A DNA stretch of 64,000 bases. It comes from Carnobacterium funditum DSM 5970 (GTDB lineage Bacteria; Bacillota; Bacilli; Lactobacillales; Carnobacteriaceae). How positions within the stretch are numbered: position 1 is the stretch's first letter; every line of letters begins with the position of its first letter. The DNA lies in contig NZ_JQLL01000001.1 in the NCBI RefSeq assembly GCF_000744185.1, positions 1,178,001 through 1,242,000 on the forward strand. Direction: 5' to 3'. A program made the translations under genes and the position numbers. This document shows positions 1 to 64,000 of this stretch, piece by piece. The notes under the pieces were generated by a model. The model was not told the DNA's origin, searched no databases, and saw only the letters and a program-made list of their open reading frames with translations.

Positions 1-139
1 GCAATATAAAGATGTTAAGAAAAAACATCTTCCATTGCTTGGAAGAGTTGGCTTAAAAGGGGATTACGATAGAAGAGTAGAGATCCTACGAAAAAATCCA
101 GTTGAACAAGTTAGAAGAAATGAAGTTCCTCAGTCATAA
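1..139 (+). CDS. C-terminal fragment of an unidentified protein, cut by the window edge
   Basis: A reading frame is open from base 2 and ends at the TAA at 137-139, giving 45 basic residues ending RRNEVPQS. The 5' part lies outside the window. The composition (many K, R, D, E) looks like a soluble protein. I do not recognise the family. It could equally be a decayed relic, since the next 130 bases look like a broken toxin-antitoxin pair. Confidence 0.25.
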   Translation, partial: QYKDVKKKHLPLLGRVGLKGDYDRRVEILRKNPVEQVRRNEVPQS

Positions 140-142
140 AGC

Positions 143-270
143 AAGAAAATCCGTTCGATGAGAATCAATGGACAATATAGGCTTTTTTTACAGTCGACAA
201 AGTAAAAAAATCGTAATCATAAAGACTGCTTGATCCCACTATGAAAACAATACCCCATCCTAAGAGATAG
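143..270 (+). pseudogene. Degenerate HigB/HigA-type toxin-antitoxin remnant
   Basis: From 143 the + strand reads KKIRSMRINGQYRLFLQSTK and then a stop. This resembles the central RelE/HigB toxin block (S-x-R-I-N-x-Q-Y-R). A shifted frame continues KIVIIKTA, stop, SHYENN. An ATG at 241 opens MKTIPHPKR, which resembles the N terminus of HigA antitoxins (M..IP.HPGE). Toxin then antitoxin is the usual HigBA order. The frames are broken and far too short to work, so this is read as a relic. The assignment rests on short motif similarity. Confidence 0.4.
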
Positions 271-339
271 CCTTATAGCTTTCTCTTTTTATTTATCAGA
301 TAAGTTTTTTTAGTCCTATGTGTCCACTAAACTACCGTT

Positions 340-447
340 CTAGTTTGTCGATGTCTTGGTGAACGGGTCTGAAGCGACAACGTACTTTGCAGCTTCATAC
401 AGGTTAACCGGTATAAAAACAGACAATAGCCACCAAAGTATGCGCAT
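340..447 (-). CDS. Possible small membrane protein (35 aa)
   Basis: An ATG at 447 starts a 35-residue frame beginning MRILWWLLSVFIPVNLYEAA and ending at TAG 340-342. Residues 3-17 could form one membrane segment. The upstream purine-rich AAAGAGCGGAAA is a weak ribosome binding site. It lies downstream of the flotillin gene on the same strand. No family is recognised. It may be a real small protein or the tail of a decayed gene. Confidence 0.25.
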   Translation of the reverse strand: MRILWWLLSVFIPVNLYEAAKYVVASDPFTKTSTN

Positions 448-540
448 TTTTCTGATTTCCGCTCTTTTCTATATTAATTACAGATTAGTCTTTTAACGAA
501 AAGTCATTTGGCAACCTCTTAATCTAAATAAACTACACGA

Positions 541-590
541 GGCGGAATCGAACCGCCACAAGGCCCCTAGCCGTGCGCTGATGCTGGTCT
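541..590 (-). other. tRNA-like 3' fragment (T-arm) after the flotillin gene
   Basis: On the minus strand the stem GGCGG/CCGCC encloses the 7-base loop TTCGATT, the exact geometry of a tRNA T-arm. Upstream lies an anticodon-arm-like stretch around CGGCTAGGGGCC. The variable region would be only about one base, no matching 5' acceptor strand is present, and the flotillin stop codon occupies the place of the D-arm. It is therefore a relic or a look-alike, and may simply act as a weak terminator hairpin. Confidence 0.25.
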
Positions 591-2066
591 TTATTCTGAA
601 TCTTCTGCGACTACGGTTGTATCAGTTTCAGTTGTTGGCTGGCTAAGTGTGTCATTCAAATTGTTGATTTGACGACCAATATTCTTTGTTCCAGCCATTG
701 AATTAATCAATTCAATTAGGTCTAAACCTGTTGCGTCTTTAAGGGCTTCTTGTGTCGAAGCTAGCACATTTGTTGCTGTCTTAGTAATAGCTGATGCACC
801 ATTGCCGTCTCCGCTATCAACAACCGTTATCTTGTCAATGTTGCCTAGTGGTTCTGCAGATGCTTTGATAATAGATGGGTAAGCTTCAATCAGCATCGTC
901 GTAATGGCTGAACTTCCGATACCCTCCATGGCTTTAGCCCATGCTGTCTTACTTTCGGCGTTAGCTTGACCGATCAAACGAATACTTTCAGCTTCAGCTT
1001 GACCATTTAGTTCGATTTCTTTAGCTCTAGCTTCAGATTCAGCAATGGATCTATTTTTACTAGCGATAGCGCTTTGTTCAACAGCGTAACGTTCAGCTTC
1101 GGCTTTCTTACGAACGGTTGCGTCGTATTCGCGCTCTTTCTTGATTGTTTCTTTCTCTTGTAGTTCAATTTGTTTTTCACGCTCTGTAATTAATGCGTTA
1201 CCTTCTTCAACAACAACGCGTTTTTTTAATTCAGCACGTCTCAAGTCATAAGCACTTTCAGCTTCGGCCTTAGCGATATTTTGTTCTCTCTCATACGTAG
1301 ATAACAATAAACTTTTCTCTTTTTTAGCGTTCGCTGTTTCTGTTTCACGTTGTAATTCAGCTTCTTGAGATTTTTGATCGGCTAAAGCACGTTGAATACG
1401 TGTTTCTTTGTCTGCGTTGGCTGTCTTAATGTCAGCATCACGTTTGACTTCGGCAATACGACCTTGACCTAATGCTTCTAAGTAACCATTTTTATCCGTC
1501 ACTTCTTTTACGGTGAACGATACAATCACTAAGCCCATTTTAGCTAAATCGCTTGCAGCTTCTTCTTGTACGTTACTGTTAAAGACATCTCTGTTTTTAT
1601 AGATATCTTCAACGGTCATACGACCCAAAATAGAACGCAAGTGACCTTCTAAAACTTCTTTAGCTTCGCTCTCTAATTGCTCCGTTGTTTTACCTAAATA
1701 TTGTTCTGCAGCCGTTGCAACATCTTCAGACGTTGACCCGATCTTAATAATAACGGTCCCGTCAACTGCGACCGGCACACCCTCTTTAGTATAAACTTCT
1801 GGTGTACGAACATCTAATTTAGAGGATAAAAGTGATAATTTATTAACGGTTTGAATAATAGGCCAAACGAACGTTCCGCCTCCGCTAACGATTTTCATCT
1901 TGTTGTTTGTTTCAGGATCTATAAAGACGTTTTTGTTTCCCAAAGCTGTCCCAGAAATAATTAACGCTTCGGCTGGCGAAGCGGTACGGTAACGACTAAC
2001 TAACAATATTAATAAAATAACACCAATGGCGATAACGCCAACTGTTCCAAATAAGGTTGAATCCAT
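591..2066 (-). CDS. floT: Flotillin-family membrane scaffold protein (FloT/YuaG-like)
   Basis: A 491-residue protein of the SPFH/flotillin family, which organises functional membrane microdomains. Residues 4-26 are one hydrophobic anchor. An SPFH (band 7) domain spans about 30-200. A long alanine/glutamate/lysine coiled coil follows (about 200-400, many EAE, KAE and AEAE repeats), then a flotillin-type tail. The frame is open further upstream, but that part overlaps the neighbouring gene and looks random. The ATG at 2066, preceded by GTAGGA, gives the family's usual N terminus. An NfeD-like gene sits directly upstream, the same pairing as yuaF-yuaG in Bacillus subtilis. The family is clear; the exact paralogue is inferred from the pairing. 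Confidence 0.9.
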   Translation of the reverse strand: MDSTLFGTVGVIAIGVILLILLVSRYRTASPAEALIISGTALGNKNVFIDPETNNKMKIVSGGGTFVWPIIQTVNKLSLLSSKLDVRTPEVYTKEGVPVAVDGTVIIKIGSTSEDVATAAEQYLGKTTEQLESEAKEVLEGHLRSILGRMTVEDIYKNRDVFNSNVQEEAASDLAKMGLVIVSFTVKEVTDKNGYLEALGQGRIAEVKRDADIKTANADKETRIQRALADQKSQEAELQRETETANAKKEKSLLLSTYEREQNIAKAEAESAYDLRRAELKKRVVVEEGNALITEREKQIELQEKETIKKEREYDATVRKKAEAERYAVEQSAIASKNRSIAESEARAKEIELNGQAEAESIRLIGQANAESKTAWAKAMEGIGSSAITTMLIEAYPSIIKASAEPLGNIDKITVVDSGDGNGASAITKTATNVLASTQEALKDATGLDLIELINSMAGTKNIGRQINNLNDTLSQPTTETDTTVVAEDSE

Positions 2067-2076
2067 ATATATATTC

Positions 2077-2685
2077 CTACTTTCTTCTTGCTCTATTTTT
2101 TGAAGCTTGTTTCTTTTTATTTTCGTTCCATGTCGGCACTCGTCTGGTGATGTCTTTAATGCTATTATTATACGGTAATACATATAATACGCGGTCTCTG
2201 ACGTCCATAACCAAGACATTTTCGTTTATTGGAATGTCTGTTATGCCGTCGTCATTTTCGTAAATTTTAGCCATTTTATTGACTCGTGTGAACCCCGTAT
2301 AAACAATGACTTCACCTGTTTTATTAAGCGAAATTGGAACGGAAATCTTTCCCTCTTTACCCTCTAATTGATAAATAGAGGTAATACTGGAATTTTCGGC
2401 ACGTCCCTTAAACGGTAAGATAACCAGAATATTCATTAACATAATGGCGACCATAACGACAAAAAAAATACCTGCAAATAATATAATAGATACTGTTTTA
2501 CGTTCAGATATTAGAATTCCGTATGTAATGAAAAAGGCAATCATACCGGTAACAAAGAAGTCACTAATGTCATAAAAACCGACACTAATACTATCTTTCA
2601 ATGGCAACGTTAAAATGGCTACGGCTATACAGCCGGCAAAAGCATACTGTAAGTACAACGGATTCTCTAATACAACAGTTAGCAT
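2077..2685 (-). CDS. NfeD-like membrane protein, partner of flotillin (YuaF-like)
   Basis: A 202-residue protein with about four membrane segments in the first 100 residues, a soluble beta-rich domain at about 120-185 (GKEGKISVPISLNKTGEV onward) that looks like the OB fold of NfeD proteins, and a very basic tail. It ends 10 bases before the flotillin start, so the two are almost certainly co-transcribed. GGGAGGTGG lies 7 bases before the ATG. NfeD proteins such as YuaF accompany flotillins and are thought to affect membrane fluidity and microdomain function. The position supports that reading. Confidence 0.8.
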   Translation of the reverse strand: MLTVVLENPLYLQYAFAGCIAVAILTLPLKDSISVGFYDISDFFVTGMIAFFITYGILISERKTVSIILFAGIFFVVMVAIMLMNILVILPFKGRAENSSITSIYQLEGKEGKISVPISLNKTGEVIVYTGFTRVNKMAKIYENDDGITDIPINENVLVMDVRDRVLYVLPYNNSIKDITRRVPTWNENKKKQASKNRARRK

Positions 2686-2746
2686 TTCAATTCCACCTCC
2701 CTTCAGTGACTTATTTCTAATGAATATCTACCATTTTTTGAGTACC

Positions 2747-2960
2747 CTATAATACAGTTTCTTTTGATAGGCCAACAATTCCATCCATGAAAAGACCCTT
2801 GAATCTTTGACTCATATAATACTCTTTGTAGTCAGTTCCTACTACACAGTTGACGTTTTTTGCAGCTGTGACTTTTCTGAATACATCTTCACCTTTTTCA
2901 TTTAATACATACAGAATAAATATTCTTTTGAAAATATATGTTATTAAATTAATTATACCA
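2747..2960 (-). pseudogene. Unidentified coding remnant
   Basis: The minus strand holds an open frame ending at TAG 2747-2749 with protein-like composition: VLNEKGEDVFRKVTAAKNV, then VVGTDYKEYYMSQRFKGLF. It has no in-frame ATG or ribosome binding site, and a stop closes it upstream near 2965. It reads like the C-terminal piece of a lost gene. I cannot name the family. Confidence 0.25.
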
Positions 2961-3113
2961 TTAAATTGTATTTTAATATAAGCATTTTAATATAAAAAAA
3001 CCCATTATTCTAAATTAGTGGATAGTTTCAATGATACAGGACATTGATTAGAATAGTGTATTGTTAACCTTCTCAAATCACGGTTATTTTTATTTGCTGA
3101 ATAACTATTTTCT

Positions 3114-3347
3114 TTAAAGAGGCAACAACCCTTGAAAGAAAACAAAGAATAAAAATAAAAACGTACTAACGTAAAAAGCACTTTGTAGTTTTCTTTCTTT
3201 CTGAAACTCTTCTACTCCTGCAATGAGCATCGTGAAGCCTATAGACAAGACCATAAAAGGTAGAAAGGCACCATTTTCTGTCACTAGTGAATATATAGCA
3301 AGTAATGAACCAACTACTGTAAAAATCAAACGTCCTATTAGAAGCAT
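3114..3347 (-). CDS. Small membrane protein, DUF3953-like (YczI type)
   Basis: A 77-residue protein with three hydrophobic segments (about 3-20, 27-43 and 56-74) separated by a charged EEFQKERK loop. The layout, with a conserved-looking GVEEFQK after the second helix, matches small DUF3953 proteins of unknown function found across Firmicutes. The ribosome binding site TGGAGGGG lies 7 bases before the ATG. It stands alone, with more than 300 bases of non-coding DNA on either side. Confidence 0.6.
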   Translation of the reverse strand: MLLIGRLIFTVVGSLLAIYSLVTENGAFLPFMVLSIGFTMLIAGVEEFQKERKLQSAFYVSTFLFLFFVFFQGLLPL

Positions 3348-3538
3348 AAACTTACCCCTCCATTTAAAATAATTTAAATGTATCTTTAATTTTGCTAGGT
3401 CATTGTTTTTTTAAAAAAATTTATGAGAATTATCGAATAGATACGAAATACAATAGCAATACTAATATAATCAAACTACCTTTATAATCGATCAATCCCA
3501 GTTTTTATATAAGTTCAAACCTCATTTAAATATAACTA

Positions 3539-3673
3539 TTAATAAGAGAGTAACGTGAAAAAGCAACTAATTTCCTTCCAGTTTATTTCTCCGTTCTGAA
3601 TTGAACCCATAATTATGAAACCTACCCGTACGCCCATAATTCCATAAATAAATGACTCGATTTTTTTATTCAT
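3539..3673 (-). CDS. Possible small membrane protein (44 aa)
   Basis: An ATG at 3673 opens a 44-residue frame: MNKKIESFIYGIMGVRVGFI, then a charged QNGEINWKE loop and a second hydrophobic end, stopping at TAA 3539-3541. The two-helix pattern with a K-rich start is protein-like. Upstream is AGTGGGA, a weak ribosome binding site. The C terminus looks shortened. No family is recognised. Confidence 0.3.
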   Translation of the reverse strand: MNKKIESFIYGIMGVRVGFIIMGSIQNGEINWKEISCFFTLLSY

Positions 3674-4062
3674 TTTGTTCCCACTCTACTTATATTAAAA
3701 AGAATAACCGCATTTAACTGCTCTTGTAAATAATATTTTTTTAATCGTAGTATTCTTCATGACAGCTTAACAGACAAAATCATATAAAAGAATCTTTCAA
3801 TAAAATAAAATAATGATTTTATTTATATCCATACATGAAATGACATAAAGTCATGTATCCAGAACCTTATTATTAGCAAAGTTTTTTTTATCTCACATTT
3901 ACTATTTCGAATGCTCTGCGAACCTGGAAACTACTACTGTCTGTTATAGCTACAACAAGCAAATTAGACTCAAATTTTTTAATCTAGACTGATATTCTTT
4001 TTCAGAACTATCCCGACTTATTAAAAGGTCTAACTTAAGATTATCTACACTAGCTCAATTTC
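3674..4062. other. Gene-free AT-rich stretch with one dispersed repeat
   Basis: No convincing reading frame on either strand. The only structured element is the palindromic repeat at 3832-3867. The remainder is AT-rich sequence downstream of the permease gene ending at 4063. Confidence 0.5.
3832..3867 (+). repeat. Dispersed palindromic repeat, copy 1
   Basis: Begins TACATGAAATGACATAAAG and closes with TCATGTA, so 7-base inverted arms TACATGA/TCATGTA flank a 12-base centre. It is followed by TCCAGAACCTT and a T-run. The same unit recurs at 7647, 7897, 11407 and 13421. Confidence 0.75.
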
Positions 4063-4920
4063 TTATTTAATTCTTAGCTTAAAAAAAAGGCTTATAAAGA
4101 CATACGGAATCAACAATAAGAACAAATAATTAATCACGATTATTTGTGGGCTATGAGTAGCAGGCATGATTTGGGTATTTCTTAATCCAGTTAGTAATCC
4201 CTCTGTATTAAATTGAATTTCAATGAAAAGCATGACTGTAATCATTTCTAAATAAATAAACTTTATCATATTTTCTAAAAAAGAGACTAAATTAGGAATA
4301 ACATAAGAAATAAAGAGTTTCTTTCTAGAATATCCCAGTGACTTCGCAAAGATGACATAATTAGACTGATAAACGTCTTTAATATAGGGGGTCATATATT
4401 TAATTAAAAAAATAATGGGGAAAATAGTCAATATAATTAATGGAACGACTATCGCGGGTTCTCTGGGAGTCCCAACTGTTTTAAAAAGATAAAAAGATGT
4501 CTCTTTGTAGATAACGACACTAAACCAATGGATAAAAAGAACGATACCGACAACGGGCAAGCTTTCAAGATCTTCTAAGGATTGGATAAACTTCACGACT
4601 GTTTTATTTTTTAAGTTTGGAAAAAAATAACTATACAAAACTAACAAGCAGATGGTTAGGACTAGACTGACACTGATTAGTTTTAGGGTATAGCTGCCGT
4701 TGGTTTGTTGGTATAGCTTAGGTAACTCCATAATATTAGAATATGTAAAAAGTTGTGTCATTGTTTCTTTCATTAAGTTCCAGAATAAGCTGGGGTTCCT
4801 CATACTTAAAGGCAATGAATAACTCAAACAAACAATAAAAATAATCCCTAACGGTACAGAAATAAGTGACACAAACTGTTTTAAGCTTTTAATAAGTGTG
4901 TTGATTTTCCATCCCTCCAA
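4063..4920 (-). CDS. OppB/DppB-type ABC transporter permease
   Basis: A 285-residue integral membrane protein with about six hydrophobic segments. The cytoplasmic EAA-type loop AKSLGYSRKKLFISYVIPN at about 195-213 is the ATPase contact site of binding-protein-dependent permeases. Upstream and overlapping by 32 bases is a second permease, so the two form an OppB/OppC-like heterodimer. No ATPase or binding protein is encoded nearby; partners must be elsewhere or lost. The substrate is unknown, with peptide or nickel the family default. The start overlaps the upstream stop, which suggests translational coupling. Confidence 0.7.
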   Translation of the reverse strand: MEGWKINTLIKSLKQFVSLISVPLGIIFIVCLSYSLPLSMRNPSLFWNLMKETMTQLFTYSNIMELPKLYQQTNGSYTLKLISVSLVLTICLLVLYSYFFPNLKNKTVVKFIQSLEDLESLPVVGIVLFIHWFSVVIYKETSFYLFKTVGTPREPAIVVPLIILTIFPIIFLIKYMTPYIKDVYQSNYVIFAKSLGYSRKKLFISYVIPNLVSFLENMIKFIYLEMITVMLFIEIQFNTEGLLTGLRNTQIMPATHSPQIIVINYLFLLLIPYVFISLFFKLRIK

Positions 4921-5833
4921 CTAAAGCTCGTTTCATTCTATTAAGCAAAAGAATCAATCCTCCATAAAATGCCAATGGAATAAGTACTGTCCAAGGCGTA
5001 CTAGCTAAGCGGTTAATGTTCTGCCCAATCAGACCACTCCATTCATTAGACATTGTCACAGTGTATTTAGTGCTTACGTCTAACTGCATAACTAGTGAAC
5101 CGCCTAAATACAACTGGAAATAAGCTAAATAAATAAAAAGAGATAAGTTTTGCGTCAAAATTTTAAAGAGTAAATTTAATGTTAATTCCGTTAATTGTGG
5201 TCTGAAAGAATACCAGATGGATCTAAATTTTGTACTTCCAAGGCTTAAACTAGCCTCCGCAAAGTCTTGATTGAAAAGCAGAGTTAATTCATTGTGATAA
5301 AGTTTAACTAAATTTGGAAGCCCAACAAGAAATAAAATGATCAATTGTATCAACAAAAATTTCATATTAGTTGAAGGTAGACTATCATCTGCACTAAAAA
5401 TGATCGCGTGGTAATAGGGTCCTATCAACAAAAGTAATAAAAAAGGCTTAGGTATAAATGCGAATAGTTTATCAAGATACGAAAAAACAGGTAAAAGCAT
5501 CGTTCTTCCTAGCTTATAAACCGTTAAACTACTTAAGAATAAACTGATTAAAATTTGAGCGATACTTAATAATAAACCCATGAAAAAAGTATATTTAAAT
5601 CCTTGAATAACTTTAGCAAAGATGGTGAACCCTAGTATATCCGTACCAAATGGTTTAACTTCAACAGGTGAAAAAGGGGGATAGGTTAGTTCTCCGTTTA
5701 TTATGGCCTTATCAACCCGAATAGTGAGAAGCTTTGATAATAAGGGTTCATAGATGAAACTAAGGAATAAAAAAAAGAATAAAATAAAACTCAACATCCA
5801 AAACCTAGAATGTTTACTTTTGAATGTGTTCAT
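4889..5833 (-). CDS. OppC/DppC-type ABC transporter permease
   Basis: A 314-residue membrane protein. The N-terminal segment (about 12-30) and following extracellular region, with GTDILGFTIFAKVIQGFKYT at about 64-83, match OppC-type N termini (GTD..GRD.. .L.YG). The EAA loop at about 190-210 reads EASLSLGSTKFRSIWYSF. GAGGAG lies about 13 bases upstream of the ATG at 5833. It is the first gene of a two-gene unit. The missing ATPase and substrate-binding genes are unusual for this class. Confidence 0.7.
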   Translation of the reverse strand: MNTFKSKHSRFWMLSFILFFFLFLSFIYEPLLSKLLTIRVDKAIINGELTYPPFSPVEVKPFGTDILGFTIFAKVIQGFKYTFFMGLLLSIAQILISLFLSSLTVYKLGRTMLLPVFSYLDKLFAFIPKPFLLLLLIGPYYHAIIFSADDSLPSTNMKFLLIQLIILFLVGLPNLVKLYHNELTLLFNQDFAEASLSLGSTKFRSIWYSFRPQLTELTLNLLFKILTQNLSLFIYLAYFQLYLGGSLVMQLDVSTKYTVTMSNEWSGLIGQNINRLASTPWTVLIPLAFYGGLILLLNRMKRALVGGMENQHTY

Positions 5834-6502
5834 ATGAAGGAGGGTCTCCTCTCTTTATAACTAATTTCTACTACGTGATCATCGTTTTTATGTATTATTT
5901 TTTTATAAAACTACTATTCTACTTCCTGATTTTAACATATAAACAGTTTTTTATTATTATTATCGTAAATTTCAGTTTCAACTAATGGTGGGGATCTTTC
6001 AACTGATTCTAGATTAATATTAGCTAAAGAATTTGTGCGCAAAATTATTTTTACAAAAGCGCTGAAAGAAACACTCGCTATCAAAGATAATCATCTTTAT
6101 TATAATTTAAAAGTAAGCTACATGCAGTTCAGCAGATTAAGAATATTGCTAGAAGTTAGGACAAGTAATGGCCTCCTGAGCCTTTCCTTAAAACCATTTT
6201 TTATAGTTGAATAGATTAATATATCTGTCGTACTGTAATGTATCATTCTGTGACTGCCACTGCCTATCTCTTGCAGTGCTATTTTTGAAAAGAAAGGAAG
6301 CCTACAAACTTTATGTCTGTAAGCTTTTTTACGCTGTTATTGTCTACTATTAACTCTTTTTATTGGCTAGGTTAGATACGATAATGAGAACGCAGAAAAA
6401 AGATTAGATGAATAAGGAACAAAAGATAACCAGATTCTTTGATTAAATTATATAGTAATTAGTACATAAAATTGCTTGAAAGTGTTTATCTATAAGCTTA
6501 TT

Positions 6503-6556
6503 AAAGCAAGAACCTATTTTGCCTTTCTAAAAGGTAAAATAGGTTCTTGCTTTTTA
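6503..6556 (+). terminator. Strong orphan hairpin terminator
   Basis: AAAGCAAGAACCTATTTT pairs almost perfectly with AAAATAGGTTCTTGCTTT around CCTTTctaAAAGG, followed by T residues. No gene ends nearby on the + strand. A-runs on the 5' side mean it could also work on the minus strand. Confidence 0.75.
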
Positions 6557-6717
6557 ATTCCTAATACAAACAAATGTAGAGGATATTTTTTGATTATTTT
6601 TTATGTAATAGGTAAAATTAAAGTGTAGAAAAAAGTGCAGTTTAGTTTACCCCCGTAGGCACTGAGCTCATTTGCCTTCAACTCATAAAAGAAAGCAACT
6701 GAGCAATCTTTTTTCAC

Positions 6718-6754
6718 CTGCCATGCACCCATCTTGGTATATGGCAGTTTTTTT
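6718..6754 (+). terminator. Rho-independent terminator without an obvious gene
   Basis: CTGCCAT and ATGGCAG form a 7-bp stem around a 16-base loop, followed by seven T residues. It lies 120 bases upstream of the relP start. It may insulate relP from upstream transcription, be the end of a lost gene, or act as an attenuator. Confidence 0.6.
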
Positions 6755-6877
6755 AATGTGAAGCAGTATCAAATTATCTGTCAATAGTTTTATCAAGTTA
6801 AGGTTCTTTACAATTAAATTAATTTGAATAATCTATTTTACAACTGTTAGATGCGTAAGAAAAATCAAAAGAGGTGA

Positions 6878-7663
6878 ATGCGATTGGAAAATGATTATTT
6901 TAAGATGATACTTTTAAGGGAGACAATATCCCCACATATATCGGAAGAAACGGTTGAGATTGAACAACTAACAAACTTTAGAGAGCTTATGTTAGCTTAC
7001 AATGCTGCTATCAGAGCGGTAACTACAAAATTGGAAATACTAAATGATGAATTATCTCATCATGATAAAAAAAATCCCATACAAGTTATTAAATCGAGGG
7101 TTAAGGAGCCAGCAAGTATCGTTCGTAAACTTCAGAAAATGGATAAGGATATAACAACAACAGCTATCGTATCTTCTCTAAACGACGTCGCTGGTGTACG
7201 TGTGGTCGTTGCATTTATTGATGATATATACACAGTTGCGGATATGCTTGTTAAGCAAGATGACGTAACGTTAATAGATGCAAAAGACTATGTTAAAAAC
7301 CCTAAGTCAAATGGCTATAGAAGTTATCATATGATTATAGCCGTCCCTATTTTCTTTTCGGATAGAAAACAATCTGTAAAAGTAGAAGTACAAATTCGTA
7401 CCGTTGCAATGGATTTTTGGGCGAGCCTTGAATATCAGTTAAAGTATAAAGAAAATTTAAAAGACTCCAATAGTATTGAAATTGAATTGAAAGAATGCGC
7501 AGAAACGATTGCTAGGACAGATTTAAAGATGCTGGAGATTAAAAATAAGATAGAAGGCAATAAACTCCCTAGAAAGAAGCATCGATTATATGTTATTAAA
7601 GATAGAACTAAAAAGAAAAAAAGGAATGACACTCATAATTTACAAATACATGAAATGAGATAA
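6878..7663 (+). CDS. relP: Small alarmone synthetase, RelP/YwaC type
   Basis: A single-domain (p)ppGpp synthetase of 261 residues, transferring pyrophosphate from ATP to GDP/GTP. The RelA/SpoT synthetase core is clear: NPIQVIKSRVKEPASIV (about 66-82), DVAGVRVVV (about 106-114), KSNGYRSYH (about 147-155) and VEVQIRTVAMDFWASLEYQL (about 172-191). The wording of these blocks fits RelP/YwaC better than RelQ. There is no hydrolase domain. GAGGTG almost touches the ATG at 6878; the in-frame TTG at 6884 is better spaced and may be the true start. The C-terminal tail is strongly basic, and its last codons (HEMR stop) come from a dispersed repeat overlapping the gene end. Confidence 0.88.
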   Translation: MRLENDYFKMILLRETISPHISEETVEIEQLTNFRELMLAYNAAIRAVTTKLEILNDELSHHDKKNPIQVIKSRVKEPASIVRKLQKMDKDITTTAIVSSLNDVAGVRVVVAFIDDIYTVADMLVKQDDVTLIDAKDYVKNPKSNGYRSYHMIIAVPIFFSDRKQSVKVEVQIRTVAMDFWASLEYQLKYKENLKDSNSIEIELKECAETIARTDLKMLEIKNKIEGNKLPRKKHRLYVIKDRTKKKKRNDTHNLQIHEMR

Positions 7664-7681
7664 AGTCATGTATCCCGAATG
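7647..7681 (+). repeat. Dispersed palindromic repeat, copy 2, overlapping the relP stop
   Basis: TACATGAAATGAGATAAAGT followed by CATGTATCCCGAAT. The relP stop codon (7661-7663) lies inside the repeat, so its insertion or capture set the protein's C terminus. A further hairpin TATCTTT/AAAGATA follows at about 7698-7719. Confidence 0.8.
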
Positions 7682-7761
7682 TTACTGGATTGAGCTTATC
7701 TTTGCTATAATAAAGATAGCAAATTTTATAGAATTTCTCATATTTTTGTATATAAATTACA

Positions 7762-7884
7762 ATGAATCGAGGTCATTTTTATGTTAGAGTTATTTTTTCT
7801 ATATTAGGGATACTTAGTTCAGTTTTTTGTGGTATTGCTTTTAGTAATTTACAAAAATTAGATAAAAAAGATGAAAAAAATTAA
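7762..7884 (+). CDS. Possible small membrane protein (40 aa), maybe frameshifted
   Basis: From the ATG at 7762 the frame reads MNRGHFYVRVIFSILGILSS and on to a charged KLDKKDEKN end: one membrane helix with a basic tail. There is no ribosome binding site for that ATG. GAGGT lies upstream of a second ATG at 7781 in another frame, which stops after eight codons (MLELFFLY). A one-base change would join that start to the helix, so the gene may be broken. It is followed at once by repeat copy 3. Confidence 0.3.
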   Translation: MNRGHFYVRVIFSILGILSSVFCGIAFSNLQKLDKKDEKN

Positions 7885-7896
7885 TCACACAATAGA

Positions 7897-7931
7897 TACA
7901 TGAAATTAGATAAATTCATGAATCCCGAATC
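7897..7931 (+). repeat. Dispersed palindromic repeat, copy 3
   Basis: TACATGAAATTAGATAAATT followed by CATGAATCCCGAAT. The bases after it, GAATCTTGttaaaccAAGGTTC then TTTTT, form a terminator-like hairpin, which seems to be the second half of the repeat unit. Confidence 0.7.
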
Positions 7932-8236
7932 TTGTTAAACCAAGGTTCTTTTTCTTCTTCTCCACAAAAAAAACGGAAATAAATTTCTCGTACCTTATAT
8001 ATCTAGTTCTTGTTTTCTTTAATAAACAAATACAAAATTAGTCCACAAGTGTTCAGGAGTCTGTTGCCAATTTAACTTTGCTCACAATTTTTTTGCTAAT
8101 ACAAGTCTTGGATGTATTTAATTAATGGATAAAATAAGTAATAAAGGTTTTGGAGATATTGGTCAATTCCTTTGACTAAAAACATCTGTCGTAAGATACG
8201 TCTACCATTTGAAAAATTATTTCGGAGGGTTAAAAG
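7932..8236. other. Non-coding AT-rich gap
   Basis: No reading frame or ribosome binding site stands out apart from the hairpin adjoining repeat copy 3. GGAGGG at 8224-8229 belongs to the next gene. Confidence 0.5.
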
Positions 8237-8710
8237 ATGTATAAAGAAGATCGACTGCCTCAATCTCCAAAAGAAGGCATACTATTTATGGTGATTATAT
8301 CGATTATTTCGGTAAACATCGTCGCTCCTACTATCATGATGTTGGGACAAGGATTCAACATTGAAAATTATTTTGAAACGTTACGAATTATCCCATTCAT
8401 GTGGGTCATTATCGTATTACTGGTAACGTGATTGCAGAGCCGATAGTTGGTAAAGTAATGCCAAAGTCCTTAGGTGAAACCGATGAGTTTAACGCTCTTA
8501 TACTATTAAATACCTATTTAACTGTTACCATTATATCTATTTGTCTGTCAATAATAGGACCATTGGGTTGGTATGAGAAAAATAAGCATAAAGCCTTCTC
8601 AAAGCTTCTTTCCAAATTGCTTTAAAAACTTTGGTGTAGCTATTTGGGTTGAGTTGCTAGTTGCACAGCCTATCGCAAGATTTGCAATGTACAAACTGCA
8701 TGTAAAGTAA
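8237..8710 (+). pseudogene. DUF2798-like membrane protein, double frameshift
   Basis: Three frames together spell one protein. Residues MYKEDRLPQSPKEG plus a first helix run to a stop at 8429-8431. The next frame continues VIAEPIVGKVMPKSLGETDE and a helix region to 8625. A third frame gives NFGVAIWVELLVAQPIARF to the TAA at 8708-8710. The order (helix, AEPIVGK, helix, W..A..VAQPIARF) is that of DUF2798 proteins, two-helix repeats of unknown function. GGAGGG precedes the ATG. One base indel near 8425 and another near 8623 break it. It may be a recent pseudogene or contain sequencing errors. Confidence 0.65.
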
Positions 8711-8738
8711 AAAAAAGACTACCCATTTTTAGCCCTTC

Positions 8739-8768
8739 CAAGAACCCTTAATCTAGAGGGTTCTTTTT
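8739..8768 (+). terminator. Rho-independent terminator
   Basis: AAGAACCCT and AGGGTTCTT form a 9-bp stem with a 7-base loop, followed by seven T residues. It ends the DUF2798 unit and may also shield the convergent ArsR remnant. Confidence 0.85.
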
Positions 8769-8816
8769 TTCTTATTTAATCTATGATAGTTGGTCAAATA
8801 AAGATTCGAACAGAAT

Positions 8817-9077
8817 TTAATTTACAGCAATAATAAGAATAGTAACTATAATTAAGATAATTACACATGAGAATGTAAACAAAAAAACATTTTGTAGGTA
8901 CATTTTTTTATACCGTACGTTTTCCATATTTAAATTTCTTGCACTATTTCCAACACTAAGTTCTTCTCGATGTAAAAGAAACAAAATCGACAGTCTCGTA
9001 GGATCACTAATTAGTCTAAATAGTGTACTTACTTCTTGTATAGATTCTTTCTCCAATAGAGAAGATGATCGATTCAT
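8817..9077 (-). pseudogene. Truncated ArsR-type metal repressor joined to a foreign membrane tail
   Basis: Residues 1-52 are the N-terminal half of an ArsR/SmtB repressor (EVSTLFRLISDPTRLSILFL, then LHREELSVGNSARNLNME). Where the recognition helix (QSAVSHQL type) should follow, the sequence changes to VRYKKMYLQNVFLF and one strong membrane helix, ending at 86 residues. DNA-binding and dimerisation parts are missing, so it cannot be a normal repressor. A deletion fused two genes, or the tail was captured. The start is ATG 9077 with GGGAG 9 bases upstream. It faces the metal ATPase gene, the usual place of a CzrA/CadC-type regulator. Confidence 0.7.
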
Positions 9078-9207
9078 AGCCAATGCTCCCTCTCCTATAT
9101 GTATCTATTCATACCTAAATTATCATACAAGGTTTGGAATACAAGTTCTTCATCCAATAGAAGACAGGTTAATTTTCTAATAAATAGGGCTAATTTTTTG
9201 GTAATAG

Positions 9208-9236
9208 TTGACAATATCATTTTAGCGGCATAAAAT
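9208..9236 (+). promoter_or_regulatory. Promoter of the metal ATPase gene
   Basis: Consensus -35 TTGACA (9208-9213), a 17-base spacer, and -10 TAAAAT (9231-9236). It lies about 95 bases before the ATPase start, with a CzrA-like operator directly downstream. Confidence 0.7.
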
Positions 9237-9247
9237 GAACATACAGA

Positions 9248-9269
9248 CATATGATTAAGCATTCATGTG
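9248..9269 (+). promoter_or_regulatory. CzrA/ArsR-type operator
   Basis: CATATGA-N8-TCATGTG, an imperfect inverted repeat with the same 7-8-7 layout as the Staphylococcus CzrA operator (TATATGA-N8-TCATATA). It covers the expected transcription start of the ATPase gene. Metal-dependent repression is inferred, but the local regulator is truncated. Confidence 0.6.
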
Positions 9270-9329
9270 TAAAACGTAATTGTTACGAAGTAATAAAACA
9301 ATACTATCTATTTTAAGAAAGGTGATAAA

Positions 9330-11231
9330 ATGGCTAATAGTAAAAAAAAACAGCCTCACGAAGAGCACCCTCATGGAAAGGCCCCCATCATTTTATATTT
9401 TATTGGTTTAGCACTGGCGATTATCGCATTATTATTGACCGATAACTACCTATTCCTACAAAACAGTTTATTTTCAATCGCTACAATTACAGCTGGGTAT
9501 CACGTCATTATTATTGAAGGATTAAGCGAGACTATCGAAAACACCAAAAATAAAAAGAACTTTACACCTAATTCTCATATTTTAATGGGACTAGCTGCAA
9601 TTGGAGCTTCTCTAATAGGTAGTTTTTGGGAAGGAACATTATTGATTCTCATTTTCTCTGGAGCTCATTTTCTTGAAGACTACGCTGAAGGCAGAAGCAA
9701 AAGAGAAATGACTAAGTTGATGGAAATGAATCCAACAACAGCTAAATTAATTATGCCTGATGGAAAGACTGAAACCGTTGCTGTCGAGGATTTAAAAGTT
9801 GGAGATCAATTACAAGTGTTAAACGGTGATCAAGTACCTATTGATGGAACCATTCTATCGGGCTCTACTTCTATTAACGAATCTGCTATTAACGGTGAAA
9901 GTATGCCTAAAGAAAAGACAACAGGCGATAGTGTTTATGCAAGTACCATAAATGGAACAGGTACTTTCTCGATGGAAGTTACAAAAGAAAATAAAGATAC
10001 TGTGTTCTCAAAAATTTTACAATTAGTGAATCAAAATCAAGACAACCAAACAAAAGCAGCTAGTATCATTCAAAAATTTGAACCTACGTACGTTACGTTT
10101 GTTTTGGTTGCAACCTCACTTATTATTTTACTTGCCCCCTTTTTGTTTGATTGGACATGGTCAGAGAGTATTTACAAAGGGTTAGTTCTTTTGGTTGCAG
10201 CCTCTCCTTGTGCCTTAGCAGCCAGTACCGTTTCCGTAACCTTGTCAACCACATCGAACCTTGCGAAAAAAGGGGTTCTTTCAAAAGGAAGCACGTATCT
10301 ATCACAATTAGCAGATATAGACGCTATTGCTTTTGATAAAACTGGAACTCTTACACGTGGAAAACCAGAAGTTACGAATTACTCTTTTACTGATTTTGTA
10401 AATGAAGAAACTATCATTGATGTTATAGTGGCTCTTGAAAAAGAATCGAATCATCCTTTAGCCAATGCTATTTTAGAAAAATTTGAACCTAAAAATAAGT
10501 TAGACATAGAAGTAACCAATCAAATCGGTAAAGGTTTAACTGGTAATTACGAAGGGAAAAAATATCAGATAGGGAAACCAACTTCTTTTGAAAAGGTCTC
10601 TGAAGAAGATAAACAATTAAACAAAGAATGGGCTTCAGAAGGGAACACAGTCGTTTACGTAGCAGAAGATGAAAAAGTGATTGGTCTGATAGCACTAATG
10701 GATGTTCCTAGCGAACACGCAAAAGCAACGATTGCTTACTTCAAAAAACTTGGTATTCATACGACGTTAATTACTGGAGATTCCGAAATGACAGGACAAG
10801 CTGTTGGTAAAGAATTAGGCATAGATGAAGTCATTGCCAATGTCATGCCGGCAGACAAATCAGCTATTATGGATGAACAAAAACAAAAATATGGAGTGAC
10901 GGCTATGGTAGGAGATGGTGTAAACGATGCACCTGCCCTTGTGAAGGCAGACGTCGGAATAGCTATGGGAGATGGTACTGATGTAGCAGTAGATGTATCT
11001 GATCTCGTTTTAATGCAGAATAATTTATCTAAATTAGTTAATGCACATAAAATTTCTTTGAGAATGAAACGTGTTATTTGGCAAAACATTATTTTCTCAA
11101 TGATTGTTGTAGCTTTTTTAATTGTAGTCAGTTTATTGGGGCTAACGGACATAGCTATTAGTGTACTTGTTCATGAAGGAAGTACATTAATCGTTATCTT
11201 GAATGGTCTTAGGTTATTAAGGACTAATTAA
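9330..11231 (+). CDS. P1B-4-type metal efflux ATPase (ZosA/PfeT/CzcP-like)
   Basis: A 633-residue heavy-metal P-type ATPase. A short histidine-rich start (HEEHPHGK) replaces a metal-binding domain. Key motifs: actuator GES (about 189-191), membrane SPC (SPCALAAS, about 291-298) in place of CPC, phosphorylation DKTGTLT (about 335-341), HP locus ESNHPLANA, hinge GDGVNDAPA, and the last-helix motif HEGSTLIVILNG. SPC plus HEGST defines the P1B-4 group, which exports Co, Zn, Fe or Cd. The exact metal cannot be read from sequence. Promoter and CzrA-like operator lie directly upstream. The ribosome binding site AAGAAAGGTGAT precedes the ATG. Confidence 0.88.
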   Translation: MANSKKKQPHEEHPHGKAPIILYFIGLALAIIALLLTDNYLFLQNSLFSIATITAGYHVIIIEGLSETIENTKNKKNFTPNSHILMGLAAIGASLIGSFWEGTLLILIFSGAHFLEDYAEGRSKREMTKLMEMNPTTAKLIMPDGKTETVAVEDLKVGDQLQVLNGDQVPIDGTILSGSTSINESAINGESMPKEKTTGDSVYASTINGTGTFSMEVTKENKDTVFSKILQLVNQNQDNQTKAASIIQKFEPTYVTFVLVATSLIILLAPFLFDWTWSESIYKGLVLLVAASPCALAASTVSVTLSTTSNLAKKGVLSKGSTYLSQLADIDAIAFDKTGTLTRGKPEVTNYSFTDFVNEETIIDVIVALEKESNHPLANAILEKFEPKNKLDIEVTNQIGKGLTGNYEGKKYQIGKPTSFEKVSEEDKQLNKEWASEGNTVVYVAEDEKVIGLIALMDVPSEHAKATIAYFKKLGIHTTLITGDSEMTGQAVGKELGIDEVIANVMPADKSAIMDEQKQKYGVTAMVGDGVNDAPALVKADVGIAMGDGTDVAVDVSDLVLMQNNLSKLVNAHKISLRMKRVIWQNIIFSMIVVAFLIVVSLLGLTDIAISVLVHEGSTLIVILNGLRLLRTN

Positions 11232-11271
11232 ACACTAGCTTTGTACCATTAATTTTATTTCAATGCTTATT

Positions 11272-11316
11272 AAATAAGAACTCTACCGCTCAAAAGGGAA
11301 TAGGGTTCTTATTTTC
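11272..11316 (+). terminator. Terminator after the metal ATPase gene
   Basis: AAATAAGAAC and GTTCTTATTT form a 10-bp stem, extended by CTCT/AGGG pairing, ending in TTTTC. Confidence 0.75.
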
Positions 11317-11406
11317 TTTCAATGTAGAAAAGAAAACCATACAAATTTCCAACCATTGGTTTAACTAGCGACAGTTTTAACCATGATTTCATATGATGTC
11401 GTTTAA

Positions 11407-11442
11407 TACATGAAATGAGATGAAATCCTGTATCTGGAACTT
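11407..11442 (+). repeat. Dispersed palindromic repeat, copy 4
   Basis: TACATGAAATGAGATGAAAT followed by CCTGTATCTGGAAC. The right arm is degenerate. It lies in the convergent gap between the ATPase and photolyase genes. Confidence 0.7.
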
Positions 11443-11450
11443 TATTAAAA

Positions 11451-11488
11451 TGAGGCTGCTAAAATTCTTCTTGTTTTCAGCAGCCTCC
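11451..11488 (-). terminator. Terminator after the photolyase gene
   Basis: GAGGCTGCT and AGCAGCCTC form a 9-bp stem around an AT-rich loop just past the photolyase stop codon, with TTTT on the minus-strand 3' side. Confidence 0.75.
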
Positions 11489-11491
11489 TTA

Positions 11492-12904
11492 TTAAGTGCT
11501 GTTTTTTTTACTATCTTCAAATGCTTTAATGGTTAACTTTCGCCTTTGTTTGTGTGAGACAATTGGCTCAGGGTAATGTTTCCCTATGATCATTCCAAAT
11601 TCATTTTGCTCTTTTTCAGAAAGCTTTGACGGATCATGTATCTTTAAACTAGTCATATTCTCAAGCTCAGGAATGTAGCGCTTTATGAAATCTCCATCTT
11701 TGTCATACTTCTCTGACTGTGTTGTCGGGTTGAATATTCTGAAATAAGGAACGCTGTCTGTCCCTGTTGAAGCCGCCCATTGCCACCCGCCTATATTACT
11801 AGCCGAATCATAATCAATGAGCATTTCTTGAAAGTATTGTTCTCCCCACCTCCAGTCAATTAACAAGTCTTTGGTTAAAAAAGAAGCTGTTACCATACGC
11901 AGCCGGTTATGCATCCATCCGGTTTCTTTTAACTGTCGCATTGCGGCATCGACTAGTGGAAAACCTGTCTTTCCCTCTTTCCAATTGCTGAAAAATTGCT
12001 TATCATTCTCCCACTCAACTTGACGAAAAGAGGGGTTAATTGAATTGTATTTCTGGTCTGGATGGGAAGCATAGATCATATTGTAAAAATCTCTCCAAGC
12101 CAGCTCTTTAATAAATGTTTCTTTACCTAAAGAATTTTTTGAACGATTAACTTGGTCAAAAACAGTCCGAATGGAAATTTCACCTGTTCTTAAGTGTTTG
12201 GATAAATGGCTTGTTGCATTTTTTAGCGGATAATCTCTGGCCTCATTATAATTATTCAAATCACAGTTAATAAATTCAGCTAAACGCTCATGAGCTGCTT
12301 GATTGCCTAGCTGTAATTCTTTAATAGGAATCTGTTTATCAAGAAAAGAATTAAACTGGTCTTCATCTTTTGAAAATAATGGCTCTTTAATTAATTTTTT
12401 ATTATCAACTATTACTTCAACTACACCAGGTTTTTGTAGTTCTCTCCATTTATTGAAATAAGGCGTAAACACCTTATAATAGGTTCCAGAATTAGTCTTT
12501 ATTTCTTTAGCTGAATGGATATGATGATCATAATAGCCATGAGCCTTGACTCCCAATTCTTTGAAAATATTACTTGCTATCTTATCTCGCTCAAGACCGT
12601 ACCCAGTTTCATCTCTATTTATATAAATATCTGACCAACCAGGAATCTCTTTTTTTAATTTTAAAAAACACTCTTCAAGATCGCCATATAAAATATGCAG
12701 AGTACCCTTTTTTCTTTTCACTTCATCACGCAAAACTTCTACACTTCTAAAAAAAGCCGCTTGATTTAGTGAATTTTCACCTAAAAACTGCTTCGGATTT
12801 ACATGAAACAGCAGCACTAGGGAGTCTGACTCTTGAAAAGCCTGTCTCAGTGCCACATTGTCTTCTAATCTTAAATCTCTTCTAAACCACATAACTGATA
12901 CCAA
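11492..12904 (-). CDS. phrB: Deoxyribodipyrimidine photolyase
   Basis: A class I DNA photolyase of about 470 residues that uses light to split cyclobutane pyrimidine dimers. The N-terminal alpha/beta domain starts VMWFRRDLRLEDN. The FAD domain carries KELAWRDFY (about 265-273), TGFPLVDAAMRQL (about 315-327), HNRLRM, the W-rich stretch DWRWGEQYF, and NIGGWQWAASTGTDSVPYFR (about 374-393), which holds the electron-transfer tryptophans. I chose the TTG at 12904, about 7 bases after AAGAGGAGAG; the frame is open to 12922 but that start would include the ribosome binding site. The gene stands alone with its own terminator. Confidence 0.9.
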   Translation of the reverse strand: MVSVMWFRRDLRLEDNVALRQAFQESDSLVLLFHVNPKQFLGENSLNQAAFFRSVEVLRDEVKRKKGTLHILYGDLEECFLKLKKEIPGWSDIYINRDETGYGLERDKIASNIFKELGVKAHGYYDHHIHSAKEIKTNSGTYYKVFTPYFNKWRELQKPGVVEVIVDNKKLIKEPLFSKDEDQFNSFLDKQIPIKELQLGNQAAHERLAEFINCDLNNYNEARDYPLKNATSHLSKHLRTGEISIRTVFDQVNRSKNSLGKETFIKELAWRDFYNMIYASHPDQKYNSINPSFRQVEWENDKQFFSNWKEGKTGFPLVDAAMRQLKETGWMHNRLRMVTASFLTKDLLIDWRWGEQYFQEMLIDYDSASNIGGWQWAASTGTDSVPYFRIFNPTTQSEKYDKDGDFIKRYIPELENMTSLKIHDPSKLSEKEQNEFGMIIGKHYPEPIVSHKQRRKLTIKAFEDSKKNST

Positions 12905-12926
12905 GTAATCTCTCCTCTTCAAATTT

Positions 12927-13060
12927 TTAACTAAACTCTATTCCTATCCATTCATCACGAATGTTGTTTTCTTTTTGCGTTAGTATCTGCTGCGTTGCAA
13001 TCTTCTTTAAGACTGTTTTTCTTTCTGCAAGATCTATAAAGAGCCCGCTTTTCAGCTTTA
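12927..13060 (-). pseudogene. C-terminal remnant of an unidentified gene upstream of phrB
   Basis: A frame ending at TAA 12927-12929 reads LFIDLAERKTVLKKIATQQI and then LTQKENNIRDEWIGIEFS, with coiled and charged character. No start or ribosome binding site is visible, and it ends 22 bases before the photolyase start, as the last gene of a former operon would. The family is not recognised. Confidence 0.3.
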
Positions 13061-13117
13061 TTCTACACTGATATCATCAGTCTACAACCTCTATCAAAAA
13101 TGACTCAAGCCAGAGGA

Positions 13118-13340
13118 CTAGTGGTTTTTTACATACCGATAGAGAGTCGCATATCTGATTCCAGTCATTTCTGTAATCTCCTCCACACTATATTGCTGGC
13201 TCTTGTAGAGCTTGATCGCTCGTTTCACAACTCGTGCATTTTCTTCCTCTTGCCTTAGCACTTTTCAATTATTCCTTGCTTTGCTCCACAATGAAATCTC
13301 GTTTGAATAGAGTAACAAAGATAGAAACCGTTCAACCTGA
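13118..13340 (-). pseudogene. Decayed serine recombinase, C-terminal part
   Basis: The minus strand gives KRDFIVEQSKE, stop, LKSAKARGRK. This corresponds to the resolvase long-helix end (ERD.I.ERT.EGL..AKARGRK). A shifted frame then gives RAIKLYKSQQYSVEEITEMT and GIRYATLYRYVKNH, the helix-turn-helix DNA-binding tail of resolvases/invertases, ending at TAG 13118-13120. Stops and frameshifts make it inactive. It lies downstream of a second recombinase relic in the same orientation. Confidence 0.7.
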
Positions 13341-13420
13341 TAGGGTAGCTATACTAGACGATATCAGCAGTTGTTTGATTAAAAATAAAAAAACTACTAT
13401 TCTATATTCTGATAAAAAAA

Positions 13421-13456
13421 TACACATGGAAATGGATGAAATCGCGTATCCAGAAC
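13421..13456 (+). repeat. Dispersed palindromic repeat, copy 5 (divergent)
   Basis: TACACATGGAAATGGATGAA followed by ATCGCGTATCCAGAAC. The arms are degenerate but the order and the trailing CCAGAACCT match copy 1. AACCTcttaacagcAGGGTT then TTTT forms a terminator-like hairpin. It lies between the two recombinase relics. Confidence 0.55.
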
Positions 13457-13552
13457 CTCTTAACAGCAGGGTTTTTCTATCCTCCTCCAATACACAATTG
13501 CATTCTCTAACAAACTAAATCATGTGTCGATAAATCTTTTCCTCCCTACTTG

Positions 13553-13920
13553 TTGTTTTTCTTTACTTATGTTCTATCTAACTCACTAAAGGCTGACATA
13601 ATAGGTAAACTTAATTTTCCAGTCCATTTACTAGTAACTATTCTTAAAGCTAAACTATTCAAGAAATTGTTTCCTTTTTTAAGAGTTTTACTACCTCTGA
13701 TAATTACTTTGTATTTCTTCCTAATCTATCCATTCTTGTCCCTACTAATGTATCGCTTGAAATCATTTTGTTTAACAAATCATTTAACCCATCTTTATTA
13801 TTTGAAATACCAGAAACTTTCTCATGAATACCTTAACCACAAGTCTTTATTCTTAATACTTCTATTTGAGCATCTAAATTTTAATCCAAAGAAGATACCC
13901 TAGCCGATTTAAAAACCACC
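13553..13920 (-). pseudogene. Decayed serine recombinase (resolvase/invertase), catalytic part
   Basis: On the minus strand: SARVSSLD, stop, NLDAQIEVL, which includes the catalytic serine of the RVSS motif; then EKVSGISNNKDGLNDLLNKM, then DTLVGTRMDRLGRNTK, stop, LSEVVKLLKK, then in another frame TGKLSLPIMSAFSELDRT. This is the order of a small serine recombinase catalytic domain. At least four stops and a frameshift break it. The 117-residue frame on the opposite strand here is only its shadow. Confidence 0.75.
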
Positions 13921-14265
13921 ATATATCCCTCTTTTTTATAATCTATTGATATGTCTACATGATACATTGCAAATGTTATTAGAACAACACTCAAAATATG
14001 ATATGTATTAATGGGTATACTCTATTGATAGTCTAGCAGCTTAATCTAAACCATCTACCTGTAAAAAGAATAGAATAGTTCTTAGCATTGCTTTCCCAAA
14101 ACAGTAAATCAATTACATAATTCCAATAAGATTCTACAAAATAATAATATAGAGGTATTTATTTCATGAAGAAAACGCTATTATAGTTAATGAGTAAGTA
14201 TGCTCTAAATGATTATCACGTATATTGAAATAGTCTAAAACTATTTAATAAAGAAAGGTGTAACC
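13921..14265. other. Non-coding AT-rich gap
   Basis: No supported frame, RNA gene or hairpin on either strand. AAAGGTG at 14254-14260 belongs to the next small frame. Confidence 0.5.
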
Positions 14266-14519
14266 ATGAATGACTATTTAAAAATTAATAAACATACTAA
14301 TTATTCTAAAACACAAAAAAATTCTTTCCTGTACTAGCGGATAGTGTAATTGAACATTACTACACATATGCAAAAATTGAGGCCTTTGATACCGTATCTA
14401 AGAACACACTTTTTTATGGTCATATTGGAGCAGATAAAATTACGAAAGTTAGTTTATATACACAAATTTCTTTTTTCTTAAATTGTGTATTTTTAGTATC
14501 TCTGATAGTTCAAATGTAA
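14266..14519 (+). pseudogene. Unknown small protein, frameshifted
   Basis: A good ribosome binding site (AAGAAAGGTG, 5 bases before ATG 14266) starts MNDYLKINKHTNYSKTQKNS, which stops at TAG after 24 codons. The adjacent frame continues FFPVLADSVIEHYYTYAKIE, then FDTVSKNTLFYGHIGADKIT and a hydrophobic end, to TAA 14517-14519. A single base change in the A-run near 14310-14320 would give one protein of about 83 residues with a C-terminal membrane helix. I do not recognise the family. Confidence 0.45.
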
Positions 14520-14637
14520 ATATAGAAGAATTGTAAACTATTAAAAGATAGATAAAAAGTATCCCCTATTCAAGAAGCTATTTTTCTCTTTAAGCTGAAA
14601 AATAAAGCTTTATTTATAAGAGAGAGGACAAAAAATT

Positions 14638-15972
14638 ATGACTGAGAAGAAAAAACTATTCTCCTTAACTTTTCCAATTTTTTTAGAGAGCTTATTATTT
14701 TCCATCATTGGAAGTGTAGATACCATCATGCTCTCTCGCTACAATGACTCCGCCGTAGGAGCGGTGGGAGTGGTTAATCAAATGATTTTCCTCATTCTTA
14801 TTGCAGGCAATATTATTCTTTCTGGTACAGGTATCTTGCTTGCACAAGCTATCGGAGCAAAAAGATCAAAAGCTCATCTTCAAAAATTGACTTTAACAGC
14901 CATACTGGTCAATCTAATTATGGGGTTTCTTTTTAGTTTAGCTTTCGTGGCTTTCTCTGGGAGCGTTTTAAGTATTATGAATCTGCGAGGGGAGATGCTA
15001 GCTTTCGCAAAACAATATCTAGTCATTGTGGGTGGCTTTATTTTTATGCAACTTCTGGCCATGACATTTTCCATGTTTCTTCGTTCCTTTGGGAAAACGA
15101 AAGCCACATTAAAGATTTCTATCATTACCAACTTAACCAATGTATTTTTAAATTATCTTTTGATTTATGGTCATTTGGGTTTCTCAGCTATGGGGGTAAG
15201 AGGGGCTGCCATAGCCACCATTATAAGTCGAGGCTTAGGGATGATTATTTTAAGCTATCTGGTTTATGACCTAATTTTCAAACCTAAAATGGTCTCCTTC
15301 ACCATGGGAGATTTTAAAGAAAATATTCCTGCTATTTTAAAATTTGGTCTTCCTGCAGCTGGAGAACAAATTTCTTACAATCTGGCCCGTTTTGTCATGA
15401 TGCTAATGATTACAAGACTCGGGGAAGTAGCTATCACTGCGTATTCCTACAGCAATACTCTGGTTAGCTTTGTTTATATTTTTGCTGTTTCCTTAGGGCA
15501 AGGCACCTCCATCATGATAGGCTGGCACTTTGGTGCGAAAAACTATTTAAAAACCAAGGACCTAACCTCCTTTGCTTCTAAAGCTTCCTTTATTATTAGT
15601 ATGCTAGCTTGTTTAATTCTAGTTTTATTTAGAGTTCCTCTACTGGGTTTACTCACTAATAATCTGCAAATCATTACTTTAGCCAGCCAAGTTTTAGTGT
15701 TTAATTTTATTTTAGAAGCGGGAAGAAGCCAGAATTTGATTTTTGTAAGTGCCTTAAGAGCTTCCTCTGATGTGAAATTCCCTTTCTATGTCGGCGTTTT
15801 ATCCATGTGGAGTGTTGGTGTGTTTCTCGCTTACTTCTTCTCTTTTCCACTTCAAATGGGCTTAGTAGGAGTCTGGTTAGCTTTAGGTCTAGACGAAATT
15901 GTCCGTTCTATCTTTATGAGACTCAGGTGGCGGAAAAATATGCAGAAAATTTTTCTTGAACTATCATCATAA
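14638..15972 (+). CDS. MATE-family multidrug exporter
   Basis: A 444-residue protein with twelve predicted membrane helices in two similar halves. The first begins TFPIFLESLLFSIIGSVDTI and the second restarts near residue 240 with LPAAGEQISYNLARF. This is the MATE pattern (P..E.....G..DT.M). Members export cationic drugs or metabolites with Na+ or H+. The substrate is unknown. AGAGAGGAC lies 8 bases before the ATG. It is monocistronic. Its codon use is slightly more GC-rich than its neighbours, and recombinase relics lie next to it, so acquisition by transfer is possible. Confidence 0.88.
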   Translation: MTEKKKLFSLTFPIFLESLLFSIIGSVDTIMLSRYNDSAVGAVGVVNQMIFLILIAGNIILSGTGILLAQAIGAKRSKAHLQKLTLTAILVNLIMGFLFSLAFVAFSGSVLSIMNLRGEMLAFAKQYLVIVGGFIFMQLLAMTFSMFLRSFGKTKATLKISIITNLTNVFLNYLLIYGHLGFSAMGVRGAAIATIISRGLGMIILSYLVYDLIFKPKMVSFTMGDFKENIPAILKFGLPAAGEQISYNLARFVMMLMITRLGEVAITAYSYSNTLVSFVYIFAVSLGQGTSIMIGWHFGAKNYLKTKDLTSFASKASFIISMLACLILVLFRVPLLGLLTNNLQIITLASQVLVFNFILEAGRSQNLIFVSALRASSDVKFPFYVGVLSMWSVGVFLAYFFSFPLQMGLVGVWLALGLDEIVRSIFMRLRWRKNMQKIFLELSS

Positions 15973-16045
15973 GGTTACAATTTATTCTTAGCACCCTATT
16001 GAACACTTATTTGATACTTTAAAAGCAAAAAAATGAGGATCATTT

Positions 16046-16141
16046 ATGTACTTTCAAAGTTAGACAGTTATTACGGAAACGGTTATTCTATCTAGCCTAC
16101 TGTGTATGGCCATCATCATTTTTTTGCGTATTTTCGATTAA
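16046..16141 (+). pseudogene. Tiny membrane peptide gene with an internal TAG
   Basis: GAGGATC lies 8 bases before an ATG that reads MYFQS, TAG, TVITETVILSSLLCMAIIIF, LRIFD, stop. The frame is otherwise clean and describes a one-helix peptide of about 31 residues, like holin-like or type I toxin peptides. The amber codon at position 6 is either a mutation or an error, or the true product starts elsewhere. It lies just before the shared terminator with dus. Confidence 0.35.
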
Positions 16142-16143
16142 AT

Positions 16144-16188
16144 AAAAAAACCCAAAGAAATGTCGGCACACATTCTTTGGGTTTTTTA
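16144..16188 (-). terminator. Bidirectional terminator after dus
   Basis: AAAAAACCCAAAGAA and TTCTTTGGGTTTTTT form a long stem with A-runs and T-runs on both sides, directly after the dus stop codon. Confidence 0.85.
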
Positions 16189-17178
16189 TTAGTTCAAGAC
16201 TTTTTCATTCTCCATAAGATACTTAGCTTCAAACTCATCCAGCAGTGAACGGACTTCAGCTGTTGTCTGAGTATCCATCAATTGGACCCTTAGAGCACTT
16301 GCTCCTTTGAATTCGCGAATATAAATTTTAAAGAAACGACGAAGTGGCTTAAAGATACGTGTGTCTTCTTCTGAAAATTGATCGAATAAATCTAAATGGT
16401 TTCTAAACAGATTTAGCAATTCTTTTGGCCCATGTTCTTTAGGTTCTTTTTCAAAAGCAAATGGATTATGGAAAATGCCTCGTCCAATCATCACGCCATC
16501 AATGCCGTATTTTCCAGCCAGTTCCATTCCTGTTTTATAATCAGGAATGTCACCGTTAATGGTTATCAACGTCTGCGGTGCGATTTCATCACGTAGTTTC
16601 TTAATCTCTGGAATGAGTTCCCAGTGAGCATCTACCTTACTCATCTCTCTTTTCGTACGTAAGTGAATAGATAGATTTGCAATATCTTGTTTTAATAAGT
16701 GAGTGAGCCAAGCAGTCCATTCGTCTACACTCGAAGCTCCCAGCCTAGTCTTCACACTTACCGGAAGACCTCCTGCTTTTGCTGCTTGTATCAGTTCAGC
16801 AGCAACTTCTGTGCGAAGAATCAATCCTGATCCTCTACCGTGTTTAAAAACGTTAGGCGCTGGACAGCCCATATTCAAATCAATCCCACGAAAGCCTAGT
16901 TCTGCTATACCAATACTCATCTCTTTAAAGAATTCAGGCTTATCGCCCCAAATATGAGCGACCATTGGCTGTTCGTCTTCTGTAAACGTCAAACGTCCGC
17001 GGACACTTTCTTTGCCATCAGGGTGACAATAACTTTCACTATTCGTAAATTCAGTAAAAAACACATCAGGTTTTGCTGCGTTAGCAACGACATGACGAAA
17101 TACAACATCCGTCACATCTTCCATGGGTGCTAATACAAAAAACGGTCGGGGCAATTCTTGCCAAAAATTATCTTTCAT
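16189..17178 (-). CDS. dus: tRNA-dihydrouridine synthase
   Basis: A 329-residue FMN enzyme that reduces uridine to dihydrouridine in tRNA D-loops. It begins with the TIM-barrel signature [15 protein letters not shown]. The catalytic cysteine lies in [18 protein letters not shown] (about 102-119), with K in SVKTRLG, the Arg/His block LSIHLRTK, and the phosphate-binding end NGDIPDY and [13 protein letters not shown]. The variant resembles the Dus subfamily that carries [10 protein letters not shown]. The ribosome binding site GAAAGGAT lies 6 bases before the ATG. A promoter is visible upstream and a strong terminator follows. Confidence 0.88.
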
Positions 17179-17566
17179 TTTAAAATCCTTTCGTATAACA
17201 AATGTAAAAAGTAAATTGAACCTACTTCTTCTCTATTGAACTGTTTTTATTTTAATTATTATAACAGAAATATTCGTTTCTCAAAATAAATTGACTATAA
17301 AATTATTTTAGATTTTTTCAACGGTTTTAAAAACACGTAAAGGAATCGTACCAAAGTGTATTTTACTACATTGAACGTCATTATAACAGAATCATGTGAT
17401 TCAATCTATATTTTCACTAAAAAATAAGTTTACTTTTATTGGGGTATTCCTAACTTTTATTTCAATAATTCTCCAATTGATTTTGAATAACTAATTACGA
17501 TTACAATAATACCTATAATACTATTTTGAATACTATTTTAACTTGATCATTTTCTATAGAATCTAT
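17179..17566. other. Intergenic region with the dus promoter and a small palindrome
   Basis: On the minus strand TTTTGA (17281-17286), a 17-base spacer and TATAAT (17258-17263) form the dus promoter. Farther downstream GAATCATGTGATTC (17389-17402) is a 6-2-6 inverted repeat beside another TATAAT, possibly an operator. Nothing else is coding. Confidence 0.5.
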
Positions 17567-19315
17567 CTATTTCACTAAATCTTTTAATTTTATTTTCATA
17601 TTACTAACTCGATTAGTATAAAATTTACTAAAATTTACAAGCTCTAGACTAATATCTTCATCTACAAAAAAGAATTTATTCGATAAACCTTTTTCACTAA
17701 CCCATTCACTAAGTGCTTTATCATTCTTAGATTCATTTTTTTCACTGTTCAGCAACTCTAAATTCCCTATTTTGTTCCAGTTATCACCATTTTCATTAAG
17801 CTCATCATCTGTAAAAATTGTTGCCGCAAATTCAATATTAATAAATTTAGTCTTAGGATGAATATGATCAATATGAAAGTTTTGATTATAATAATCTAAA
17901 TCTGGATAAAATAATGATAATACAAAAGCAGCATTCTCTGAACCGCATTTCGACTCAAAAAGACCATCAATAAATTCATCATCAAACGAATAATTTTTTG
18001 CGGGATTTCTTTTAGCCGATTCCATAATTTGTTTCAATGGGAAACTAGCATTGCTTTCTGCATTAATAACTTTCTTAATATCTAAAAGGACTGTATCTGA
18101 TTGACCACCAAAAATCCGTTTAAGGAATACTAAAGTTAGCCATTTCTTTATTTTTCTATGGTCTGAATCATCATCTTTTGATTCAAAAAATATATTCTTG
18201 ATAATCATCTCTTCTTTATTATTCTTATATACCCAAGCAATAATAGGAATCGCTGCATTTTTTGCAGGAAATGTTTTATTATTAAATCCTAATCTATAAA
18301 ACAATTCAAAAGTATTTAATATTGATTTCCTAATTCTTCCCCAATTATCTATAATACTTTTAACAGTAGCGTTATCAAAATTCTTCACGCGATTTTTAAT
18401 ATCATCTGAATAAAGGATTAATGTAGTCTTTAATATCAAATCTGTATTAATTGAAAAATCGCCAAATTGATTAACATCTTTTATTAAATCATCGAATTTT
18501 TCTCTCGCATCTAACCAGTTTGCAGTAAGAACAGACATTAATAAATCAGAAAAAGTTAGTTTTGTTCCACCATCATTAGTTCTTATGAAAATATCTAAAA
18601 CTTTATCTGGATTTTGCTCGTCTTCAACGAAATAATTCAATAACTTATCTTTATTAATTACTGTAGAAAGTAAATCTAGTGCATCTTGAGCATATTCATT
18701 TTCATCTAATCCTGATTTTTGTAAAAATATATACTGATCTTTTGGTTTTTCCATAGTTAGAATATTTCCAACTTCATACCAATATTTATCTTTTTGAGAA
18801 TTTTCATTTTGTGCTTTTTCCTCTTTTAAAAATTTAAATTCATACTTCTTATCAATTTCAGTATCTGACTCGTACTTACTTTTGATATTTAAATATAGTT
18901 TCATTGGCGGAAAATTATCTTCAGTATAATTCAAATGTTTATGGGGTAGTTTCAAAGCATACGTTCCTTTAAGCCCTATATATAAACTATTTAAACGTTG
19001 CTGTCCATCAATTACCGCATAAAAAGTTTCATTCTTGCCTCTGGTATTCAATGCCTCATTCATCTCACCATATTTTTGTATATACCTTCTCAAAAAAGAA
19101 TAAAACTTATAATTATTCTTTATATTCTCAGAATTTATTTCCCATAACATAAGTGAATTAATAGGATAGTTTCTCATAACACTATCAAATAATAGTTCAA
19201 TCTGATTTGTTGACCACACAAATTTCCTTTGAATGGCAGGTAGTAAGAACTTATTTGAGTCAATACTATCAATTGCTTCTTTGATTGTTATTTCTGGCTG
19301 AAAACCTCTACTCAT
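17567..19315 (-). CDS. DUF262/DUF1524 protein, GmrSD-like putative defence nuclease
   Basis: A 582-residue protein. The N-terminal DUF262 (ParB-like NTPase fold) shows ITIKEAIDSID, LPAIQRKFVWS and the signature VIDGQQRLNSLY (about 104-115), then FIRTNDGGTKLTFSDLLMS (about 244-262). The C-terminal DUF1524 HNH-type nuclease shows HIDHIHPKTKF (about 490-500) and KIGNLELLNSEKNESK (about 520-535). Both halves are present in one chain, as in single-chain GmrSD-like type IV restriction enzymes and related phage-defence proteins. I chose ATG 19315, 5 bases after GAGGAGGAA; the frame is open 5 codons further. It is the third gene of a cassette with a tiny zinc-ribbon-like protein and an unknown 337-residue protein. 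Confidence 0.8.
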   Translation of the reverse strand: MSRGFQPEITIKEAIDSIDSNKFLLPAIQRKFVWSTNQIELLFDSVMRNYPINSLMLWEINSENIKNNYKFYSFLRRYIQKYGEMNEALNTRGKNETFYAVIDGQQRLNSLYIGLKGTYALKLPHKHLNYTEDNFPPMKLYLNIKSKYESDTEIDKKYEFKFLKEEKAQNENSQKDKYWYEVGNILTMEKPKDQYIFLQKSGLDENEYAQDALDLLSTVINKDKLLNYFVEDEQNPDKVLDIFIRTNDGGTKLTFSDLLMSVLTANWLDAREKFDDLIKDVNQFGDFSINTDLILKTTLILYSDDIKNRVKNFDNATVKSIIDNWGRIRKSILNTFELFYRLGFNNKTFPAKNAAIPIIAWVYKNNKEEMIIKNIFFESKDDDSDHRKIKKWLTLVFLKRIFGGQSDTVLLDIKKVINAESNASFPLKQIMESAKRNPAKNYSFDDEFIDGLFESKCGSENAAFVLSLFYPDLDYYNQNFHIDHIHPKTKFINIEFAATIFTDDELNENGDNWNKIGNLELLNSEKNESKNDKALSEWVSEKGLSNKFFFVDEDISLELVNFSKFYTNRVSNMKIKLKDLVK

Positions 19316-19359
19316 TGTATTCCTCCTCATAAATCGTTAACAGTCGAACATTATTCAGT

Positions 19360-19554
19360 CTAAAACTTTTTCTTTAAAAGTTTTTCCGCAGTGACTGTTA
19401 CAGCCAATCCACCTAATGCAAGAATTCCTTTACCTGCTTTACTACTGTATTCTTTAATTTCTCGCTTATGTTGTAAACAAAATAGTGCATTATTTTTATA
19501 CACTTCCTTACTGCACTTCGGTATTTTACATTTCTTTATTTTCGATTCTCTCAC
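19360..19554 (-). CDS. Small Cys-rich (zinc-binding-like) protein of the DUF262 cassette
   Basis: About 64 residues. The first half carries C-x4-C-x10-C-x2-H (KCKIPKCSKEVYKNNALFCLQH), a likely zinc site. The second half is a glycine/alanine-rich hydrophobic stretch (ILALGGLAVTV) followed by a basic end. The better start is the GTG at 19554, six bases after TAGGTGAG; a GTG at 19563 is also open. It overlaps the end of the upstream gene by about 29 bases and lies 44 bases before the DUF262 gene, so the three form one transcript. Its function is unknown. It may act as an adaptor or small effector. Confidence 0.55.
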   Translation of the reverse strand: MRESKIKKCKIPKCSKEVYKNNALFCLQHKREIKEYSSKAGKGILALGGLAVTVTAEKLLKKKF

Positions 19555-20539
19555 GACTCTCACCTACTATCCTTTTTGTTTTAGATTCCTCCATTAAGTT
19601 GTATATCTTACTTGTAATATTTTTTGTTAATTCTACAAATCGACCATTATTGCCTTCGTAAGCATTATCAATTAACCATGCTACAGATCTTTCATCGTTT
19701 GTAGATTGTAATAATACTTGTTCAATAAATGAATTATAATTTCCAAGTGTTGCCATCAGAGACTGCTCTTCTCCCAATGCTGTGTAAGCGACTAAGTTAA
19801 GTTGTACAGTTGAATTTAAATACCCCATGGAATTTTGTAAAATATTTTCAATTCTCTTAGCATCTTTTCTCTTTGTTTTTATATCAATGAATTCAAGTGC
19901 ATCTTGGTGCAAAGATAACATTAACTTTCCAATAGTATCATTATTAACTTTTACTGCACTTATTAACAGTTCTTTTTTTATCTCTTCATCGTTTGAAGAT
20001 AAAGCTTCAATTACTAATTGTCTAGCGCTAAAAAAGCCAGCATATCGATCATTATATTGACCTTGCTCCACGCGTTGGACTAAATGATTTAACTTTTCAA
20101 TTTGTTCAGAAATTGATGCTAACTGTCCTTGGATAGCTGATAATTCGGGTAATGTTCCTAAGCCCTTAGCTATTTCTTTATCAAGAGTAAGGAAACTTTT
20201 ATTTTTACCCGTTACAGAATCTCTTATTACTGCGTAGGTTTCCCCTGTTTTTTTCCGAATACCAAGTACCCATTCTCCAGAATCAAGTTTTTCTTTTGCA
20301 TAATCGGATATATTTGCGACATACTTTGTTTCTCCTTGATGTGCTAATTTGTCAATGAGGGTTACTTTAGATATATTAGAATAGATACTTTTTTTCATTT
20401 TTTCAACTACTGATAAAGAAGCATATTCTTGAAGAGACTGTAATGAATATGAGTTGAAATCATAATTGTATAGAGCGCTATCAGTCACATCTATGGTTAA
20501 ACCAGTTTCGTTTGGTAATTCGATAAGATAGTCTTTCAT
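19526..20539 (-). CDS. Unknown protein, first gene of the DUF262 cassette
   Basis: A 337-residue protein of no family I recognise. Residues 1-125 are mixed alpha/beta, with a beta-like block GEWVLGIRKKTGETYAVIRD at about 88-107. Residues 135-160 form a short coiled coil (LSAIQGQLASISEQIEKLNH, then LVQRVEQ). Residues 165-337 look all-helical. There is no signal peptide or membrane segment. GTAGGAGGT precedes the ATG at 20539. It opens the three-gene unit and could be the sensor or regulator of the nuclease. That role is inference from position only. Confidence 0.7.
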   Translation of the reverse strand: MKDYLIELPNETGLTIDVTDSALYNYDFNSYSLQSLQEYASLSVVEKMKKSIYSNISKVTLIDKLAHQGETKYVANISDYAKEKLDSGEWVLGIRKKTGETYAVIRDSVTGKNKSFLTLDKEIAKGLGTLPELSAIQGQLASISEQIEKLNHLVQRVEQGQYNDRYAGFFSARQLVIEALSSNDEEIKKELLISAVKVNNDTIGKLMLSLHQDALEFIDIKTKRKDAKRIENILQNSMGYLNSTVQLNLVAYTALGEEQSLMATLGNYNSFIEQVLLQSTNDERSVAWLIDNAYEGNNGRFVELTKNITSKIYNLMEESKTKRIVGESRERIENKEM

Positions 20540-20572
20540 GCGACTATTACCTCCTACTCATTTTCATTAAAT

Positions 20573-20600
20573 ATTATACCATGAATCTTAATTTTCGAAA
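20573..20600 (-). promoter_or_regulatory. Promoter of the DUF262 cassette
   Basis: Minus-strand -10 TATAAT (20573-20578) with a weak -35 TTTCGA 16 bases upstream (20595-20600). It lies about 35 bases before the first gene's start. No other promoter is seen inside the cassette. Confidence 0.5.
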
Positions 20601-20651
20601 TTACTTAATCATACAAGATTAAATAATGTTTAAACATCATTATTTAATAAA

Positions 20652-20693
20652 AAAACGTTAAAAGCATCGATATACAATACTTTTAACGTTTAT
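20652..20693 (-). terminator. Terminator of the suf operon
   Basis: AAACGTTAAAAG and CTTTTAACGTTT form a 12-bp stem six bases past the sufB stop, followed on the minus strand by a T-run. A second palindrome, AAATAATG/CATTATTT, lies beyond it at 20620-20646. Confidence 0.85.
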
Positions 20694-20698
20694 ATTTG

Positions 20699-22093
20699 TT
20701 ACCCCACAGACCCTTCCATCTCATAAGCAATCAATCGATTCAATTCTACTGCGTATTCCATTGGCAATTCTTTAGAGAACGGTTCAACAAAGCCCATGAT
20801 GATCATTTCTGTAGCTCGTTCTTCGGTTAAGCCACGACTCATCAAGTAATACAATTGTTCTTCTGATATTTTAGATACTTTAGCTTCATGTTCTAATGAC
20901 ACATTGCCGTTGTGGATTTCATTGTAGGGAATCGTATCTGATTTAGACAAATCATCCATAATGATCGTATCGCATTCGATATGAGATATCGATCCACCTG
21001 AATTCTTCCCAAAAATCACTTGACCACGATAGTTTACTTCGCCACCATCGTGCGCAATGGATTTCGAGACAATTGAACTAGACGTATTAGGTGCATTGTG
21101 AATCATTTTTGCACCGGTGTCTTGGTTTTGCCCAGCTCCAGCCATTGCGATCGACAACATCGTACCACGTGCGCCATTCCCATTCAGGAAAACACTTGGG
21201 TATTTCATGGTTGTTTTCGCACCTAAGTTGCCATCAATCCATTCCATCGTACCGCCTGCATCGACGGTTGCTCTCTTCGTCACTAAATTGTAAACATTAT
21301 CCGACCAGTTTTGAATGGTCGTATAGCGACAATACGCATCTTTTTTAACGACAATTTCAACGACTGCTGCGTGTAAACTACTGGATGAAAAAGTTGGGGC
21401 AGTACAGCCTTCAACGTAATGAATGCTCGCTCCTTCATCGACAACTATTAATGTCCGTTCGAATTGACCCATCGCTTCATCGTTAATTCTAAAGTACATT
21501 TGTAACGGCACATCACAACGCACGCCTTTTGGCACATAAATAAACGTACCGCCTGACCAAGTCGCTGAGTTTAACGCCGCTAACTTGTTGTCTGTTGGTG
21601 GCACAACCGTTGCAAAGTGTTCTTTGAAAATCTCTGGGTATTCTTTCAAAGCGGAATCTGTGTCTGTAAAGACAATCCCCATCTTTTCGAACTCTTCTTT
21701 CATGTTGTGGTACACCACTTCAGATTCAAACTGTGCACCAGCTCCGGCTAGATATTTGCGTTCCGCCTCAGGAATACCCAGTCGTTCAAAGGTTTCTTTG
21801 ATTTTTTCAGGTACATCTTCCCAATCACGTTCTGGTTTATTGCTTGATTTCTTGTAGTAGGTAATATTATCAAAGTCAATACCGGATAAATCAGCACCCC
21901 AAGTTGGCATGGTTTGGCTTTGGTAACGTTGAAAAGACTTTAATCGAAAATCAAGCATCCATTCTGGCTCTTCCTTACGAGCAGAGATGTCTCGAATGAT
22001 GGCTTCTGAAATGCCTTTTCCAGTTGTATAAACCGACTCGACATCATCATGAAAACCGTATTGGTACTCTTGCGATTCTGGTACTTTACTCAT
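20699..22093 (-). CDS. sufB: Fe-S cluster assembly protein SufB
   Basis: A 464-residue SufB, scaffold subunit of the SufBCD complex on which Fe-S clusters form. The family signature is clear: [16 protein letters not shown] (about 172-187), HYVEGCTAP (about 221-229, with the conserved Cys), [26 protein letters not shown], and [20 protein letters not shown] (about 402-421). The start is the ATG at 22093 with AAGGGGTG upstream; a TTG directly before it is less likely. It is the last gene of sufCDSUB, the standard Firmicutes order, followed by the operon terminator. Confidence 0.96.
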
Positions 22094-22120
22094 CAATCAG
22101 CACCCCTTTCTTTTTCCTTT

Positions 22121-25087
<2,967 letters not shown>

Positions 25088-25100
25088 CTTGCTCCCCTCC

Positions 25101-25874
25101 TTAGTCTTCATCTAAATCAAACTCGATACCCAATTCATCCCGAATACCTTTGTAGCCTTCTGCTTCTAAACGCTTCGCCAGTTCAGCTCCACCCGTTTTT
25201 ACAATGATTCCATTCATCATCACGTGAACCACATCTGGTGTCACATAATTTAATAAGCGTTGGTAATGCGTAATAATGAGTGCGCCAAATGATTCGCCGC
25301 GCATCGCATTAATGCCTTTAGACACCACTTTTAACGCATCGATATCTAATCCTGAATCGATTTCATCCAAAATTGCAAAAGTCGGCTCAATCATCATCAT
25401 CTGCAAAATTTCATTGCGCTTTTTTTCTCCACCAGAAAAGCCTTCATTTAAATAACGTTCTGCCATTTCTTCAGACATATCTAATAACTCCATTTTTTCA
25501 TCCATCTTACGAATAAACTGCATCACGGGAATCTTGTTGTCATCCTCACGACGGGCATTAATCGCAGCTCTCATAAATTCTGCATTCGTAATACCAGCAA
25601 TTTCGCTTGGGTATTGCACCCCTAAAAATAAACCAGCACGTGCCCGCTCATCAACAGCCATTTCTAATACATTTTCACCATCTAGTGAAATCTCACCTTG
25701 GGTTATAGTAAAACTAGGATGTCCCATAATTGCGGCAGCTAATGTTGATTTACCGGTTCCATTAGGCCCCATAATTGCGTGAATTTCATTTGTTTTCACC
25801 GTCAAATCAACGCCTTTTAAAATTTCTTTCTCTTCAATGGAAACATGTAAATTTTTAATTTCTAAAACAGCCAT
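25101..25874 (-). CDS. sufC: Fe-S assembly ATPase SufC
   Basis: A 257-residue ABC-type ATPase that drives the SufBD scaffold. Walker A is GPNGTGKST (about 36-44), the signature is FSGGEKKRNEILQ (about 146-158) and Walker B is FAILDEIDSGLD (about 167-178). EIDSGLD is typical of SufC. The ATG at 25874 follows AAAGGAGT by 7 bases. It heads sufCDSUB, with a promoter about 60 bases upstream. metNIQ and gcvH lie nearby as in Bacillus subtilis. Confidence 0.95.
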   Translation of the reverse strand: MAVLEIKNLHVSIEEKEILKGVDLTVKTNEIHAIMGPNGTGKSTLAAAIMGHPSFTITQGEISLDGENVLEMAVDERARAGLFLGVQYPSEIAGITNAEFMRAAINARREDDNKIPVMQFIRKMDEKMELLDMSEEMAERYLNEGFSGGEKKRNEILQMMMIEPTFAILDEIDSGLDIDALKVVSKGINAMRGESFGALIITHYQRLLNYVTPDVVHVMMNGIIVKTGGAELAKRLEAEGYKGIRDELGIEFDLDED

Positions 25875-25935
25875 TATCAAAACTCCTTTTTATTTCGCTT
25901 TATTTTTACCTATCTTCTTTATTCCATTCTACTCC

Positions 25936-25964
25936 ATTTTATCTGAACTAGTATCCATACGCAA
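25936..25964 (-). promoter_or_regulatory. suf operon promoter
   Basis: Minus-strand -35 TTGCGT (25959-25964), 17-base spacer, and -10 TAAAAT (25936-25941), leaving a leader of about 55 bases before sufC. No operator is obvious. Confidence 0.6.
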
Positions 25965-26097
25965 TAAAGTTACTATCAAACAACTTACTTTTTCTAGTTA
26001 AATAAGGTAAACTAGGTAAGTAACCGCTGAAAAATTGCGCAACGTCTTAAGAAACACTAACAAATACTATAGTTAAATTAGAAAGTAGGATAGATAG

Positions 26098-26826
26098 ATG
26101 AGTAAACCAATTATTGGTATTCCGGGAAACATTTTACGTGGTGTTAACGAAACAAACGGAGTCACCATCACATACACACCACAAGGTTTCATCGACGGCA
26201 TTCAAGCCGCAAAAGGCGTACCTGTTATTTTTCCAATTAGCCCAACAGAAGACGCTTCTTATTATGTTGACCAAATTGATGGATTGTTATTAGCTGGAGG
26301 ACAAGATATTTCTCCTTTATTATTTGGCGAAGAGCCTCATTTGAAATTAGAGGCCACTGAGCCCGCCCGCGATGCATTCGAAATGGCGCTAATAAAAGAA
26401 ACCTTAGCTCAGCATAAACCGATTTTAGCAATTTGTCGCGGTATGCACCTATTGAATGTCATGTATGGCGGAACTCTTTACCAAGCTCTTTCTGATTATA
26501 AGGAACTAACCGTGCAACACATTCAGCAAACTTATTTCAATACAGGCTCTCATACCATTACCCTAGATACCGAAAGTCAATTGGGGACTATTTTTGGGGC
26601 AACTTATTTAGTAAACTCTTATCACCACCAAGCTATTAAAGAATTGGCTGACTCGTTTAAAGCCGTTGCTTGGAGCAAAGATAACCTGGTTGAAGGGTTT
26701 GAATCGACTGATTCTGAGCAAAGCATCATCGCCGTCCAATGGCATCCAGAATTAATGTTAAAAGAAGACCTCAAGATGCAGCGCTTGTTTACAGATTTTG
26801 TTAAACGTGCTTCAGTTGCTTATTAA
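26098..26826 (+). CDS. Peptidase C26 / gamma-glutamyl-GABA hydrolase-like class I amidotransferase
   Basis: A 242-residue member of the peptidase C26 (PuuD-like) group, which cleaves gamma-glutamyl bonds. The nucleophile elbow is AICRGMHLLNV (Cys about 113), the catalytic His/Glu are in VQWHPELM (about 219-226), and GLLLAGGQDISPLLFGEEP is typical of the family. AGTAGGAT precedes the ATG. It is transcribed alone, opposite to the neighbouring suf and met operons, and ends in its own terminator. The substrate is not certain; glutamyl-amine or folate-type glutamate chains are possible. Confidence 0.82.
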   Translation: MSKPIIGIPGNILRGVNETNGVTITYTPQGFIDGIQAAKGVPVIFPISPTEDASYYVDQIDGLLLAGGQDISPLLFGEEPHLKLEATEPARDAFEMALIKETLAQHKPILAICRGMHLLNVMYGGTLYQALSDYKELTVQHIQQTYFNTGSHTITLDTESQLGTIFGATYLVNSYHHQAIKELADSFKAVAWSKDNLVEGFESTDSEQSIIAVQWHPELMLKEDLKMQRLFTDFVKRASVAY

Positions 26827-26845
26827 TAGATAGATATATTAAGAG

Positions 26846-26887
26846 AAAATAGGCCAGCTAAACGAACTGTTTAGCTGGCCTATTTTT
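26846..26887. terminator. Bidirectional terminator between the C26 peptidase gene and metQ
   Basis: AAATAGGCCAGCTAAA and TTTAGCTGGCCTATTT form a 16-bp perfect stem with a 7-base loop between two convergent genes. Confidence 0.9.
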
Positions 26888-26908
26888 AGATTTAAAAACT
26901 TCTATGGT

Positions 26909-27736
26909 TTAATCTTTAACTGGTACTACTGCGCCATCCCATTCTTCCATGATGTAGTCTTGAACTTCTTTTGATTTCAACACTTCAATTAATTTTAGAA
27001 TAGCTGGGTCTTTAGCATCTTCTGAACGAACAGCTACGATATTAGCGTATGGCGAACTTGTACTTTCCAATGCAATCGAATCTTCAAGGGGGTTAATATC
27101 TTGATCTACTGCAAAATTAGAATTAATCGCTACTAAATCACCTTCCTCTTGTTGGTACAATGTTGTCATTAAAGCTGGATCGTTTTCGTATTCAAATTCT
27201 AAGTTCTTTGGATTTTCATCTATATCATCAAAAGTGGCAGTTGTTGGTTCAACGCCTTCTTTTAACGTAACTAGACCTTCATCTGCTAAGATGCTAATAA
27301 TGCGACCCCAGTCTGATTGGCTATTGCTCACTAAAACAGTTGCACCATCTTTTAAATCTGATAAGTTTTCGTATTTTTTAGAATACAAGCCAAGTGGTTC
27401 GATATGGATTGCACCAGCATTGACGAAGTCAAAATCATTTTCATTAACTGCGCTATTAAAGAAAGGAATATGTTGGAAATAGTTCGCATCTAAGTCGCCT
27501 TCATCTAAAGCTACGTTCGGAACAACATAGTCATTATAAGTAGTAATATCTAATTTTACGCCTTCTTTTTCAAGAAGTGGTTTAGTAAATTCCAATATCT
27601 CTGCATGTGGTACGTTGCTAGCACCAATTTTTATAGTCGTTTCATCGCTTTCATTTGCTGAATCGTTCCCACAAGCTGCCAGTGTTAAAGATAATCCTAA
27701 AGTTAAAATTGCTCCAAATAATAATGATTTTTTCAT
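26909..27736 (-). CDS. metQ: Methionine ABC transporter substrate-binding lipoprotein MetQ
   Basis: A 275-residue NlpA-family lipoprotein that captures D/L-methionine outside the membrane. It has a signal peptide ending in the lipobox LAAC (Cys about 22). Family blocks: KIGASNVPHAEIL (about 36-48), DYVVPN, LDANYFQHIPF, VEPLGLYS-type (IEPLGLYS) and PSNSQSDWGR-type (VSNSQSDWGR). It is the third gene of metNIQ, with a 65-base gap after metI that may carry a processing site. Confidence 0.93.
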   Translation of the reverse strand: MKKSLLFGAILTLGLSLTLAACGNDSANESDETTIKIGASNVPHAEILEFTKPLLEKEGVKLDITTYNDYVVPNVALDEGDLDANYFQHIPFFNSAVNENDFDFVNAGAIHIEPLGLYSKKYENLSDLKDGATVLVSNSQSDWGRIISILADEGLVTLKEGVEPTTATFDDIDENPKNLEFEYENDPALMTTLYQQEEGDLVAINSNFAVDQDINPLEDSIALESTSSPYANIVAVRSEDAKDPAILKLIEVLKSKEVQDYIMEEWDGAVVPVKD

Positions 27737-27801
27737 CGTCTTTCTCCCCTTTTTCTTTTCAATTTTTTATAAATCTTAATCCATTACTGATTACTATGTG
27801 T

Positions 27802-28506
27802 TTAACGTTTATCAATTCGTTTAACAGCAGTATCTCCAACAAATTGGATAGTGAAAACTAAAACCAAGATAATCAATGTCGCTACTAACGTTACAGCGGG
27901 TTGATTTCTTTGGAAGCCATCTAAGTAAGCAAGATTTCCTAATCCACCAGCGCCAATAACTCCGGCCATAGCGGTATAACCAACTAATGAAATTGTTGTA
28001 ACGGTTAAACCAGAAACAATGGCCGGTAAACTTTCTGGGATGAGAACTTTATAAATAATGTCCCATTTACTAGCTCCCATTGCTTCAGCCGCTTCAATAA
28101 CGCCTTTATCGATTTCGCGAAACCCGATTTCAACTAAGCGTCCATAGAAAGGAGCTGAAGAAATAATCAAAGCTGGTAACGCAGCTAATGGTCCAATAAT
28201 TGATCCAACTAACGTTTTTGTGAATGGCATGATTAAAACGATTAAGATAATAAACGGTACTGAACGAAATACGTTCACGAAGAATGCTACGACACTATAC
28301 AGCACTTTAGCACCAGGTGTTTCTTTTCCATTTGTTTCATACAATAAAAGACCAAGTAAGAGTCCAAATAAAAAGACAATAATGACTGAACCAGCGGTCA
28401 TTCCTAACGTTTGCACTGTAGCTTTTTGCATTTTTTCTAAATCGATTTCTGAAAAATCAAAATATTGAGTAATCAGATTAGCACCTAGTTTAAGATTCGA
28501 CAACAT
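27802..28506 (-). CDS. metI: Methionine ABC transporter permease MetI
   Basis: A 234-residue permease with five helices. The EAA loop EAAEAMGASKWDIIYKVLIP (about 140-159) contacts MetN, and the conserved VNVFRSVPFIIL and GYTAMAGVIGAGGLG are typical of MetI. I chose the ATG at 28506, 7 bases after AGAGGTGA; a TTG two codons earlier is also open. It overlaps the metN stop by 17 bases, so it is translationally coupled to metN. Confidence 0.93.
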   Translation of the reverse strand: MLSNLKLGANLITQYFDFSEIDLEKMQKATVQTLGMTAGSVIIVFLFGLLLGLLLYETNGKETPGAKVLYSVVAFFVNVFRSVPFIILIVLIMPFTKTLVGSIIGPLAALPALIISSAPFYGRLVEIGFREIDKGVIEAAEAMGASKWDIIYKVLIPESLPAIVSGLTVTTISLVGYTAMAGVIGAGGLGNLAYLDGFQRNQPAVTLVATLIILVLVFTIQFVGDTAVKRIDKR

Positions 28507-29530
28507 GTTCAATCACCTCTACTCCTACTTTCATCTGATTCATTTGCTCAATCGCTTGCGCAATATTTACTGCATCACCCGTTAACTGAACGTATAAGGA
28601 ACCAATCGAACCTTTTTTGGCTTGTTGGATATTCCCTTGAATAATGTTTAACTCGACGTCAAATTCACGTACAATTCTTGAAATAACCGGCATTTTCACT
28701 TGTTCCTCTTCGAACACGAGATGAATTAATTTGCCTTCTGGGTACTCTACCAACATTTCTTCTAAGACTTCATCTGTTTCTCCACTATCTGGATTGGTAT
28801 CTTGGCGAATAAAACGTTTCGTAATGTCTTGTTGAGGTTTTTTGAAGACTTCTAGCACATCTCCTGACTCGACCACTTTTCCATCATCCATAACTGCTAC
28901 CTTGTTGCAAATCTTCCTGACAACATGCATCTCATGAGTAATCAATACAATCGTTAAGTTTAATCGTTTGTTGATATCTAACAATAAGTCCAAGACTTCA
29001 TCGGTCGTCTGAGGGTCTAGTGCACTCGTGGCTTCATCACAAAGCAATAAGGTTGGTTCATTGGCTAATGCTCTGGCAATCCCCACACGTTGTTTTTGAC
29101 CACCTGACAACTGTGCTGGATAAGCTTGTTCTCTTCCTTCAAGTCCTACTAACCGCAACAATTCTTTCGCCCTATCGTCACGCTTCGCTTTAGGTACCCC
29201 AGCGATTTCTAATGGAAACAAAACATTTTCCAATACTGTCCTAGACCACAATAAGTTAAAATGTTGAAAAATCATCCCAATCTTTTGGCGTTCTTTTCTT
29301 AAGTCTTTGCCTTTTAATTCTGAAATCACATGACCATTAATGGTGACAGTACCATTCGTCGGAATTTCAAGTCCATTAAACATACGAACCAACGTACTTT
29401 TCCCTGCTCCAGAGTACCCAACGATGCCATATATCTCACCATCTTCAATTGACAAATCAACTTGCTCGACTGCCGTTAGATTGCCTTCTTTTGTTTGGAA
29501 AACTTTTTTTATATTCTTTAACTCAATCAC
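28490..29530 (-). CDS. metN: Methionine ABC transporter ATPase MetN
   Basis: A 346-residue ATPase. Walker A is GYSGAGKSTL (about 38-47), the signature LSGGQKQRVGIARAL (about 140-154) and Walker B LLCDEATSALDP (about 160-171). The C-terminal 100 residues form the ACT-like NIL domain (LIHLVFEEEQ onward), which binds methionine and causes trans-inhibition of uptake. It heads metNIQ behind a Met T-box leader, so expression should rise when tRNA-Met is uncharged. Confidence 0.95.
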   Translation of the reverse strand: MIELKNIKKVFQTKEGNLTAVEQVDLSIEDGEIYGIVGYSGAGKSTLVRMFNGLEIPTNGTVTINGHVISELKGKDLRKERQKIGMIFQHFNLLWSRTVLENVLFPLEIAGVPKAKRDDRAKELLRLVGLEGREQAYPAQLSGGQKQRVGIARALANEPTLLLCDEATSALDPQTTDEVLDLLLDINKRLNLTIVLITHEMHVVRKICNKVAVMDDGKVVESGDVLEVFKKPQQDITKRFIRQDTNPDSGETDEVLEEMLVEYPEGKLIHLVFEEEQVKMPVISRIVREFDVELNIIQGNIQQAKKGSIGSLYVQLTGDAVNIAQAIEQMNQMKVGVEVIEHVVES

Positions 29531-29559
29531 CAGCGTTCCCCCTCTCTCTACTTAACAGG

Positions 29560-29850
29560 TAAATAAAAAAACCTTCGTCCTTATATTAAGTCACCTACTT
29601 AATATAAGGACGAAAGTCATTGCTTTCGTGTTACCACCTTAATTTGTTGATTTATCACTAAATCAACCTCATCCAGTACTAAGCTCGTTGCAACTTGTAT
29701 ACTGTGGCACGTTATCGGGTGCTACCGGAAAGGGCTTATGCAGATGCATTCACTCGTTCTTGCTCAAAGACCATTTTCGGTTCAACTCCCATTACCTCTT
29801 TTCAGCAAACAAGGCTCTCTAAAAATGTTTGTAACGAACGTACTCTTCTT
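29560..29850 (-). ncRNA. T-box riboswitch leader, methionine-specific
   Basis: The T-box sequence AAGGTGGTAACACG lies at 29627-29640. It is followed by a terminator hairpin (29568-29617: CTTTCGTCCTTATATTAAG, its complement, then a T-run). Upstream is Stem I, with AGAGAGCC, GCTGAAAAG and GGGAGTTGAA elements. In the specifier loop, GAAAATGGTCTTTGAG places ATG (29772-29774), the Met codon, at the specifier site. Uncharged tRNA-Met should stabilise the antiterminator and turn on metNIQ. The specifier assignment is by alignment to the general pattern. Confidence 0.9.
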
Positions 29851-29878
29851 ATCATCGCTTTGGTTATGATATTGTCAA
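29850..29878 (-). promoter_or_regulatory. Promoter of the metNIQ T-box leader
   Basis: Minus-strand -35 TTGACA (29873-29878), 17-base spacer, -10 ATGATA (29850-29855), placing the start a few bases before Stem I. Confidence 0.65.
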
Positions 29879-29918
29879 TATTTTAACAGATGGTTTTTTC
29901 TCTGTCAACAAGAATCAT

Positions 29919-30278
29919 TTATTTAATCGTATCTGACAGAGCATTGAAAGCAACTTCATCCACATCGCTTAATTCGACGATCCAATTATTTTCTTTAGCT
30001 ACACTATTTAATTTTTCAGGTTCCTCAGCTAGTGCTACATGGTAAGAAACCACATTCCCTGCAAGCGGCGTAGTCAGTTCTGTTACTGCCTTGGCACCTT
30101 CTACACCAATTAAACTCTCATCAAGTTCTACTTTAGTCACATCAGAAGGGATATCAATAAACATCACTTCACCTAAATCATCTTGTCCTTTTTCAGACAA
30201 ACCAATCCGATAGTTTTTTTCGTTTTTTAAAATCCATAAGCCATTTTCACTGTACTTTATTTTTTGCACTTCAGTCAT
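29919..30278 (-). CDS. gcvH: Glycine cleavage system H protein / lipoyl carrier GcvH
   Basis: A 119-residue lipoyl carrier. The domain runs from WILKNEKNYRIGLSEKGQDD to the tail, and the lipoylated lysine lies in VEGAKAVTELTTPLAG. No gcvP/gcvT lie nearby. Stand-alone GcvH in Firmicutes mainly relays lipoyl groups to other enzymes, which is inferred here. The ATG at 30278 follows GAGGAG by 11 bases; the open frame upstream overlaps the preceding gene. It lies 14 bases after the Spx/ArsC-like gene, as in the gcvH-yusI pair of Bacillus subtilis. Confidence 0.88.
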   Translation of the reverse strand: MTEVQKIKYSENGLWILKNEKNYRIGLSEKGQDDLGEVMFIDIPSDVTKVELDESLIGVEGAKAVTELTTPLAGNVVSYHVALAEEPEKLNSVAKENNWIVELSDVDEVAFNALSDTIK

Positions 30279-30292
30279 TTCATTTCTCTCCT

Positions 30293-30649
30293 CTACTTTA
30301 GCCATTCTTTTTCAAAAACGTCTTCATTGAAACCAAGCGTGATTTTTTCCCCATTGCTTACCAGTGGTCGTTTAATCAGCATCCCATCCGTTGATAGTAG
30401 TTCTGCGGCTTCTTCTGCCGTCATTTCTGGTAGTGTGTCTTTCAAATTTAGTTCACGGTAACGATTGCCGCTCGTATTAAAAAAACGACTTATTGGTAAA
30501 TTAGATGCTGCCATCCATTCCATCAATTGTTTTTTTGAAGGAGGTTGCGCAATCATATCGATTACTTGGTACTCCATTGTATTGTTCTCCAACCATTGTC
30601 TGCCTTTACGACAACTTGAACAAGTTGTGTGTTGATAAAAGTTAAGCAT
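30293..30649 (-). CDS. Spx/ArsC-like thioredoxin-fold protein (YusI type)
   Basis: A 118-residue ArsC/Spx-family protein. The active-site-like CSSC lies near the N terminus (HTTCSSCRKGRQWLE, Cys at about 9 and 12). The family blocks FFNTSGNRYRELNLKD and MLIKRPLV follow. It lacks the long RNA-polymerase-binding context that would identify Spx itself. Members of this subgroup have no firm function. The ATG at 30649 follows GGGAGAAGGG. It is coupled to gcvH downstream. Confidence 0.82.
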   Translation of the reverse strand: MLNFYQHTTCSSCRKGRQWLENNTMEYQVIDMIAQPPSKKQLMEWMAASNLPISRFFNTSGNRYRELNLKDTLPEMTAEEAAELLSTDGMLIKRPLVSNGEKITLGFNEDVFEKEWLK

Positions 30650-30700
30650 ATTCCCTTCTCCCTTCAATTTTCGTTTCACATTTTTTTATTTGAGTTGCAT

Positions 30701-31873
30701 CTAAAACTGACTTTCATCTTCTGAGAACATGTAGCTCCGGTAATGATACCTCATCGACATCACTAAGCCGACACCCATCATATTCCCTAATAAAGCCGAT
30801 CCACCTTGGGAGATGAAAGGAAGAGGAATCCCCGTTAACGGCAACATTCCAATACCCATTCCAATGTTTTCCAACACGTGGAATAAAATCATCATGATTA
30901 CACCAGTGGAAATATAGGTGTAAAACTCATTTTTTGTATCAAAACAAATGCGGATCATTTGGTAAATCAATAAGAAATAAATAAAGATTAAAGCTGTGCT
31001 TCCGATAAAGCCAAAGTTTTCACCAATCGTCGAAAAAATCATATCAGACTCTCGAACAGGTACATATACTTCTGAAACACCAAGTCCTTTACCAAATACT
31101 TTTCCAGAACCAATGGCTTTCATACTTTGAATCAGCTGATAGGCTGCATCAGCGGAATCTTGATAAGGATTAAGCCAAGAATCAATCCGAGCAAACTGAT
31201 ATGGTTTAAAACCAAAGTTCAACAAAATATCACGGTTGTAGGCCACAATAAACAATAAACCACTACCGATGCCTGCTACAACTGCAAATATTGGAAAGAT
31301 AATTTTCCACGTTATACCTGACATTAAGATAATACCGCCAGTAATAGCCATAAAAACTAACGTCGTCCCCAAGTCATTTTGTAATAAAATCAATACTAGT
31401 GGGACAATAGACGTGAGCAAAATTTTACCAAACAATAAAAAGTCTGCTTTCACAAAATGCTCATTGTATTCGCTGTTGTGTTTGGTTACTACTCGCGCGA
31501 GCATAAGAATAAAGGCAATTTTCATTATCTCTGCAGGCTGAAACGTGAGCGGTCCAAATTTGAACCAACTTTTAGCTCCTGTAAAGGCTGCTGTGGGTCG
31601 ATCATAAAAGAACAAGACTAAAACCAACAGCAATAAGCCAATTCCATAAGCAATTGGCGCTAGTTTCCATAGTTGTTCGGAATCAAATTGCATAATGACA
31701 ACAATAGCAATTGTTCCAACGATGTACCAAAGTATCTGCATGATTGTGGTTCGCAATCCTTTGCCTTCGATTAAATAGGTTGTCGAAAAGAGAGTGACTA
31801 TGCTGATAATGGATAATAATAAAATAGATAAGATTATACCGTAGTCTATTTTTGATTCTTTATTTGCATTCAT
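30701..31873 (-). CDS. rodA: Rod-shape peptidoglycan polymerase RodA (FtsW/RodA/SpoVE family)
   Basis: A 390-residue SEDS protein with about ten membrane helices. Family motifs: AKSWFKFGPLTFQPAEIMKI (about 102-121), NDLGTTLVF, GSGKVFGKGLG (about 253-263), ENFGFIGS, and TGIPLPFISQGGSALLGNM near the end. SEDS proteins polymerise glycan strands together with a class B PBP. The RodA assignment, rather than FtsW, rests on the N-terminal pattern IDYGIILS and on overall wording. Monocistronic. Confidence 0.88.
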   Translation of the reverse strand: MNANKESKIDYGIILSILLLSIISIVTLFSTTYLIEGKGLRTTIMQILWYIVGTIAIVVIMQFDSEQLWKLAPIAYGIGLLLLVLVLFFYDRPTAAFTGAKSWFKFGPLTFQPAEIMKIAFILMLARVVTKHNSEYNEHFVKADFLLFGKILLTSIVPLVLILLQNDLGTTLVFMAITGGIILMSGITWKIIFPIFAVVAGIGSGLLFIVAYNRDILLNFGFKPYQFARIDSWLNPYQDSADAAYQLIQSMKAIGSGKVFGKGLGVSEVYVPVRESDMIFSTIGENFGFIGSTALIFIYFLLIYQMIRICFDTKNEFYTYISTGVIMMILFHVLENIGMGIGMLPLTGIPLPFISQGGSALLGNMMGVGLVMSMRYHYRSYMFSEDESQF

Positions 31874-31957
31874 ATTTCTAAAATTCTCCTTGTCTCTTCA
31901 ATCAAATAATAAAATAGCATTTTTTAATTTCTTATTCATTATATAAGAAATCAGCTA

Positions 31958-31998
31958 CAAAAAAAAGGGGAGCGGGACAAAATCCCAACTCCATTTTT
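31958..31998 (-). terminator. Terminator after the yihY-like gene
   Basis: Minus-strand GGAGTTGGGA and TCCCGCTCC pair across TTTTG, followed by eight T residues. It is 17 bases past the stop codon. Confidence 0.8.
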
Positions 31999-32015
31999 TG
32001 ATTGTGTCACCCTTT

Positions 32016-33017
32016 TTATATTGGCAAATTTTCATCTTTATCCATTTCATGTTCTTCAATGGTTTTAATCTTCGTTAATTTTCTACGTTGTTTATTGGCT
32101 GCATCAAGTAAGTAATCTTCTTTTGTTTTCCCCTTTTCTTCGTCTTCTTTTTTAAACTCAGCTACTGTTTTATCATTTTTGTATTGGAAATAAATAACGT
32201 TAATCAGTGCCCCTAATAAAAAGACAATTGCCGAAAAGTAAAGCCACAACATCAAGATAATGAAGACTCCAAACGCTCCGCTTCCAGCTGCTGCTCCTCC
32301 AGCAACGGATACATAAAGTGAAAATCCTTGTGATAATATCAACCAACCGACCGCAGAAAATACAGCGCCGGGTAGAGAATATATAAACGATAAGCTGTGA
32401 TTCGGTAATAATGAATACATTAAAATTAAGACAACTAGTAAAACAGCTAATAATATAAGCCACCTAAAACTAAGTATCTCTTCAATCAGTGTTAATTTAA
32501 TATTAAGAATATTTTCAATGAAACGCAGGATTTGTTCACCAAAAACAAAAGCAAACATAATAACTCCAACAACCCCAACAATTGCCACATTAATAACAAA
32601 TGACATCACTCGGACGATAATAAAATTCTTTCGTTTCTCAACACCATAAACATCGTTTAAGACCAATTGGGTCGCATTGAATGCTTTACTAGTGGACCAA
32701 AGAGATGCGATTAACCCAATAGAAATAACGCCTCCACGCGTCTGGCTTAAAAAATCCATTAACATAGGCTGAACGATACTATAAATATCTGATGGTAAAG
32801 CTGTCTTTATATAAGGCAATATTTCTGCTGCACTAATTGGTAGGAAAGGAATCATATTCGCGACTACTAATAATATAGGTGCAATTGACAGCAAAATAAA
32901 ATAAGCTAATTCTGCTGAGTTAGATGAAACCTCAGCTCGTTCCCAGTTTGGTTTTATAATTTCCAACCATGCTTTTGCTTTCTCTTTAAAAGAAGCTTTT
33001 TTTGGAATTGCTGTCAT
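32016..33017 (-). CDS. YihY/BrkB-family membrane protein
   Basis: A 333-residue protein with six membrane helices. It starts with the family block SSNSAELAYFILLSIAPILL (about 31-50), then GLIASLWSTSKAFNA and LNDVYGVEKRKNF. Central PGAVFSAVGWLILSQGFSLY and WLYFSAIVFLLGALIN are typical of YihY/BrkB. The tail is highly charged and cytoplasmic. The function is unresolved (once mistaken for RNase BN). GGTGTGGTG precedes the ATG. It has its own terminator. Confidence 0.85.
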   Translation of the reverse strand: MTAIPKKASFKEKAKAWLEIIKPNWERAEVSSNSAELAYFILLSIAPILLVVANMIPFLPISAAEILPYIKTALPSDIYSIVQPMLMDFLSQTRGGVISIGLIASLWSTSKAFNATQLVLNDVYGVEKRKNFIIVRVMSFVINVAIVGVVGVIMFAFVFGEQILRFIENILNIKLTLIEEILSFRWLILLAVLLVVLILMYSLLPNHSLSFIYSLPGAVFSAVGWLILSQGFSLYVSVAGGAAAGSGAFGVFIILMLWLYFSAIVFLLGALINVIYFQYKNDKTVAEFKKEDEEKGKTKEDYLLDAANKQRRKLTKIKTIEEHEMDKDENLPI

Positions 33018-33067
33018 TCAACACCACACCTTTCTTAGCTAAAATTGTTGACTCTTCGACTTTATTG

Positions 33068-33298
33068 TTATATCTGATGCAAATTGTAATCCATCAACAA
33101 CTGATTGATTCCATCATCGACTGATCTAGCTTTTGATTCTGCACCTGAATTAAAAATTACGGTTACGGATTTACCTTCTTCTTGTTGAATCAATCCAATT
33201 TGTTGTTTTCCTGCTGATAAAGACAATTCAATAAATCCTTCTTTGTTATTAGGCGTTTCTTTTATTTCTATTTCGATTTTTTTATTTCCTTTTGTCAT
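33068..33298 (-). CDS. DUF2969 family protein
   Basis: A 76-residue protein found mainly in Enterococcus, Carnobacterium and lactobacilli. It begins MTKGNKKIEIEIKETPN and ends GINQLLMDYNLHQI. Function is unknown. The ATG at 33298 has AAAGGAG 8 bases upstream; the frame is open a further 23 codons but without a ribosome binding site. The yihY-like gene follows it 50 bases downstream on the same strand, so they may be co-transcribed. Confidence 0.75.
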   Translation of the reverse strand: MTKGNKKIEIEIKETPNNKEGFIELSLSAGKQQIGLIQQEEGKSVTVIFNSGAESKARSVDDGINQLLMDYNLHQI

Positions 33299-33392
33299 AA
33301 ATAAGCTCCTTTTAGTTGGTTTCTCTTTTTTAGTATACTCTATTTCATTATTTTTTTCACTTCTCATCCATTACAGAATACGGAAAAAGAAA

Positions 33393-33437
33393 AAAAGCTG
33401 AGGCATCCAAAAACATGAATGTCTCACCTTTTTAACT
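33393..33437 (-). terminator. Terminator after deoC
   Basis: Minus-strand GTGAGACAT...ATGCCTCAG hairpin with one mismatch, followed by CTTTTTTT. Lies 60 bases past the deoC stop. Confidence 0.6.
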
Positions 33438-33496
33438 TCTTTAATAAATGAACGTTTTTTATTAAATCAAGTTATGCAATTCCTTTACCTGTTGCT

Positions 33497-34144
33497 TTAT
33501 TCAGAAACGATGGCTACTCCAGCACTTGCGCCAATTCTTGTTGCTCCTGCTTTGACCATTTCTTCTACATCCGCTTTTGAATGAATCCCACCAGATGCTT
33601 TGACTCCAATCGTTTCTCCAACTGTTTTTCTCATTAATGCGATATCTTCTTTCGTTGCTCCACCGGTTGAAAAACCAGTTGAAGTCTTCACATAGTCTGT
33701 ACCCGCTTGAACAGCCAGTTCACAAGCACGTACTTTTTCTTCATCCGTTAATAAGCATGTTTCAATAATCACTTTCACTAATGCTTTTCCTTTAGCAGCT
33801 TCAACTACTTTTTGAATATCATTTAAGACTTGCTCATCTTCTTTAGACTTTAATGCTCCAATATTAATAACCATGTCTACTTCTGTTGCTCCATTATTAA
33901 TAGCGTCAGTTGTTTCATATACTTTTACAGCTGTTGTATTCGCACCTAATGGAAATCCAATAACCGTACAAACATCAACATCTGATCCTTTTAACTGTTT
34001 TGCAGCTTCTGTTACCCATGTTGGATTAACACACACTGAATAGAAACCATATTCTTTAGCTTCCGCAGTTAGTGTTAGGATTTCTTCCTTTGTCACAGCT
34101 GGTTTTAAGGCTGTGTGATCAATTAGATTAGCTATTTTATTCAT
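33497..34144 (-). CDS. deoC: Deoxyribose-phosphate aldolase
   Basis: A 215-residue class I aldolase that splits 2-deoxyribose-5-phosphate to acetaldehyde and glyceraldehyde-3-phosphate. It begins [15 protein letters not shown]. Active-site lysines are in VKVIIET (about 148) and the Schiff-base [13 protein letters not shown] (about 175-187), with KASGGIHS further on. ATG 34144 follows AGGGGG by 8 bases; the open upstream frame lacks a start. A deoR-type gene lies upstream on the same strand. No phosphorylase or transporter genes of a full deo operon are present. Confidence 0.93.
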
Positions 34145-34284
34145 TTGTTTTCCCCCTAGTTTTTTTAAATAGTTTTTTGAACATATGTCCATATATACAA
34201 GAAATTACGTTCAAGTTCGAATACTTCTATTATATCTTAAACGCCATAAAATGTAAACGTTCTAACATGAACTATTAAGCTTTT

Positions 34285-35229
34285 TCAACTCCACTCCAGA
34301 AGCTCTTTTGCAGTGAATTGATCAATTATTAACACGTTCGCATACTGTCCTTTTAAGGCTCCGTCAATGGCGGCTAGTTTTCTGTGTCCGCCAGCTACTA
34401 AAATAGATTTTTCTTTGTGTCTTAGTTCTTCTAAATCAATACCCATCGTACGATTATTTATTTCTTGATCACTTATTTCTCCTTGGTCATCAAAAAAGCG
34501 CGAGCAAATATCTCCAACGGCTTGTTTTTTTAAACGGCCTTTTTCTTCTTGATCAAAATACCCTAGTCTGAATAACAATGCATTTTCACGCACTGTTCCG
34601 ACCGTAAATAGCGCTACCGTTGCTTGTTTACCCTTTTCAATGATGTATTGCATATGTCGGTCTTGCTCCACTAATTCCTTAGTCGTAACATGATCAAAGA
34701 TAACAGGTAACAATAGATTAAGCGGTGTCGTTTGGAATGCAGCAGAAAACAATGAAATCGTTTCGTTAGCATAAGTCTGAACGGTTGAATGACTAATACC
34801 ACCTTTTAGCTGAACAACTTCAACACCGTTAACTTTTTTAGGGGTTAATTTCCTGGCAATTTCGTGCATTGTCGTCCCCCAACTTACTCCTAAAATAGTC
34901 CCATCTACAATCACCTGTTCTAGATAATCTGCTGCAAAGCGAGATAAATAAGCTGTGATGATTTCATAATCAGATTCCGGTGAGAATACAACATGAACTT
35001 CTGCTAGTGAGTATTTTTCTTTTAATTCTATTTCTAAATGAGCGAGGTCAAAAAAGGGATCTATTATTTTTATTTGGATATACCCTTTATCTTTAGCCCT
35101 CTTTAATAAGCGAGAAACAGTTGGTCTTGAAATACCAAGTTTTATTCCAATCTCTTGTTGGCTATAATCCGATTGATAATACAACTTAGCCACTTCAATC
35201 ATTAGTTGTTCTTTTGCTTCATTTTTTAT
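34285..35229 (-). CDS. deoR: DeoR deoxynucleoside regulator (SorC family), unclear start
   Basis: About 314 residues. An N-terminal HTH (YYQSDYSQQEIGIKLGISRP then TVSRLLKRAKDKGYI) is followed by a SorC sugar-binding domain with GVSWGTTMHEIA, VVQLKGGIS, FTVGTVRENALLFRLGYF and ILVAGGHRKLAAI. It closely follows the wording of Bacillus subtilis DeoR, which represses deo genes until deoxyribose-5-phosphate appears; adjacent deoC supports this. Start problem: AGGAGGGG is followed at the right distance by ATA (35227-35229), not ATG. An ATG one base out of frame lies next to it, and the next in-frame ATG is at 35202. Either ATA is used or an indel is present. Confidence 0.85.
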   Translation of the reverse strand: MKNEAKEQLMIEVAKLYYQSDYSQQEIGIKLGISRPTVSRLLKRAKDKGYIQIKIIDPFFDLAHLEIELKEKYSLAEVHVVFSPESDYEIITAYLSRFAADYLEQVIVDGTILGVSWGTTMHEIARKLTPKKVNGVEVVQLKGGISHSTVQTYANETISLFSAAFQTTPLNLLLPVIFDHVTTKELVEQDRHMQYIIEKGKQATVALFTVGTVRENALLFRLGYFDQEEKGRLKKQAVGDICSRFFDDQGEISDQEINNRTMGIDLEELRHKEKSILVAGGHRKLAAIDGALKGQYANVLIIDQFTAKELLEWS

Positions 35230-35320
35230 AGTACCCCTCCTCACTTTGTATCTTTTACTCAGTATAACGGATTCCAAACCTTTGTGGAATACATGTTAGT
35301 CGAGTTGGTTTTTAGCAAAC

Positions 35321-35429
35321 AAGAGGCTGGGACTTTTTGTCCCAGCCTCTTCACATATCCGAATTTTCATTCTAGAATGTGCTTCAAAAAAACAAACCTG
35401 AATCACTTCACGAACAATGCTCGATGGTT
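35321..35429 (+). repeat. Hairpin-headed repeat R2, copy a
   Basis: Starts with the hairpin GAGGCTGGGACtttttGTCCCAGCCTC (35323-35350), then TCACATATCCGAATTTTCAT, TCTAGAATGTGCTTCAAAAA and ACCTGAATCACTTCACGAAC, AATGCTCGATGG. It ends at the ald stop codon. A matching unit lies at 38894. The hairpin can terminate ald. Confidence 0.7.
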
Positions 35430-36543
35430 ACTTATTAAAACAAGTGCTTGCTTCGAAAAATTCCATGTCTAAAGATTGAGCAACTTCTTTTTTAGTCAAT
35501 TTATGATGCATAACGTTTATTCCACCATATACAGTCGGGTTTTCTCGTGCCGCTTTTTCGACACCTTTTTCAGCGATTTCTAATGCATAAGGAATCGTTA
35601 CGTTAGTTAAAGCCATTGTTGACGTTTTCGAAACGGCTCCTGGCATATTGGCAACTGCATAATGAAGAACCCCATGACGAGTATAGACAGGGTCATCATG
35701 TGTTGTTACTTTATCAGCTGTCTCAACAATTCCACCTTGGTCGACTGCAATATCTACAATCACTGATCCAACTTCCATTGTTTTAACCATTTCTTCTGTT
35801 ACTAATGTTGGTGCTTTAGATCCATGGATCAATACCGCTCCAATAACTAGGTCAGCTGTTTTAACTTGTTTTGCAATATTAAATTTGTTTGACATCAATG
35901 TTGTCACTGAATTACCGAAGATATTACCTAACTCAGCTAAACGAGCCGGATTGACATCTAAAATAGTGACATCAGCACCAAGACCAACAGCCATTTCAGC
36001 TGCGTGCATTCCTGAAACACCACCACCGATAATAACAACCTTACCTGCTGAAACGCCTGGTGCGCCACCAAGTAAAAGACCTTTTCCACCATAAGTGTTT
36101 TCTAAAAATTGTGCGCCAATTTGAATAGACATCCGACCAGCTACTTGACTCATTGGAGTTAATAATGGCAACTGGCCATCTTTCGTCATTGTTTCATATC
36201 CAATAGCGGTTACGCCTGATTCAACTAATTTAGCTGTTAATTCTTTAGCTGCTGCTAAATGCAAATAAGTGAACAGAATTAGACCTTCACGGAAATAGCC
36301 ATATTCTTCAGGTATCGGTTCTTTTACTTTAATAACCATATCCGCTGCCCAAATATCTGCAACACTTTCCACCATTTTTGCTCCTGCTTCTACGAATGCT
36401 TCATCAGTGAAGCCTGCTTTTTTTCCAGCTAATTCTTCAACAATAACTTCGTGTCCTGCTTCTACGAGACTGTGAACTCCCGCTGGTGAAATAGCCACTC
36501 GATTTTCGTTGTTTTTGATTTCTTTAGGTATACCGATTATCAT
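35428..36543 (-). CDS. ald: Alanine dehydrogenase
   Basis: A 371-residue NAD-dependent enzyme converting alanine to pyruvate and ammonia. It begins [20 protein letters not shown]. Substrate-binding [10 protein letters not shown] (Lys about 74) and FTYLHLAA (His about 95) are present. The nucleotide-binding [20 protein letters not shown] (about 174-193) is followed by an aspartate. [15 protein letters not shown] and [11 protein letters not shown] complete the set. I chose ATG 36543, 10 bases after AGGAGG, over an ATG six bases earlier that is too close. Monocistronic. Confidence 0.93.
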
Positions 36544-36746
36544 AATCATTTACCTCCTATTGGAAATACACTGACCTCAATTCGGACAGCTTTATTCACC
36601 ACTATATCGCTTAACTTGCAAAAAATGAAATATGAACCTAAATTTTTTTATGAAAATCTTTAATTCTTTTAGTGTAAGCATGTAGCGGTTCTTTATTTTT
36701 TTAAACAATCCTTTTTTGTCCTTATTTAAACCTTATTTAAGCCCTA

Positions 36747-36944
36747 TTATTCTATTATTTTTTGTACTCTTCCAACTTGATCCTTTTCTTTTAACATCAC
36801 TTTTATTCCATGAGGATGTTGTGCACTATTTGTCAAAATCCGCTTAACGTGGCCTCTTGTTAACGTCCCTGTACGTTGATCTTTTTTAAGCACAATATCG
36901 ACTACTGAATCTAGTTTTATGTTCACTCTTTTCTTTCCATCCAT
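36747..36944 (-). CDS. ywbE: YwbE family protein
   Basis: A 65-residue protein matching YwbE (DUF2196). The core RVNIKLDSVVDIVLKKDQRT and GTLTRGHVKRILTNS, then HPHGIKVMLK, is highly characteristic. The fold is probably a small beta barrel; function is unknown. AAGGAGGAAAT lies just before the ATG. It stands alone. Confidence 0.85.
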   Translation of the reverse strand: MDGKKRVNIKLDSVVDIVLKKDQRTGTLTRGHVKRILTNSAQHPHGIKVMLKEKDQVGRVQKIIE

Positions 36945-37170
36945 TTTATTTCCTCCTTATTTCGTTTACTTTATTTTTTTATTGTACCACATTTATTTTC
37001 CTATTCGCTTTGTCATTTTTTTACCATTCAATTTAATTGGCTAACCAAGAGAAATTAAGTTCTCGTCACTTTTTTCTGTTTGGCACTTCTTTATTTTTCA
37101 GCCTTTCAACAAATTACTTTCCAAATACACAGCCATGTCGCATAATAGATAAAGGACAGGGGGATTAATC

Positions 37171-38136
37171 TTGACATACAATCGAACTATTGATGTTGTA
37201 AAGGGACTTGCGATTCTTTTTGTTATTTTGATACACAGTTTAACAAGTGAAACCATGTTAACTATCGGCGGACCTTTTTATATTCTACAAGCTGTACCTT
37301 TATTTCTTATTATTGCAGGATTCAATAATGCTATGTCGTATGAACGGCATCACACTCAAACACTAATTGATCTTTATCAGCCAACCTTACTTTTAAAAAA
37401 GTTGAATCGTATTTTATTACCTGCTGTTGTTGCTTACCTAGTTCAAATGATTATCGGTCCATTTATTGGAAAAGAAGCCACTATCTTCTTTTATTTATTT
37501 GGCCGTGGTGGATTTGGCGGTTTTTTCATTTCGATTATGATTCAGCTTATTTTCTTTTTACCTTTTCTTTATTATCTTGCAAAAAAAAATCATCATCTAA
37601 TGTTAATTATGAGTTTCTCTATTAATTTGGCTTTTGAGTTGGCTAGCGATATTTTGGGACTGCCACCGTTTTTATACCGGTTATTTTTCTTTCGATACTT
37701 GTTTGCCATCGCCTTAGGTATTTGGTATTTCTTTATTCAAGAAGACAAAAAAGCTCTGAATTTGATGAAAATAAGTGCCTTATTAAGTATTCCTTATCTT
37801 ATACTGGTTCATTATTTTGAGTATGAAGCGCCTTTTTACTCTTTTGATACGTCATGGAGAGGTCAAAATCCCTTGACATTCTTTTATCCTTTATTGCTGT
37901 TTCATTTAGGGCTCACTTACTTGCCTAAGTTAAGATGGAATATTATTTATGAAGGTTTAGCGCGTTTAGGCACTCAATCGTACCACATCTTCATTGTTCA
38001 AATGGTTTACTTTTGGATTATCTATTCCTATACTGATAAGACAGAATCTTTGCTAATTGTTGATTTAGCTATTTGCTTAGTTGTTGGGATAGGGTATTAT
38101 CACCTAGAGCAAACTTATTTAAATCGCAAACAGTAA
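37171..38136 (+). CDS. Acyltransferase-3 family membrane protein
   Basis: A 321-residue protein with about ten membrane helices. It starts TYNRTIDVVKGLAILFVILI with the key His in the first helix (VILIHSL, about 22), the usual mark of acyltransferase-3 enzymes that O-acylate cell-surface polymers. Later FYLFGRGGFGGFFISIMIQL and the last helix pattern fit. The acceptor is unknown. The start is a TTG at 37171, 7 bases after AGGGGG. Confidence 0.75.
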   Translation: MTYNRTIDVVKGLAILFVILIHSLTSETMLTIGGPFYILQAVPLFLIIAGFNNAMSYERHHTQTLIDLYQPTLLLKKLNRILLPAVVAYLVQMIIGPFIGKEATIFFYLFGRGGFGGFFISIMIQLIFFLPFLYYLAKKNHHLMLIMSFSINLAFELASDILGLPPFLYRLFFFRYLFAIALGIWYFFIQEDKKALNLMKISALLSIPYLILVHYFEYEAPFYSFDTSWRGQNPLTFFYPLLLFHLGLTYLPKLRWNIIYEGLARLGTQSYHIFIVQMVYFWIIYSYTDKTESLLIVDLAICLVVGIGYYHLEQTYLNRKQ

Positions 38137-38215
38137 AAAAGCTATTTCCAGCATCTATTTGTCGTGAAAATAACCTTTTTACTTTTTTAAATAGGAAAGA
38201 TAAACCTATTCGACG

Positions 38216-38244
38216 TTTACTTACTAAAAGAAAGCTGTTATACT
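38216..38244 (+). promoter_or_regulatory. Promoter of the nitroreductase gene
   Basis: -35 TTTACT (38216-38221), 17-base spacer, -10 TATACT (38239-38244), 36 bases before the start codon. Confidence 0.6.
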
Positions 38245-38280
38245 ATTTGAGTAAGTTACCTTAAAGGAGGAATTATCCAC

Positions 38281-38883
38281 ATGGAAAACCCATTCATAGA
38301 TTTATTAAAAGAGCGTCGTTCCATTTACGCTCTAGGAAAAAATGTACCCTTATCTAATGAGCAAATTACAGAATTAGTACAAAAGGCTATTAAAGAAAGT
38401 CCAACTTCATTTAATTCACAAACATCCCGTGCCGTTGTATTGTTTGGAGATTCCCATGATACATTATGGGATCTAACAGAAGCAGCTTTAAAAGTTGTTA
38501 TTCCTGAAGGACAAGATTTTGCTCCCACTGTTGGAAAATTAAATTCTTTCCGTGCTGGTTATGCAACAATCTTATTCTTTGAAGATATGAGTATTGTCAA
38601 AAACCTACAAGAACAATTTGCACTATACGCAGATAATTTCCCAGTATGGTCAGAACAAGCTTCTGGAATTGCACAACACTCAGTATGGACGGCATTAGCT
38701 ACTGAAAATGTTGGTGCTAGCTTACAACATTACAATCCACTAATTGATAACGTTGTTCATTCAGAATGGAACTTATCTTCTGACTGGAAGTTGCGTGCAC
38801 AAATGCCCTTTGGCTCAATTGAAGCACCCGCTCAAGATAAAGAGTATATGGATGATGATGAACGAGTTCTTTCGTTTAATTAA
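38281..38883 (+). CDS. Nitroreductase family protein (Frm2/HBN1-like)
   Basis: A 200-residue FMN-dependent oxidoreductase. It starts FIDLLKERRSIYALGKNVPL and has the SPTSFNSQTSRAVVLFG block (about 40-56) typical of the fungal Frm2/bacterial YdfN-like group, then ATENVGASLQHYNPLID (about 140-156). These enzymes reduce nitro compounds or quinones with NAD(P)H, often in stress or lipid-related responses. AAAGGAGG precedes the ATG by 8 bases. The hairpin of repeat R2 lies just past its stop and probably ends transcription. Confidence 0.85.
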   Translation: MENPFIDLLKERRSIYALGKNVPLSNEQITELVQKAIKESPTSFNSQTSRAVVLFGDSHDTLWDLTEAALKVVIPEGQDFAPTVGKLNSFRAGYATILFFEDMSIVKNLQEQFALYADNFPVWSEQASGIAQHSVWTALATENVGASLQHYNPLIDNVVHSEWNLSSDWKLRAQMPFGSIEAPAQDKEYMDDDERVLSFN

Positions 38884-38893
38884 TTCAAAAAGG

Positions 38894-39049
38894 AAAGAGG
38901 CTGGTGCAAAATATGTACCAGCCTCTTTCCACATACTCAGATTTCCATTCTAGAATTTGCTTCAAAAAGCAAACCCGACACCTACTTCACGAATAATGCT
39001 CGGTGGTCTGTGACCACCGAGCATTATTCGCGAAGTGATTCGGGTCTAA
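38894..39049 (+). repeat. Hairpin-headed repeat R2, copy b, with a long inverted repeat
   Basis: Hairpin GAGGCTGGTgcaaaatatgtACCAGCCTC, then the same 60-base body as copy a (CACATACTCAGATTTCCATT, CTAGAATTTGCTTCAAAAAG). Copy b then forms a near-perfect inverted repeat: 38988-39008 pairs with 39012-39032 around TGT, extended by imperfect ACCCGA.../...TCGGGT. Copy a matches only the right arm in reverse. It looks like a MITE-like element that also serves as terminator for the nitroreductase. Confidence 0.7.
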
Positions 39050-39136
39050 CTGCTTTATGTGCCACTCCTTTTATTTTTATAGTCTTTTGTACTTTTTTCC
39101 ACATAATCAGGTAAGTTAACATCATTTTACCTTTCA

Positions 39137-39439
39137 TCAATAACTAGCCTTGTCTTGAGCTAATTTATGCCCTTTATAATCAAACAATTGACCAAAGTAA
39201 TTAGGATAAGAATGCGTTTTGTAAACCTGAACCACTAGTTGCATTTGATTATTAATGATAGCTTCTTCCATATCCTTTTCAACATCGTATATAAACTTAT
39301 AGGTCTTCATACCCACAACTAAACAGTCAAACGTTCAATCATCAAAAACAAGTTCGAACTTACAGAATGGATTTGAACTCATAGCGTTCATTACTTTTAT
39401 TTCAGATATAATTATTCCTGTGACAATAGCTGAGTTCAC
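39137..39439 (-). pseudogene. Unknown small protein with an internal TGA
   Basis: GGAGGAGGAAGG precedes a GTG (39439) opening VNSAIVTGIIISEIKVMNAM, SSNPFCKFELVFDD, then TGA, then TFDCLVVGMKTYKFIYDVEK, DMEEAIINNQMQLVVQVYKT and on to KASY stop (39137-39139). One TGA splits an otherwise continuous frame of about 100 codons; a TGG there would restore it. The family is not recognised. It follows a frameshifted gene with an SOS box, so the two may be one damaged operon. Confidence 0.45.
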
Positions 39440-39516
39440 CCTTCCTCCTCCTACTCTGATCTTTTATTTATTTTATAATTCTTCTAGTCATTCCATCCTC
39501 TATTTAAGTACCTTCG

Positions 39517-39784
39517 TCAATTTTTATTCATTTCTTCAATAACCACAATTACTGGTTGACAGCCAAAAGGGACACCATCCAATCTATCCCTTCCAATGGT
39601 TCGCATATTTATATCAAAAAATTCAGCTGCGTACTTAGAATAAAAATTTTTATTTTGTGTGGGATCTATATAATCTATTACTTCCTTACTCACATCGCTC
39701 ATCTCATCTTTTATAAAGACTTTTTTTATCCACAAATATATAATTTAAATCATACTTTTCGATACTTACTTTTTTATCTGCCAT
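39517..39784 (-). pseudogene. Unknown small SOS-box gene, frameshifted
   Basis: GGTGAGAGAG precedes ATG 39784, reading MADKKVSIEKYDLNYIF before the frame runs out. The adjacent frame continues WIKKVFIKDEMSDVSKEVID and on to GRDRLDGVPFGCQPVIVVIE, ending at 39517. A one-base slip in the A7 run at 39721-39727 joins them into a protein of about 88 residues. No family is recognised. A consensus LexA box lies 26 bases upstream. Confidence 0.5.
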
Positions 39785-39809
39785 CTCTCTCACCTCAATC
39801 CTTATCGTA

Positions 39810-39823
39810 CGAACGAGTGTTCG
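39810..39823 (-). promoter_or_regulatory. LexA/DinR (SOS) box
   Basis: CGAACGAGTGTTCG matches the Gram-positive consensus CGAAC-N4-GTTCG exactly. It lies 26 bases upstream of the start codon at 39784, where LexA would block transcription. The site is palindromic, but no gene starts on the other side. Confidence 0.75.
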
Positions 39824-39843
39824 GTAATTAAAGAGAAATCCTC

Positions 39844-39891
39844 AAAAAAGATTGCCGTTCCTGCGACTTAGCAGCACGTGCAATCTTTTTT
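39844..39891. repeat. Terminator-like repeat R3, copy a
   Basis: A 48-base unit AAAAAAGATTGCCGTTCCTG ... CACGTGCAATCTTTTTT. AAAAAAGATTGC pairs with GCAATCTTTTTT around an inner CTGC/GCAG stem. It can terminate in both directions. The same 48 bases with three changes lie at 44398. Confidence 0.75.
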
Positions 39892-39980
39892 AGGTTAGAT
39901 CATTTAGGGTCTGGTGATAGCTATTTTAACCCCCTACGTTTTTCATTCATCAGATTTTAATGGAATAATGTTTTTTCTCT

Positions 39981-41639
39981 CTAGCTTAATTTCATATCTA
40001 AGTTAGTCCTTTTTTCTTTTGAAAGCTCAAGAGCTAATCTGAGTTTTAAAGATAAGTTAGGATCGTTGATGGGTGTTTCAAAAATTTCTTCACATTTAGC
40101 AATCCGATATTTAACGGTATTGCGATGAATAAATAATAGTTTAGCAGTGAGGGTGATATCACATTGAGATTCCAAATATACTTTCAATGTTTTTCTTAAT
40201 TCTTTATCCATTTCACTGATTGGAAAAGCTAGTTTTTTTAAAGTAGTGGTACAAAAATGTTCTACTTGTGCTAAAGGAGTATGCTCAATTAACTTATTAA
40301 ATCCTTTAGTTTGATGATAATGAACGATTCCAAGAGAATTGCTTTGTAAAACCATTTTACAAGTTTCTCTTGCTTCTTTGTAAGAAAAATAGATTGAGGT
40401 TATCTTGCTTACATCATTCCCAATTGAAAAGTGAAGTGTGATTGGCAATCTATCTTTTAACTGCTGATGAATGAGGCAAAGTTTATCTTTTAAATTTGGT
40501 TCAGCTTTTTGCAAAAGTATTCCATAATAACTAGTATCTTTAATTGGAAACAGTAACGCATTCTCAAAATCATTAGAAAATTGCCTTTCTAACCATTCAT
40601 ATGTCAAATGATACCGATCTATTTCAAGGCCATTATCCATTATATCCGACTCTTGATTCTCAAAATGAACGATAATGATAGTATAGATAGATGAATCAAC
40701 TAGACCATAATCTTTTCCATAATCTAACCAATGAATAACAGGTTTACTTATTTGATTGGTTTCTTGCATTAATTGAGAGAAAAAAGTTTCTCTTAATTGT
40801 AACCTACTTTCGGTTATTTCCAGATTTTTATAAATGGTATGTAAAAGAACTGTATTTGTTTGTTCAATGGCGAATTGAGAAAAAGGATAAGGAATCTGAT
40901 CCGCTTTAAAAATTACTAATAAATAAGGAAAATACGCATTGATTTTAATTGGAAACACCGAAACAAGTAATTTATTCTCATCATCTATTTCAAAAAGAAA
41001 CCAAGATTCTTTATCCTTATTTTGAATTTTTTTAAGATATGGAATTAATTGTTGTTGATGATAATTTTCAAAACGTAGATCTTGTTGAAACTGTTTTGAT
41101 TCTGCAATAATCTCTGTAAATGGATTAACCAACATAACTGGACGTTTTAAAATAGTCCCTAAATGATGGATTAAAGTCTTTAAATCAGCTCCTTTAATCA
41201 TCAAGTTAGAAAATTTCTTCTGAATGTCTAATGCATAATATAATTTGTCCGTTTGCTGGTCCCAAATATAAGAAAGCATTTGATGAGAAATGGTTCCTAA
41301 GTTAAGGGTACATGGAATTTGTAATAAAGGGAAGTTTAGGCTATCCGCAAAGGTTATCACCTCTTCGTCTAATTCACTTATAAACCTCCCTAACTTAATT
41401 CCTAACCCAGCCACTGGTAATTCATAAAGCGATTGAATGAAGTCGCATAACATTTTGGGATTATCTTTGAAAGCCATAGCTGTTGTTAATAAGAACGTGT
41501 TTTTAGGTAAATATAAAGCAACGTCTGGTGTTTCGGTAATTTTAATTGCCTCTACTTCTTTAGATAAATCAGCTTGCTTATTTAAAACCTGAATATCGGA
41601 AAAGTGTGGTATTTCTAGTATTGCTTTGAGAGTAGTCAT
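39981..41639 (-). CDS. PucR-family transcriptional regulator
   Basis: A 552-residue regulator. The N-terminal PucR domain (TTLKAILEIPHFSDIQVLNK, ETPDVALYLPKNTFLLTTAM, VAGLGIKLGRF) is followed by a degenerate GGDEF-like central domain and a C-terminal HTH_30 (ESQCDITLTAKLLFIHRNTV, then KYRIAKCEEIF). Such proteins control purine/ureide catabolism or other amino-sugar pathways. Downstream in the window an MFS transporter and an allD-like remnant suggest a former ureide cluster, an inference from proximity. The start ATG 41639 has a modest upstream AAGG. Confidence 0.85.
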   Translation of the reverse strand: MTTLKAILEIPHFSDIQVLNKQADLSKEVEAIKITETPDVALYLPKNTFLLTTAMAFKDNPKMLCDFIQSLYELPVAGLGIKLGRFISELDEEVITFADSLNFPLLQIPCTLNLGTISHQMLSYIWDQQTDKLYYALDIQKKFSNLMIKGADLKTLIHHLGTILKRPVMLVNPFTEIIAESKQFQQDLRFENYHQQQLIPYLKKIQNKDKESWFLFEIDDENKLLVSVFPIKINAYFPYLLVIFKADQIPYPFSQFAIEQTNTVLLHTIYKNLEITESRLQLRETFFSQLMQETNQISKPVIHWLDYGKDYGLVDSSIYTIIIVHFENQESDIMDNGLEIDRYHLTYEWLERQFSNDFENALLFPIKDTSYYGILLQKAEPNLKDKLCLIHQQLKDRLPITLHFSIGNDVSKITSIYFSYKEARETCKMVLQSNSLGIVHYHQTKGFNKLIEHTPLAQVEHFCTTTLKKLAFPISEMDKELRKTLKVYLESQCDITLTAKLLFIHRNTVKYRIAKCEEIFETPINDPNLSLKLRLALELSKEKRTNLDMKLS

Positions 41640-41881
41640 TTTATTGCCTTCATACTTGTATACGGTTGATTTAATTAGATAAACTTCTAACTTACAGTCA
41701 CTTTTTCGGGGGTGTTTGTGCTAAAACTAATGCATGTTTTAGTTGTTTTAAATAATGATAGTGGCACTTAATGTACTATACACTAGTAATTAAAGAATTC
41801 AAATTACTAAAAAAAATTTTTATCAAGTGTATTAGCTGCAATGAAATTTTATAATAAAAAAGAAATGACTATTTGAGCAAT

Positions 41882-41919
41882 AAAAAAGGCCAACGATTTA
41901 AAACGTTTGGCCTTTTTTG
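41882..41919. terminator. Bidirectional terminator after the Sir2 gene
   Basis: AAAAAAGGCCAACG and CGTTTGGCCTTTTTT form a strong stem 8 bases past the Sir2 stop codon. Confidence 0.85.
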
Positions 41920-41926
41920 GAATCTT

Positions 41927-42661
41927 TTAGATTGATAGTTGCTTAAAGGTTTCACCAACAGCATCTTCAATAACTAAATCAATTGGAAAATCAATTTTCA
42001 GAGGCGTTTTATTAATGACAACAACCCGTTTCCCTTTAAAATAGTGAATCAAATTTTTAGCCGGATTAACAGTTAAAGACGTGCCTGCAATGATGAGTAA
42101 GTCAGAACTAGCAATGAGTTCTTTTGCTCTTTCTAAAATTTCTGGCTTAATATTTTCTCCAAATAAAACAACATCTGCTCGAATAATGCCATTATCAATA
42201 GGACACCTTGGAATATTTAGTTCATCTCTTTGGATTTCTTTTGGCTTGTATTCTCGGCCACATTCCATACAGTGAAAATGACGATTGTTACCATGTAATT
42301 CAACGACAAGTTTACTTCCAGCAGTTTGATGCAGACGATCAACGTTTTGAGTGATGATCCGGACATCTTTCGGTTTACTTTCTAGCTCTGCCAAATAAAG
42401 ATGAGCGGCATTCGGTTCCGATTTTATTCGTTTCTTCTTATTATTAGTCTGATTAAAAAATTTTTCAGGAGAATTTAATAAATAGCGTTTACTCATCACT
42501 CTCCTAGGATCCAACTTTTGTCTCTCTAATTTAGTATATGCACCATTATCTGACCGATAATCTAAGAGTCCACTTTCAGTCGATACTCCAGCCCCTCCAA
42601 AGAAAGCGATATGCTCTGCCTCATCAATAAATTGTTGTAATGTGTCAATCGGATTGGCCAT
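41927..42661 (-). CDS. Sir2-family NAD-dependent protein deacylase
   Basis: A 244-residue sirtuin that removes acyl groups from lysines using NAD. Motifs: FFGGAGVSTESGLLDYRS (about 20-37), ITQNVDRLHQ (about 106-115), catalytic His in ELHGN (about 125-129) and IIAGTSLTVNPA (about 193-204). The zinc module has CMEC (about 136-139) and then RCPIDNG. The expected fourth cysteine (CPxC) is replaced by Ile-Asp, so the zinc site is incomplete or altered. AAAAGGAGG lies 9 bases before the ATG. Monocistronic. Confidence 0.88.
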   Translation of the reverse strand: MANPIDTLQQFIDEAEHIAFFGGAGVSTESGLLDYRSDNGAYTKLERQKLDPRRVMSKRYLLNSPEKFFNQTNNKKKRIKSEPNAAHLYLAELESKPKDVRIITQNVDRLHQTAGSKLVVELHGNNRHFHCMECGREYKPKEIQRDELNIPRCPIDNGIIRADVVLFGENIKPEILERAKELIASSDLLIIAGTSLTVNPAKNLIHYFKGKRVVVINKTPLKIDFPIDLVIEDAVGETFKQLSI

Positions 42662-42782
42662 ATCTATGCCTCCTTTTTATAATTGTTAAGCACTACTATA
42701 CATATAGTAGAAAAATTTATAAGATAGGCTACTCTTATTTTCTTAATAAAAAGTAAACAGTCAATAGACAATAAATTTAATA

Positions 42783-43550
42783 CTATTCCGTTATTTCAAC
42801 GGCATGAATAAAGAGTCTACCATCTTTAACATCGTAATTACAAGTAACAAGAGTTAAGATATTATCTTCTGGAGAAACAGGAGTATCTGATGAGAAAATG
42901 GATTCATTTTTTAATGTTTCAACAAAATCAGGAAATTCATTCTCTTCAAAGGATACATCGAGAAATTTAGGGTTAGCATCAGAAGGGTGTACGGAAAAAA
43001 TTTTATACGTTCGTTTTGTAAAGGAATCAGTAAAAACAAATTCAGAATGATTCGTTAAAAAATCTTCTGATAGATAACGATCCAAATCCTTGAACATTTG
43101 TCCGTATTTAGCGTAATGACCATAAAGAATTGTGTGCTTGTCCAGACCCATACCAGCGTTTCGATAGTCCATAAAGATTGCACCTAAAACATCTTCTTCT
43201 TTATAAAAGTTATGTTTTAAATAAAATTCGTTATCTTTTCCGCGTACAACTGGATAATCAACAGCTGTATCCTCAATATTTAGCCAACCAACATAATCAG
43301 AGTTGAGATCATAATATTCTGTTGCCGCGTTTTTTTCAAATATTATTTCTTCTTCAGCATTTTTTTCGGTATCGGTTTTTGTAGTAGAAGTGGCTTCTTT
43401 TGGGACTTCATTATCTTTAGCAGTTGTTTGAATCAGAGCACTTTCTGGAACTTTAACGTCTTTGCGTTGAGCCGTTACAGTATTGTAATAATAAACGATT
43501 TGCACTAATAGTAGACTAGATAAAATCGCTAACCAATATTTTTTTTTCAT
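42783..43550 (-). CDS. Class B sortase
   Basis: A 255-residue membrane-anchored transpeptidase with an N-terminal helix (about 6-24) and a Thr/Lys/Glu-rich linker. The sortase domain shows SDYVGWLNIEDTAVDYPVVR (about 95-114), the catalytic His in ILYGHYAKYG (about 152-161), the Cys in LVTCNYDVKDGRLFIHA (about 233-249) and the Arg in the same block. The wording fits class B. I chose ATG 43550, 6 bases after GGGGGA. It faces a fasciclin surface protein whose tail carries a sortase-like signal, so that is its likely substrate. Confidence 0.9.
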   Translation of the reverse strand: MKKKYWLAILSSLLLVQIVYYYNTVTAQRKDVKVPESALIQTTAKDNEVPKEATSTTKTDTEKNAEEEIIFEKNAATEYYDLNSDYVGWLNIEDTAVDYPVVRGKDNEFYLKHNFYKEEDVLGAIFMDYRNAGMGLDKHTILYGHYAKYGQMFKDLDRYLSEDFLTNHSEFVFTDSFTKRTYKIFSVHPSDANPKFLDVSFEENEFPDFVETLKNESIFSSDTPVSPEDNILTLVTCNYDVKDGRLFIHAVEITE

Positions 43551-43585
43551 GTAAATCCCCCATCTTCTTTTTTCGGAGTTATCTT

Positions 43586-43609
43586 TTGACAACGGTTACG
43601 TTATGATGA
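43586..43609 (+). promoter_or_regulatory. Candidate promoter of the fasciclin gene
   Basis: -35 TTGACA (43586-43591), spaced 18 bases from TAGTAT. TATAAC lies two bases further on. It sits in the divergent gap between sortase and fasciclin genes. Confidence 0.45.
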
Positions 43610-43672
43610 TAGTATAACTTATGTAGACAGAGATCACAAAATATAACTCTGTCGCAAAGGAGATGGATAGAA

Positions 43673-44311
43673 ATGAAAAAGTTTTCGAAGATTGCATTTT
43701 CCCTTGTCACTCTACTGTTACTATCGCCAATTTTTGCCGCAACTGCTAATGCAGAAAACCATATTACAGATGACGTAGTAGGTGTCGCTCTAGGTAACCC
43801 TGATTTCAGTATCCTTGTATCGGCTCTTCAAAAAGCTGAACTAGTTGAAACACTTCAAGGAGACGGACCATTCACTGTATTTGCACCAACTAATTCCGCA
43901 TTCGAAAAACTGTTAACAGAATTAGATATTACAGCAGACGAATTACTAGCACAACCTGATTTAGCAAAAGTTCTTACCTATCATGTTGTTCCTGGAAAAG
44001 TTATGGCTGCTGATTTAACAGATGGAATGAACGCTGCAACAGTAAATGGTGAAGAGTTAATGTTTGATCTTTCAGGAGATCCAATGGTTAACAAATCTAT
44101 GATTACTACAACAGATATTGAAGCAACAAACGGTGTTGTCCATGTTATTGATACTGTCTTGGTTCCTTCAGACTTCATGTTACAAGAAGTTGATATGGAA
44201 GAAACAACAGTGGCAAAAACAGGCCTTGAAAGTAGTACACCGCTTCTTGTAGCTATGTTGGTTACAGCTAGTGCACTTGTTTTTATGGTTATCAAAAAGA
44301 AAAAAGCATAA
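43673..44311 (+). CDS. Secreted fasciclin-domain surface protein with a noncanonical sorting signal
   Basis: A 212-residue protein. It has a signal peptide (about 1-26, ending ATANA). One fasciclin (FAS1) domain follows: FSILVSALQKAELVETLQGD, FTVFAPTNSAFEKL, LTYHVVPGKV and NGVVHVIDTVLVPSDF. The C terminus is VAKTG, then a hydrophobic stretch (about 189-206) and KKKKA. This is the three-part layout of a sortase substrate, with VAKTG in place of LPxTG. FAS1 domains mediate adhesion. The divergent class B sortase is the likely anchor enzyme. AAGGAGATGG precedes the ATG. Confidence 0.88.
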   Translation: MKKFSKIAFSLVTLLLLSPIFAATANAENHITDDVVGVALGNPDFSILVSALQKAELVETLQGDGPFTVFAPTNSAFEKLLTELDITADELLAQPDLAKVLTYHVVPGKVMAADLTDGMNAATVNGEELMFDLSGDPMVNKSMITTTDIEATNGVVHVIDTVLVPSDFMLQEVDMEETTVAKTGLESSTPLLVAMLVTASALVFMVIKKKKA

Positions 44312-44347
44312 ACTAAAGGCTAAATGAAATCAAATAAATAATCTAAT

Positions 44348-44397
44348 AAACAAAACCCTTTGAGAGACTATCTTTATTTTCTCAAAGGGTTTTGTTT
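44348..44397 (+). terminator. Terminator after the fasciclin gene
   Basis: AAACAAAACCCTTTGAGA and TCTCAAAGGGTTTTGTTT form an 18-bp perfect stem. Repeat R3 copy b follows directly. Confidence 0.9.
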
Positions 44398-44445
44398 AAA
44401 AAAGATTGCCGTTACTGCGACTTGGCAGTACGTGCAATCTTTTTT
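44398..44445. repeat. Terminator-like repeat R3, copy b
   Basis: Identical in length (48 bases) and all but three positions to the unit at 39844: AAAAAAGATTGCCGTTACTG ... TACGTGCAATCTTTTTT. It is placed in tandem behind another terminator. Confidence 0.75.
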
Positions 44446-44466
44446 AATGAGGATTCAGAACAAAAA

Positions 44467-44522
44467 AAGACTTTACAAAAGTTTACATGACCATTGTCAT
44501 ATCAACATTTGTAAAGTCTTAC
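44467..44522 (-). terminator. Terminator of ssrA
   Basis: Minus-strand AAGACTTTACAAA pairs with TTTGTAAAGTCTT and is followed by a T-run. It lies 13 bases past the tmRNA 3' end. Confidence 0.85.
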
Positions 44523-44534
44523 CATATTATAACA

Positions 44535-44897
44535 TGGAGACGGCGAGAGTCGAACTCGCGTCCAAATATGTCGGCACCTAGATATCTACGCTTATAGTTA
44601 TGTTATTTAAGGTTCGCTGGGTATCAGCCACACAACCGGCATCATACTTTGCTAGTCTGATGATCTCTTCTAAAACTTGCAGACGGAAACTTTTAGCGTA
44701 TCCCACTAATTATAGGACCCTTGCTCGAGCACATGGGCGATGCCGAGAGGATCTACACTAAGCTGTTATTACGCAGCTAAAGCGTAAGAGTTGTTATTGT
44801 TTTTATCAGTTGTTTTAACTGTAACGTTTTAACGTAGACGTAACCTACGAAGCGCAACCCAAGCTCGACCTATACCTGTCGAATCCGTAACGCCCCC
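44535..44897 (-). ncRNA. ssrA: Transfer-messenger RNA (tmRNA)
   Basis: A 363-base tmRNA that rescues stalled ribosomes with SmpB. The 5' end GGGGGCGTTACGGATTCGAC pairs with the 3' end GCGAGTTCGACTCTCGCCGT...CTCC through the acceptor stem, and the T-arm loop TTCGACT is intact. The tag frame reads ACTGATAAAAACAATAACAA then CTCTTACGCTTTAGCTGCGT AA, giving a peptide ending DKNNNNSYALAA, typical of Lactobacillales. CCA is not encoded. smpB lies 7 kb away in the same window. Confidence 0.96.
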
Positions 44898-45068
44898 GAA
44901 TGGGAAGTGTATACAGAGTTGTAAAGTTACCTCTTAAAATCCATTACCTGTTTAACTCTCTAAAATAAGTATAACATAAAGTTAACAAAGTGGAAATGAA
45001 AAGATGTTAGGGAGATTATACCTAACAAGAAACCATCGCTTAAAATGAGATAATCAAATACAATACAT

Positions 45069-45107
45069 GAAACCCTCCGTATCTTAAAAGAATTCGGAGG
45101 GTTTTAT
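45069..45107. terminator. Terminator after the MFS gene
   Basis: AAACCCTCCG and CGGAGGGTTT form a 10-bp stem in the gap between ssrA and the MFS gene, 22 bases past the MFS stop. Confidence 0.75.
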
Positions 45108-45128
45108 CATATAAATTTAGTTAATTAT

Positions 45129-46406
45129 TTAATCAAAGCCTGCGACTTCATCTTCTTTAACGAAACTAAAGACAATCATCCCTACCAATAGTAGTACAGC
45201 AGATACGTAAAAGCCTATTTGCATGGATCCGAACTGGTCTGTAATCCAACCTGTTAAGAAAGGGGCTATAATCGAACTAGACATTCCGATAAAGTTATAT
45301 GCACTTAGAGCAGTAGATAGAGAGCCTTTTGGTGCGTTTTTAGCAACAAATGCTACTAGAATAGGGTCAAGGGCTAATTTGCCAGTTAAGCCGTAAGCGA
45401 TTAAAGCAACGATCAACAATGTACGATCTGTTACGAAAGCAATAGAGAAAATAGAAATCATTGCGATAGGAACTAGAATGTAAACAAATATTTTTGTACG
45501 ATTAACTTTATCAGATAAACGAGCAAATATTAATGCTCCAGGAATAGAAGCCCAAGGAACTAGGGAAGAAATGAAACCGACGCTTGTTCCTTCAAAACCA
45601 CGTTCCACCTGTAAGAATTGTGGCAGCCATGTGAGTACGACAAAGAATCCGTACAGTGAACAAAAACATAAGATAAAGGTTAAGAGTAGATTACGATTTT
45701 TAAAAATAGAAGTGAGCGATGCTTTTTTAACCACTTCAGCAGGTTTATCATCATTTTCAGTAGATGCATTTTGGTCTTCTGGACGAACAACTTTTTCCTT
45801 TAGCAGAAAAAAGAATAACAACCCTATAATAACGGTAGGAATTGCCATTATTTTAAAGGGTAGTGTCCAGTGTTCTCCGTTTTCTAAAACTAATTTACTA
45901 GAAAGTAACTATCCTGCAGAAGTTCCCAAGGCCATTCCACTATTTATAATGGCATTTCCTAGTGTTAGATTCTTTGTTGGAATTGCTTCAGTTGATAAAG
46001 CGTATTGCGGACCGTAGTATGCTCCTTGGCCTGCCCCTGTAAGAGCCCTAAATATCATGAACATACCAAAACCTGAAAGAATCCCGCTAAAGTAGGTTGT
46101 GATTCCCATTATAACAAAACCAATTGAAATAACCATTTTTCTTCCATACTTGTCACCTATCACTCCAAAAGGAATTTGTGTGACTGCGTAGGTTAAGAAA
46201 AAGAAACTGCTGACTAATCCTAATTGTGAATTATTTAAGCTAAATTCTTTAGCGATTTGTGGCATTAGAGGATTTAAAATCGTTCTATCTGCATACATTA
46301 ATACCCATCCGAAGAAAAACAAGGTAACTGTTTTCCACCAATATTTTTCTGATACGTAAGTTGCCCCATTGACTACTCTGAGATTTGCTTTATTCTTTTG
46401 ACTCAT
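45129..46406 (-). pseudogene. MFS transporter (anion:cation symporter type) with one internal TAG
   Basis: A single frame of 425 codons encodes a 12-helix major facilitator: FFFGWVLMYADRTILNPLMP near the start, GVIGDKYGRKMV loop 2-3, LTGAGQGAYYGPQYALSTEA, then after the break LPFKIMAIPTVIIG, RLSDKVNRTKIFVY and GLTGKLALDP. TAG at 45909-45911 (after GTSAG) is the only interruption and nothing is shifted. The wording resembles the ACS group (hexuronate, ureide or phosphate-ester substrates). With the allD-like remnant upstream, a ureide transporter is plausible. It is a recent nonsense mutation, a sequencing error, or a readthrough case. Confidence 0.8.
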
Positions 46407-46468
46407 TTTTCATTCCTCCATTGTTATGATTGCCTAAAATGATAACGCGTGCATCTATATAAAAAATT

Positions 46469-46485
46469 TTGATTAAAGTAATCAA
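46469..46485 (-). promoter_or_regulatory. Inverted repeat upstream of the MFS gene
   Basis: TTGATT-N5-AATCAA lies about 65 bases before the MFS start, with AT-rich -10-like TATATA nearby. Possible operator. The regulator is unknown; the PucR-type protein 5 kb away is one candidate. Confidence 0.35.
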
Positions 46486-46604
46486 TAAAAACAGTTGGTT
46501 CACTGGTAGCTAAGGCATTTCGAGAGTGGCTTAGCTGAAAATTTATAAAATGATAGGTACCATAAAAAAATCAATCGTTACTTTTTAAAAAGAAAAGAAT
46601 TTCT

Positions 46605-46796
46605 ATAATGGACATCTATCTGAGATTCATTCAGCATAGTAGCCTACGTGAACTTCTCCGCGGGAATGACTCCCATGCGCATCTGCAAAAACTAACGTAT
46701 CCGCAACGCAGGAGAAGACTATTCTTTGGAAAGACTCGCTTTTTCAAGTTCGGCTTGCATCAAATGATAAAACTCTTCTTCTATAACTTTTACCAT
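46605..46796 (-). pseudogene. AllD-like ureidoglycolate dehydrogenase remnant
   Basis: ATG 46796 opens MVKVIEEEFYHLMQAELEKA, SLSKE, then stop; a shifted frame continues SCVADTLVFADAHGSHSRGE, VHVGYYAE, stop, ISD. ADVLVFADAHG.HSRGE.R.EYYAERIS is the N-terminal signature of the malate/L-lactate dehydrogenase-type family that includes AllD. Only about 65 residues remain, with a stop and a frameshift. It lies directly upstream of the MFS gene, hinting at a former ureide-use operon. Confidence 0.6.
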
Positions 46797-46832
46797 CTCT
46801 AACTCCGTTGTTTTTCCTACCTGCTTTCTGTC

Positions 46833-46931
46833 TTAAATTTTAGAATCATGGTTACAGTATTTTGAATAGATGTAGCTTACTGTCTTGCCGCGCCCTACTG
46901 CATAAGTTGCTTGTGGTGCGTCTGTTCCCAT
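46833..46931 (-). pseudogene. Short frame upstream of the allD remnant
   Basis: AAAGGAGA lies 9 bases before ATG 46931, which opens MGTDAPQATYAVGRGKTVSY then IYSKYCNHDSKI stop (32 residues). The good ribosome binding site and composition suggest a real coding past. Another frame over the same bases also stays open (NKESILVGKGDLSLWEQTHH), so which is original is unclear. No family is recognised. Confidence 0.25.
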
Positions 46932-46936
46932 AAAGA

Positions 46937-47245
46937 CAGATCTCCTTTTCCAACTAGAATCGACTCTTTGTTTAAAACACTATTTCCTTCCCTTCTCTTT
47001 TAAAGCACCCCTTCATTTTAAGGTCATCCTTTACATCTTTTATTGTAAGTGCTATCTACTTTGATTACATTGTACAAATAAGCTAAAAATTAATAGGCTA
47101 TTTTGTTCTATTCAAACAATTTTCATCTTCGTTGTCATGAAATCCCTTATAGGACAAGAGCTACTGGCAACTAAAAAATGCTAAGCATCCCTTTAAATTG
47201 TATTGAGATAAAGAATATATGTAACGAATAATAAAAAAGGGTACA
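46937..47245. other. Gene-free stretch
   Basis: No supported frame on either strand. It probably contains further degraded parts of the ureide cluster, but none is readable. Confidence 0.4.
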
Positions 47246-47280
47246 AAAAAAAGGAGGAGTTCAATATGAACTCCTCCAAT
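47246..47280 (-). terminator. Terminator downstream of the HAD phosphatase gene
   Basis: Minus-strand GGAGGAGTTCA and TGAACTCCTCC pair perfectly (11 bp, 3-base loop) and are followed by eight T residues. It lies 157 bases past the phosphatase stop. Confidence 0.8.
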
Positions 47281-47436
47281 AAAACTAACTTTTATACTTA
47301 ATCTCACACCCTATTTATAATACTCTTTTTTAGGTACCAAAATAATACGTAAAGTACTTCAACTACCCTCTTTTAGAAAAAAGATAGTTCAACCAGATTA
47401 AAAACAGCTCTTTTATTCGTTTAGCTTAAATAATAA

Positions 47437-48213
47437 TTAAATCAAATCAAAGTATTTCAAGCCTTCAATAATTCCACCGTGAGTATTTCCAGAAGTAACA
47501 TACGTGGCTTTCTCCTTTAAAACAGGTATTCCATTTCCCATTGAAATGCCGTAATCAACATGGTCAATCATTTCGATGTCATTTGGTCCATCCCCAAATG
47601 CATACGTTGGCAGATTTTCAAATGCCATTTTTTTCATTAATTCTGTAATGCCTGTAGCCTTAGAATTTCCTTTAGGAATGGTATCTATGCTATAAGGTGT
47701 ATTGCGGTAAAAGGAAAGTTCTGGGAAATGCTTTTTGAAATAAGCATCTTCTTCTTTATTTGTACTCAAAATTAATGCCATCAGTATTTCTTCAGTCAAA
47801 TGTAAAGAACCATCTATTGAAGGTGCGTCTGAATGGATAAATTGATAGGCTTTTTTTAAACTAGACGTCTCACGAGTTGCTCGTATTTTATCAGATGTAT
47901 AAAAGGATAGAGCAAAATAACGTTCTTCAGTCGCTTGTTTTAAACGAATTAGTGTATCTGTGGAAATGCTGCTACGATGAACTTCTTTTCCTTGATACAC
48001 AATGTATTGTCCATTAAGCGAAATAAAAGAATCTATCGTTGTTGACTTCAAAATAAATTGAATTTCCAGTGGACTACGGCCTGTCGCGATAAATGGGATA
48101 TGGCCATTAAGTTGCATTTGTTCTAACGCTTTTACTACTTCAGGTTCAACTTCTGATTCATTGTTTAATAACGTACCATCTAAATCAAAAAATACAAATG
48201 ATTTTGGTTTCAA
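47437..48213 (-). CDS. Cof-type HAD-IIB sugar-phosphate phosphatase
   Basis: A 258-residue HAD hydrolase. The nucleophile motif is FFDLDGTLLNNESE (Asp about 9 and 11), motif II is IATGRS (about 41-46), motif III is GNSKATGI (Lys about 186), and motif IV is AFGDGPNDIEMID (about 204-216). The type IIB cap domain lies between II and III. These enzymes dephosphorylate sugar phosphates or FMN-type compounds. The substrate cannot be told. It follows a histidine phosphatase gene by 25 bases, likely one operon. Confidence 0.88.
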   Translation of the reverse strand: MKPKSFVFFDLDGTLLNNESEVEPEVVKALEQMQLNGHIPFIATGRSPLEIQFILKSTTIDSFISLNGQYIVYQGKEVHRSSISTDTLIRLKQATEERYFALSFYTSDKIRATRETSSLKKAYQFIHSDAPSIDGSLHLTEEILMALILSTNKEEDAYFKKHFPELSFYRNTPYSIDTIPKGNSKATGITELMKKMAFENLPTYAFGDGPNDIEMIDHVDYGISMGNGIPVLKEKATYVTSGNTHGGIIEGLKYFDLI

Positions 48214-48238
48214 GCTTTTTATCTCCTTTAAAATCAGT

Positions 48239-48922
48239 TTAATCTTTTTCTAAACTTTTAAAATGATCTATCTGATTGTAGCTTTTTAAATGATAAAGTC
48301 CATCATAGTAACTTACTTTTGACACGCTTGCATTTAATAATGGTTGAGGATCTATTAGTTCTGGTACTAATCCACTTAACATATAACGTATCGTGTTGCC
48401 ATGAGCTACAACTAAAACCGTATCACCAGTATCTCGATGAGTTTTTATTAGTTCTATTAATCCTTTTTCGATTCGCGTCCAAAATTCAAGGTAATTTTCA
48501 GCATGATGATAAGGATCTGCTTTTTTTGTTGCATTCATTCGCTCAGGTACAGTTGCTCTTGACCATAAATCGCCAACCGTAGGATAGCCCATAACTTCAT
48601 TGATGCTCGCCCATACTTCATCCACACCCAAAGCTTCAAATGATCCAAAGAAGACTTCTCTCAATTCAGGCATAGCATGAATAGTCAAATCGTCGGCCTC
48701 TTTATTCTCTTCTAAAATAATACCGGCTGTCTCAATTGTACGATTAAGGTCACTCGTATAAACAGCATCAAATTTAACATCTGCTAATCCTTTGCCGCTT
48801 CTTCGAACATCATCTCTTCCTTTTTCAGTTAGTTGAATGTTACTCCAACCTTGCATTCTTCTGTATAAATTTAAATAAGTTTCTCCGTGTCGAACAAAAT
48901 AGAATGTACATCCTTTACTCAA
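48239..48922 (-). CDS. Histidine phosphatase family protein (phosphoglycerate mutase-like)
   Basis: A 227-residue member of the histidine phosphatase superfamily. The phosphorylated His is in YFVRHGETYLNLYRRMQGWS (about 8-27). Further motifs are YTSDLNRTIETA (about 55-66), the acid Glu in ELREVFFGSFE (about 85-95), and VVAHGNTIRYML (about 154-165). Most such Firmicutes proteins are phosphatases rather than mutases. First gene of a two-gene unit with the HAD phosphatase. Confidence 0.87.
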   Translation of the reverse strand: MSKGCTFYFVRHGETYLNLYRRMQGWSNIQLTEKGRDDVRRSGKGLADVKFDAVYTSDLNRTIETAGIILEENKEADDLTIHAMPELREVFFGSFEALGVDEVWASINEVMGYPTVGDLWSRATVPERMNATKKADPYHHAENYLEFWTRIEKGLIELIKTHRDTGDTVLVVAHGNTIRYMLSGLVPELIDPQPLLNASVSKVSYYDGLYHLKSYNQIDHFKSLEKD

Positions 48923-49023
48923 AAAATCTCCTCCAGTAACTTAACATTTTCATGTCTAGCCTATTCATCTTCTATTGTACCAAAAACAATCAACTAATGA
49001 ACCCATCCAAGGAGTTTTAATAA

Positions 49024-51003
49024 TTAAGTCCTCTTTTTAATTTTTTGGAGAATTTCTCCTTCATGATAAGCTGTTAGCAGAATTTTCAAATCTTTTACTT
49101 GCTCGGTCAAACGTCTTCCCGTATCTGTTTCTCTTACCTTTTTCCGTTCCATTTCACGGTCTACCACTCGTCTCGTAGACATAATATCGAATTCATCTTC
49201 AATAGCGTGTTTAACGGATGTGAATGGCTGATGAGAAACCAGTTGCATTCCAAAAGAATTGTAAAGCAACGTATAGCCTGCTAAGCCCGTTGTATGTTGG
49301 TAAGCCTTGGAAAACCCGCCATCAATAACAATCATTCGTCCTTCTGCTTTAATAGGGTCTTCGCCACGTTTTTCTTTCACTGGTGTGTGTCCATTAATAA
49401 TGTGTCCTTTAGTAGGATCCAAACCAAATTCAATCAGTATGTTTCCACAAGTGACTACATCGTTACGCAGATTATAATAAGAATTTTTCTTTTCTTCATG
49501 TGTTTCTTTATCTTCAATATAGTATCGTTCAAAAGTCGTCATTTGATTTTTCCCAAAAAGTGAAGAAGCTGCTCCTGTCCATAAATACCAGATAATATCT
49601 AAGTGTTTTTCTTTATTTTCTTTGTCTCTTGTTAAATAACCTTTACGAAGGACTTCTTCGAATTTATCCAATAAGGCTTTGCCGCTATAGGTTTTTTCAC
49701 GGATTTTGAATGACATAAAACTTCCATCTTCATTTAAAGGAACACACCCATGAAACAATAGATTGTCATTATATGTCAAATACATACTCCCTTTATTGTA
49801 TAAATAAGATATATGTTTCTGCAGTCGCTCACTCGTTTTAAACGCATAAATTAATTTTTCTACGATACTTTCTTCTTCTTTAGTTAACTGGTATGGATTA
49901 TCTGGATCGATTGTTGGAAAATAACTATTCGTTAACGGATACGTTTTTCCTTTTATAGAAATCGTTTCTTTCTCATAGTCAATCCTATCCAAAACCATTC
50001 GATCATCCATTTTGAAATTAGGCTGTCGTTTAATGATGACACCTTCCAATTTGAATTGAATAATCGCTATGGCTTGATGCATTTTTGTGATTTGTCTAAT
50101 TTCTTCTTCAAAAAAATCTACTTCTTCTTTATCAACCTTAGGGTAAAAACCCTTCGTTTTATCTTGTGTATAAGTCATCTCGGCAAACGTTAATAATTGG
50201 CGCAATGAGATACCATAAGCCTCTTCGATAATCTCAAGGTTATCATAGCGAGCTGATATTCTAAGAACATTAGCAATACAAACAGCTGACCCACTAGCTG
50301 CTCCCATCCATAAAATGTCGTGATTACCCCATTGAATATCAACAGAATGATGATCCATTAATGTATCCACAATTTTATCTGGATAAGGACCTCTATCATA
50401 AATATCCCCTACAACATGCAAATGGTCTACTACTAAACGCTGAATGAGATAAGAAATAGCCGTGATAAATTGAGGTGCTCGATCTAATGAAAGGATACTT
50501 TGAATAATTTTACTATAATAATCTTCTTTATTTGGGAAACTAGTATCTTTAGATAATAATTCTTCAATAATATAAGCAAATTCAATTGGCAAGGCTTTTC
50601 TGACCTTCGAACTAGTATATTTTGAAGCAACATAAACACATAGTTCGATTAAACGTGATAATGTTAAGCGATACCACTCATCCATTTCTTCTGTCTCGTT
50701 TATTGTTTCTACTATATTTTTTATTTTCTCTTCAGGATAATAAATCAATGTAGCCAGTGTATTTCTATCTTTTGTGCTTAAGCGCTCGCTAAAAACTTCA
50801 TTAATTTTCTCTTTGATATTCCCAGAACCATTGCGCAAAACATGTTGGAATGCATCATATTCTCCATGAATATCGCTCAGAAAATGTTCTGTTCCTTTGG
50901 GCAAGTTCATAATGGCCTCTAAGTTAATGATTTCTGTCGTTGTTTCCCCAATTGTTGGGTACTCTTTAGCTAATAAATTTAAATATTTATTTTTGCTACT
51001 CAT
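49024..51003 (-). CDS. fbp: Class III fructose-1,6-bisphosphatase
   Basis: A 659-residue gluconeogenic enzyme of the Firmicutes-specific class III, a metallophosphatase fold rather than the usual sugar-phosphatase fold. Metal-site motifs: [12 protein letters not shown] (about 41-52), [12 protein letters not shown] (about 194-205), [15 protein letters not shown] (about 217-231), and later [15 protein letters not shown] (about 557-571) and [11 protein letters not shown]. Length fits the family (640-670). I chose ATG 51003, 8 bases after AAAGGAGA, over an ATG two codons earlier. Monocistronic. Confidence 0.95.
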
Positions 51004-51085
51004 AATCATTCTCCTTTAGGGATTATATGTATGTCATTTCATTTTATCATAAATCAAATGGTTTAAACTAGCCATTTTAAGAGCC

Positions 51086-51127
51086 TCAAAAAAAATGAAC
51101 TGACCTATACATAGGCAGTTTCATTTC
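51086..51127 (-). terminator. Terminator after the glutathione peroxidase gene
   Basis: Minus-strand AAACTGCCTAT pairs with ATAGGTCAGTT, followed by ATTTTTTTT, about 40 bases past the stop. Confidence 0.75.
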
Positions 51128-51163
51128 TTTTTCCAACTAAATTATTCGATTTTTTCATGTTCG

Positions 51164-51634
51164 TTAAGCGGCTAGGGCTGCTACAATTGAATCCTCTATT
51201 TTTTCTGGTTTAGTCATCGAACTAAATCGTTCAATAATTTCACCATCTTTACCGATGAGAAATTTAGTGAAGTTCCATTTGATTTTTTTATTACCCGTTT
51301 GTTCAACTAGATACTTATATAAAGGACTAGCCTCATCTCCATTGACGCTTATCTTTTCATGCAAAGGAAAAGATACATCATACGCCATCTGACAATGAGT
51401 CGCTATTTCTTCATTAGAAAGAGGTTCTTGATTCATAAACTGATTAGACGGGAAGCCTAACACAACGAATCCTTGTTCCTTATATTTTTTATACAACTCT
51501 TCTAAGCCTTCAAATTGAGGAGCTAAGCCACATTTACTGGCAGTGTTTACTATCAATAAAGGCTTTCCTAAGTACGTACTAAGCGAAACTTCTTCTCCGC
51601 CAATTTCGGTAACTGTAAAATCATAGACTGACAT
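51164..51634 (-). CDS. Glutathione peroxidase-family thiol peroxidase
   Basis: A 156-residue peroxidase reducing hydrogen peroxide or lipid peroxides, usually with thioredoxin in Gram-positives. The active site is complete: peroxidatic Cys in NTASKCGLAPQFEGLE (about 31-46), Gln in GFPSNQF (about 61-67), and Trp-Asn in KIKWNFTKFLI (about 118-128). Cysteine replaces selenocysteine. Ribosome binding site GGGGGATT lies upstream. Monocistronic. Confidence 0.92.
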   Translation of the reverse strand: MSVYDFTVTEIGGEEVSLSTYLGKPLLIVNTASKCGLAPQFEGLEELYKKYKEQGFVVLGFPSNQFMNQEPLSNEEIATHCQMAYDVSFPLHEKISVNGDEASPLYKYLVEQTGNKKIKWNFTKFLIGKDGEIIERFSSMTKPEKIEDSIVAALAA

Positions 51635-51727
51635 AAAATAAATCCCCCTTCTTTCTGTTATTTATTATTAAGTATACCAAAGAAAAAAAAAAAACCTCTT
51701 ATTAAGCACTATAAGAGTTGTTTTATT

Positions 51728-51772
51728 GTAAAAAAAACAGCCTGGACAATTTTACTTGTCCGGACTGCTTAA
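51728..51772 (-). terminator. Terminator of the est-rnr-smpB unit
   Basis: Minus-strand AGCAGTCCGGACAA and TTGTCCAGGCTG pair across AAAA-type loop, followed by seven T residues. A second hairpin, CTCTTATAG/CTTAATAAGAG, with a long T-run lies just beyond (51694-51722). Confidence 0.85.
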
Positions 51773-51816
51773 TCTTATGTTCTCTTTAACTTGAAGATTG
51801 CCATGTTTTTTTACAT

Positions 51817-52275
51817 TTATCTTTCTCTTAATGATCGGGCCAAATCGCGTTTTTGATCTTTGCGCTTCAAGTCTTCTCGTTTATCATAATTTTTCTTACC
51901 CTTTGCTACGCCAATCAATACTTTAGCATAACCATCTTTAATGTAGACTTTTAATGGAACGAGTGTGTTTCCACTGCCCTTCATTTCATTTTCTAGACGT
52001 ACTATTTGTTTTTTATGCATCAGTAATTTCCTCGTTCGTAAAGGATCATGATTAAATTGATTGCCTTGATCATAAGGACTAATGTGAACATTGTGCAAAA
52101 ATATTTCTCCATTACGAACACGTGCAAATCCATCTTTTAAGTTTATTCTAGCTGCTCTAATCGATTTTATTTCTGTCCCTTTAAGAACAATTCCTGCTTC
52201 AACTGTGTCTAAAATAGTATAATCAAATCGTGCTTTTCTATTTTGAGCCAGCAGTTTCCCTTCTCCTTTGGGCAT
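51817..52275 (-). CDS. smpB: SsrA-binding protein SmpB
   Basis: A 152-residue beta-barrel protein that carries tmRNA into stalled ribosomes. Signatures: [20 protein letters not shown] near the start, [13 protein letters not shown] (about 28-40), [14 protein letters not shown], and the basic tail [15 protein letters not shown] that enters the mRNA channel. Ribosome binding site AGGGAGG precedes the ATG. It lies 20 bases after rnr, the typical Gram-positive order. Confidence 0.96.
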
Positions 52276-52295
52276 GTTTTTGCCTCCCTACTTGC

Positions 52296-54698
52296 TTAAC
52301 TTTTTTTCTTTTTAGGTTTCCCTTTTTTGGCAACGTCTTTGTAAAAGGGCTTGTTTTTCTTTTTATCATTGGAATTAGTATTTTTAGTATCTTTATCTTG
52401 ATAACCTGTTTTTTTATTCGTTGACCCTTTTGATTGTTTATATTTGTCCGGTTTACGATTTCCTGTCTTCTTTTTATCTTTATCGCCACTTTTTTTCAAT
52501 TGTGAAAAAGAATCTGCTTTCGGTGCATCAGGATCTGGTATTAGTTCAAAATCGATTTCGCGTGTTTCAGGATTGGCTTTGGTCACTCTAATTTCAACTT
52601 TTTGACCAATTCGATAAACAACTCCTGTACGTTCTCCGACTAACATCAGTTGCTCTTCAACGAAATTATAATAATCATCTTTCATATTGGAAATGTGGAC
52701 AAGCCCTTCAACTGTATTCGGTAATTCAATGAACAAGCCAAATCTCAATACTGAACCAATGATTCCTTGGTAGGTTTCGCCTACCTTATCCACCATATAT
52801 TCTGTTTTCTTCAATGCATCTGTTTCTCTTTCAGCATCTACTGCCCGACGCTCCATTTTAGAACTTTGGATAGCAATTTCAGGAAGCAATCCGCTCCACT
52901 TAGTTTTTTGATCTGAACCTGTTCCATTTTCACTATATGAACGAATCAAACGATGCAAGATCAAATCAGGATAACGTCGGATGGGTGATGTGAAATGAGA
53001 ATAATAGTCAGCAGCTAATCCGTAATGTCCTAGAGGCTCAACATCATATTTCGCTTGCTTCATACTGCGTAACATCATTGTTGAGATAACCGTTTCTTCA
53101 GGTTTACCTGCTACACTTTTCAAAACTTTCTGTAAATTTTTTGGTGATACATTTTCACTTAGTCCTGTTACGGAGATACCAAATGCCGTCACAAATTCCA
53201 TAAATCTTTGCATCCGATCACTATCAGGCTGTTCATGGACGCGGTAAATCATTGGAACTTTCATACGTGTGTAATGTTCTGATACCGTTTCGTTGGCTGA
53301 AAGCATGAAGGACTCAATGATTCGCTCACCAATGCCTCTTTCACGTAAAACAATATCTAAGGGATGTCCTTCTGGATCGACAATAATCTTGGCTTCTGGA
53401 GATTCGAAATCAATCGCTCCTCGAGTTTTTCTGCTGCCTTCTAAAATCTTATGCAACTCGGCCATTTCTTCAAACATTGGTACAAGGTCTTCGTTTTCTT
53501 TGCGAACTGTCTCATCTTTATCCATGATTATTTGATTTACTTGTGTGTAGCTCATCCGACGATAAGAACGAATGATACTTTGGAAGATATCGTGCTTCAC
53601 AACTTTACCAGTTGCATCAATTTCCATTTCACAACTCATTGCTAATCGATCTTCATTTGGATTCAAAGAACAGATGCCATTTGATAAGCGATGTGGCAAC
53701 ATAGGAATAACTCGATCGGTTAGGTAAACACTGGTTGCTCGATCGTAAGCTTCCATATCTAACGGGCTATTTTCTGTTACATAATAAGATACATCTGCAA
53801 TATGAACACCTAACTTAAAGTTACCATTTTCTAGTTTTTTAACGGTTACCGCATCATCCAAATCTTTAGCATCTTCGCCATCGATTGTGACGACTATTTC
53901 ATCACGTAAATCACGACGGTTATCCATATCTTTTTCAGTTATTTTATCTGGCACTTCATTTGCTTGGGTCATCACTTCATCAGGGAATTCAGTTTGAATA
54001 CCGTGTTTATAAACAATCGTTAAAATATCAATACCCGGATCATTTTTGTGTCCGATAATGGATTTGACAATTCCTTGCATACTTCTAGGAAACTCGCCGT
54101 CTGGATACAAGGTTATTTCTACCAAGACAATCGCTCCATCAACTGGTTTGATTCCTTTTTCTTCAATAAATACCCTGAAATCAGTTAATTTTTTATCTTT
54201 TGGTTCAATATAGCCATATAACCCAGTTTCTTCAACGCCTTCTTCGGTATAAGCAAAAAATTCTCCAACTAGTTGAGTGAATTTGCGTTCTATAATCGCT
54301 TTAACACGTCCTTCAGCACCTTTATCAAACCAAGGCTCAGCTGGACGAATAATATCCACCGTAACAATATCTCCATCTAACGCGAAATTTGTTTGATTCA
54401 TAGGGATATAAATATCATTTTCTTCATCTTCAATGGATACAAAACCAAACCCTCGGTCACTTGCTCGGAAAATACCAGATATAACCGCGTCTTTTTCCGC
54501 TAGTTTAAATTCACCTTTTTTATTTAGAAAAACAGTCCCTTCACGTTCCATTTCAGCTAATGTTGAAACAAGCATTTTAAAATCAGCTGAACTAGTTAGT
54601 GCCATTCCTTCACTTATTTTTTTCACTTTAAAAGCTTTTTGTTCTTGCCCATTCATATACACTAAGATAGCTTCTTTTATTGTTTGATTATTTTTCAT
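52296..54698 (-). CDS. rnr: Ribonuclease R
   Basis: An 800-residue 3'-5' exoribonuclease that degrades structured RNA and works with tmRNA in mRNA clearance. Domains: N-terminal helix-turn-helix and cold-shock domains (GIFRASDRGFGFVSIEDEEN, about 72-91), RNB catalytic domain with IDGEDAKDLDDAV (about 272-284, catalytic aspartates) and HIADVSYYV, then SPIRRYPDLILHRLI, S1 domain (about 635-720) and an exceptionally lysine-rich tail of about 75 residues. It ends 20 bases before smpB and starts 5 bases after est. Confidence 0.95.
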   Translation of the reverse strand: MKNNQTIKEAILVYMNGQEQKAFKVKKISEGMALTSSADFKMLVSTLAEMEREGTVFLNKKGEFKLAEKDAVISGIFRASDRGFGFVSIEDEENDIYIPMNQTNFALDGDIVTVDIIRPAEPWFDKGAEGRVKAIIERKFTQLVGEFFAYTEEGVEETGLYGYIEPKDKKLTDFRVFIEEKGIKPVDGAIVLVEITLYPDGEFPRSMQGIVKSIIGHKNDPGIDILTIVYKHGIQTEFPDEVMTQANEVPDKITEKDMDNRRDLRDEIVVTIDGEDAKDLDDAVTVKKLENGNFKLGVHIADVSYYVTENSPLDMEAYDRATSVYLTDRVIPMLPHRLSNGICSLNPNEDRLAMSCEMEIDATGKVVKHDIFQSIIRSYRRMSYTQVNQIIMDKDETVRKENEDLVPMFEEMAELHKILEGSRKTRGAIDFESPEAKIIVDPEGHPLDIVLRERGIGERIIESFMLSANETVSEHYTRMKVPMIYRVHEQPDSDRMQRFMEFVTAFGISVTGLSENVSPKNLQKVLKSVAGKPEETVISTMMLRSMKQAKYDVEPLGHYGLAADYYSHFTSPIRRYPDLILHRLIRSYSENGTGSDQKTKWSGLLPEIAIQSSKMERRAVDAERETDALKKTEYMVDKVGETYQGIIGSVLRFGLFIELPNTVEGLVHISNMKDDYYNFVEEQLMLVGERTGVVYRIGQKVEIRVTKANPETREIDFELIPDPDAPKADSFSQLKKSGDKDKKKTGNRKPDKYKQSKGSTNKKTGYQDKDTKNTNSNDKKKNKPFYKDVAKKGKPKKKKS

Positions 54699-54703
54699 TC
54701 ATT

Positions 54704-55459
54704 TTACTCTCCATTCCAATTCAAATCAGATAGGAAATGTAGTACATCATTTTCTAACTCTCTTCTATCTACACCTACTGTAATGACATGTGTACTATTT
54801 TCATACCAGTTGAAATCTACTTTTGCGTGTATCAGTTTATTTTTAAATTTCACCGCAACTTGCGGATCAATTAATTCATCTTGCCCAGCTTGAGCAATAA
54901 ATACAGGTTTTGTTATCTTTTCATAAGTTGGTTCCATTGAAGAAACCATTGAAGAAATAGCAGCTAATTGTTGATTGAGCTTTTCTTCAACTATTACCAT
55001 ACGAGATTCTATACTTTCATCTGTTTGTCCAGCTAGTTTTTTTACGTGTCTTACATACCGTAAAAAGGAAGGACGTAAATTACTTTCCTCGTCATTTATC
55101 GTTGGCGAACAAAATGTACCGCTTGCTAAAATAGATTCTGTGGTCATTATGTTGGTTGCTATCACGCCACCCAATGACAAGCCAAAGACAGCAACTTGTT
55201 GGTATCCTTTTTCTGCCAAAAACTGTAAGGCCTCTTTTGCATCTTGTATCCAGTCTGCAGGAGTCGCTGCCAAGATGTCTTCTGGATCAAATGTACCGTG
55301 TCCTTTAAACATCGGTGCATATACAGTATAGTTTTCTTTTTCCAAAGCACGTCCCATCATTCTAACATCATTTGGGCTTCCTGTGTACGCATGCATCAAT
55401 AAAACTGCTTCAGGCCCCTTTTCAAAAAAAAATGGTTGCGGTAGTGTTTGTTTAACCAT
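54704..55459 (-). CDS. est: Carboxylesterase (Est30-like alpha/beta hydrolase)
   Basis: A 251-residue alpha/beta hydrolase of the Est30 type that hydrolyses short esters. Nucleophile elbow GLSLGGV (Ser about 95), oxyanion region LMHAYTGSPNDVR (about 21-33), acid in AGQDELID (about 191-198), and His in STHVITVGVDR (about 222-232). In many Firmicutes secG-est-rnr-smpB are contiguous. Here a metal transporter operon lies between secG and est. Role in the cluster is unknown. Confidence 0.88.
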   Translation of the reverse strand: MVKQTLPQPFFFEKGPEAVLLMHAYTGSPNDVRMMGRALEKENYTVYAPMFKGHGTFDPEDILAATPADWIQDAKEALQFLAEKGYQQVAVFGLSLGGVIATNIMTTESILASGTFCSPTINDEESNLRPSFLRYVRHVKKLAGQTDESIESRMVIVEEKLNQQLAAISSMVSSMEPTYEKITKPVFIAQAGQDELIDPQVAVKFKNKLIHAKVDFNWYENSTHVITVGVDRRELENDVLHFLSDLNWNGE

Positions 55460-55666
55460 TGTGAAATCTCCTCCTGTGACAATTCCTATTACTTTCTATT
55501 TTACTTTATATTTCACTATTTTCATACCCATACACTGTCGAAACATACATTTACTCTTTACTCTTGTTTTTTATCCCTATTTTTTAAATTTTAAAAAAAA
55601 CTAGCACTATAAAACCATTTCTCTGGCTCTATATTACTAGTTTTTCATGAAACTTTATCATTCGTT
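55460..55666. other. Gap between the metal ABC operon and est
   Basis: About 200 AT-rich bases with no gene. It must hold the promoter of est-rnr-smpB, but I see no strong candidate and no clear terminator for the ABC operon. Confidence 0.4.
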
Positions 55667-56593
55667 TTATTTGTTTAAGCCTTCATGAATTTTTGTTAGA
55701 TTCCATTCCATCATATCGTAATAACTATCTCCATTTTCTCCTTCTCTTGCAATAGAGTCAGTAAAAACAGTTTCGTAAATAGGAATACCGGTTTCTTTTG
55801 ATACGCTTTGCATACTTCTTTTATCCACACTTGTTTCTACAAATAAAGAGGGAATATTGCTTTCTCTTACTGTATCAATGATTGTACTCATTTGTTCTGG
55901 TGTGCCTTGACTTTCTGTGTTAATTTCCCAAATATAATCACTTGTTACCCCGTAAGCTGCAGAGAAATACTTAAATGCTCCTTCACTAGTGACAAGTAAT
56001 TTTTGATCTTCAGGGATATCTTTAAATTCTTTTTTTGCTTGAGTATCTAATACGGTTAATTTTTCAATATAGGCTTCTGCATTTTTTTTGTATGTTGCTT
56101 TATTATCTGGGTCTTTTTCTTCTAAGACTTTACTAATATTTTTAACATACCTAATTCCATTGCTAATATCTAACCATGCATGAGGATTTTGTTCGGATTC
56201 TTTTCCTTTTGAAGTTAAGAACATAGGTTTAACACCTTCACTAGTAGAAAAATAATCTTGTCCTTCTACTTTTTTTGATGTTTCCATTAACTTAACAAAC
56301 CACCCGTTTCCACCCGTTTCAAGATTTAAACCATTATAAAATATCACATCTGCATCCGTTGACTTTTCAATATCTGCTGGCAAGACTTTATAATGATGTG
56401 GATCTGTCCCAACTGGAACGATACTGTGCAAATCAATCTTATCACCTGCTACATTTTTAATCATATCAGCCAAGATAGAATTCGTTGCCACAACTTGCAA
56501 TTTTTCGCTTTTTGCTACTTCTTTCTCATTGCTACAAGCAGATCCTAAGACAGCTAAAAATAGTAGTACCGTAATAATTTTCAACTTTTTCAT
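55667..56593 (-). CDS. Manganese-type ABC transporter binding lipoprotein (PsaA/MntA-like)
   Basis: A 308-residue cluster A-I lipoprotein. The lipobox is LGSAC (Cys about 20). The metal ligands are His in DPHHYKVLP (about 66-67), His in NPHAWLD (about 137-143), Glu in TSEGAFKYF (about 204) and Asp in VFTDSIA (about 279). His-His-Glu-Asp without a His-rich loop fits Mn (or Fe) binders such as PsaA/ScaA better than Zn ones. It is the last gene of a three-gene operon, overlapping the permease by 4 bases (ATGA). Confidence 0.9.
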   Translation of the reverse strand: MKKLKIITVLLFLAVLGSACSNEKEVAKSEKLQVVATNSILADMIKNVAGDKIDLHSIVPVGTDPHHYKVLPADIEKSTDADVIFYNGLNLETGGNGWFVKLMETSKKVEGQDYFSTSEGVKPMFLTSKGKESEQNPHAWLDISNGIRYVKNISKVLEEKDPDNKATYKKNAEAYIEKLTVLDTQAKKEFKDIPEDQKLLVTSEGAFKYFSAAYGVTSDYIWEINTESQGTPEQMSTIIDTVRESNIPSLFVETSVDKRSMQSVSKETGIPIYETVFTDSIAREGENGDSYYDMMEWNLTKIHEGLNK

Positions 56594-57435
56594 TTTAGGG
56601 CCTTCCTTCTCTTTATTAGTAGATTTTGTTTTGGCGAAAATAAAAAGGCAATGATAAAGAATACTGTTGTTGTTAATACTATTGCAGCACCAGAAGCCAA
56701 ATTATAAGAATAACTTAGGAATAAACCGACAACAGCACTAATTACTCCAATTGTAGAAGCAATAACAATCATAATGGAAAGTCTGTTTGATAATAGATAA
56801 GCTGTTGCTGCAGGTGTAATCAACATAGCTACTACTAAGATGGTTCCTACTGTTTGTAAAGCTGAAACAGCTACTAACGTAAGCAATAACATTAATGTGT
56901 GATGAATTAAATGGATTTTCAAACCATAAGCTTGCGACATTATTGGATCAAAAGAACTGATAAGAAGTTCCTTATAAAAAATAATCACGAATAAAATAAC
57001 TACAATTGCGATGATTACGGTAATAATCATATCGCTTTGTGTAATAGCTAGTACATTTCCAAATAAAATATGGTACAAGTCAGTTGAACTTTTTGCAAAA
57101 GAGATCGCTATAATACCCGCTGCAAAAAATGAACTGAATACAATCCCGATAGCTGTATCACTTTTTAATTTACTGTGTTGAGTAACCAAGCCAATAAGAA
57201 GAGCTGAAAATAGGCCAAAAACAGTTGCTCCAATAAAGTAATTTACTCCTACGATATAAGAAACGGCTACTCCTGGAAGAACAGCATGAGATATTGCATC
57301 TCCCATCAATGACATTCCTCTTAAAATGATGAAACAGCCAATGACTCCAGACACAATTCCGATAACGATAGATGTGAATAAAGCATTTTGCAAAAATTCG
57401 TATTTTGTTAATCCTTCTATAAAATTAGCAATCAT
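56590..57435 (-). CDS. Manganese-type ABC transporter permease
   Basis: A 281-residue ABC-3 family permease with eight or nine helices. Family motifs: GCFIILRGMSLMGDAISHAV LPG (about 33-54), SKLKSDTAIGIVFSSFFAAG, and SFDPIMSQAYGLKIHLIHHT (about 166-185). It overlaps both neighbours by 4 bases, so the three proteins are made in step. Metal assignment follows the binding protein. Confidence 0.9.
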   Translation of the reverse strand: MIANFIEGLTKYEFLQNALFTSIVIGIVSGVIGCFIILRGMSLMGDAISHAVLPGVAVSYIVGVNYFIGATVFGLFSALLIGLVTQHSKLKSDTAIGIVFSSFFAAGIIAISFAKSSTDLYHILFGNVLAITQSDMIITVIIAIVVILFVIIFYKELLISSFDPIMSQAYGLKIHLIHHTLMLLLTLVAVSALQTVGTILVVAMLITPAATAYLLSNRLSIMIVIASTIGVISAVVGLFLSYSYNLASGAAIVLTTTVFFIIAFLFSPKQNLLIKRRKALK

Positions 57436-58169
57436 TCGTCTTTAACTCCTTTAATCATTAAATCTCCCATAGAATCACCATATGCTGCTTTAATATTTTT
57501 AGTCGTGAATGATTCAGAAATGGGTCCGTAACTAATCAGTTTTTGATTTAGTATAATCAAATCATCAAAATAAGTTGTTACTTTACTTAAATCATGGTGG
57601 ACAACAACAATCGTTTTGCCTTCATCCCTCAATTTTTTCAATAAATCGATGATGACTTTTTCACTATTCATATCGATACCAACAAACGGTTCATCCAGAA
57701 AAATAATATCTGCTTCTTGAGCTAGCGCACGGGCGATAAAGACCCGTTGCAACTGTCCGCCTGAAAGTTCTCCTATTTGGCGATTTTTAAATTCTTCCAT
57801 TTTAACTTGCTTAAGACTATCAATTACTTTTTGTTTTTCTGTTTCTTTCGGACGATGAAAAAGTCCAAGTTTAGGAAATGTTCCTAGCAAAACTGTTTCC
57901 TCTACTTTTATTGGAAAAGTTAAGTCAATAGTATTTCTTTGTTCCACATAAGCTATATTTTTTCTCATACTGTCTAAAGGTTTGTTGTTAACTGTTGTCA
58001 CTCCTGATGTTTTTCTTACTAAATCCATCATTCCTTTTATCAACGTTGATTTACCTGCTCCATTTGGTCCAATGATCCCCGTTATAGCTTTGTCTCTGAT
58101 GGTGAGTGACACATCAGAAAGAGCTAGTTTATCTTGATAAGTAACCGTTAAGTTTTTTAAGTCAATCAT
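57432..58169 (-). CDS. Manganese-type ABC transporter ATPase
   Basis: A 245-residue ATPase of the metal-uptake group. Walker A is GPNGAGKSTLIKG (about 34-46), Q-loop YVEQRNTIDLTFPI (about 75-88), signature ELSGGQLQRVFIARAL (about 134-149), Walker B IIFLDEPFVGID (about 155-166) and switch VVHHDL. First gene of the operon, behind a good promoter with a DtxR-type operator. Confidence 0.92.
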   Translation of the reverse strand: MIDLKNLTVTYQDKLALSDVSLTIRDKAITGIIGPNGAGKSTLIKGMMDLVRKTSGVTTVNNKPLDSMRKNIAYVEQRNTIDLTFPIKVEETVLLGTFPKLGLFHRPKETEKQKVIDSLKQVKMEEFKNRQIGELSGGQLQRVFIARALAQEADIIFLDEPFVGIDMNSEKVIIDLLKKLRDEGKTIVVVHHDLSKVTTYFDDLIILNQKLISYGPISESFTTKNIKAAYGDSMGDLMIKGVKDE

Positions 58170-58223
58170 ATTGCAACGTCCTTTCTTTCTCTATTCAATT
58201 AATTATTTATACGCCCGGAATTA

Positions 58224-58240
58224 TTTAAGGCATACCTAAA
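58224..58240 (-). promoter_or_regulatory. DtxR/MntR-type operator
   Basis: TTTAGGTATGCCTTAAA (minus strand) is an imperfect palindrome resembling sites of DtxR-family Mn/Fe repressors such as MntR and ScaR. It lies 10 bases past the -10 box, over the start of transcription. Repression at high Mn is inferred. Confidence 0.5.
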
Positions 58241-58250
58241 CCTCGTTTGA

Positions 58251-58279
58251 AGTATAACTAAATAGAGCGATTTTAGCAA
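58251..58279 (-). promoter_or_regulatory. Promoter of the manganese ABC operon
   Basis: Minus-strand -35 TTGCTA (58274-58279), 17-base spacer, -10 TATACT (58251-58256). Confidence 0.65.
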
Positions 58280-58450
58280 CCTTTTTTGTTCAAATAATTG
58301 ATAAATTTCACTAAATAGTGATAAAATATAGGGAAATGAAATGAGCTATTATTTGTAAGCGAATACTTATTCTATTGGTACGAGTGAAAAAAGCTTCTAT
58401 ATTGATTCCTTAAAAATTTCTTTCATTTTATAGAAAAAAAGATAGAAAAA

Positions 58451-58497
58451 AAGAAAGTCCTAAAAACAGATTTTTTCAATCTACTTTTAGGACTTTT
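58451..58497. terminator. Terminator after secG
   Basis: AAAGTCCTAAAA and TTTTAGGACTTT form a 12-bp stem, with an inner AGATT/AATCT helix and flanking A- and T-runs. It lies 70 bases past the secG stop and separates secG from the metal operon. Confidence 0.85.
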
Positions 58498-58568
58498 TTA
58501 GTTTAACTCAAATTTATTTTTTATAAAAAAAGTTACCCATAATTTACTAGATAACTCCATACACTCGT

Positions 58569-58805
58569 TTAATTGGTCGACAAATAGGCTAATGCTAGCG
58601 CTATTACAAAAAAGGCAATTCCTAATACAACCGTCACACGCTGCAAAACAGCTTCGAAACCACGTGCCTTTTGTTTTCCAAATAATTGCTCAGCTCCACC
58701 AGTAAATGCACTAGCTGCATTATTTGTTTTAGTTGGCTGCATCACAACCACAATAATAAGTAAAACTGATACAATAAGTTCAGCAATTAAAAATGTGTCA
58801 TACAC
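58569..58805 (-). CDS. secG: Preprotein translocase subunit SecG
   Basis: A 78-residue membrane protein of the SecYEG channel. It has two helices (about 4-23 and 53-75) joined by a cytoplasmic loop with the family motif NAASAFTGGAEQLFGKQKAR and FEAVLQRVTV. GGAGGGCATTAA precedes the ATG. It has its own terminator, so it is no longer in one operon with est-rnr-smpB. Confidence 0.93.
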   Translation of the reverse strand: MYDTFLIAELIVSVLLIIVVVMQPTKTNNAASAFTGGAEQLFGKQKARGFEAVLQRVTVVLGIAFFVIALALAYLSTN

Positions 58806-58910
58806 GTTTAATGCCCTCCTGTCTAACGTTTCTCTTGCAACTTACTTTACCATAATGGACACTAAATTACCAGAAGAGTTTCGGCTTATTTCCTATCCGA
58901 AATTGAATCA

Positions 58911-60152
58911 TCAGCTTTCTAAATCATGAACGAATAATCCACTCAAAAGTTTAGGTTCAAACCAAGTTGATTTAGGTGGCATAACTTCTCTGCTATCTGC
59001 CACATTCAGCAAATCTTCCATACTCGTCGGGTACATTGAAAAAGCCACACTAAACTTCTCGCTATCTACTTTTCTAGCTAATTCTTGCATACCACGTATG
59101 CCTCCGATAAAATCAATCCGATCGTCTGTCCGAATATCCTCAATACCAAAAATGGGTGTCAAAATTTGGTCTTGCAAAATAGAGACATCCAAGCCTTTAA
59201 CAGGATCCTTAGATTGAACAGTAGTTTTAGCTTTTAATTCATACCATTCTTTATTTAAATACATTCCCATCGTTTTAGGCTCTTTCGGTTGAAAGGGTAT
59301 CGTTCCTTTTTTTTGTATCTCGAACGCTTCTGACAACTTTTTAAAGTAATCTGATACAATTGGAACATTTACTACACGATTGTAATCCATAATGGCTAAT
59401 TGTTTTTCAGGAAATAAAACGGATAAAAAGAAGTTGAATTCTATTTCAGGAGTGGCATCAGGAAATTGTTCTCGTCGTTTTAATGCTACTTTTACCGCTG
59501 ATTCTGCCCGGTGATGTCCATCTGCAATATATAAAGAATCTACTTGTTGGGAAAACAAATTTGTCAGCTCTTCAATAGTTTTTTTCTTTTTTATTGCCCA
59601 TACACGATGAGTTACTTCATGAAACCCAATAAAATCATATAAAGGATGATTGTTGGTTATCCAGTTTTGAATGATGTCATTAATGGATTGATTATCACGA
59701 TACGTTAAAAAAATAGGACTCGTATTCGCATCTGCCGTATCAATATGGTTAATACGATCTAACTCTTTTTCAGCGCGTGTAAATTCATGTTTTTTTATTT
59801 TTCCATTTAAATAATCTTCTACTGATGTACAAACAACCAATCCCGTTTGCACGCGATTATTCATAATTAACTGATAAACATAAAAATGTTCTGTCAAATC
59901 TTTTATTAGCCATTGTTTTTCAATAAATTTTTTTAAATTATCCGCAGCTTTTTGGTAGACTACTTTTTCATATGGCTGCTGTTCTTTTGCCAAGTCTATT
60001 TCGGATTTATCAATATGCAAAAAAGACTTCGCATTCTGATTTCCTATCTCTCGAGCCTCTGTTGAACTCAACACATCATAAGGGAGTGAAACTACTTCTT
60101 TTACAAGTGCATCGTGAGGACGAATTGCTTTAAAAGGCCTTATTTGTACCAT
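58911..60152 (-). CDS. DUF1015 family protein
   Basis: A 413-residue DUF1015 protein. It starts VQIRPFKAIRPHDALVKEVV and SLPYDVLSSTEAREIGN, with the central LYIADGHHRAESAVK (about 209-223, a possible metal or phosphate site) and MDYNRVV. In many bacteria this gene accompanies serC and serA, and a role tied to serine metabolism is suspected but unproven. Here it follows serC and a broken serA. AAGGAAGATTCCT lies before the ATG. Confidence 0.85.
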   Translation of the reverse strand: MVQIRPFKAIRPHDALVKEVVSLPYDVLSSTEAREIGNQNAKSFLHIDKSEIDLAKEQQPYEKVVYQKAADNLKKFIEKQWLIKDLTEHFYVYQLIMNNRVQTGLVVCTSVEDYLNGKIKKHEFTRAEKELDRINHIDTADANTSPIFLTYRDNQSINDIIQNWITNNHPLYDFIGFHEVTHRVWAIKKKKTIEELTNLFSQQVDSLYIADGHHRAESAVKVALKRREQFPDATPEIEFNFFLSVLFPEKQLAIMDYNRVVNVPIVSDYFKKLSEAFEIQKKGTIPFQPKEPKTMGMYLNKEWYELKAKTTVQSKDPVKGLDVSILQDQILTPIFGIEDIRTDDRIDFIGGIRGMQELARKVDSEKFSVAFSMYPTSMEDLLNVADSREVMPPKSTWFEPKLLSGLFVHDLES

Positions 60153-60164
60153 AGGAATCTTCCT

Positions 60165-60975
60165 TTACTGTTTGTGTTTATGTCTGATTAACCGGACCGT
60201 AAGGATACCATCAACATTTTTGATATCTTGACTATTTTTTCCTGCTTGTTCTCGTGATAAGTCTTTATTATCAATTAACGTATAGGCCTATGCTCCTCGT
60301 ATACGATTAATAATATTGCTGATATTATCCTCCAAACTAATAGACATCTGACCAACCCTATTGGTCACATTGCGATTCACAATGGCTAGCTGACTTATTA
60401 TTTACACGTTCTCCTCTAGAAAAATTTAATAATACACAACCTTTTTTAATTTTACCTAACTGCTCTGCATCAAATAATTTTTTAGTTTCTTTCAGTAAAG
60501 GAGCATGAACAGTGATGTAATCGGATATTTCCAACACTTCTTCCAATGAATGGACGCGTTTGACTCGTCTTGAAATTGTCCAAGCCATTTCTACGAAAAT
60601 AAATGAATCTTAATCATCGCTCTAATTGAATGAGCTTAGAGCACTCACCCAAATAGCCCCTTCAATGATTGATTGATAAGCTAAAATAGATAAGTCAACA
60701 TGAGTTCTTTAACCGTATTAGCATTTAGCAACTGGCGTGTTAAAAACAACAACACCTTGTCCAGGATAAGCCTCTACAGGAATATTATTCGTATCCGCTC
60801 CAGCTCTAGCTCTAGCAATTGCTTTTAATTTCTTTAAAAAAGTCTTTGCATGTAAATTTTCACTTCTTAATAAGATTGCATCTCGTTCTTCAGCTTAATT
60901 TAATTGATATTTTTCTAATCCAAACTTATCGATTTCCTCAGTTGCGATAGCGTTATACGTTTTTATATCTATCCT
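60165..60975 (-). pseudogene. serA: Degenerate phosphoglycerate dehydrogenase (serA)
   Basis: Between serC and the DUF1015 gene the minus strand spells SerA pieces in shifting frames: IKTYNAIATEEIDKFGLEKY, stop, AEERDAILLRSENLHAKTF, NNIPVEAYPGQGVVVFNTPV, then AWTISRRVKRVHSLEEVLEI, SDYITVHAPLLKETKKLF, and KGCVLLNFSRGERV, and an ACT-like end VNRNVTNRVGQMSISLEDNI ... LRHK-type tail. Large central parts (the GxGxxG region) are missing and several stops occur, so it is clearly dead. Loss of SerA would block the first step of serine synthesis from 3-phosphoglycerate. Confidence 0.85.
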
Positions 60976-60979
60976 ATGG

Positions 60980-62059
60980 TCATCCTTTTGTTATCTTTTT
61001 TTCAAATTGTTGCATAAATAAAATGAGTGCTTGAACCCCTTCCAATGGAAAAGCGTTGTACAAGCTAGCACGCATCCCACCAACTGAACGATGACCTTTC
61101 AAGTTTACAAATCCTGCTAATTCTGCTTCTTTAATAAATTGTTTATCTAGCTCATCATTATCTGTAACAAATGGGATATTTGTCAATGAACGCGAAGATT
61201 TTTCTACTGGCGCACGAAAAAGAGCAGATTCATCAATTGCTTTATAAAGTAACGTTGATTTTTCTCGGTTTATTTTTTCTATCGCTGCCACTCCACCTAA
61301 ATCTTTTAGCCATTCTAGCACTAATTTTGCTGTATAAATACTAAATGTTGGAGGCGTATTATAAATTGAGTTGTTATCTGCTTGAGTCTTGTAATCTAGC
61401 ATAGCTGATAGTGACTTATTTAACCCAATTAGATCTTCACGGATAATGACAATAGTTAAACCTGATGGTCCGATGTTTTTTTGAGCACCTGCATAAATTA
61501 ATCCGAAATCTGATACATCATAATAACTAGAAAGAATGTTTGATGACATATCGGCTATTAATGGAACAGATCCTGTCTCAGGTAATTTAAAAAAGGCCGT
61601 TCCTTCTACCGTATTATTTGTCGTTATATGAACATAATCATTATCTTGCGCAACCATTGGAACTTCTGGTACGGCATTAAAACTTTTATCTTCTGAACTA
61701 GCGATCACTTCGACTTCTAATGAAGCTATTTTTTCAGCTTCTAAAATAGCTCTTTTTGACCAAAGGCCCGTATTAATATACGCTACTTTATGTTTAGCTA
61801 AATTTAATGGAATCATACTAAATTGAAGACTGGCACCACCTTGTAAAAAAAGAACTTCGTAATTTGAAGGGATCTCCATCAACTCTCGTAACAGCGATTC
61901 AGCATCATCTATGATTTTTTGAAATAAGGACGATCTGTGACTCAATTCCATTACTGACATACCACTTCCCTGATAGGAAAGAAATTCTTTTTGTATTTTT
62001 TTTAACACCGATTCTGGCATAGTGGCTGGCCCAGCCGAAAAATTATATATTTTTTTCAT
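60980..62059 (-). CDS. serC: Phosphoserine aminotransferase
   Basis: A 359-residue class V PLP aminotransferase converting phosphohydroxypyruvate to phosphoserine. It begins [24 protein letters not shown] and [11 protein letters not shown] (about 70-80) bind cofactor, and the PLP lysine is in [17 protein letters not shown] (about 189-205). [17 protein letters not shown] closes the active site. AGGAGGAG lies 8 bases before the ATG. The open frame is intact although serA downstream is destroyed, so it may now act only in another role such as pyridoxal synthesis. Confidence 0.94.
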
Positions 62060-62092
62060 TCAAACTCCTCCTAATTAAACAATTTTAATTCT

Positions 62093-62128
62093 TTTAGTTT
62101 TTTAGTTTTTTAGTTTTTTAGTTTTTAT
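62093..62128 (-). repeat. Short tandem repeat in the serC leader
   Basis: About four copies of the 8-mer AGTTTTTT (+ strand), 35-70 bases upstream of the serC start. The number of copies could vary by slippage and alter promoter spacing or leader structure. No other gene lies in 62060-62376, only this tract and the terminator at 62276. Confidence 0.7.
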
Positions 62129-62275
62129 AGTAACCACTCACTACTATTATTATGAAGGAAGATTGGTCCTACGTCAAATAACGTTAAAATAATAATGATA
62201 GAAAGTAAAAATAACGTTCGTATTTTTTACTCGCCAACGTTATTTTTTCCAACCGGAAAACTTTATATTCCTTTA

Positions 62276-62316
62276 TAAAAAAAATTCCATAATCCCATAT
62301 AGGGTGAGGAATTTTT
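62276..62316 (-). terminator. Terminator after the PTS IIB gene
   Basis: AAAAAAATTCC and GGAATTTTTTT pair, with an inner CCC/GGG stem. It lies 60 bases past the IIB stop on the minus strand. Confidence 0.75.
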
Positions 62317-62376
62317 TTCGTATCTCAACATTTTATTTTAGTGCCTATTTTCAAAAGTTATTTAAAATCATTTTAT

Positions 62377-62874
62377 TTATAACATATTTTCTTTTTTTAA
62401 AAGCTCTATCATATGAGTTTTGCTATCTGATGCGACTTTACGAATTTCTAGTTCAATTCCCTGTTCATTTAAATAATTGAAATCCTCAACATCTTGTGCA
62501 TTTACAGCAACAGCATTCGTAATCATTCTTTTTCCAGCAGAAAAACTCATTCCTCCAATGTTAACAGAATTAAATTTAACTCCACCTTCTACCACTCTTT
62601 TTACATCATGTGGGTTTGTAAACAATAACATCGCTTTAAAAATATCAAATTGCGGATTTTGATAAATAGCAATCATTTTATCTATTGTAATAACGTTAGC
62701 TGTTCCATCAGAAGGTGCTGCATGTTTCAACAGTGTTTTTCTTAGTGTATCTTTTGCAACCTCATCGCTTACAACTAATATACGATTTATTTTCAGTGTT
62801 TTGGTCCAAACTGTTGCTACTTGACCATGAATCAAGCGGTCGTCAATTCGTACCAAACGAATATCCATTACCAT
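62377..62874 (-). CDS. Mannose/fructose/sorbose-family PTS component IIB
   Basis: A 165-residue IIB protein that passes phosphate from IIA to incoming sugar. It begins MVMDIRLVRIDDRLIHGQVA; the phospho-accepting His is in DRLIHGQV (about 15). DGTANVITIDKM, LLFTNPHDVKRVVEGGVKFN and NIGGMSFSAGKRMITNAVAV are typical of the Man family. I chose ATG 62874, preceded by AAGGA. The usual IIC, IID and IIA genes do not follow; a terminator does. A LevR-type activator lies upstream. Confidence 0.88.
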   Translation of the reverse strand: MVMDIRLVRIDDRLIHGQVATVWTKTLKINRILVVSDEVAKDTLRKTLLKHAAPSDGTANVITIDKMIAIYQNPQFDIFKAMLLFTNPHDVKRVVEGGVKFNSVNIGGMSFSAGKRMITNAVAVNAQDVEDFNYLNEQGIELEIRKVASDSKTHMIELLKKENML

Positions 62875-62911
62875 AATCAATCATCCTTATCTTTAGCCCA
62901 TTCTATTGCTA

Positions 62912-62940
62912 ATAACAGGAACTTCTTCTTCCTTTGTCAA
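62912..62940 (-). promoter_or_regulatory. Promoter of the PTS IIB gene
   Basis: Minus-strand -35 TTGACA (62935-62940), 17-base spacer, -10 TGTTAT (62912-62917). This is a vegetative promoter; I see no -24/-12 (GG-N10-GC) site, although the upstream regulator resembles sigma-54 activators. Confidence 0.55.
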
Positions 62941-63016
62941 TCGCTTCGTGGCTATGTAAAACAAACTTTTCTAAACGAATATAACCGTCGAAAGAGTTTG
63001 CTTTTTCCGAATATTT

Positions 63017-64000
63017 TTATCCTTCTGTTTGTGTATCAAAAATTTTTAAGATATAGACTATTTCCGAATCAGGAATGACCAGATTTAATTTCATTTTCAC
63101 CAAGGCATTCGCTTTAGATACTGCATCAAAATAAGGATTATTTTCTTGGTCCTCTTCTTTTTCTGAAGATAGAGCATCGTTTAAAAGTACCCGTTCAAGT
63201 ACACCAGCTATGTGCATAATTAATCCGATTTTCAAACTATTACTAAAGGTTTGCTTCATATCTGTTTCTATTATTTGACTGTATTCCCAAAGAATTGTAA
63301 TTAGTTTTTGAGGGTTCAAAAACGTAAAATACATGCCTAAATATTCTTCACATAATTCTTTTGTGTCAATCGATTCAATTAAATCGGATTCTGAATTTTG
63401 ACTATCCAGCACTACTTGCTTAATTCGCTCTTTACCAAAAGATTGAAACAATTCTTCAAGTGTCAAATGGGGTACTTGAATCGTAGGCTTACTTACACCA
63501 GCAGTAGCTAAAATTTGATAATTTTCTGCTATTTTTTTAACTGTTGAGTTCATATCTAATAAAGAAATAGACATAACTTCAATCTCTTCATCTATAAAAC
63601 TGGCTAATAATTCTTCAACACGTTGTTTGATTATAACGGCAGTTCCTTCTCCAGTTGAACAAATAGTAATAATCGCTTTTGGTTGATAAACTTTTTTATT
63701 CAATTCTTCCAGTTTAGAAGGATGTGGGTAATCTAAAAAATTACTATATCCTCTAAAATTTTTCAACGTATCATGAATTTCATCTAATGAGCTATCCATC
63801 AAAGAAATCTTTCTAGCTGCTTCTAATACAACAGGTGTCGTCACCATATCAATGGTCTTGATGGGAATATCCATTTCCCGCATTAACTTATTGCCAAAAG
63901 TAGTTAATGACCCCATATCCACTAGTAATAGAACCCCATTGCCTTCATTTACTCGTTGAACAGCATCTTGAATCACGTCATAGACGCGGTGGGGACTCAT
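63017..64000 (-). CDS. LevR/ManR-type PTS regulator, C-terminal part (cut by the window edge)
   Basis: The 327 visible residues are the C-terminal portion of a LevR-like transcription activator; the frame runs off the window at 64000. An EIIA-Man-like stretch opens it (VLLLVDMGSLTTFGNKLMRE, about 23-42). An EIIB-like segment with ICSTGEGTA (about 112-120) follows, and then a PTS regulation domain with a conserved His in LKIGLIMHIAGVLERVL (about 258-274). The sigma-54-interacting AAA+ domain would lie outside. It probably controls a mannose-class PTS, consistent with the IIB gene downstream. Confidence 0.85.
   Translation of the reverse strand: MSPHRVYDVIQDAVQRVNEGNGVLLLVDMGSLTTFGNKLMREMDIPIKTIDMVTTPVVLEAARKISLMDSSLDEIHDTLKNFRGYSNFLDYPHPSKLEELNKKVYQPKAIITICSTGEGTAVIIKQRVEELLASFIDEEIEVMSISLLDMNSTVKKIAENYQILATAGVSKPTIQVPHLTLEELFQSFGKERIKQVVLDSQNSESDLIESIDTKELCEEYLGMYFTFLNPQKLITILWEYSQIIETDMKQTFSNSLKIGLIMHIAGVLERVLLNDALSSEKEEDQENNPYFDAVSKANALVKMKLNLVIPDSEIVYILKIFDTQTEG

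Follow-up and report, generated by a model that had tools for sequence, protein, structure and literature searches.

Two divergently oriented genes in a 64,000-nucleotide stretch of Carnobacterium funditum DNA (the window) very probably form a self-contained, dedicated and mobile anchoring cassette, transferred as a unit among unrelated Gram-positive bacteria, in which a class B sortase (SrtB) would cleave a small fasciclin (FAS1) surface protein and attach it to the cell wall. This reading is preferred because the two genes co-occur and remain adjacent despite changing surroundings, the paired sortases fall in one clade, and the pair has both tail-less fasciclins as natural controls and an instance of joint loss.

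Organization of the locus

The srtB gene (42783-43550, minus strand) encodes a 255-residue class B sortase with an N-terminal membrane anchor, while the fasciclin gene (43673-44311, plus strand) encodes a surface protein of 212 residues, presumed to be the sole substrate of the enzyme. Both reading frames are present and intact. The sortase probably starts at the ATG at 43550 and not at the listed TTG at 43592, judging from the sequence: the ATG is preferred because a GGGGGA ribosome site lies just upstream of it and orthologues align from MKKKYW, and no ribosome site occurs at the TTG. From this ATG to the fasciclin gene the spacing is 122 bases, and this divergent intergenic region (43551-43672), common to both genes, shows strong conservation across five species from two genera whose outer flanks differ. 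Within it lie a TTGACA/TATAAT-like promoter oriented towards the fasciclin gene and an inverted repeat of 7 bp, GACAGAG / CTCTGTC, at 43626-43632 and 43647-43653. In one species both arms have changed with pairing kept (GACAAAG / CTTTGTC), and this retention of pairing through changes on both sides suggests an operator or a leader hairpin. Inspection also located a probable terminator hairpin (AAAACCCTTTGAGA...TCTCAAAGGGTTTT) 3' of the fasciclin gene (44352-44393, plus strand); the hairpin scan listed no terminator because the loop is too long for it.

The cassette is flanked by a sirtuin-type deacylase gene and by a tmRNA gene (44535-44897, minus strand) with the tag DKNNNNSYALAA, which lies about 7 kb from the smpB/rnr-type genes (51817-54698) and does not adjoin them. 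Further along, an MFS transporter gene (45129-46406, minus strand) carries one in-frame stop after residue 165, with the frame otherwise unbroken on both sides. A tmRNA-linked genomic island was rejected as a general explanation, given that tmRNA adjoins the pair here and at none of nine related loci scanned.

The class B sortase

Several results assign the enzyme to class B. The srtB product scores 181.1 bits against TIGR03064 (E=2e-53), over the curated cut-off of 153.75, and its sequence matches solved SrtB structures in the PDB. A fold search with a structure model of moderate confidence (mean pLDDT 69) returned SrtB for each of the first 19 chains, with an E-value of 3e-19 compared to 3.5e-8 for SrtC, and the model contains the class-specific beta6/beta7 helix, as a helix at residues 206-216 between strands 179-190 and 231-236. 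The catalytic residues His145 (YGH; codon 43116-43118), Cys237 (TLVTC; 42840-42842) and Arg245 (DGR; 42816-42818), all encoded on the minus strand, are invariant in an alignment of 14 paired SrtBs. The divergent class B sortase proposed in the preliminary description is thus borne out by the score and the triad. That description had also considered a membrane protein left beside a broken sortase; the intact reading frame and triad rule out a pseudogene. No Asn-type signal (NPxTN/NPxTG) accompanies the enzyme, the P4 residue being V, A or I in 24/24 tails; such a signal is typical of class B and not strictly defining, and the class B enzymes of C. difficile and S. pyogenes depart from it too. 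At the alignment position of Tyr167 of C. difficile SrtB, against which the P4 residue has been modelled (PMC5118464), most paired SrtBs carry F or Y, which could suit a hydrophobic P4.

Phylogenetic analysis placed 28 paired SrtBs on one side of a branch with support of 96/85, apart from the enzymes of Listeria, B. anthracis and C. difficile; some of the deeper nodes of the tree connect long branches and are uncertain. The SrtB of Salinicoccus (Staphylococcaceae) grouped with Carnobacteriaceae-type sequences, a placement suggestive of horizontal transfer, albeit on a long branch. Distances between sortases correlate with those between the fasciclins (Mantel r=0.80, with 0/5000 permutations as high), and the sortase is the less conserved partner, with a mean pairwise identity of 46% against 79% for the FAS1 part.

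The fasciclin protein and its sorting signal

The fasciclin consists of a signal peptide ending in ANA (MKKFSK...ATANA; 43673-43753), recognised by inspection and kept in the layout of orthologues, a single FAS1 domain (43799-44167; PF02469, E=4e-35, 121 bits against a cut-off of 22) and the C terminus EETTVAKTGLESSTPLLVAMLVTASALVFMVIKKKKA. Here the pentapeptide VAKTG (44210-44224) is followed by a hydrophobic segment (44240-44293) and the positively charged tail KKKKA (44294-44308), all on the plus strand. The orthologues are 56-91% identical, and the order of pentapeptide, hydrophobic helix and basic tail is conserved in 24 sequences, so that the C-terminal architecture first described for this protein is confirmed, in an intact reading frame. 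Against LPXTG models the C. funditum tail falls just under the curated cut-offs (Pfam, 13.6 bits against 20; NCBIfam, 14.1 against 15.9), and a VPETG orthologue clears that of Pfam at 20.5 bits.

Orthologues were located in Lacticigenium, Alkalibacterium, Proteiniclasticum, Salinicoccus and two clostridial/Tissierellia MAGs, with further relatives present in the family and order of C. funditum. Their alignment, which the preliminary description had proposed for fasciclins beside class B sortases, shows a conserved tail with the motif [V/A/I][P/A]xTG[I/L/V/F]. P4 is V in 21 tails, A in two and I in one, and P3 is P in 13 and A in 11; a variable residue, the invariant T and G, and then I, L, V or F complete the order. 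No column other than the T and G is invariant across the 24 orthologous tails, and the tail is therefore not a product of chance. VAKTG itself was found in the window and three close relatives, and VAQTG or VAETG takes its place in others; Alkalibacterium-like genomes and Salinicoccus have VPxTG, Proteiniclasticum has APxTG and a Tissierellia MAG has IPETG. The suggestion of a novel signal consequently holds in part: the tail does differ from the NPQTN type, but VAKTG is a local version of [V/A/I][P/A]xTG and no fixed new motif.

It is very unlikely that the C-terminal helix simply retains the fasciclin in the membrane and that the adjacent sortase acts on something else. The scores below the LPXTG cut-offs in C. 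funditum, for a tail whose cleavage is a prediction, would agree with such an arrangement; yet invariance is confined to the T and G while the helix varies, the co-occurrence with SrtB is exact, and no other strong tail-like signal appears in genomes with a sole sortase.

Distribution and adjacency

Of 398 genomes in the order, 22 carry a close SrtB and exactly these 22 carry a full-length tailed fasciclin; none has just one of the two intact. The close SrtBs score at least 303 bits, the next SrtB 209, and the tailed fasciclins at least 335. The hypergeometric probability of this coincidence, near 1e-36, is too small a value because the genomes are related, and 22/22 does not amount to 22 independent events, co-occurrence being in part a matter of common ancestry and linkage. 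In at least four genera (g1, g3, g11 and g58) some species carry the cassette and others do not, with both genes always together, which reduces this effect and does not remove it. All loci read share the divergent-neighbour arrangement with flanking genes that change between species: the sirtuin-type gene and tmRNA in C. funditum are replaced elsewhere by quinone-reductase-type, MFS, ABC transporter or pyrR genes, as expected of a mobile cassette. SrtB also adjoins the tailed fasciclin in the clostridial Proteiniclasticum, the Tissierellia MAG and Salinicoccus, and it does so at every tailed-orthologue locus obtained from the ortholog search. In the wider phylum this fasciclin type is rare (6/399 genomes). 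Tailed fasciclins without an SrtB within about 1.5 kb do exist, with LPETG in G421 and MPNTG in G531; these motifs are nearer the canonical LPxTG, and two cases prove nothing. Two loci contain an additional tailed fasciclin close to the sortase (L009, 5205-5855 and 6838-7590; L011, 5992-6627 and 7509-8144).

The same genomes also encode fasciclin paralogues without a tail. These are lipoproteins whose sequence stops at the point where a tail would follow, and no SrtB adjoins them; the genomes with only lipoprotein-type fasciclins (G230, G203 and G139) are without a close SrtB. C. funditum has a second fasciclin of this kind about 5 kb before the window (G000:C1:1172272-1172709, L003), a lipoprotein lacking a sorting signal and with a domain approximately 81% identical. 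Joint loss was observed in G140, whose genus code (g20) is shared by several carriers. There one deletion has removed the N-terminal part of SrtB, the intergenic region and all of the fasciclin except its tail; the residual SrtB is degraded, the catalytic His region also being lost. In this relic (L158, 7243-7904) the shortened SrtB directly abuts the leftover fasciclin tail, and a transposase-like ORF lies nearby. Ordinary linkage of two unrelated surface genes, with no enzyme-substrate relation, would by default produce co-occurrence and co-divergence, and the intergenic region common to both genes would fit it as well. Nonetheless, the pairing is retained in different genera, families and classes even as the remaining neighbours change, and the tail-less fasciclins lack an adjoining SrtB, making such linkage a most improbable explanation.

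Genomes with a sole sortase

In the 2.35 Mb genome of C. funditum, searches detected one sortase, this SrtB, and the fasciclin tail as the only convincing sorting signal. A Pfam Sortase search found a single sortase, always the paired SrtB, in each of five genomes (G000, G005, G008, G161 and G797), where a tail profile gave the fasciclin as the only strong match (E=9e-12 or better; next best 0.05), within the reach of profile searches, which might overlook a signal of unusual form. Neither a sortase nor a tailed fasciclin was found in the relatives G006 and G010. Processing of the tail by SrtA was discarded for C. funditum, no second sortase having been found in its genome. Most other carriers have additional sortases, up to seven genes per genome, and these could process the tail signal instead.

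The preliminary description had envisaged a one-enzyme, one-substrate pair, and the 22/22 co-occurrence, constant adjacency and sole-sortase genomes support it. The contrasting view is that SrtB is a general sortase for which the fasciclin is just one of several substrates. C. difficile SrtB, the only sortase of its genome and predicted to have eight substrates (PMC4155245), offers the precedent, and the C. funditum genome likewise has one sortase; nevertheless, the five sole-sortase genomes yielded no second convincing signal, and the tight linkage of SrtB to the fasciclin, with which it is gained or lost jointly, leaves this view improbable.

Proposed anchoring mechanism

Under the dedicated cassette model, the signal peptide would direct export of the fasciclin, and the C-terminal helix and lysines would retain it in the membrane. 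By analogy with known class B enzymes, SrtB would cut between the T and G of VAKTG and join the threonine to peptidoglycan, leaving the small FAS1 domain covalently fixed in the wall. The acceptor group and an adhesive or ligand-binding role of the FAS1 domain are, like cleavage and wall attachment, part of what we infer. In C. funditum the enzyme seems to be without another substrate and the fasciclin without another enzyme. Since the mature fasciclin is small, it may be buried in the wall instead of projecting outwards, a placement also proposed for IsdC.

Comparison with known systems

The pair resembles the SrtB-IsdC systems of S. aureus and B. anthracis in its class B fold, catalytic triad and dedicated enzyme beside a small substrate. 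Those systems serve the haem-binding IsdC through NPQTN or NPKTG in an iron-uptake locus, whereas the present cassette has a FAS1 domain, [V/A/I][P/A]xTG and no adjoining iron genes, its neighbours being the deacylase and tmRNA genes; the SrtB of G001 and G002, by contrast, adjoins transporter genes. No pilin genes were recognised by inspection among the neighbouring ORFs, and a haem/Isd or pilus locus was ruled out for want of such neighbours. C. difficile SrtB is also the sole sortase of its genome, recognises a motif ending in xTG and has a beta7/beta8 stretch of the same length, but it lies near the paired clade and outside it, and it cleaves (S/P)PXTG and has several diverse predicted substrates (PMC4155245). 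The S. pyogenes class B enzyme Spy0129 accepts EVPTG, VPPTG and VVPTG, a precedent for valine at P4 (PMC3019223), although it is a pilus sortase that polymerises pilins. Alanine at P3 has a precedent in L. monocytogenes SrtB, which takes NAKTN (PMC3208642) but has Asn at P4 and belongs to a separate clade, with Listeria-type loci in the order adjoining transporter genes. Ala also replaces Pro at P3 in the LAXTG signal of class E sortases (PMC5148588), which are a different class, from Actinobacteria, while P and A alternate here within one class B clade.

A dedicated SrtB-substrate pair, a sole-sortase SrtB, P4 valine and P3 alanine are therefore each known singly. The open-access literature searched (subscription journals being outside its scope) yielded no description of the fasciclin-sortase pair, this combination of features, a FAS1 substrate or the mobile two-gene form. 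The anticipated widening of class B specificity would extend to [V/A/I][P/A]xTG, but Spy0129 (PMC3019223) and the Listeria NAKTN signal (PMC3208642) had already taken the class beyond haem proteins and NPQTN.

Implications

The literature presents class B sortases as little studied and links their best-known members to haem proteins (PMC11987632). The approximately two dozen natural enzyme-signal pairs described here, with one small substrate and either Pro or Ala at P3, provide a direct route to signal choice in this class, for which the sole-sortase genomes are clean test cases. An enzyme with its own [V/A/I][P/A]xTG signal could also serve protein ligation. It is reasonably likely that these sortases constitute a distinct class B clade with a pocket taking a hydrophobic P4 and Pro or Ala at P3, and that, as a horizontally mobile pair with a co-evolved private signal, the two genes would place a FAS1 protein in the wall of hosts otherwise devoid of sortases.
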